Shown in pieces: positions 1 to 23,416 of a DNA stretch of 23,416 bases. A program made the translations under genes and the position numbers. Source of the DNA: a virus; IMG/VR virus record IMGVR_UViG_3300014932_000059, positions 1 through 23,416 of that record. One strand, written 5' to 3'. The notes under the pieces are model-generated. The model was not told the DNA's origin. It saw only the letters and a list, made by a program, of their open reading frames with translations, and did no database searches. Position 1 is the first letter of the stretch. Each line of letters opens with the position of its first letter.

Positions 1-2
1 AA

Positions 3-128
3 CCAACAGATGCTATTAAATTACTTGAAAAGTATGCAGACAAATTAGAAGATGAAAGACCAAATAAAGGACTTTCAGATGTTGTTTTAGATTGTGTTGA
101 ATTACTAAGAAAGGCACAAGAGAAATGA
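3..128 (+). CDS. Partial small hypothetical protein (3' end only)
   Basis: An open frame enters from the left edge and gives 41 residues before TGA. It is rich in Lys, Glu and Leu, looks helical, and ends in LRKAQEK. The start is outside the window, so its full length is unknown. Its last 23 bases recur exactly at the end of the gene stopping at 566, and the last 16 also end the gene stopping at 393. The stop overlaps the next ATG (ATGA at 125-128), so translation is probably coupled. No family is recognised. That the frame is coding is inferred from its openness to the edge and from the shared ending. Confidence 0.5.
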   Translation, partial: PTDAIKLLEKYADKLEDERPNKGLSDVVLDCVELLRKAQEK

Positions 129-205
129 ACCAGAATATTTTTTGTAGTAAATGTCACAGAATACCAAGCCAATGTTGTTGCCGTTTAATAAGAAAGGAAA
201 AATAG
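125..205 (+). CDS. Possible 26-residue Cys-rich peptide
   Basis: A short frame opens at the ATGA overlap with the preceding gene and encodes 26 residues beginning MNQNIFCSKCHR, followed by three adjacent Cys. The CxxC pair plus later Cys and His could bind zinc. The peptide of the gene starting at 390 opens similarly (M, Q at position 3, then Cys-x-Lys-Cys or Cys-Lys-Lys-Cys) and sits after the same repeated junction, which is the main reason to believe this one. It could instead be a decayed remnant of such a gene. No function is assigned. Confidence 0.35.
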   Translation: MNQNIFCSKCHRIPSQCCCRLIRKEK

Positions 206-207
206 AA

Positions 208-393
208 ATGAAAAATTTTGACATAGAAGTATTTATAAAAGACCTTGACAAGCTATTTAACGATATGCAAGACAAGGCAATTATTGGCTCAGAAAATGTG
301 GCTACCGCATCTTGGGTTATAAAACAACAGGTAGAAGAAATTGAATATTGGAAAGAGATGTTTGAGAAAGCAATGGAGGCACAAGAGAAATGA
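208..393 (+). CDS. Small hypothetical phage protein (61 aa)
   Basis: ATG at 208 is chosen over an upstream in-frame ATG at 151 because AGGAAA lies just before it and the longer form would overlap the preceding small frame. The product begins MKNFDIEVFIKDLDKL and is acidic, with a long helical C-terminal half (from about residue 40) ending EAQEK. Its stop overlaps the next ATG (ATGA at 390-393). No domain is recognised. It belongs to a cluster of tiny genes ahead of the replication genes, a position where phages often keep variable host-takeover genes; that role is inference. Confidence 0.6.
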   Translation: MKNFDIEVFIKDLDKLFNDMQDKAIIGSENVATASWVIKQQVEEIEYWKEMFEKAMEAQEK

Positions 394-566
394 GCCAAGA
401 GCCATGTAAAAAATGCGGTGAATATCACAATAATTGCTATGAGTTTTCTGAACTAACAGATGAGGAAATAGATAATGTGAGTGACGAAGTTTCAAACCTT
501 ATTGACACCTATGCTGGCAGACGAGAATTTGCTAGAGCAATATTAAGAAAGGCACAAGAGAAATGA
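390..566 (+). CDS. Small CxxC-containing hypothetical protein (58 aa)
   Basis: The frame starts at the ATGA overlap and encodes 58 residues opening MSQEPCKKCGEYHNNCYEF. C6, C9, H13 and C16 make a plausible zinc-knuckle arrangement. An acidic helical part follows, ending ILRKAQEK. The last 23 bases are identical to the end of the partial gene at the left edge. The stop overlaps the start of the next gene at 563. It may be a zinc-binding regulator, but no family is recognised. Confidence 0.6.
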   Translation: MSQEPCKKCGEYHNNCYEFSELTDEEIDNVSDEVSNLIDTYAGRREFARAILRKAQEK

Positions 567-730
567 GAGACGGTGGTAAAGGAGATAAGCAAAGGCCAGT
601 AAAGGATATGGAGCAGTTTGATAAGAATTGGGATAGTATCTTTAAAAAACCTGTGAAGGAGGATAAACCTTTTGGACTCGATAACGTTGTGGATGAAACG
701 GATAAACACCGTAAAGACTCTAGTAATTAG
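563..730 (+). CDS. Small conserved phage hypothetical protein (55 aa)
   Basis: The frame begins at the ATGA overlap at 563-566 and encodes 55 charged residues opening MRDGGKGDKQRP, followed by a MEQFDKNWDSIF segment. Short proteins with this opening and an FDxxWDxIF segment are familiar in many tailed phages, but I know of no assigned function. The product is hydrophilic and has no membrane segment. Its 3' end overlaps the next frame (start 693), a 38-nt out-of-frame overlap. Confidence 0.6.
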   Translation: MRDGGKGDKQRPVKDMEQFDKNWDSIFKKPVKEDKPFGLDNVVDETDKHRKDSSN

Positions 731-914
731 TTGTGTTGTATTTGTAGTTGTTACATTAGTTTGTTACGTGTATAATGATTTACCTGATGGAAGATGTGCA
801 GATACTTTTGAGCATCAAGCATTCTACACAGTAAAGAATGGAATAGAGTACTGTTTTTATCGTAGGACGGTTTACCCATACCGTATATGGGGTGGAGTTA
901 TAGGAGTTAAATGA
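693..914 (+). CDS. Single-pass membrane protein, function unknown (73 aa)
   Basis: The product starts MKRINTVK, has one hydrophobic segment at about residues 8-27, then a hydrophilic C-terminal part with Cys, Tyr and Arg residues. The positive N-terminus followed by a membrane span suggests an N-in topology with the tail in the periplasm. The frame can be extended to a TTG at 672, but the ATG at 693 places the basic residues directly before the span and is preferred. It overlaps the gene before it and shares ATGA with the polymerase start at 911, so it is probably translationally coupled to the polymerase. No family recognised. Confidence 0.55.
   Translation: MKRINTVKTLVISCVVFVVVTLVCYVYNDLPDGRCADTFEHQAFYTVKNGIEYCFYRRTVYPYRIWGGVIGVK
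748..776 (+). promoter_or_regulatory. Weak sigma70-like promoter candidate before DNA polymerase
   Basis: TTGTTA at 748-753 is followed after 17 bp by a perfect TATAAT at 771-776, with no extended -10 TG. It lies inside the membrane-protein gene, about 135 bp before the polymerase start. The hexamers fit, but AT-rich coding sequence makes chance matches common. Confidence 0.25.
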
Positions 915-2560
915 AGACTTTAGTTCTCGACATCGAAACAAATTTAGCACACGATACTATTTGGTGCTGCGTTACCTTACATCGAGAGACTAATGACATA
1001 ACTGTGTGGAGATCTGCACAAGGACTAAAGGAGTATTTAAATGACGCTGATACCATTGTGGGGCACAACCTTATTGATTTTGACGCTCCTGTTCTTAATC
1101 GTGTGTGGGGAACAAGCATTAGGAAGTCGCAATGTCAAGATACTTTACTACTGTCTCGTCTTAGTAATAGTGCTAGGGACGGTGGTCATTCTCTAAAGGC
1201 CTGGGGCAATACTCTTGGCTATGAGAAGATAGAGTTTACAGACTTTGATGCTGGCCTGACTGAAGAGATGGTAACGTATTGCATTCGAGATGTGGAGTTA
1301 ACATCTAAAGTGTATGACATCTTGGTGGACGAAGTTGTTAAGAACAAGATAGGCCAAGAGGCTGTGAAGCTGGAGTATGAAGTACAAGTAATCTTATCGG
1401 AGATGGAACGAAATGGCTTTAAACTTAACGTACCGTATGCCCAAACGCTGCTGTGTGATATTAAGACCGAGATGGCGAGTATCGAGGAATCGTTACAGAA
1501 CATCTTCCCTCCAATCGTTACGGCACGTGTATCTACAAAAACTGGGAAAGCACTCAAGGACGATGTGGAAGTGTTCAACGTCGGTTCTCGTCAGCAGATT
1601 GCAAAAAGACTTATCTCAAAGGGCTGGAAGCCACAAAAGAAGACCGAAAAAGGCCAAGTTATTGTTGATGAAAGTGTACTTGAACAAGTCAGCATTCCAG
1701 AAGCGAAACCAATCGCTAGGTATTTAACGTTACAAAAGAGAGCATCACAGTTAGATTCATGGTTAGAGAAACTAGGAAAGGATGGAAGAGTACATGGTAA
1801 AGTCATCGGTTTTGGTGCTGTTACTGGCAGAGCTACTCATGCTAGCCCTAATATGGCACAAGTCCCTGCAAATAGGGCAACACTTGGAACAGAGTTTAGA
1901 TCCTGCTGGACGGTGGAGGATGGAAACGTATTGGTGGGGGTTGACCTTAGCGGTATTGAGCTTAGATGCTTTGCTCATTACCTTAATGATCAGGACTATA
2001 TAAATGAAACAGTTAACGGTGATGTCCACACGAGAAATCAGCAGGCATTCGGGGTTGAAACACGAGACCTTGCGAAGACTGTCCTTTATGCGACTCTGTA
2101 CGGAGCTTCCGCAACCAAGATCGGTAAAGTTATTGGTGGTACTCCGAAGCGTGGAGCCGAGATTATTGGCAATTTCTGTAAAGCAATACCAGCGTATGAA
2201 ATACTTAAAGCCAAAGTTGAAAGGATGTCTGAAAAAGGAACACTACCTGGGCTTGGCGGTTATCAGCTTAAGGTCAGGTCGAGTCATTCGTCGCTCAACA
2301 CGTTACTTCAAAGTGCAGGGGCTATCATCAGTAAACAGTGGCTTGTTCAAATCACAAAGAACCTTCGAGCCAAAAAGATTCCGTACAAGCTTGTCGCCTG
2401 GGTACACGACGAAGTTCAACTCGAAACTCCTCGTGAATACGGAGATATTGTAGGAGAAGTGGTTGTTCACTCTGCTGCTGAGGCAGGTGAAATATTGAAG
2501 TTCCGTTGTCCAGTCGGGGCTGAATATGGTGTGGCAGAAAACTGGGCAGGCAGCCACTAA
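911..2560 (+). CDS. Family A DNA polymerase with 3'-5' exonuclease domain (T7-like)
   Basis: Replicative polymerase of the T7/Pol I family. The exonuclease domain (about residues 1-140) shows ExoI DIE (D7, E9), ExoII HNLIDFD (D58) and ExoIII YCIRD (Y123, D127). The polymerase domain shows motif A VDLSGIELR (D345), motif B RDLAKTVLYATLYG (R385, K389, Y393, Y397) and motif C HDE (H499-E501). All catalytic carboxylates are present, so it should be active. Y393 occupies the position of E. coli Phe762, as in T7. At 549 residues it is shorter than T7 gp5 (704). I see no obvious counterpart of the thioredoxin-binding insertion, so processivity may come from another factor. The start overlaps the upstream stop as ATGA. 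Identification is firm. Confidence 0.97.
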   Translation: MKTLVLDIETNLAHDTIWCCVTLHRETNDITVWRSAQGLKEYLNDADTIVGHNLIDFDAPVLNRVWGTSIRKSQCQDTLLLSRLSNSARDGGHSLKAWGNTLGYEKIEFTDFDAGLTEEMVTYCIRDVELTSKVYDILVDEVVKNKIGQEAVKLEYEVQVILSEMERNGFKLNVPYAQTLLCDIKTEMASIEESLQNIFPPIVTARVSTKTGKALKDDVEVFNVGSRQQIAKRLISKGWKPQKKTEKGQVIVDESVLEQVSIPEAKPIARYLTLQKRASQLDSWLEKLGKDGRVHGKVIGFGAVTGRATHASPNMAQVPANRATLGTEFRSCWTVEDGNVLVGVDLSGIELRCFAHYLNDQDYINETVNGDVHTRNQQAFGVETRDLAKTVLYATLYGASATKIGKVIGGTPKRGAEIIGNFCKAIPAYEILKAKVERMSEKGTLPGLGGYQLKVRSSHSSLNTLLQSAGAIISKQWLVQITKNLRAKKIPYKLVAWVHDEVQLETPREYGDIVGEVVVHSAAEAGEILKFRCPVGAEYGVAENWAGSH

Positions 2561-2572
2561 ATGTGGTATAAT
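2543..2572 (+). promoter_or_regulatory. Extended -10 promoter before the ssDNA-binding gene
   Basis: TGGGCA (2543-2548, four of six matches to TTGACA), an 18-bp spacer, then an extended -10 TGGTATAAT with TATAAT at 2567-2572. It covers the polymerase stop and the short gap before the ssDNA-binding gene, giving a predicted transcript start near 2579 and a leader of about 33 nt with AGAGGA before the ATG at 2612. A dedicated promoter suits a protein needed in large amounts. Confidence 0.5.
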
Positions 2573-2611
2573 AGTAGTTCGCAGTTAACTAAATTAAGAG
2601 GAATCAACATT

Positions 2612-3034
2612 ATGAGTACAGGTAAATCAGTAGCAGTTCAGGCAGATGTTTTTTGGGCATGTACACAAACTCCTAATCCTACTTCGGATAAAGAGCAGTA
2701 CACCATTAACCTGGCGAACTTGTCAGATAAAGCAGTAAAAGCATTAGAAGAGTTAGGCATTACAGTTCACAGCAATGCAGAGAAGCGTCCTGATGAAGGT
2801 CAATACATTACTTGTAAGAGTAACTACAAGATTGATGCTTTTGATGTCGATGGAAAAACAATCTCTACAGATAAGAAGATTGGTAATGGCACTAAAGCCA
2901 CTGCAATCGTGTCTTCTTATGAGTGGACTTATCGTGGTAAAAAAGGTGTTAGCCCTTCATTGAAAAAGTTGACAATCACTGATCTGATTGAATACAAAGG
3001 TGCTAATGTAGAAGAATTGGACGACGTTCTCTAA
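2612..3034 (+). CDS. Single-stranded DNA-binding protein (T7 gp2.5-like)
   Basis: A 140-residue protein that probably coats single-stranded DNA during replication and recombination. A segment IGNGTKATAIVSSYEW (residues 90-105) and the following GKKGVSPSLKKLTITDL resemble the OB-fold core of phage ssDNA-binding proteins of the gp2.5/DUF2815 kind. The C-terminus is acidic (EELDDVL), as expected for a tail that recruits polymerase and other partners, though it lacks the final Phe of T7 gp2.5. The frame also has an ATG at 2561, but 2612 has a good AGAGGA site at proper spacing and the extension would overlap the promoter, so 2612 is preferred. It sits between polymerase and exonuclease. The stop overlaps the next ATG (TAATG). 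Confidence 0.85.
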   Translation: MSTGKSVAVQADVFWACTQTPNPTSDKEQYTINLANLSDKAVKALEELGITVHSNAEKRPDEGQYITCKSNYKIDAFDVDGKTISTDKKIGNGTKATAIVSSYEWTYRGKKGVSPSLKKLTITDLIEYKGANVEELDDVL

Positions 3035-3720
3035 TGGCTCACATCCTTATTGATGGCGATATCATCGGATACCGAATCGGTTTCTCGACTGAAGAGGAAA
3101 ACGAGAAAATCGTCATCTCTAGGGTTGCGACATTTATTGAAACAATGCTTTGGGAGGATCTCGAAGCTGAGACCTACCAAGGCTACTTAACTGGTAAAGA
3201 AAACTTCCGTTATGACATCGCAAGAACTGCTCCGTATAAAGGAAATCGCACAGCACCTAAGCCTAAGCATCTCCAACTTATTCGAGACTATCTTGTCTCT
3301 GCCTGGGACTTCCAAGTCTCTGTCGGGCAAGAAGCAGATGATTCGATTGCGATAGAACACACGGCAAGAAACAATGAGAGCATCATTGCTAGTATTGATA
3401 AAGACTTCCTACAGCTTCGTGGTAATCATTGGAACTTTGTCAAGAAAGAAATGACTTTTGTAACAGAAGAAGAAGCAATTAAAAACTTTTATAGACAGGT
3501 ACTTACAGGTGACAGAGTTGATAACATCATTGGCCTCAAGGGTATCGGCCCTGTTAAGGCTGACAAAATCCTCTCCGAGCGTGATAGTGCAGCAGAAATG
3601 TATACTGCTTGTGTCGAAGCTTACAATGGAGAAGAAGAACGAGTCATCGAAAACTGTAGATTGCTATGGCTTAGAAGAGAAACCGACCAACTCTGGGAAC
3701 CACCCACCAAAGGGCTATAA
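3034..3720 (+). CDS. 5'-3' exonuclease, FEN/T7 gp6-like
   Basis: A 228-residue flap-endonuclease/5'-exonuclease family protein, expected to remove RNA primers and degrade host DNA. Metal-binding acids are visible in order: DGD (D7, D9), EADD (E100, D102, D103), DKD (D122, D124) and GDRVDN (D160, D163). A helix-hairpin-helix follows, GLKGIGPVKADKIL (about 167-180). The YKGNR segment at 68-72 matches the basic arch region typical of the family. Length suits phage members, which lack the bacterial Pol I fusion. It overlaps the upstream stop by one base and is followed immediately by the peptidase gene. Confidence 0.93.
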   Translation: MAHILIDGDIIGYRIGFSTEEENEKIVISRVATFIETMLWEDLEAETYQGYLTGKENFRYDIARTAPYKGNRTAPKPKHLQLIRDYLVSAWDFQVSVGQEADDSIAIEHTARNNESIIASIDKDFLQLRGNHWNFVKKEMTFVTEEEAIKNFYRQVLTGDRVDNIIGLKGIGPVKADKILSERDSAAEMYTACVEAYNGEEERVIENCRLLWLRRETDQLWEPPTKGL

Positions 3721-4404
3721 ATGATTCTATTATTAACCAACCACGGTCATTCAGACGAAAGGTTTAATGAATATGTTCAACGAGCTTCTCAGTTTTATGC
3801 TGAGCAATTATTCCCTAAACAACTCCTCAGACATATTGTGGTATCTATTAAGTTTAATAAGCATTTGGATGCTTTTGGATACAGTAGTATTGAGAAAAGA
3901 AACACAAAAGGAGCAGCAAGGGAATTCTTAATTGAGTTACATCCCTATATCTCAGGTAAAGAAATCTTAAAAACTCTTGCACACGAATTTGTGCATGTCA
4001 AGCAATATGTATACGAGGAATTAAATGAAGAGCAAACGCAATGGCAGGGTAAATCCTTCGACAGTGATGCAGTGGACTATTTTGAACTGCCTTGGGAAAT
4101 CGAAGCCTACGGACGAGAAGCAGGGCTTTGGAATAACTTTGCTAAGAAGGAATCTCTTTGGAATGTCCTTGAAGGTGTCAACAATCCTGACACCCCTGTC
4201 GAACCTGTTCCGATAGGCTGGAAAGATGAAAACAAGTTCAGCAAAGCAAAAAGGCCGACTGTTGCAGCAAGCAGTGAGGGACAAGATATTGGAAAAGTTT
4301 CCTCATCTAACAGAAAGGGACGTGAAGTCAACCTCGATGGGAGCACAAGGGGAAGACGTACAACTATCCGAAGCTGGATTAAAAGCCTTTGGCTACAACG
4401 TTGA
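3721..4404 (+). CDS. HExxH zinc metallopeptidase-like protein
   Basis: Residues 88-92 read HEFVH, the zinc-binding and catalytic motif of metallopeptidases, inside a hydrophobic helix (TLAHEFVHVKQY). E128, in PWEIEAYGRE, is a good candidate third ligand. No signal peptide or membrane segment is seen, so it probably acts in the cytoplasm. Flanked by an exonuclease and a nuclease in the replication block, it could be a SprT-type protease acting on DNA-bound proteins; that is inference. Residues 169-227 lie in the 179-nt overlap with the next gene and are a low-complexity Ser/Arg tail with no visible domain, probably overprinted rather than conserved. Substrate unknown. Confidence 0.75.
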   Translation: MILLLTNHGHSDERFNEYVQRASQFYAEQLFPKQLLRHIVVSIKFNKHLDAFGYSSIEKRNTKGAAREFLIELHPYISGKEILKTLAHEFVHVKQYVYEELNEEQTQWQGKSFDSDAVDYFELPWEIEAYGREAGLWNNFAKKESLWNVLEGVNNPDTPVEPVPIGWKDENKFSKAKRPTVAASSEGQDIGKVSSSNRKGREVNLDGSTRGRRTTIRSWIKSLWLQR

Positions 4405-4573
4405 ATGTAAGAACCTAGCAAAGATAGCAGTCTATAAGTTTTACGAGCAAGCAACAACACATGGTAGTGCAGAGCCTTTAGTAGTAGTTAAACAGAACAG
4501 AAGTAAACCTTTAGCAATAGTAGATTTAGAACATTTTATTGACCTAGTGAGGAAAGCAAATGAGCAAAAATAG
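4226..4573 (+). CDS. PD-(D/E)XK nuclease, possibly Holliday-junction resolvase-like
   Basis: A 115-residue protein with the marks of a small PD-(D/E)XK nuclease: QKGRLLQQAVRDKIL (8-22), SMGAQGEDVQLS (37-48, with D44) and VECKN (E60, K62). Phage proteins with this KGR...GEDV...ECKN layout are usually listed as nucleases or resolvases, and the layout argues that this frame is real from its first residues. AGG at 4215-4217 is a plausible ribosome-binding site. Thus it overlaps the peptidase gene out of frame by 179 nt. Likely role: processing branched or host DNA during replication and recombination. The exact substrate cannot be told. Confidence 0.8.
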   Translation: MKTSSAKQKGRLLQQAVRDKILEKFPHLTERDVKSTSMGAQGEDVQLSEAGLKAFGYNVECKNLAKIAVYKFYEQATTHGSAEPLVVVKQNRSKPLAIVDLEHFIDLVRKANEQK

Positions 4574-4931
4574 ATTTGATTTAGAAACAGACATCATGAA
4601 TGTCTGGGCTATTAAAGACCAAGTAGGCACGATGATGTGGAGATTTTATGACCATCCTGAGTTTTTATCACAAGATGAGCAAATGAATCATATTATGGCT
4701 GTTCAATATGCTATTGAACTAAATTGTGCTAAGTTAATGGATACATATTGTCAAGTATTTCAGCTTAATGAATATGCCACAGCAGAGATGAAACAGTTAC
4801 GTCAACAGATGCTCGATGGCTTAACTAAGAAAGCTGACAAAGAAGATGCCAAGAAGTTTTGGGAAGATAAAGGTTTACCTGAGTTTCCAATTAAAAAAGC
4901 AAAATCTAAAAAGACAGGGAAAACTGAATGA
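4560..4931 (+). CDS. Conserved phage hypothetical protein (123 aa)
   Basis: The product opens MSKNRFDLETDIMNVW and is mostly helical, with a Lys-rich end (KKAKSKKTGK). Short RFDLExxIM proteins of this type sit in the replication regions of many podoviruses, and I know of no established function. No membrane segment or catalytic motif is visible. The start overlaps the nuclease gene by 14 nt and the stop overlaps the next gene as ATGA, so it belongs to the same operon as the surrounding nucleases. Confidence 0.7.
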   Translation: MSKNRFDLETDIMNVWAIKDQVGTMMWRFYDHPEFLSQDEQMNHIMAVQYAIELNCAKLMDTYCQVFQLNEYATAEMKQLRQQMLDGLTKKADKEDAKKFWEDKGLPEFPIKKAKSKKTGKTE

Positions 4932-5665
4932 AAATTCTATTACTTGATATAGAGTCATCGCCTAATGTGGCACACGTTTGGGGCTTATGGCAACAGAATG
5001 TTGGAATCAATCAACTAATGGAATCTTCGTATGTACTTTGTTGGGCTGCTAAGTGGCTCGGTGAAGATGAAATCATATTTGATTCTGTACACCAATCTAA
5101 ACCTAAAAAGATGCTGAAAGGAATCTATGACCTCCTCAATGATGCAGACGCAGTCATTCATTATAATGGTACTAAGTTTGATATTCCTACTCTTAACAAG
5201 GAATTCTTACTACATAATTATGCTCCACCATCGCCTTATAAACAGATTGATCTTCTCCGTGTTGCTCGTAGCCAGTTCCGTTTTCCTAGCAATAAGTTGG
5301 ACTACGTAGCTCAGCGTTTAGGACTAGGTAAAAAGCAAGAACACGAAGGACATGATCTATGGGTCAAGTGTATGAATGGAGATAAAGATGCTTGGAAGCG
5401 TATGGAATCGTATAACATTCAAGATGTCGTTTTGCTTGAATCTCTTTATTGCCGTCTTCTTCCATGGATCAAATCTCATCCTAATCATAATCTTTATACC
5501 GATAATCGTGTGTGCCCCACCTGTTCTGGGAATAGATTACAAAAGCGTGGCACTGCTATCTCGGCTACTGGAAGGTATCAACGGTATCAGTGCAGCGATT
5601 GCGGAAGCTGGTCTCAGGGTACAAAAGCAGTCAAACCATCCGTTGAGGTAAAACATGCACTGTGA
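4928..5665 (+). CDS. DnaQ-like 3'-5' exonuclease with C-terminal zinc ribbon
   Basis: A 245-residue RNase H-fold exonuclease (DEDDy type): ExoI LDIES (D7, E9), ExoII HYNGTKFD (N80, D85) and ExoIII YNIQD (Y162, D166). A zinc ribbon follows, CPTC (C196, C199) and CSDC (C222, C225). It has no polymerase domain, so it is a second, stand-alone exonuclease beside the one built into the polymerase. The zinc ribbon probably adds nucleic-acid or partner binding. Candidate jobs are DNA end trimming, nucleotide salvage or RNA processing; none can be chosen from sequence. It overlaps the gene before by ATGA and the DUF3310 gene after by 11 nt. Confidence 0.88.
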   Translation: MKILLLDIESSPNVAHVWGLWQQNVGINQLMESSYVLCWAAKWLGEDEIIFDSVHQSKPKKMLKGIYDLLNDADAVIHYNGTKFDIPTLNKEFLLHNYAPPSPYKQIDLLRVARSQFRFPSNKLDYVAQRLGLGKKQEHEGHDLWVKCMNGDKDAWKRMESYNIQDVVLLESLYCRLLPWIKSHPNHNLYTDNRVCPTCSGNRLQKRGTAISATGRYQRYQCSDCGSWSQGTKAVKPSVEVKHAL

Positions 5666-5987
5666 AAAACACAATGTAAAATATCATACTATATGTATTA
5701 AGTGTGAAGTAGACAAGACTACTTATGGAGCAGGCCCTAATGATTCTTACTATCCTCCAGGTGCTATGAAAGATATGGTAAACTCTCCTGATCACTACAC
5801 CCAAGGCAGTATCGAATGTATTGATGCTATTGAAGAAGTAGTAAAGCATTTAGACGGTATGGAAGCAATGTGTACAGGCAACGCTATTAAGTATTTATGG
5901 CGATGGAGACACAAGAACGGTACTGAAGATTTAAAGAAAGCAGTGTGGTATATCCAAAGGATGATTGATGAGCTTGACTCTAAGTGA
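5655..5987 (+). CDS. DUF3310 protein with N-terminal Cys/His zinc knuckle
   Basis: Residues 42-107 match DUF3310: VNSPDHYTQGSIECIDAIE, then GNAIKYLWRWRHKNGTEDLKK and a closing WYIQRMID. Phage proteins with this domain are often annotated as nucleotide kinases by relation to T7 gp1.7, but I see no classical P-loop, so the activity is uncertain. Residues 1-17 add C3, H6, C14 and C17, a small putative zinc knuckle not part of the core domain. The gene precedes a nucleotide reductase, which fits a role in nucleotide supply. It overlaps the exonuclease gene by 11 nt and its 3' end overlaps the next small gene by 20 nt. Confidence 0.85.
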   Translation: MHCEKHNVKYHTICIKCEVDKTTYGAGPNDSYYPPGAMKDMVNSPDHYTQGSIECIDAIEEVVKHLDGMEAMCTGNAIKYLWRWRHKNGTEDLKKAVWYIQRMIDELDSK

Positions 5988-5993
5988 TATAAT
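5965..5993 (+). promoter_or_regulatory. Near-consensus sigma70 promoter before the reductase genes
   Basis: TTGATG (5965-5970), a 17-bp spacer, then extended -10 TGATATAAT with TATAAT at 5988-5993. Spacing is ideal, the -10 is perfect and the TGn extension is present. The expected start is near 6000. It lies at the DUF3310 stop and would give separate transcription of the small gene at 6128 and the ribonucleotide reductase. It also overlaps the first codons of the 5968 gene, which could then only be read from upstream transcripts. Confidence 0.6.
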
Positions 5994-6138
5994 CTATCGT
6001 CTAAAGCAATTAGACGAAATGGATGTGACAGATATTCTTGGTTTAACTACTGAGGATATCTGTGAAAGATTTCTAGATGTAATAGAAGATAAAGCAGATG
6101 TATTAGAACAACTACTAAAGGACGACGATGACAACTAA
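5968..6138 (+). CDS. Small acidic conserved phage protein (56 aa)
   Basis: A frame of 56 residues opens with ATG inside the end of the DUF3310 gene (20-nt overlap) and runs to TAA at 6136, overlapping the next gene by 11 nt. It reads MSLTLSDIIYRLKQLDEMD, then a leucine-rich acidic segment with LGLTTEDICERF, and ends in DDDDN. The layout, a helix, LxLTxEDI, then a second helix, recalls small proteins next to DUF3310 genes in other phages. It fills an otherwise unexplained 140-nt gap. No function is known to me. Confidence 0.65.
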   Translation: MSLTLSDIIYRLKQLDEMDVTDILGLTTEDICERFLDVIEDKADVLEQLLKDDDDN

Positions 6139-6349
6139 AAAGCCGTTACATGATATGGGAGAGCCTATTAAGGATGAGATTCCTGGGTTGCGAGACTTCT
6201 TCGCTACCTCAGTATTATCAGGAGCAATTTCTGCAGCAGGTGTACCAGAGACTAACGTAAATGAATATTGTGAAGTTATTGCACATTTTTCTTATGCAAT
6301 GGCAGATGCAATGATGGCAGAAAAATATAAGAAAAACACACGACACTAA
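6128..6349 (+). CDS. Small conserved phage hypothetical protein (73 aa)
   Basis: It begins MTTKKPLHDMGE and has a central Ala/Phe-rich helical part (FFATSVLSGAISAAG) and a C-terminal AMADAMMAEKY helix. AAAGGA at 6117-6122 is a good ribosome-binding site. Short proteins of this pattern are common beside nucleotide and replication genes in phages, but no role is established to my knowledge. It is the first complete gene downstream of the promoter at 5965-5993 and lies 8 nt before the reductase, so the two are likely co-expressed. Confidence 0.65.
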   Translation: MTTKKPLHDMGEPIKDEIPGLRDFFATSVLSGAISAAGVPETNVNEYCEVIAHFSYAMADAMMAEKYKKNTRH

Positions 6350-6357
6350 GGATAAAG

Positions 6358-8259
6358 ATGTACAACACACCGTTTAGCACAGTAGGATACATTACCTACA
6401 AAAGAACTTATGCACGTCGCTTAGACGAGGCAGACATTACTAGCAAGACAGAAGAGTTTCCACAGACAGTAGAAAGAGTTATTAAAGCAACAAACGACCA
6501 ACTAGGTTGTAACTTTACCGAAGCAGAGCAAGAGCGTTTACGTAAGTATTTAACAGAACTAAAGGGAACTGTAGCAGGTCGTTTCCTTTGGCAGTTAGGA
6601 ACAGACACTGTAGGTAAGCTAGGTTTAGCTAGTTTACAGAACTGTGCCTTCACTGTAATTGATGAACCTGTTCGTCCCTTTACCTGGGCTATGGATCTAT
6701 TAATGTTAGGTTCTGGCGTTGGTTATAACATTCAAAGGAAAAACGTTGATAAACTTCCTGAAGTCAATATTAATTTTAGTGCCCCTACTCGTGTGGATAG
6801 CAATGATGCGGACTTTATTGTTCCTGATTCGAGGGAAGGCTGGGTCAGTCTCCTTGGCAAAACGCTCAAAGCAGCGTTCTTAAGTGTTAAAGAACCTACC
6901 TTTACTTACAGCACTGTATTAGTGCGTGGTAGAGGTGCTGTTATTAAGGGCTTTGGAGGCACTGCATCAGGCCCTGAAGACCTTTGTGAAGGTATTGCTA
7001 AGGTAAGTACTATCCTTGAGAAACGTGCAGGCAAGAAGCTACGTCCTATTGATTGCTTGGACATTATGAATATTATTGGTGCAATTGTCGTAGCAGGTAA
7101 TGTACGTAGATCAGCACAGATTGCTATTGGAGATGCAGACGATGTTGAGTACCTTTTGGCAAAGCGTTGGGATATGGGAAATATTCCTAGCTGGAGAGCT
7201 ATGTCTAATAATAGCGTTGTGTGTAACGATATTAAAGATTTACACGAATACTTCTGGGACGGTTACGAAGGAAAAGGGGAGCCTTATGGCCTTATCAACT
7301 TGCGTCTTTCTCGGAAGATCGGTCGTCTGGGCGATACTAATTATCCTGACCCTGATGTTATGGGTTATAATCCTTGTGCTGAGCAATCTTTAGCAGCCTA
7401 TGAGACTTGCTGTTTAGCTGAAGTTTATTTATCTAACATTGAATCTAAGAAAGAATTCATTGATGTCTGTAAGTTACTATATCGCATTAACAAGCATAGC
7501 CTTTCTTTGCCTTGTCATCTGCAGGAAACAGCCGATGTCGTTCATAAGAATATGCGTATGGGTATTGGGGTTACTGGTGTTCTACAAGCTTCTGATGTAC
7601 AACGTAGCTGGTTAAATGACGCTTATACAGAGCTACGTGCTTTTGATAAAGAGTACTCTGCTAAGCATGGCTTCCCTGAGTCTATTAAGCTGACTACAGT
7701 TAAGCCTTCAGGAACTCTATCGTTGTTACCTGGTGTTACTTCAGGTTGTCATCCAGCATACAGTCACTATATGATTAGACGTATTCGTATTGCTGCAGAC
7801 CATAGCTTAGTGCAAGTATGTCGTGAGCATGGATACCCTGTAGAGTTTCAACGTAACTTTGATGGTACTGATGACCACAGCACAATGGTAGTGTCCTTCC
7901 CTTTTGCTTATCCTGAAGGTACTAAGATTGCTGCAGAGATGACTGCTATTGACCAACTAGAAGTAGTTAAGTGGTTGCAGGCTGAGTGGTCAGATAATAG
8001 CGTTAGCTGTACTGTGTATTACCGTAAGGAAGAGTTGCCAGAGATTAAGAAGTACTTGGCTAAGAATTACAAGAACAATCATAAGTCACTTTCGTTCTTA
8101 CTTCACAATGAGCATGGTTTCAAACAGGCTCCATTAGAAGAGATTACTAAAGAAGTCTATGATGCCCTAGTTGCTAGTACAAGACTAATTACCAAAGTGG
8201 AAGATGCTTCCTTTGAAGGTGATCTAGAATGTGCTGGTGGTGTTTGCCCAGTTAAGTGA
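6358..8259 (+). CDS. Adenosylcobalamin-dependent (class II) ribonucleotide reductase, monomeric type
   Basis: It reduces ribonucleotides, probably triphosphates, to deoxyribonucleotides for phage DNA synthesis, using coenzyme B12 obtained from the host. Visible features: LQNCAF (C96) and ETCC (C351/C352) for the active-site redox pair, NPCAEQS (338-344; C340 and E342, thiyl radical site), KPSGTLSLL (449-457), and a C-terminal ECAGGVCPVK whose C625/C630 spacing matches the swinging pair of the Lactobacillus-type enzyme. All key Cys are present. The 633 residues are shorter than the 739 of L. leichmannii, as in other phage forms. A start-proximal GGATAAAG precedes the ATG. No companion class I or III subunit is present, which supports class II. 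Confidence 0.93.
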   Translation: MYNTPFSTVGYITYKRTYARRLDEADITSKTEEFPQTVERVIKATNDQLGCNFTEAEQERLRKYLTELKGTVAGRFLWQLGTDTVGKLGLASLQNCAFTVIDEPVRPFTWAMDLLMLGSGVGYNIQRKNVDKLPEVNINFSAPTRVDSNDADFIVPDSREGWVSLLGKTLKAAFLSVKEPTFTYSTVLVRGRGAVIKGFGGTASGPEDLCEGIAKVSTILEKRAGKKLRPIDCLDIMNIIGAIVVAGNVRRSAQIAIGDADDVEYLLAKRWDMGNIPSWRAMSNNSVVCNDIKDLHEYFWDGYEGKGEPYGLINLRLSRKIGRLGDTNYPDPDVMGYNPCAEQSLAAYETCCLAEVYLSNIESKKEFIDVCKLLYRINKHSLSLPCHLQETADVVHKNMRMGIGVTGVLQASDVQRSWLNDAYTELRAFDKEYSAKHGFPESIKLTTVKPSGTLSLLPGVTSGCHPAYSHYMIRRIRIAADHSLVQVCREHGYPVEFQRNFDGTDDHSTMVVSFPFAYPEGTKIAAEMTAIDQLEVVKWLQAEWSDNSVSCTVYYRKEELPEIKKYLAKNYKNNHKSLSFLLHNEHGFKQAPLEEITKEVYDALVASTRLITKVEDASFEGDLECAGGVCPVK

Positions 8260-8266
8260 GGAAGAT

Positions 8267-8542
8267 ATGGTTGATTTAACTACAGTATTTGCAGGATTGA
8301 AACGACTTGAAGATGTATTGAATACAGCAGATCAGATGATGCCTGCAGTGTTTAGTCGTTGTAAAGACGCAGGGCCTAGTGTATATGACTTAGACCCTAT
8401 TCAACAGATGTTATTGGTTCAAGATTTAATTAAGATAGTACAACCTCTTAATGATAAATTACTAGAGCTACAGACTACAGCTTTCTTTAGAGAGCTACAG
8501 CCTGAAGGTAATCCAGCTAATTATCCAGAACCAACACTATAA
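8267..8542 (+). CDS. Hypothetical protein, last gene of the + operon (91 aa)
   Basis: ATG at 8267 is preferred to the in-frame GTG at 8231 because GAGGA lies directly before it and the longer form would overlap the reductase C-terminus. The product opens MVDLTTVFAGLKRLEDVL and is helical with alternating Leu, ending in a Pro-rich NPANYPEPTL. No membrane segment or motif is recognised. It starts 7 nt after the reductase stop and is followed by the terminator, so it is expressed with the reductase. It could be a small partner of nucleotide metabolism, but nothing in the sequence shows this. Confidence 0.65.
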   Translation: MVDLTTVFAGLKRLEDVLNTADQMMPAVFSRCKDAGPSVYDLDPIQQMLLVQDLIKIVQPLNDKLLELQTTAFFRELQPEGNPANYPEPTL

Positions 8543-8567
8543 AGATTTCTCGGTAGTTGTACTTGAT

Positions 8568-8593
8568 GGGGCTACTTCGGTAGCCTCTTTTTT
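8568..8593 (+). terminator. Intrinsic terminator with UUCG loop ending the + operon
   Basis: GGCTAC (8570-8575), loop TTCG, GTAGCC (8580-8585), then TCTTTTTT. The 6-bp GC-rich stem closed by C-UUCG-G, an exceptionally stable tetraloop, followed by a T-run, is a classic rho-independent terminator. It lies 26 nt after the last + gene. In the opposite direction there is no T-run, so it should act only on the + transcript. Confidence 0.9.
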
Positions 8594-8686
8594 ATTGGTG
8601 AGGGGTTACAAACTCGCCTGCCAATTCGTTGATGCCCTAGATAGAAAGACGGAAAATCACTAGGTTCTTGATGCCCTCGTGCCGTC
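8594..8686. other. Non-coding gap between convergent arms with repeats
   Basis: No gene is seen. TTGATGCCCT occurs twice (8629-8638 and 8668-8677). AAGACGG (8646-8652) can pair with CCGTCTT (8682-8688), which includes the first bases of the endolysin stop, and CCTAG (8636-8640) can pair with CTAGG (8660-8664). The pairings overlap and are weak. The longer one, read on the - strand, ends in TTTCT and might be a poor terminator for the late transcript. Confidence 0.35.
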
Positions 8687-9274
8687 TTAACTTGTTAGAA
8701 CTTGTAAGGCTTTGTTGCACCGAGCAGTACGGTCATCTAGTCCTATCGTACCACCATTGATTTTCTTGGTAATTGCTTCTATCTGACTTGTATCAGCTAG
8801 TGCATTAAGATTATGTGTAGACCAAAACCATCCAGCACTTAACGTTGCATATTCTGGAAGACATAATAAATCAGGATTAGCGACACAATCCACACCAGTA
8901 TCCCTATTAAAATGTACATAGTTATCTTTACCAGTAAGTTGAATTAAACCACGACCATGGTACTTCCATCCGTCACCAGGCTCTGTATTACCCATACGAT
9001 TACCATAAGCGATGTTAGCAATCATCTCAGGCTTATGTTCACACTCTAGAGCCTTAGCAGCATCAAATCTACTAGGCCAAGTAGCCTGTAAAGCTGCTGC
9101 TCTATAATTTAAATTCTCTTCAACGGTTCTAAAGGAATTAGACTCATGTCCACACTGTCCTAAGAAGGCAGCTTGACGCTTAGGAGTGTTGATATAAAAT
9201 TCATTAAAAGTATTATTTAAAGGCGATAGCCATTTAGAGTCAATACCTAATGCTGTTAATTGTGCTTCAGTCAT
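8687..9274 (-). CDS. Endolysin, glycoside hydrolase family 19 type
   Basis: A 195-residue peptidoglycan hydrolase of the chitinase-like GH19 family. Diagnostic segments are FLGQCGHESNSFRT (37-50; catalytic E44), EENLNY (52-57; the second acid is probably E52 or E53) and KYHGRGLIQLTGKDNY (104-119). No signal peptide or membrane anchor is present, so release to the periplasm should depend on a holin. It is the last gene of the - strand lysis group, directly after Rz/Rz1, with its start overlapping the Rz stop (TAATG). The N-terminus MTEAQLTALGI is usual for this family in phages. Function is firm; bond specificity cannot be read directly. Confidence 0.93.
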   Translation of the reverse strand: MTEAQLTALGIDSKWLSPLNNTFNEFYINTPKRQAAFLGQCGHESNSFRTVEENLNYRAAALQATWPSRFDAAKALECEHKPEMIANIAYGNRMGNTEPGDGWKYHGRGLIQLTGKDNYVHFNRDTGVDCVANPDLLCLPEYATLSAGWFWSTHNLNALADTSQIEAITKKINGGTIGLDDRTARCNKALQVLTS

Positions 9275-9732
9275 TATTTCACCATTAAAGAGTTATACTT
9301 TCGTATAACATCATTACGTTCTATTTCTGTGGACTCGCATTGTCTTGCAAACCCGACAAGAACTTCTGCATCTGGTTCAAGTAGTCGGAGTCCTTTACTT
9401 GATATTCCAAAGGAGGTATTGGGGTTTGTTTGTAGACTGGAGTTGTGCACCCCTCTAAGCATACCAACAACGCTATCGTAGCGAGTCTGTAGTTCATCTT
9501 TCTCTTTCTGAGTGTTTTGGGATATTACTGCTTGTTGTTGTACTACTTTTGTGGTGTGTTCAAAAGCTTGTTGATTTACTTCTGCTAGTGCTGCTTTATA
9601 ATGATTGTCTGTAATGGCATAGCCTGAGTAAGCACCAAACGTAAAAGCACCTACAGCGATTGCTGCATAGATGTACGTAGAGGAGCCACTAGTAGCAAGA
9701 CTAAATAAACTGCTGAATAAGTTCTTAAACAT
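9274..9732 (-). CDS. Rz: Rz-like inner-membrane spanin (i-spanin)
   Basis: The 152-residue product has one membrane segment (about 21-40), then a hydrophilic, Gln- and Lys-rich helix (45-95) suited to a periplasmic coiled coil, and a C-terminal CESTEIERNDVIRKYNSL (132-149) like many Rz proteins. With Rz1 it would join inner and outer membranes and fuse them at lysis. The strongest support is the Rz1-like lipoprotein gene lying entirely inside it in another frame. It sits between a holin candidate and the endolysin, the expected place. It is functional only against Gram-negative hosts. Confidence 0.85.
   Translation of the reverse strand: MFKNLFSSLFSLATSGSSTYIYAAIAVGAFTFGAYSGYAITDNHYKAALAEVNQQAFEHTTKVVQQQAVISQNTQKEKDELQTRYDSVVGMLRGVHNSSLQTNPNTSFGISSKGLRLLEPDAEVLVGFARQCESTEIERNDVIRKYNSLMVK
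9321..9497 (-). CDS. Rz1: Rz1-like outer-membrane lipoprotein spanin nested within Rz
   Basis: A 58-residue frame on the same strand, fully inside the Rz gene in a different frame. It starts MNYRLATIALLVCLEGCTTP: a basic N-terminus, a hydrophobic h-region (5-14) and a lipobox LEGC with C17 as the lipidated residue. The mature part (about 42 residues) has several prolines (TPVYKQTPIPP, residues 19-29), as Rz1 proteins do. AGAAAGAGAAAG precedes the ATG. A nested, out-of-frame Rz1 is the classical lambda arrangement. The Glu at lipobox position -2 is unusual. Gene calls with a length cut-off of 60 residues would miss it. Confidence 0.85.
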   Translation of the reverse strand: MNYRLATIALLVCLEGCTTPVYKQTPIPPLEYQVKDSDYLNQMQKFLSGLQDNASPQK

Positions 9733-9968
9733 TATTTAGGATCTGGTTCTGCACCAGCCACTTGTTTACCAGCTACAGAAGCTGCTCCTGAGCCTGATAC
9801 GATGCCTAAAGCACCTGCAAGTTCAGTAAGGCTAATCTCTTTACCTGTATAGATTAAATAGATTGCAGAGCAACCAACAAGTAAGAAACCTAACATCCAT
9901 GCCCATTTAGCAATGTCGTGAGTTTGGTTGTCTTTGCCAGTAAGTATGTGTTTAAATATATCGTTCAT
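9732..9968 (-). CDS. Small membrane protein, holin candidate (78 aa)
   Basis: The product has a hydrophilic N-terminus (MNDIFKHILTGKDNQTHD), one clear membrane segment (about 23-40), a second, Gly/Ala-rich weaker hydrophobic stretch (47-66) and a polar end (AGAEPDPK). Size, membrane content and position directly before Rz, Rz1 and endolysin suit a holin that permits endolysin to leave the cytoplasm. No specific holin family is recognised, so the call rests on context. The larger protein encoded just upstream also has one membrane segment and is the alternative candidate. Overlaps: one base with Rz, ATGA with the gene before. Confidence 0.55.
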   Translation of the reverse strand: MNDIFKHILTGKDNQTHDIAKWAWMLGFLLVGCSAIYLIYTGKEISLTELAGALGIVSGSGAASVAGKQVAGAEPDPK

Positions 9969-10405
9969 TTATATCCCCAAGTTAAATAATAGGCAATGAA
10001 AGCAGCGACAATAAAACAGTACAGTTGTACACGTTTTACGTCCTTTAAATCATGTCCATATTCTTCTTTGATTTTTACTTCTTCTTTGAGCATTCGAGTC
10101 TTGATAGCTTGAATGTCATCCCATGCTTTAGGGCCATACTTATTGATGACCTCGGCTTTCATTCTTAATTCTAACTTCTTTACTTCTTCGAGTAATAAGA
10201 ATTCTTTATACGCTCTTGATACTGTGTGGTCAGGTTGTACTATTAAAGCTTTACGCTTCTCTGCTGCCATCTGTTTTGCTACATCTACAGCATCGTGTTT
10301 AATGCTCTCTATACTTTTGGTTAACTGTTTAGTGCTCTCTCTAGTTGCATCAAAACTACTACTTAGAGTTTTCACTCCTTCGTTGATACCAAAGTTGTCG
10401 GGCAT
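9965..10405 (-). CDS. Coiled-coil protein with C-terminal membrane anchor (146 aa)
   Basis: The N-terminal two thirds are helical, charged and coiled-coil-like (about 10-55 and 65-115), opening MPDNFGINEGVKTLSSSFDA. A single membrane segment at about 127-143 ends a few residues from the C-terminus (LTWGYK), giving a tail-anchored layout. The position in the lysis group suggests a role in lysis timing, or membrane attachment of another protein, but no known family is recognised. It follows the DUF6496-type gene by 6 nt and overlaps the holin candidate by 4 nt. Confidence 0.6.
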   Translation of the reverse strand: MPDNFGINEGVKTLSSSFDATRESTKQLTKSIESIKHDAVDVAKQMAAEKRKALIVQPDHTVSRAYKEFLLLEEVKKLELRMKAEVINKYGPKAWDDIQAIKTRMLKEEVKIKEEYGHDLKDVKRVQLYCFIVAAFIAYYLTWGYK

Positions 10406-10411
10406 AAGTCA

Positions 10412-10585
10412 TCATTTCATCTTTTTCTTAGCAGATTTTTTACCTGCTTTAGACATACTGGCTTTAGATTTACCAGCTTTGCTTAAAGCAATAGCAATAG
10501 CTTGCTTTTGAGGTTTACCTTCTTTCATAGAAGTACGTATATTAGAAGATACTGCTTTTTTAGATGTTCCAGTTTTTAATGGCAT
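10412..10585 (-). CDS. Small basic DUF6496-like protein (57 aa)
   Basis: The frame encodes MPLKTGTSKKAVSSNIRTSM, then EGKPQKQAIAIALSKAGK and a Lys/Ser/Ala-rich tail ending KKKMK. The pattern MPLxxG(S/T)S, then SxNI, then GxPQKQAIAIAL is that of small DUF6496-type proteins frequent in phages and some bacteria. It is strongly basic and may bind nucleic acid; that is inference. It is a real gene of 57 codons filling what would otherwise be a 180-nt gap between the structural gene at 10596 and the coiled-coil gene, and it sits in line with both on the - strand. Confidence 0.8.
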   Translation of the reverse strand: MPLKTGTSKKAVSSNIRTSMKEGKPQKQAIAIALSKAGKSKASMSKAGKKSAKKKMK

Positions 10586-10595
10586 GTTAGTTCCT

Positions 10596-10964
10596 TTAAG
10601 TTGCTTGTGTTGAGGCAGTTAAAATACCGTTAGTAAAAGTCATACTACCGTCAGTACCAGTAAGGGTTAATTTAGCAGTAGTAATTGTTCTAGTAATACC
10701 ACCAACAGGTACTATAGTTGCAGCTACGCTACCACCTGTAATAGATACGTTGTTACTATTTTCTGTAGCCATAGTACCAAGACCTAAATTAACTCTAGCA
10801 CCTGCAGCACTGTTAGCACCTGTACCGCCTTGTAGAATAGTAAGGACTACACCGCCTACTTGAGTCTGTTGAATGTAACTACCTAAGTTTAAGAACCAGT
10901 TTCTCCAACGAGCATTTTCCTCAATAGGGTCTTGTGGTATTGGAGGTAAATTATTAACACCCAT
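10596..10964 (-). CDS. Small structural protein, tail-fibre-like (122 aa)
   Basis: The N-terminus MGVNNLPPIPQDPIEENARWRNWF is followed by GGTGANSAAGARVNLGLGTMAT (47-68), a segment widespread in phage tail fibres and virion-surface proteins, and a Thr/Gly-rich beta part (GGITRTITTAKLTLTGTDGS). No enzymatic motif. It may be a minor virion or adhesin-like component. It is the gene after the ATP-grasp gene, overlapping it by one base, and separates that gene from the lysis group. Annotating it as structural rests on sequence style and the shared GGTGA segment, so confidence is moderate. Confidence 0.6.
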   Translation of the reverse strand: MGVNNLPPIPQDPIEENARWRNWFLNLGSYIQQTQVGGVVLTILQGGTGANSAAGARVNLGLGTMATENSNNVSITGGSVAATIVPVGGITRTITTAKLTLTGTDGSMTFTNGILTASTQAT

Positions 10965-12307
10965 TAATCATCTTCTCCTGATTCAACACCTGTAGCATAT
11001 CCATACTCTTGCAAAGCAGGTAAGTTCTTTTGAACCTTTTCACCAATGTCAGTACGATAAGCAATAGAGTTAGGGATCTCAATCTTCTTCTTAATCTTAC
11101 CGTATACAGACTCACGAGAAGCCTCAATAGAATCACCAAGTCCTACAACGGTGCATACATAGTCACCTGCTGTAACGAACATAGGGATATTCTCTTTAAG
11201 TTCTCCATCAATCATTGCAGGGCCTTTGCCCCACTGTACTTCACAAAGATGGACATCATTGACAGCATCTTCCATTGTCAAGCCCCAAATAGGATAACCA
11301 GAGTTTTCTTTCTTGGTCATACGGCTATATGGATAGTCAGGAATAGTAACCACTACACCACAAGCAATCTTGTCAGATACCTTTAAAGTGTCTTTACCAT
11401 CAATCATATCAAGCATCCACTGAGCAGGATCACCTTTATGTAAAGACATCTGAATGTTAAATAAAGGCCAACCTGGACGAGTAGTAAACTCCAAAGGCCA
11501 TGCTGTGCCTTTCTTATCAACAATACAGTTCACATCAATATAGCCTGTGTAGCCAATACCATGAAGCATACCTTCTAAAGGCTTTAACATTTGATCAGCA
11601 AGTTTAGAATCTTTTGTGTAGCGAACAATAGTACCTTGTTCACCTGTAGTAACACCTAGTTCACCATCCATAAGCTTTTTGTGTTCCCAAGACTCACAGA
11701 AGTACTTAGAGAAACCACCTGAACCAAACCAACCACCAACACCAAACTCAACACCTGGACGGAACTCTTGAAGAATGAACTTACCTTTAAAAGAGTTCTT
11801 TTTCTTCCAATAGCTTAGCATGTAAAGCATATCAGCAGCAGATTTAGCTACATAAGATAAAGTCTTGTCTCCATCACCAATAGGCTTAGAAACATATCTA
11901 TATGGGTTCTCTTTAACATAAGCAATAGCGTCATCATAGTTGTCAAAGGTTTGACTAGGGATGGTTTCTACACCTGCCTTGTTAAGGATAATCTCACCAT
12001 AGTCACGTTCTTGTTCCCAACTTGTGCCTTCTAAGTTAGCACCAAAGATGGGATAACCTTTATCACGGTAACGCTCTAGAGCATGAATGTAATAGATGTT
12101 ATCTGTAACAAAGATTAGGTCAGCCCAGTTCATATGGTCTTCCCAGTTGCTAACTCGTTTGATTAAACCACCATCACCGACTTCAGCACGAGAACCATCT
12201 TTATTATGACGCAGAAATAGTTTAACATCATGTCCTGCTGCTTCACTACGAAGACCAAAGGACAAAGCACAACCGCATCCTGATGGATCAATAATTAGTA
12301 TTTTCAT
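10964..12307 (-). CDS. PurD-like ATP-grasp ligase with altered signature motifs
   Basis: A 447-residue protein built like phosphoribosylamine-glycine ligase: N-terminal domain (1-100), ATP-grasp (about 100-290) and PurD-type C-terminal domain (315-430: ACGVVVTIPDYPYS, SGYPIWGL, YVCTVVGLGDSIEASRESVYGKI, YRTDIG). ATP-grasp features are the Lys in YVSKP (K141), the LQEF hinge (179-182), IDVN (257-260) and PLEFTTRPGWP (271-281). Two PurD hallmarks differ. The N-terminal GGREHAL-type loop is DPSGCGCALSFG, and the metal-binding ExN is E273-x-T275. So it may not make purines but ligate another carboxylate and amine. It sits between an ejection-protein gene (ATGA overlap) and a small structural gene, far from the nucleotide genes. 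The family is clear; the reaction is unknown. Confidence 0.82.
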   Translation of the reverse strand: MKILIIDPSGCGCALSFGLRSEAAGHDVKLFLRHNKDGSRAEVGDGGLIKRVSNWEDHMNWADLIFVTDNIYYIHALERYRDKGYPIFGANLEGTSWEQERDYGEIILNKAGVETIPSQTFDNYDDAIAYVKENPYRYVSKPIGDGDKTLSYVAKSAADMLYMLSYWKKKNSFKGKFILQEFRPGVEFGVGGWFGSGGFSKYFCESWEHKKLMDGELGVTTGEQGTIVRYTKDSKLADQMLKPLEGMLHGIGYTGYIDVNCIVDKKGTAWPLEFTTRPGWPLFNIQMSLHKGDPAQWMLDMIDGKDTLKVSDKIACGVVVTIPDYPYSRMTKKENSGYPIWGLTMEDAVNDVHLCEVQWGKGPAMIDGELKENIPMFVTAGDYVCTVVGLGDSIEASRESVYGKIKKKIEIPNSIAYRTDIGEKVQKNLPALQEYGYATGVESGEDD

Positions 12308-13923
12308 TTAATTTCATCACTAGGTGCTGCTACGACAGGAATGGAAGTTTTCATTAATAATCTACGGAAACGTGATATATCTTTAGCAGCTTCTGCAGTA
12401 TTCATTACACTTGTCATTGCATCATATTTTTCAGGAGATACACCAAACCGTTTTTGTACTTCAGGGCCTATTTCATGCCACATTGCTTTAGCATCTTTTA
12501 CTGTAGCATTATCTAAATATGATAACATTTCTTGATGAAATTGTTTCATTCCTTCAGGAACTTTACTTAAATTCCAAAGCTGTGATTTAATTTCTTTAGC
12601 ACCTCTAGAACCTTTTTCAAACAAACCAGGAAGTTCATCTTTAGCTATAGCAAGAGCTTCTTTAGAATAAGCTTCACGAGCTAGTTTTTCAGAAGCTTTA
12701 CCAGTAGTAGATGTTAAATATTCATTAAAAGCATTACGAACTTTTTCAGCATCTTGATAAGACATGTGTTCAGTAGCATTTTTTAAATTCTCTACTACAT
12801 CTTGACCAACTACAGCTTCATTTTTAGCATTTCTAAATAGGTCACCAAACTTTGTTTCTTGGGCAGGTATGCCTTTAGTCAATTTAGCAAACTCAGAAGA
12901 ATCTAAAAATGTTTGACCTTGTTTAGATATTGTATCATAAGATTGTTTAGCTTGTTCATACAAACCATGTGATATCGGTTTACCTGCAACAATAGCATCA
13001 GGATGAGCCGTAGCAAGTTCTTCACCTACAGCACGTTGGTTAATCATTTGACCAGATTGACCATGTTCAGCAACGGCAGATATTGGAGTAATTTCTCCTG
13101 TTTCAGGATTAATATGCTCAGCTTCACTAAATACTTTTTTAGCAGCTTCTTTATCTACTTTAGCACCACCAGTAATAAATTCTTTAGCTCTTCCTACCAT
13201 ACCCTGTGCAGCATAACCTGCTCCAGGTATTCCAGTAGTTTGTCCTACTTTATAAGCAAGTTTCTTAGCAATAAATGTTTCTACAGAACTTCCAAGCAAT
13301 GCTTTATATCCTGTAGATATAGCCTGTGTAGGTAATTTAGCACCAGCAGCAAGACCTGCTACTATTTGTGTTCCTGTACCAAATCCTAAATCTTTTGTTA
13401 TTTGTTCTGCTAAACCTGAAGCAGCACCTAGAACTAAACCTGCAGCAGCAGTTGGAATAGAAGCTACACCAAGACCAGCAACAGCACCAATACCTGCACC
13501 AATAGCAGCACTTGTTCCAATAGTTTTACCATATTCACCCATACTGCTAAGTTTAGCTTTAGATGGGTCTCTACCAAATGTTTCTGTAATGTCAGCACCT
13601 AATTTAGCACCTTCTTGTCTAGCTTGTTCTTTTTGTTGTTGTTGTGAATATTCAGGAACTAAAAGCTTAACAATATCTTCAGGACTATAACCAGCTTTTT
13701 CTGCTCCGTCTTTATCAAAACTTGCTTTTTCAGAAAGAGCAGAAGCAATTTCATCCAGTGAATAACCAGCGTCTTTAGCACCTATTACATCAAATTTAAT
13801 ACCTTTGCTTTCTTCAGCAGGTTTAGTTTTTTCTGCAGCAGGAGTAAACCCACTCTCACGAGGAACTACTTTAACAGGCATCTTTCCAGCAACAGCTTGT
13901 TCTTGTTCAAAGCTTAAAGGCAT
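12304..13923 (-). CDS. Probable DNA-ejection / internal virion protein (539 aa)
   Basis: The product carries two GYS-type repeats near the N-terminus (DAGYSLDEIASAL, 51-63, and KAGYSPEDIVKLL, 76-88). A long Gly/Ala-rich hydrophobic stretch follows (about 135-170, GAGIGAVAGLGVASI), then a helical, charged C-terminal two thirds. Amphipathic or membrane-active segments with long helices fit ejection proteins that leave the virion and help DNA cross the envelope. It is the third and last of three such genes after gp4- and gp10-like tail genes, the place of P22 gp16. No catalytic motif is visible. Its stop overlaps the ATP-grasp start (ATGA). Confidence 0.65.
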   Translation of the reverse strand: MPLSFEQEQAVAGKMPVKVVPRESGFTPAAEKTKPAEESKGIKFDVIGAKDAGYSLDEIASALSEKASFDKDGAEKAGYSPEDIVKLLVPEYSQQQQKEQARQEGAKLGADITETFGRDPSKAKLSSMGEYGKTIGTSAAIGAGIGAVAGLGVASIPTAAAGLVLGAASGLAEQITKDLGFGTGTQIVAGLAAGAKLPTQAISTGYKALLGSSVETFIAKKLAYKVGQTTGIPGAGYAAQGMVGRAKEFITGGAKVDKEAAKKVFSEAEHINPETGEITPISAVAEHGQSGQMINQRAVGEELATAHPDAIVAGKPISHGLYEQAKQSYDTISKQGQTFLDSSEFAKLTKGIPAQETKFGDLFRNAKNEAVVGQDVVENLKNATEHMSYQDAEKVRNAFNEYLTSTTGKASEKLAREAYSKEALAIAKDELPGLFEKGSRGAKEIKSQLWNLSKVPEGMKQFHQEMLSYLDNATVKDAKAMWHEIGPEVQKRFGVSPEKYDAMTSVMNTAEAAKDISRFRRLLMKTSIPVVAAPSDEIK

Positions 13924-13936
13924 AGTAACCCTGTAA

Positions 13937-15793
13937 TTATTTAAAGAAAGAATTTATAGGTTTAGTTGGTTTAGCACCTTCTGCACCCGCTTCTGTTTTA
14001 GAAGCACCCCCACCTACAGGATATTTTTCAGCTACATAATTACCAAAAGTTTGTTTACTTCCTTCTTTAACTTGATTCTGCCAAGTAAAGACATCTTCAG
14101 GAGTATATGGATATGCTTTATTAATTGCTTGATAAGATTTAACAAGAGACTCACGTTGAGATTTATTTAATGTAGGATTAGAAGCTTGTCCCTCAATACC
14201 TGCTCTAGCTGACTGAGCAAACTCAGCAAGCTTTTGATAAGCCAATACAGGACTCTGAGCAAATGCTTGTGTCATCAATGATTTTTCAAGGTTTCTTCTA
14301 TCAGTCTCAGAAGCACTTGTACCTAAAATAAGAGTAGCTTGTTGACGAATCAAAGGTAAAGCTAAAGCTTCAAACTGTTGTGTTGCTACATTAGACATAG
14401 GGCCTGTGGCAGCAGAAGCAGCAGCACCAAAGAATGTATCTGTTTTAAGATTACTAAATGCACCACGAGAAGGAACTTTTTCACCTTTATTAGTAAGAAT
14501 AGCCATATTGTCTAAACCAATTTTCATCTCATTGGCAGCAACAGTAACGTTAGTGTTTGTTTTAATATTATTAACACCAGGCTCTTTATAAGGCCCTGCT
14601 ACGTTAGCAAATAATTGTTTTTCTCTTTCATCTTTAGGTGTATAAGTATCACCTGTAGAACCTACAAAAGATGTTGGAGTATCTGTAGAAGGTTTAGAAA
14701 CACCTGCTTTACCAGGCTTATCTAAACTTAATCCTTCAGTAGGAGCAGTAGTAGTTTTTGGTGTATAAGCACCTGCTTCAAAGTTTGCCATTGCGTTAAA
14801 TACTTTATCACGAGTCTGTGTAGTATTCTCAATAGTTTCATTTACTTTGATACCTGCAGCATCTGCAATAGCTTTAGCATAATTAGCCGTAGATTCTTTA
14901 CTGTTACCTTTAGCACCTGCAGGAGACCATGTTTCAGCAAGACGTTCAGGAGTAACAGGTTGATTACCAAATTTATCTTTATAAGCTTGACTAGTACCTG
15001 CAATTTTACTTTGTAGGTCTCTTAATCCTGCTTCTCTTCCTTCTTCAGGAGTATCAAAAGAACGAATCTTTCCTGTTTTAGGATCTGTTACGTTTAAAGG
15101 ATTATTTTGACGAACACTTACAGGTGCTTCAGTAGCAGGCTCACCAGATGGTAATAAACCAGCACGTTTAGCTATTTCTAAAGGAATAGGTTTTTGTGCT
15201 GTGGTATATATTTCAGCTTGTTTTAAAGCAATATTTTGATCAGCACGAATGTTATCAGCTTTTTTATTATCAACTTCAGCAATAGCTTTCATGCCACTAA
15301 TAGTTAATTGTTGAGCTTTAATAGTCTCAGCTTCTGTCATTGCTGCTTCTTTTAACTTAGCTTTAATTTCAGGAATATGCTGATCAGCGTCAGGTGCTCT
15401 CAACATTCTTTCAATAAACATTTTAGTATTAGTATCTTTAACAGAAGAATTAACAATCGTTCTAATATCATCAATACTATTAGCTAAAGGAAGTTGCTGA
15501 GTAGCATACGACAGTTGAGCTTCAGATATTTTTAGTTTATCTAGTTCTACTTGTGTATTAGCTTTACCAAGTTCATTAGCTTGTTTAGAAAAAGAATAGC
15601 CTAAAGAATCTAGTCCTTTAGATTTAGCTAATACGGCTGCTTTGTTAAGTGCTCCTTGTTGCATTTCAGGAGACATAGTCTCTGGTGTTTGTCCTGCGTA
15701 TACATCACGTAGAATGTTACCTGAAGCAATGTCAGTACCAATTTCACTACCTAATGTGTAACCAGCTACTGCTGATTCTGCGAAGCTTGCCAT
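13937..15793 (-). CDS. Virion protein with lysozyme/transglycosylase-like domain (618 aa)
   Basis: Residues 1-200 are helical. Residues 227-315 carry a domain opening VRQNNPLNVTDPKTGKIRSF with DTPEEGREAGLRDL, RLAETWSPAG and STANYAKAIADAAGI. This is the NNPxNI...FdtxexGxxAl...W.P..EN..Y pattern found in phage virion-associated peptidoglycan hydrolases. It probably loosens the cell wall during DNA entry. The remainder (about 330-600) is low-complexity then helical and ends in a Lys/Pro-rich tail. It lies between a small Gly-rich gene and the third ejection gene, the place of P22 gp20. The domain call is good, but the catalytic residue is not fixed from sequence. Confidence 0.75.
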   Translation of the reverse strand: MASFAESAVAGYTLGSEIGTDIASGNILRDVYAGQTPETMSPEMQQGALNKAAVLAKSKGLDSLGYSFSKQANELGKANTQVELDKLKISEAQLSYATQQLPLANSIDDIRTIVNSSVKDTNTKMFIERMLRAPDADQHIPEIKAKLKEAAMTEAETIKAQQLTISGMKAIAEVDNKKADNIRADQNIALKQAEIYTTAQKPIPLEIAKRAGLLPSGEPATEAPVSVRQNNPLNVTDPKTGKIRSFDTPEEGREAGLRDLQSKIAGTSQAYKDKFGNQPVTPERLAETWSPAGAKGNSKESTANYAKAIADAAGIKVNETIENTTQTRDKVFNAMANFEAGAYTPKTTTAPTEGLSLDKPGKAGVSKPSTDTPTSFVGSTGDTYTPKDEREKQLFANVAGPYKEPGVNNIKTNTNVTVAANEMKIGLDNMAILTNKGEKVPSRGAFSNLKTDTFFGAAASAATGPMSNVATQQFEALALPLIRQQATLILGTSASETDRRNLEKSLMTQAFAQSPVLAYQKLAEFAQSARAGIEGQASNPTLNKSQRESLVKSYQAINKAYPYTPEDVFTWQNQVKEGSKQTFGNYVAEKYPVGGGASKTEAGAEGAKPTKPINSFFK

Positions 15794-15802
15794 ATTTTAT
15801 CC

Positions 15803-16435
15803 TTATGCTAATGCAGCAGCGTAATCAATCCAAGCCATACTGTCTGCAGCACCTGCCCCACTTAAGGAAGTAGACAAGTCACCACCACTCATAAGAGGGT
15901 CTGACATGAAACCAAAAGGCCCACCACTGCCACCACCAAAGATACCAGACTTAGATAAAGCACTACCTGCTAAGAGAGTACTAAAGATACCTGTTTGAGC
16001 ATTCTGTTGATTAATTTGATTTTGTAAAGCAGCAGATTGTTGTTGACTATTATATTGTACTTGTCCAGCCTGAGCAGGAGTCTGAGAAGTAGCTCCTGAT
16101 AATGTACCTAGTTGATTGTACATTTTATCATAGAAGGAACCAAATACATTTTGTCCATAACCTTGCAAAGCAGCGTTTTGGCTACCTGATTGTAAAAGCC
16201 CTTTAGAGGCTCCTGCAGCATCAGTAGCTCGCATGCCTTGACTAAGTGTTTGCTGATAACCAGGCATAGACAAAGCTATAGAAGGGTCATTCATTAAACT
16301 TTGTAATTGAGAAGCCGCACTAGTACGACCCCCTATAGAACCGTATGGGTCTGTTTGAGATTGGGAAAGAGGAGTAGGGGCTGATGCTCCACCGCCACCA
16401 CCACCGCCAAAGATTGAACTTACTATTGAACCCAT
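15803..16435 (-). CDS. Small Gly/Gln-rich virion protein, ejection-protein candidate (210 aa)
   Basis: The N-terminus is MGSIVSSIFGGGGGGG, followed by Ser/Ala/Gln-rich helical sequence (a QNQINQQNAQ segment around 137-146) and a Gly/Ser-rich, Ala-rich end. The composition and a small size close to P22 gp7 (229 aa) or T7 gp14 (196 aa) suggest the smallest of the DNA-ejection proteins. Its placement first in a run of small, larger and large virion genes supports this. No domain is recognised directly. AAGGAG precedes the ATG (read on the - strand). It follows the acetyltransferase gene by 9 nt. Confidence 0.6.
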   Translation of the reverse strand: MGSIVSSIFGGGGGGGASAPTPLSQSQTDPYGSIGGRTSAASQLQSLMNDPSIALSMPGYQQTLSQGMRATDAAGASKGLLQSGSQNAALQGYGQNVFGSFYDKMYNQLGTLSGATSQTPAQAGQVQYNSQQQSAALQNQINQQNAQTGIFSTLLAGSALSKSGIFGGGSGGPFGFMSDPLMSGGDLSTSLSGAGAADSMAWIDYAAALA

Positions 16436-16444
16436 GATAACTCC

Positions 16445-16897
16445 TTAAATATATTTGCTAAATAGCTTTTCGATAAACGTGTATCCTAAATACTCAAATA
16501 ACTTGCTATTATCTTGATGTACTTTAGTTGAACACAATATTTTATTAACACACAGACTTTTAAGATGCTGTTCAGCGTACTGAAACAGTTTAATGCCTGT
16601 CCTACCTTTTCTATGCTGTTTACGTAAGAAGTAAATATCTTCGTAAGCAGTTAAACAAGATTTCACATGCAGATGTCTAGATATAATATAGAGAATGTAA
16701 CCAATCAACTCTCCGTCACTTCTACATGTAACAAGCTGAATCATTCTAGCATTGTCTAAATTCTTATATTGATCCCAATCTAGATCAAGATCATAACCAC
16801 CACTTGTTGCACCTTCTAGTTCTTCATAATGCTCAGGATAGAGAGTGGCTAATTCAGGAACTACATCTGAATATCTCTCTATCTGGTAAGTAATCAT
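16445..16897 (-). CDS. GNAT-family N-acetyltransferase
   Basis: The 150-residue product has the GNAT core: a beta segment LIGYILYIISRHLH (64-77), then the acetyl-CoA loop in FLRKQHRKGRTGIKLFQYAEQ (90-110; R96, G98 and G101 form the R/QxxGxG/A motif) and a closing NSKLFEYLGYTFIEKLFSK (130-148). It would move an acetyl group from acetyl-CoA to an amine of a protein or small molecule. It lies between the gp10-like gene, whose stop overlaps its start by one base, and the first ejection gene, so it is expressed with late virion genes. Similar GNAT genes occur in other phage late operons. The substrate is unknown. Confidence 0.82.
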   Translation of the reverse strand: MITYQIERYSDVVPELATLYPEHYEELEGATSGGYDLDLDWDQYKNLDNARMIQLVTCRSDGELIGYILYIISRHLHVKSCLTAYEDIYFLRKQHRKGRTGIKLFQYAEQHLKSLCVNKILCSTKVHQDNSKLFEYLGYTFIEKLFSKYI

Positions 16898-18786
16898 TAT
16901 GTCCTATATTGTAACTGTGTGGGTTCTGAAGCTTCTAATTCACCAATATCAAAGTCAACCTCGGCTGCTAACAGTCTTAAAGGTTGATTGTCTGTGCACA
17001 AAAACTCCCATGCTCTACGACGTGCTGCACCACTTTGATACACTTGTGGTCGTTGTTTATCTAGGTTTACTGAACGGTAAGGAGACCAGTTTTTATAGTC
17101 ATCATTACTGTGTCTGATGTTCATAACTGCAGGGACTTTATCTCCTACAATCTCTAAACGATTAAAGAACTTACGCTTAGTAGTACCACCATCAATAATA
17201 TCTGTTACAGTACGATAATAAATAGGAGCACCAGAATCATTGTAAACATGATCTGACATCGTATATAGTGTGCCGTTATCATCATCTAATAAATAGTAAG
17301 TATCGCTAATCTGAGTAAAAAAACTAGGACGGAAGTACTGCTCAGCATAAATACCTGGCACTCCTGAGCCTGTATCACCAATAGCCCACATAGTCCATTG
17401 AGTCCAAACCTTTTCATTTACATCGTATACTATTGTAACATTTAAATCAGCTAATGTCAAGACATAAAAAGTATGTCCATTGATTCTTAAAGCATAAGCT
17501 CTAATATCAGCTAAAGTACTATTCTGTAAAATACGGTCAATAAAGGGTGTAGAAAGCTTTGTAGGGGCTGTACCTGAGATAGCATAGACCGATGGGCCTG
17601 CATCTCTAGAAGTACCTACCCAGACTATAATGTTCTCAAAACTAACGATAGAATCTCCGTTAGCACAGCCAAGCTCAATATGGTAAGGAGCAGCAACTGC
17701 CAAAGGGGAACCTGGATACGTACCAGCATCATAGAACCAATCAATAGACCACTGACCAAAAGTAACAATATAGTTTAAATGCTTACCTATACCTACTAAC
17801 TGGTCAGGTTCAGCCTCAGCAGTAATATAGTTTAAAGCATTCCAAGTAGTAGGGTCATTAGCATTAGATGTAAAAAGCTCACCATTAGGACTAGCAATAA
17901 CTGTGTAAGTATCTAAGTAACAAGCACCAGGAACAATAGTGCCTGAAGGAAAGCCATTTAACAAAGCAGTAGCAGCAGCACCTGTACCGCCTGCATCAGT
18001 GTTGTTTAAATACTGTAAAGTAGCTGTACCATCAACTTGAGTACCACTAGTAAAGGTAGGAGCACTAGTCCCTGTAGTTCCTGCAATAGTTACTGAATAT
18101 ACATTACCTGAACTAACAAGTACTGTACCTGCTGCATAAGCTGTACTGGCTGCCCAAGAAGTACCAGCAGTATCTGTAATAGTAACTACTAATGTGTCTG
18201 AGCTTGTATAGCCTGAGCCACCATCAGTAATAGTAATACCTGTAACAATACCACCATAGCTTTGAACAGTACCTGTAGCAGTAGTACCGCCACCTGAAGG
18301 GGCTGAAAAGGTTACAATAGGGTTAGTATAGTTTTTACCACCAGTAAGAATAGTTACTGTAGAAATGTTGTCATCTTTGACTTGAACAAAAGCTCCTGTA
18401 CTACCATTAATAGTATAACCATGTACTTGGTTATGTACAAATAAATAAGTATCGTTTAGAGTCTGTTCAAAGTAACAAGTAGCATAACCACCGTTAACAA
18501 GACCTGTCATTGTACCTACAATAGTTCTTGCACCAGTGCTAGGAACAACCTTATAAATTACGTTATCAACTACTGCGTATAGATTACCGTTAAAGTAAGT
18601 TAATCCTTGTCCTTGCCCTGTAGGCATAGTAGGAGAAGTAACAAATGTAGATGTACCAGGACGCTTAACAAACTCTCGCTTGCCGTTAGTCGCTTCAAAA
18701 TAACCATTAACACACTTAGAGTCAGTGTTTAAATAGCCGTTACGAGTCTCAATAGGTTGAGACAATGGTATTCTAACAATAGGCAT
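16897..18786 (-). CDS. P22 gp10-like tail hub / DNA stabilization protein with inserted beta module
   Basis: A 629-residue late protein of the P22 gp10 type (packaged-DNA stabilization, tail hub). Supporting segments are the N-terminus (MPIVRIPLSQPIETRNGYLN), a beta-propeller-like middle (YFNGNLYAVVDN; TFGQWSIDWFYDAG; ENIIVWVGTSRD) and a C-terminus with YYRTVTDIIDGG, KFFNRLEIVGD and a SGAARRRAWEF segment. Residues about 141-276 interrupt the core with a Gly/Thr-rich beta module: two GG-x-Y/GYT-type repeats flanking a WAASTAYAAGTVLVSSGNVYS segment that resembles small carbohydrate-binding modules. The gene follows the gp4-like gene by a one-base overlap. Assignment of the core is good; binding by the insert is inference. 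Confidence 0.8.
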   Translation of the reverse strand: MPIVRIPLSQPIETRNGYLNTDSKCVNGYFEATNGKREFVKRPGTSTFVTSPTMPTGQGQGLTYFNGNLYAVVDNVIYKVVPSTGARTIVGTMTGLVNGGYATCYFEQTLNDTYLFVHNQVHGYTINGSTGAFVQVKDDNISTVTILTGGKNYTNPIVTFSAPSGGGTTATGTVQSYGGIVTGITITDGGSGYTSSDTLVVTITDTAGTSWAASTAYAAGTVLVSSGNVYSVTIAGTTGTSAPTFTSGTQVDGTATLQYLNNTDAGGTGAAATALLNGFPSGTIVPGACYLDTYTVIASPNGELFTSNANDPTTWNALNYITAEAEPDQLVGIGKHLNYIVTFGQWSIDWFYDAGTYPGSPLAVAAPYHIELGCANGDSIVSFENIIVWVGTSRDAGPSVYAISGTAPTKLSTPFIDRILQNSTLADIRAYALRINGHTFYVLTLADLNVTIVYDVNEKVWTQWTMWAIGDTGSGVPGIYAEQYFRPSFFTQISDTYYLLDDDNGTLYTMSDHVYNDSGAPIYYRTVTDIIDGGTTKRKFFNRLEIVGDKVPAVMNIRHSNDDYKNWSPYRSVNLDKQRPQVYQSGAARRRAWEFLCTDNQPLRLLAAEVDFDIGELEASEPTQLQYRT

Positions 18787-19535
18787 TAGTTAGGTTTTCC
18801 AAAGGTTACGTTAGCCATACGAAGGTCAGCTTGGAAGAATGTAGAAGTAGCTTCCACATCCCAATCACATAACTGGTCTTGATATGTCTTAGCTCTCATA
18901 GCAATCTCTTGACGATGATTAGCAGGTACGCTATATTCAATAGCTAACTGATCTGCTAAGTTCCATACTAAAGTATTCATCCATTCAGCAGGAAAGTCAG
19001 GAACTTGACTACCTGTATTGACATCATCCATAGGTTGTTGACACACAAAGTACAGTTGATACTGTGAAGCAGCATTCTGATTAGGAGTTAAATAGACATA
19101 CAAATCACTCCAGTTCTGACGTACATTGCAGTATATAGAGTTAGCAACACCTGTAGAAAACTTAGAGCCTAGAGTGTCATACTCTTGCTTACTAAGAATC
19201 TGCATAGGAGTATCAATCGGAGGAGATACTGTGTACTGACGCAACCAGGCTTGGATAACCTTTAAAGGTTTAGCTGTATCTAAGTCAGTAGAAGCATTTA
19301 AACTAGCAGGCCCAATAGAATAGGTAGTTTGACCGTTAACAATAGGAATATACAGTTCATTTACTTTCCATATCTTTAAACCCTGAGTAGCCATTTGTTT
19401 GACTAAAAGATTTAAAGCTAAAGAAGCATTTGCAGTAGTGGCTGCATCAGGGGTATCGCCAAGTTCAAGAACACCTAACTTACGTAAAGCTAGTTGTATA
19501 ATCTGGTCACGTGTAACGGTAAAAGTACTAGACAT
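18786..19535 (-). CDS. P22 gp4-like tail accessory / head-completion protein
   Basis: 249 residues. The N-terminal helical part (RDQIIQLALRKLGVLELGD, TANASLALNLLVKQMATQGLKIW, residues 9-55) matches P22 tail accessory factor gp4 style proteins, which dock under the portal after packaging. A beta-rich middle and a C-terminal helix (FPAEWMNTLVWNLADQLA, MRAKTYQDQL) complete it. It is longer than P22 gp4 (166 aa), with the extra length in the middle and C-terminus. It directly precedes the gp10-like gene, the P22 order. No catalytic residues are visible. Confidence 0.75.
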   Translation of the reverse strand: MSSTFTVTRDQIIQLALRKLGVLELGDTPDAATTANASLALNLLVKQMATQGLKIWKVNELYIPIVNGQTTYSIGPASLNASTDLDTAKPLKVIQAWLRQYTVSPPIDTPMQILSKQEYDTLGSKFSTGVANSIYCNVRQNWSDLYVYLTPNQNAASQYQLYFVCQQPMDDVNTGSQVPDFPAEWMNTLVWNLADQLAIEYSVPANHRQEIAMRAKTYQDQLCDWDVEATSTFFQADLRMANVTFGKPN

Positions 19536-19775
19536 TTAAGTTCCAAATAATAGTTTAATTGCTTTATCAACACCCATAGACTGTGCTACAACAACAGTTA
19601 AAGCACCTATTGCTATGTACTTAATTTGTGCTAAGTTCTTTTCTATAGAACTCATAGTTTTTTTTAAGTCCGTATGACTACCACGAAGTTCTTTAATATC
19701 TTCTTCGTGATTATCTATTTGTACTTCAAGACGGACTACTCTGTTTTCTAACAAATCAGACACTATTAACTCCAC
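19536..19775 (-). CDS. Small coiled-coil membrane protein, XhlA/holin-like (79 aa)
   Basis: Residues 4-50 form a charged heptad-like helix (ENRVVRLEVQIDNHEEDIKE) and residues 52-66 a hydrophobic segment (KYIAIGALTVVVAQS). This coiled coil plus C-terminal membrane segment is the layout of XhlA-type proteins linked to phage lysis, but it lies among tail genes, 10 kb of transcript ahead of the endolysin. It may be a second holin-associated protein or a membrane-bound virion component. It overlaps the preceding tail gene by 10 nt. Confidence 0.6.
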   Translation of the reverse strand: MELIVSDLLENRVVRLEVQIDNHEEDIKELRGSHTDLKKTMSSIEKNLAQIKYIAIGALTVVVAQSMGVDKAIKLLFGT

Positions 19776-20182
19776 TGTTCAGTTGGCTTAACAGGCCATG
19801 TTGGGTTGTCTACTGGATTAATAGCATATTGACGTACTGCTGCTCTATAAGCAGTAAACGCTGCAACGTTTAATAAACCACAATTAGAGATTTGAGTCCA
19901 ATCAGTAACACTTAATAAACCACAAGCAATAATATAACATTCTTCTGTAGGTGTAGGAGGTACTGGTGGTTTAGGTAAAGCAGCCTCAAACTTAGCAATA
20001 CAATCTAAAGCCCATTGTGGAAGTTCTGTGATGTTTGTACGAACATCAGAATCAATATAACCTGAAACACCAAACCAATATAAATTTATAATTCCTTCAG
20101 GAATTAAAAGACCTAAGTTTAAAATAGATGCACCATCTTTAAAAACAGAATCAGTATTTTTAGCAATAATAACAATAGTCAT
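19766..20182 (-). CDS. Tail protein with tail-assembly-chaperone-like C-terminus (138 aa)
   Basis: The N-terminal half is beta-rich (MTIVIIAKNTDSVFKDG). A Pro-rich linker (PKPPVPPTPTEE, 70-81) leads to a C-terminal segment with FTAYRAAVRQYAINPVDNP and TWPVKPTEQW. The (Y)RxxVRxY...NP...WPxxP pattern recalls phage tail-assembly chaperone or fibre-assembly proteins (Phage_tail_APC type). It lies next to the tail collar gene, 2 nt after its stop, which fits a fibre-linked chaperone. Whether it stays in the virion is unknown. Confidence 0.6.
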   Translation of the reverse strand: MTIVIIAKNTDSVFKDGASILNLGLLIPEGIINLYWFGVSGYIDSDVRTNITELPQWALDCIAKFEAALPKPPVPPTPTEECYIIACGLLSVTDWTQISNCGLLNVAAFTAYRAAVRQYAINPVDNPTWPVKPTEQWS

Positions 20183-20184
20183 AA

Positions 20185-21108
20185 TTAAGTCTTTATAATG
20201 AAGTTAATACCGAGATACGGAGGTAAGTTAGCATTTGTACCGCTTACACCAGCAGTTGCGTTAGCTACAGAAATGCCAGTTACTGCTGAAGCAGTTGCAG
20301 TAGATTGACTTAATCTATAAGTATCAAAGTCGTTACGAACACCTCTAAAATCTGTTCCACTTGTATTTACAAAATTACCTGAAGCTGGAGCATGAGTATG
20401 TCCTGGGTCTGTAACAGTTGCAGTATGAGTATGACTTACTACAACAGCATCTGCACTACCGCCTGTAGAACCTATAGTAGTTCCGTAAGGCATACGGTTT
20501 GTATAGTTTGGTAAATTAAATGTAGTTGTTCCATCACCAGTACCAAACGTAGTACCAACCACTGCAAACAAAGTACTGTAAGTAGTACGAGAAACTGCTG
20601 TACCATTACAATTTAAATACCCAGTCGGTGCAGTACTTGTAGGCCACATAAAAAGTGCACCGCTAGGGACTCCTTGAACAGTAACAGTACCTGTAGAACC
20701 GTTTACAGATAACACACCAGTATTGCTAATTGTTACGTTACCTGTAGAGGAAGATACACCAATACCTGTGCCTGCTATTACACTGTCAACTACTACAGGA
20801 TTAGTAATAGAACTTAAACTACCTGCAGTAATACGTAATTGTACGCCATCACCAATAGCAAAAGCTTGTGCTGTAGTTCCTTCTTGTGCTCTAACAATGG
20901 TAAATGTATCACCACTTCTAGCAGTACACTGTACAATTTCCATATTACCTGTTAACTGACTAATCAAAGTTAACATAAAGTAGTTACCACCAGTAGGTGC
21001 AGGGAATAAACTTCCTGAACCACCGTTGACGATAAGCGTTGTTGCAGAAGACGAAATAGGATATACCATTCCTGTTGCTGCATTGTTTGTAAATAATGGA
21101 TAGCCCAT
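20185..21108 (-). CDS. Tail fibre with phage tail collar domain
   Basis: 307 residues. The N-terminal attachment part is beta-rich (1-130). A tail collar domain spans about 149-212, opening SGALFMWPTSTAPTGYLNCN and including TFGTGDGTTTFNLPNYTNRMPYG. It is followed by HTH (226-228) and DPGHTH (234-239), His clusters like those that bind metal along the axis of T4 gp12-type trimers. The end, LPPYLGINFIIKT, is the usual closing of such fibres. It probably forms a trimeric receptor-binding fibre. Neighbouring small beta-rich genes and a chaperone-like gene support a fibre cluster. Confidence 0.88.
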   Translation of the reverse strand: MGYPLFTNNAATGMVYPISSSATTLIVNGGSGSLFPAPTGGNYFMLTLISQLTGNMEIVQCTARSGDTFTIVRAQEGTTAQAFAIGDGVQLRITAGSLSSITNPVVVDSVIAGTGIGVSSSTGNVTISNTGVLSVNGSTGTVTVQGVPSGALFMWPTSTAPTGYLNCNGTAVSRTTYSTLFAVVGTTFGTGDGTTTFNLPNYTNRMPYGTTIGSTGGSADAVVVSHTHTATVTDPGHTHAPASGNFVNTSGTDFRGVRNDFDTYRLSQSTATASAVTGISVANATAGVSGTNANLPPYLGINFIIKT

Positions 21109-21111
21109 AGT

Positions 21112-21399
21112 TTATCCTAAAAGTTGTGTATTAAATAAATAGCCATTAACGACTCTTAAATTATCGTTTTGTGGAAGTATCTCAACAAAAATCCATTCTG
21201 GTTCTGGTCTAGTAAATGGAGGAGCTTGATAGTCAGCAACACCTCTTACAAAGTCTTGAGGCTGCCTAGGTTCCCAACAACGATCATCTACTTTAAAACC
21301 ATCCCAACGTTGTCTTAGCTCAGAAGCTTTAACTTGTCTTCCACAAACATCACACAGGGCTTTCCAATCGCCACGTAGATAGCTTGGAGTATAGCTCAT
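21112..21399 (-). CDS. Small zinc-ribbon-like phage protein (95 aa)
   Basis: It reads MSYTPSYLRGDWKALCDVCG, then RWDGFKVDDRCWEPRQPQDF. Many phages carry a short protein of this type, CDxCGR...RWDG...WEPRxPQDFVR, beside tail genes. C16 and C19 form a CxxC. C41 is the only other candidate Cys, so a full four-Cys zinc site is not evident. A Pro-rich link and a short beta C-terminus (NGYLFNTQLLG) follow. Function is not established; position suggests an accessory virion part. ATGA overlap with the gene before. Confidence 0.65.
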   Translation of the reverse strand: MSYTPSYLRGDWKALCDVCGRQVKASELRQRWDGFKVDDRCWEPRQPQDFVRGVADYQAPPFTRPEPEWIFVEILPQNDNLRVVNGYLFNTQLLG

Positions 21400-21713
21400 A
21401 TCAGATTAGAGCCTGCAGTATAAACAGGTAAATCACCTACGGCTGTATAGATATTTCCGTAAGAAGTAGTAGCTACCATTTCTAAACGATAAGTATTTTC
21501 ATCTACACCATTAATAATACGCTGTGATACGTTAGCACCACTGATAGTAGGATTACCTGAAAGGATAGCAGAAGGATTAGTATCTGTACCGTTCATAGTA
21601 ATAGCAGTGCAGGTGGCAGAACTAATAGTCTCTGCAGGATCTAATACCTGGCTATAATTAAAAGTAAATAACTCGTTCTCGCTAGTTATTTTATAGGTAA
21701 AGCTATTTGCCAT
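21396..21713 (-). CDS. Small Ig-like beta-sandwich structural protein (105 aa)
   Basis: Residues 20-90 follow the pattern LDPAETISSATCTAITMNG, then NPTISGANVSQRIINGVDEN and TYRLEMVATTSYGNIY, which is that of small phage beta-sandwich proteins (alternating strands, a D-P-x-E opening and a Y-x-(L/V)...TSxG closing). Such proteins are likely virion-decorating or fibre-associated. No catalytic motif. It overlaps the repeat-protein gene before it by 11 nt and the zinc-ribbon gene after it by 4 nt, so all three are translated together. Confidence 0.6.
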   Translation of the reverse strand: MANSFTYKITSENELFTFNYSQVLDPAETISSATCTAITMNGTDTNPSAILSGNPTISGANVSQRIINGVDENTYRLEMVATTSYGNIYTAVGDLPVYTAGSNLI

Positions 21714-22539
21714 TATTTTTATCCAAGAAAATAGTTCTGATTTTAACCAAATCTATACTGCGTAGTCGCTGTATAGCGTAATATACATTGCTGGAGATTG
21801 CTCCAAAGATAGGAGAAACCTGTGCTAATAAACTGGCAAAACCAGTAACTGATATTGTAAATAAATGTTGCAGTCCCTTGGTCATTGTTATTATAACATA
21901 ACTTTGAAGATAAAGCAACTTATTTACAAGCTTTTTAAGACTTACTGCTCCTGTAACGGCTACACTTAAAACTTTACCAAGTATTAAATGTCTAGCTAAA
22001 CTAACCGTAGCAGTAACTGAATCTGTTATAGTTTTGTAAATACCTTTAATAATACTAATAGTTGCTGTAGAAGCAATATTAAAGGTTTTAGGTACTAACT
22101 TAAATAATGACACTATTGAAGTAGATAATATACTTTTAGTTACTTTAATAGCTTTTATAATAGTAGGACTACCAGTAACTACTTTAGATAAAGCAACTAA
22201 GTGCATTGCAATATCTGTTAATACTACTGTTGTCATTTCTGTAATAGTAGCCATTATTTTATTAATAGCTCTTATATAACTAACTGTAATAGAAACAGAT
22301 ACTAATAAATTTTTACCACGTAAAGGAAATAAACTAACTGTAGCTGTTACTAAAACACTTAATATTTTAGATAAAGTTTTAAGTAAAGAAATAGTAGCTG
22401 TAGACGATATAGATACTATTTTACGAATAACTTTAACTATTGAAATTGCAGCCGTTACACTAACACTTAATAACTGAGTCTTTAAAGAAACAGTTGATCC
22501 TGCAAAAGGTGCTGCTGAGTTTGGATAACGTCCAAACAT
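21703..22539 (-). CDS. Eighteen-residue tandem-repeat protein of unknown function (278 aa)
   Basis: After a short N-terminal motif (MFGRYPNSAAPFAG), residues 21-243 are built of about twelve degenerate repeats, mostly of exactly 18 residues, with pattern (L/I)LSVSVTATVSLLKxIxK. Clear units are 41-58, 59-76, 77-94, 152-169, 190-207, 208-225 and 226-243. Each has a hydrophobic, Thr/Ser-alternating half, probably a beta strand, and a basic half ending in Lys. The C-terminus (244-278) is different, with RLRSIDLVKIR. Basic, hydrophobic strands suggest a beta-solenoid or membrane/fibre-associated structure. It lies in the tail-fibre cluster. I recognise similar repeats in phage proteins but no assigned role. 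Confidence 0.7.
   Translation of the reverse strand: MFGRYPNSAAPFAGSTVSLKTQLLSVSVTAAISIVKVIRKIVSISSTATISLLKTLSKILSVLVTATVSLFPLRGKNLLVSVSITVSYIRAINKIMATITEMTTVVLTDIAMHLVALSKVVTGSPTIIKAIKVTKSILSTSIVSLFKLVPKTFNIASTATISIIKGIYKTITDSVTATVSLARHLILGKVLSVAVTGAVSLKKLVNKLLYLQSYVIITMTKGLQHLFTISVTGFASLLAQVSPIFGAISSNVYYAIQRLRSIDLVKIRTIFLDKNNGK
21811..22479 (-). repeat. Degenerate 54-bp coding tandem repeat
   Basis: This stretch encodes residues 21-243 of the repeat protein, about twelve units of 18 codons. The units are conserved at protein level (S-V-T-A-T-V-S-L...K) but diverged at DNA level, so this is an old repeat kept by selection on the protein, not a recent slippage array. The central units (residues 95-135) are the most diverged. 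Confidence 0.65.
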
Positions 22540-22542
22540 TAC

Positions 22543-22755
22543 TTAGCCCACCAATGCTTTTACTTCATCTTCGGAAAGACCAAGTGCTGTTAGTTTAGCT
22601 AGTGCAGAAGCCTTTGCAGTTGCTTGTGCTTGTTCTTTAACAGTTTGTTCAGCCGCTAATGTTGCACTATTAGCTAATTCTTCAGCAGTAAATGGTCTTG
22701 ATGTTTGAGTTACTTGTCCAGTAATAACATCTACATTAATTTCAATTTTTTCCAT
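22543..22755 (-). CDS. Small tail-associated protein (70 aa)
   Basis: It opens MEKIEINVDVITGQVTQTSR, with PFTAEELA, an Ala-rich helix (about 28-54) and an ending AKLTALGLSEDEVKALVG. The helix plus LxALGLxxDEVKALxG ending is common in small phage tail proteins encoded next to fibre genes, which are often chaperone-like. No motif shows a reaction. It lies between the fibre-like gene at 22759 and the repeat-protein gene with 3-nt gaps on each side, so it is part of the same fibre operon. Confidence 0.65.
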   Translation of the reverse strand: MEKIEINVDVITGQVTQTSRPFTAEELANSATLAAEQTVKEQAQATAKASALAKLTALGLSEDEVKALVG

Positions 22756-22758
22756 GAT

Positions 22759-23325
22759 TTACTCGTAAAGAATGTTAATAGAGCCAGCGTCAAAGGTGTC
22801 TGTGCCGTTTGAAGTGGTGATTCGTACTCGGTCTAATACACCTGATAATGTTTTAGAGCCAGCTAAATATGTTGTAGATACATCGTTTGGAGCTGCTACA
22901 CAACCGCTTGCAACCCAAGAATTTGACCCAAAAGCAGAAAATGTTATAGCTCCTGAATATGTATAAGTTGCGCTTGAACTTGCACCATAAATACCAAATC
23001 CAGTTGTTGTAGAAATTCCACGAGTGGTATTATTTGTGGTGCTAACCAACCCTGAAGATGCATTATAACTTGTTGCATCTACGCTTCCTGCGCCAAGTTG
23101 AATAATTGGAACTGATGAACCATTTGTACTTACCCCATTAAACATAACAGTTACACGCTTTACCCAACTAGGTATGTTAGTAAAGTCAATACTTGTGCCA
23201 CTTGTAGAAGCTACGGCAGTTCCAGTAGTAATAGCACTTGCAGTTCCAACAACTAAACCAGCCGCACTTTGTGTAGTAGCGTTGTTAAATGTAAGACCAT
23301 TAGTCCCATCAATAGTAATGCTCAT
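22759..23325 (-). CDS. Tail fibre / receptor-binding-like beta protein (188 aa)
   Basis: The N-terminus MSITIDGTNGLTFNNATTQS is a common short opening of phage fibre proteins. The body (about 40-188) includes GTSIDFTNIPSWVKRVTVMF, NGSSVPIIQLGAGS, a Ser/Gly-rich loop region and a closing DRVRITTSNGTDTFDAGSIN. This is a compact beta-sandwich type seen at the end of many phage and prophage fibres. It probably contacts the host surface. No enzyme motif is present. It follows the partial gene at the right edge by an ATGA overlap and precedes the small helical gene. Confidence 0.7.
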   Translation of the reverse strand: MSITIDGTNGLTFNNATTQSAAGLVVGTASAITTGTAVASTSGTSIDFTNIPSWVKRVTVMFNGVSTNGSSVPIIQLGAGSVDATSYNASSGLVSTTNNTTRGISTTTGFGIYGASSSATYTYSGAITFSAFGSNSWVASGCVAAPNDVSTTYLAGSKTLSGVLDRVRITTSNGTDTFDAGSINILYE

Positions 23326-23414
23326 GCTTGCTCCTCAGCAGGAAGTGGAGTGTTACCTTCAGCTACCCATTTTAGGTAGGCTTGGTAATCTGTGTTGTCA
23401 GGTGCAAAAGGAAT
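23322..23414 (-). CDS. Partial tail-associated protein (3' end only)
   Basis: A - strand frame enters from the right edge and gives 30 residues with FAPDNTDYQAYLKWVAEGNT, then PLPAEEQA and a TGA that overlaps the next ATG. The NTDYQxYLxWxxEGNTPxPA pattern is the usual C-terminus of small phage tail proteins that sit beside fibre genes. The start is outside the window, so length and any upstream domain are unknown. Confidence 0.7.
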   Translation of the reverse strand: MPFAPDNTDYQAYLKWVAEGNTPLPAEEQA

Positions 23415-23416
23415 TG

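Follow-up and report, generated by a model that had tools for sequence, protein, structure and literature searches.

A PurD-fold ATP-grasp ligase family, separate from PurD, in the late module of mostly freshwater podovirus-type phages

The late module and the ligase gene

The window, by which we mean the whole stretch of DNA that was analysed, is a virus record of 23.4 kb. Its plus strand carries replication genes encoding a DNA polymerase (911-2560), a Gp2.5-like SSB, exonucleases and an RNR; a separate exonuclease-type ORF (4928-5665) matches a DNA polymerase exonuclease-subunit family. The minus strand holds the late module, in which tail-fibre-like and head-closure (Hc3) proteins, a GNAT-like ORF and three ejection-type genes are followed by a PurD-like ATP-grasp ligase gene, a tail-fibre-like ORF, a spanin and a GH19 endolysin. 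The ligase gene encodes 447 aa and runs on the minus strand from its ATG at 12307 down to its TAA at 10964, exactly where the initial annotation had drawn it. The setting described there, among late and lysis genes and apart from the nucleotide genes, is also correct; the genes for DNA polymerase and RNR are on the plus strand.

Directly upstream of the ligase, and overlapping it by 4 bases (ATGA), is an ejection-type late gene for a 539-aa protein (12304-13923, minus strand), identified by its position and by relatives at other loci. It is preceded by a second ejection-type gene, for 618 aa (13937-15793, minus strand), identified by position, and by a DNA-ejection-like protein (15803-16435, minus strand) matching PHROG 598 with an E value of 1.3e-6. 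Neither of the two large proteins has a Pfam domain and the 539-aa protein has no domain match at all; their "ejection-type" label stands for position together with weak matches of relatives. Downstream, a small tail-fibre-like ORF (10596-10964, minus strand) overlaps the ligase gene by 1 base.

Several features of the module deserve mention in their own right. The head-closure/stabilisation protein (16897-18786) is enlarged (629 aa) and has a central insertion with weak matches to CBM_5_12, a carbohydrate-binding module, and to tail-fibre families; the matching region of the phage genome MW202796 is annotated as two ORFs. The GNAT-like acetyltransferase ORF (16445-16897) separates the head-closure gene from those of the ejection-type proteins, and both MW202796 and Alcaligenes phage QDWS535 have a GNAT at this place. 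Upstream of the ligase, the large ejection-type proteins start with short peptide repeats that differ from phage to phage and are present in two or three copies each: NPFDRFD, SFSFEEAS, NAFADLPP, VSYDPFA and MSPEEW (loci L128 6921, L114 5496, L117 4068, L131 6748 and L080 5725).

Fold, family and active site

The AlphaFold2 (AF2) model of the ligase (pLDDT 90.9, pTM 0.90, with loop 215-220 predicted poorly) has the whole PurD fold, comprising the N, A, B and C domains with a PurD-type C domain. The 15 best PDB matches to it are all PurD, led by 2YW2 (E 4.7e-28, TM 0.73). PurK, which like PurT shares the superfamily and the overall architecture, is the next match by fold, but a much weaker one (TM 0.56), and the C domain of the ligase is of the PurD type. 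Against a viral structure library the model reached a TM of at most 0.45 on the query, and no match there belongs to the ligase family. At the level of profiles, Pfam GARS_A (PF01071) and GARS_C (PF02843) match slightly under their cut-offs, and the purD model TIGR00877 covers residues 1-425 with 81 bits, against a curated cut-off of 288 and scores of 458-628 for full-length true PurDs from two sampled phyla. The protein thus has the three-domain PurD layout that had been read from its sequence, C domain included, while it has no PHROG match and lies below the curated thresholds of Pfam and NCBIfam. It is PurD by fold and not by membership.

The same separation is seen in phylogeny. A tree built from 37 family members and 24 PurDs splits the two groups by a branch 2.9 changes per site long (support 100/100). 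The split persists after the addition of eight cellular members, with the viral members all in a single clade (98/100); the long branches of L119, L120 and L180 leave the branching order of the cellular lineages unsure. Where PurD has RFGDPE and TGGMG, the ligase reads RPGWPL and TGEQGT, and both PurD signatures are absent from all 37 family members. Instead, TGE[QM]GT (for TGGMG) and PLExTxRxGxP (for ExNxRFGDPE) are invariant in 35 viral and 10 cellular members. As a control, 18 viral contigs were found to encode a PurD bearing both TGGMG and GDPE; these score 266-636 bits on a PurD profile and 36-90 on the family profile, whereas the ligase family scores 57-94 and 199-774, respectively. Since viral true PurDs retain the signatures, the changed motifs are no by-product of being viral.

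In Aquifex PurD, ATP is bound by K103, K143, E185, E192 and K214, glycine by D212, R287 and E292, and Mg by E100 (PMC8880213); these ligands were transferred to the ligase through a profile alignment to 2YW2. Four ATP and Mg ligands are identical (Aquifex E100, K143, E192 and K214 correspond to E98, K141, E187 and K210), and two other ATP ligands are conservatively exchanged (K103 for R101 and E185 for Q180). The ATP-binding segment, residues 141-148, from the ATP lysine K141 to K148, is encoded at 11864-11887 (minus strand). At the glycine ligands D212, R287 and E292 the ligase has E208, R277 and L282, so that two of the three are replaced and the Arg alone is kept; across the family the Asp and Glu of PurD give way to Glu and Leu or Thr. 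By this mapping the glycine pocket, to which the initial annotation had pointed as diagnostic, would not be intact.

Counted column by column over 45 family members (35 viral and 10 cellular) and 24 PurDs, the catalytic positions are the most conserved of the protein, and E208, E223, T226, P271, E273, T275 and R277 are invariant in the family. Residues 221-226 (11630-11647, minus strand) form TGEQGT in place of PurD TGGMGA. Residues 271-282 (11462-11497, minus strand), PLEFTTRPGWPL, replace PurD xxEFNxRFGDPE and include the metal Glu273, Thr275, the carboxylate Arg277 and Leu282 in place of the glycine-binding Glu. In the C domain, GDY at residues 381-383 (11159-11167, minus strand) stands for PurD GGR. 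The PurD-only motifs GGREHA, GPEAPL, TGGMG, GDPE and GGR are all absent from the family, and YRxDIG near the C-terminus is common to both groups. The loop that replaces GGREHA, residues 7-17 (12257-12289, minus strand), has an Asp7 that is invariant among viruses and is otherwise variable. Its reading as DPSGCGCALSFG in the initial annotation is real, but it belongs to one sub-clade, the loop being variable within the family as a whole, and what is constant is the absence of GGREH (37/37). The other change reported there, E-x-T for ExN, occurs in 45/45 family members and 0/24 PurDs; the larger changes, from TGGMG to TGE[QM]GT and the loss of GDPE, had been missed.

Although invariant, the exchange of ExN for ExT is mild and does not by itself imply that the metal site has been lost. 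The family retains Glu273, and Asp258, present in 43/45 members where PurD has Tyr, lies at the position of the usual first metal ligand of ATP-grasp enzymes. PurT and PurK, both active enzymes, likewise have no Asn at the corresponding place. Because the ATP and Mg ligands and the Arg are kept and the PurD motifs are lost, the ATP engine is kept, with recognition of the glycine amino group and the PurD-specific acceptor elements rebuilt. The structure of PurD with phosphoribosylamine (PRA) bound has never been solved (PMC8880213), and for this reason loss of the PRA site is something we infer from the lost PurD-only conservation.

Viral and cellular distribution

A scan of IMG/VR with the family alignment gave 227 confirmed stretches, and divergent queries added more; the ratio of these 227 non-PurD stretches to the 18 with a motif-true PurD is limited by the search patterns and is not a census, and many contigs derive from similar waters that were sampled repeatedly. 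Scanning viruses with the Halarchaeum protein and its own patterns gave no match. The carriers are a family of mostly freshwater podovirus-type viruses, among them MW202796 (Manatee Spring), a complete GenBank genome. In that genome (MW202796.1, locus L081), the 1.3 kb ligase gene at 42140-43462 is intact and stands without any annotation.

With the head-closure protein as an independent anchor, the ligase gene was found 4.5-6.8 kb downstream in 30 of 30 decidable contigs; none of the contigs with at least 9 kb downstream of the anchor was without it, and 45 others were too short to decide. The ligase is therefore a core gene of its phage lineage. Against relatives, its dN/dS is 0.05-0.13, which means purifying selection. 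Alcaligenes phage QDWS535 and EBPR podovirus 1, which are more distant but share the module, have no ligase in their annotation or among tblastn matches.

Rare cellular relatives occur in Elusimicrobiota, Armatimonadota, one haloarchaeon and Alphaproteobacteria. Of the 295 genomes sampled from the phylum of the Elusimicrobia MAG, 8 have a chromosomal member, a count obtained from ten matches by removing a binned viral contig (G002) and a true PurD (G891). The phylum of the Armatimonadetes MAG has one further chromosomal member, and the other 397 genomes in the phylum of the Methylococcaceae MAG have none at E <1e-45. The MAG matches L116-L118 were rejected as cellular and taken as binned viral contigs because their place in the tree is within the viral clade. 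A true PurD match is also present in each of the nine chromosomal carriers (eight over the cut-off, one as a fragment). Plasmid-borne members were found in Halarchaeum, Roseomonas and Sphingomonas; the copy on the Sphingomonas daechungensis plasmid (L121, NZ_CP060781.1, 9408-10708) is broken into two ORFs and may be in decay. The cellular members stand alone among housekeeping genes with no virion genes near them. Their neighbours were considered as a guide to function and rejected, given that the Halarchaeum, Roseomonas, split Sphingomonas and seven Elusimicrobiota loci share no partner. A type III PKS cluster lies close to the Roseomonas copy, on the opposite strand.

The family has a precedent in haloarchaeal "extra" PurD-like proteins set aside in 2011. 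Brown et al. (PMC3261824) judged rrnAC0307 and Hlac_1553 not to be GAR synthetases because they are without the Asp of R[LF]GDPE and have a divergent N-terminal P-loop; that paper describes neither a function nor viral members. The Halarchaeum member has the same defects, and rrnAC0307 and Hlac_1553, compared by their printed description, likely belong to the ligase family. Our literature search found neither a function nor viral members described for the family. Other phage ATP-grasp proteins, namely R2K/CDC123-like peptide ligases and amidoligases, for which an amide-forming role has been proposed (PMC7824862, PMC4431377), share the ATP-grasp fold with the ligase of the window but belong to different families. 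A search for phage ATP-grasp proteins associated with ejection proteins found no paper; PMC10580990, on OM43 phages, was rejected as a source for ATP-grasp proteins, as the term occurs there in a reference only.

Probable activity and its meaning

The reading that we prefer, with a probability of roughly 0.6, is that the protein is an active ATP-grasp carboxylate-amine ligase that has the fold and chemistry of PurD but changed substrates, and no longer makes glycinamide ribonucleotide. With the substrate-recognition parts of PurD replaced around an intact ATP engine, it would very probably be a different, uncharacterised bond-forming enzyme. If it is catalytically active, as the residues suggest, ATP would phosphorylate a carboxylate to an acyl phosphate, which an amine would then attack to give an amide. 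The donor may be a carboxylic acid different from glycine, or else glycine bound in a new way by Glu208, Glu223 and Trp280; the acceptor would not be phosphoribosylamine. Both are probably small molecules, and the product may be of importance at the late stage of infection, in the host envelope or the nucleotide pool for instance. Substrates may differ between the deep cellular and viral branches.

That the protein is a highly diverged but ordinary GAR synthetase, boosting purine synthesis during infection as an auxiliary metabolic gene, is suggested by PurD being its nearest known fold and family, by the presence of nucleotide genes such as RNR in the phage, and by viral GAR synthetase genes in the literature (PMC11360552). 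We consider this quite improbable: the score on the purD model is far from the cut-off and from true PurDs, the loss of GGREHA, GPEAPL, GDPE and GGR and the replacement of two glycine ligands extend to all members, the 18 viral true PurDs retain their motifs, and the cellular carriers hold a separate PurD. It is less credible still, to the point of being very hard to accept, that the gene encodes a catalytically dead or structural relic, as E-x-T at the metal site could suggest; the catalytic columns are the most conserved, Glu273 and Asp258 offer a classical metal pair, PurT and PurK are active without the Asn, and the dN/dS values speak against it.

If the enzyme were instead a peptide or protein ligase acting on an ejection or tail protein in the late phase, this would explain why its gene immediately follows the last of the large ejection-type genes in phages that are divergent, with the 4-base overlap in 50 of 67 loci (deduplicated by local identity only). 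We nevertheless regard this as unlikely. The protein encoded next to the ligase varies far more than the ligase itself: where phages have ligases of 66-68% identity, these neighbours show no recognisable relationship. The C-terminus of the ejection protein was rejected as a conserved modification site, as no conserved C-terminus exists. The overlap, too, was rejected as proof of functional coupling, because the ligase-free Alcaligenes phage has a lysozyme at this place with the same 4-base overlap. Cellular members have no ejection-type partner. The N-A-B-C architecture of PurD is that of small-molecule enzymes, which also counts against a protein substrate. The variable upstream protein, the lysozyme in the ligase-free relative and the lone cellular members together favour a small-molecule substrate over a virion protein. 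Of the new ATP-dependent ligation suggested in the initial annotation, a non-PurD enzyme with a probably different substrate thus stands, the change of substrate being well supported by the separate clade, the altered glycine ligands and loops, the kept ATP site, the true PurD beside it in cells and the unchanged viral PurDs; its virion-protein target is not supported, given the adjacent proteins that are not recognisably related and the cellular members without virion genes near them.

The ligase of changed substrate proposed here belongs to the core genes of a freshwater phage lineage that is common, and selection on it is strong; since its active-site residues divide cleanly into kept and replaced ones, its biochemistry can be tested directly. 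Loose annotation would mislabel it as PurD; viral "phosphoribosylamine-glycine ligase" genes have been counted as purine auxiliary metabolic genes in marine samples (PMC11360552). At about even odds, the family would be an undescribed amide-forming one, fixed in entire podovirus-type lineages with a rare cellular counterpart, that makes a phage-specific metabolite or an envelope or nucleotide modification late in infection, and many freshwater viral "PurD" calls would be this enzyme.
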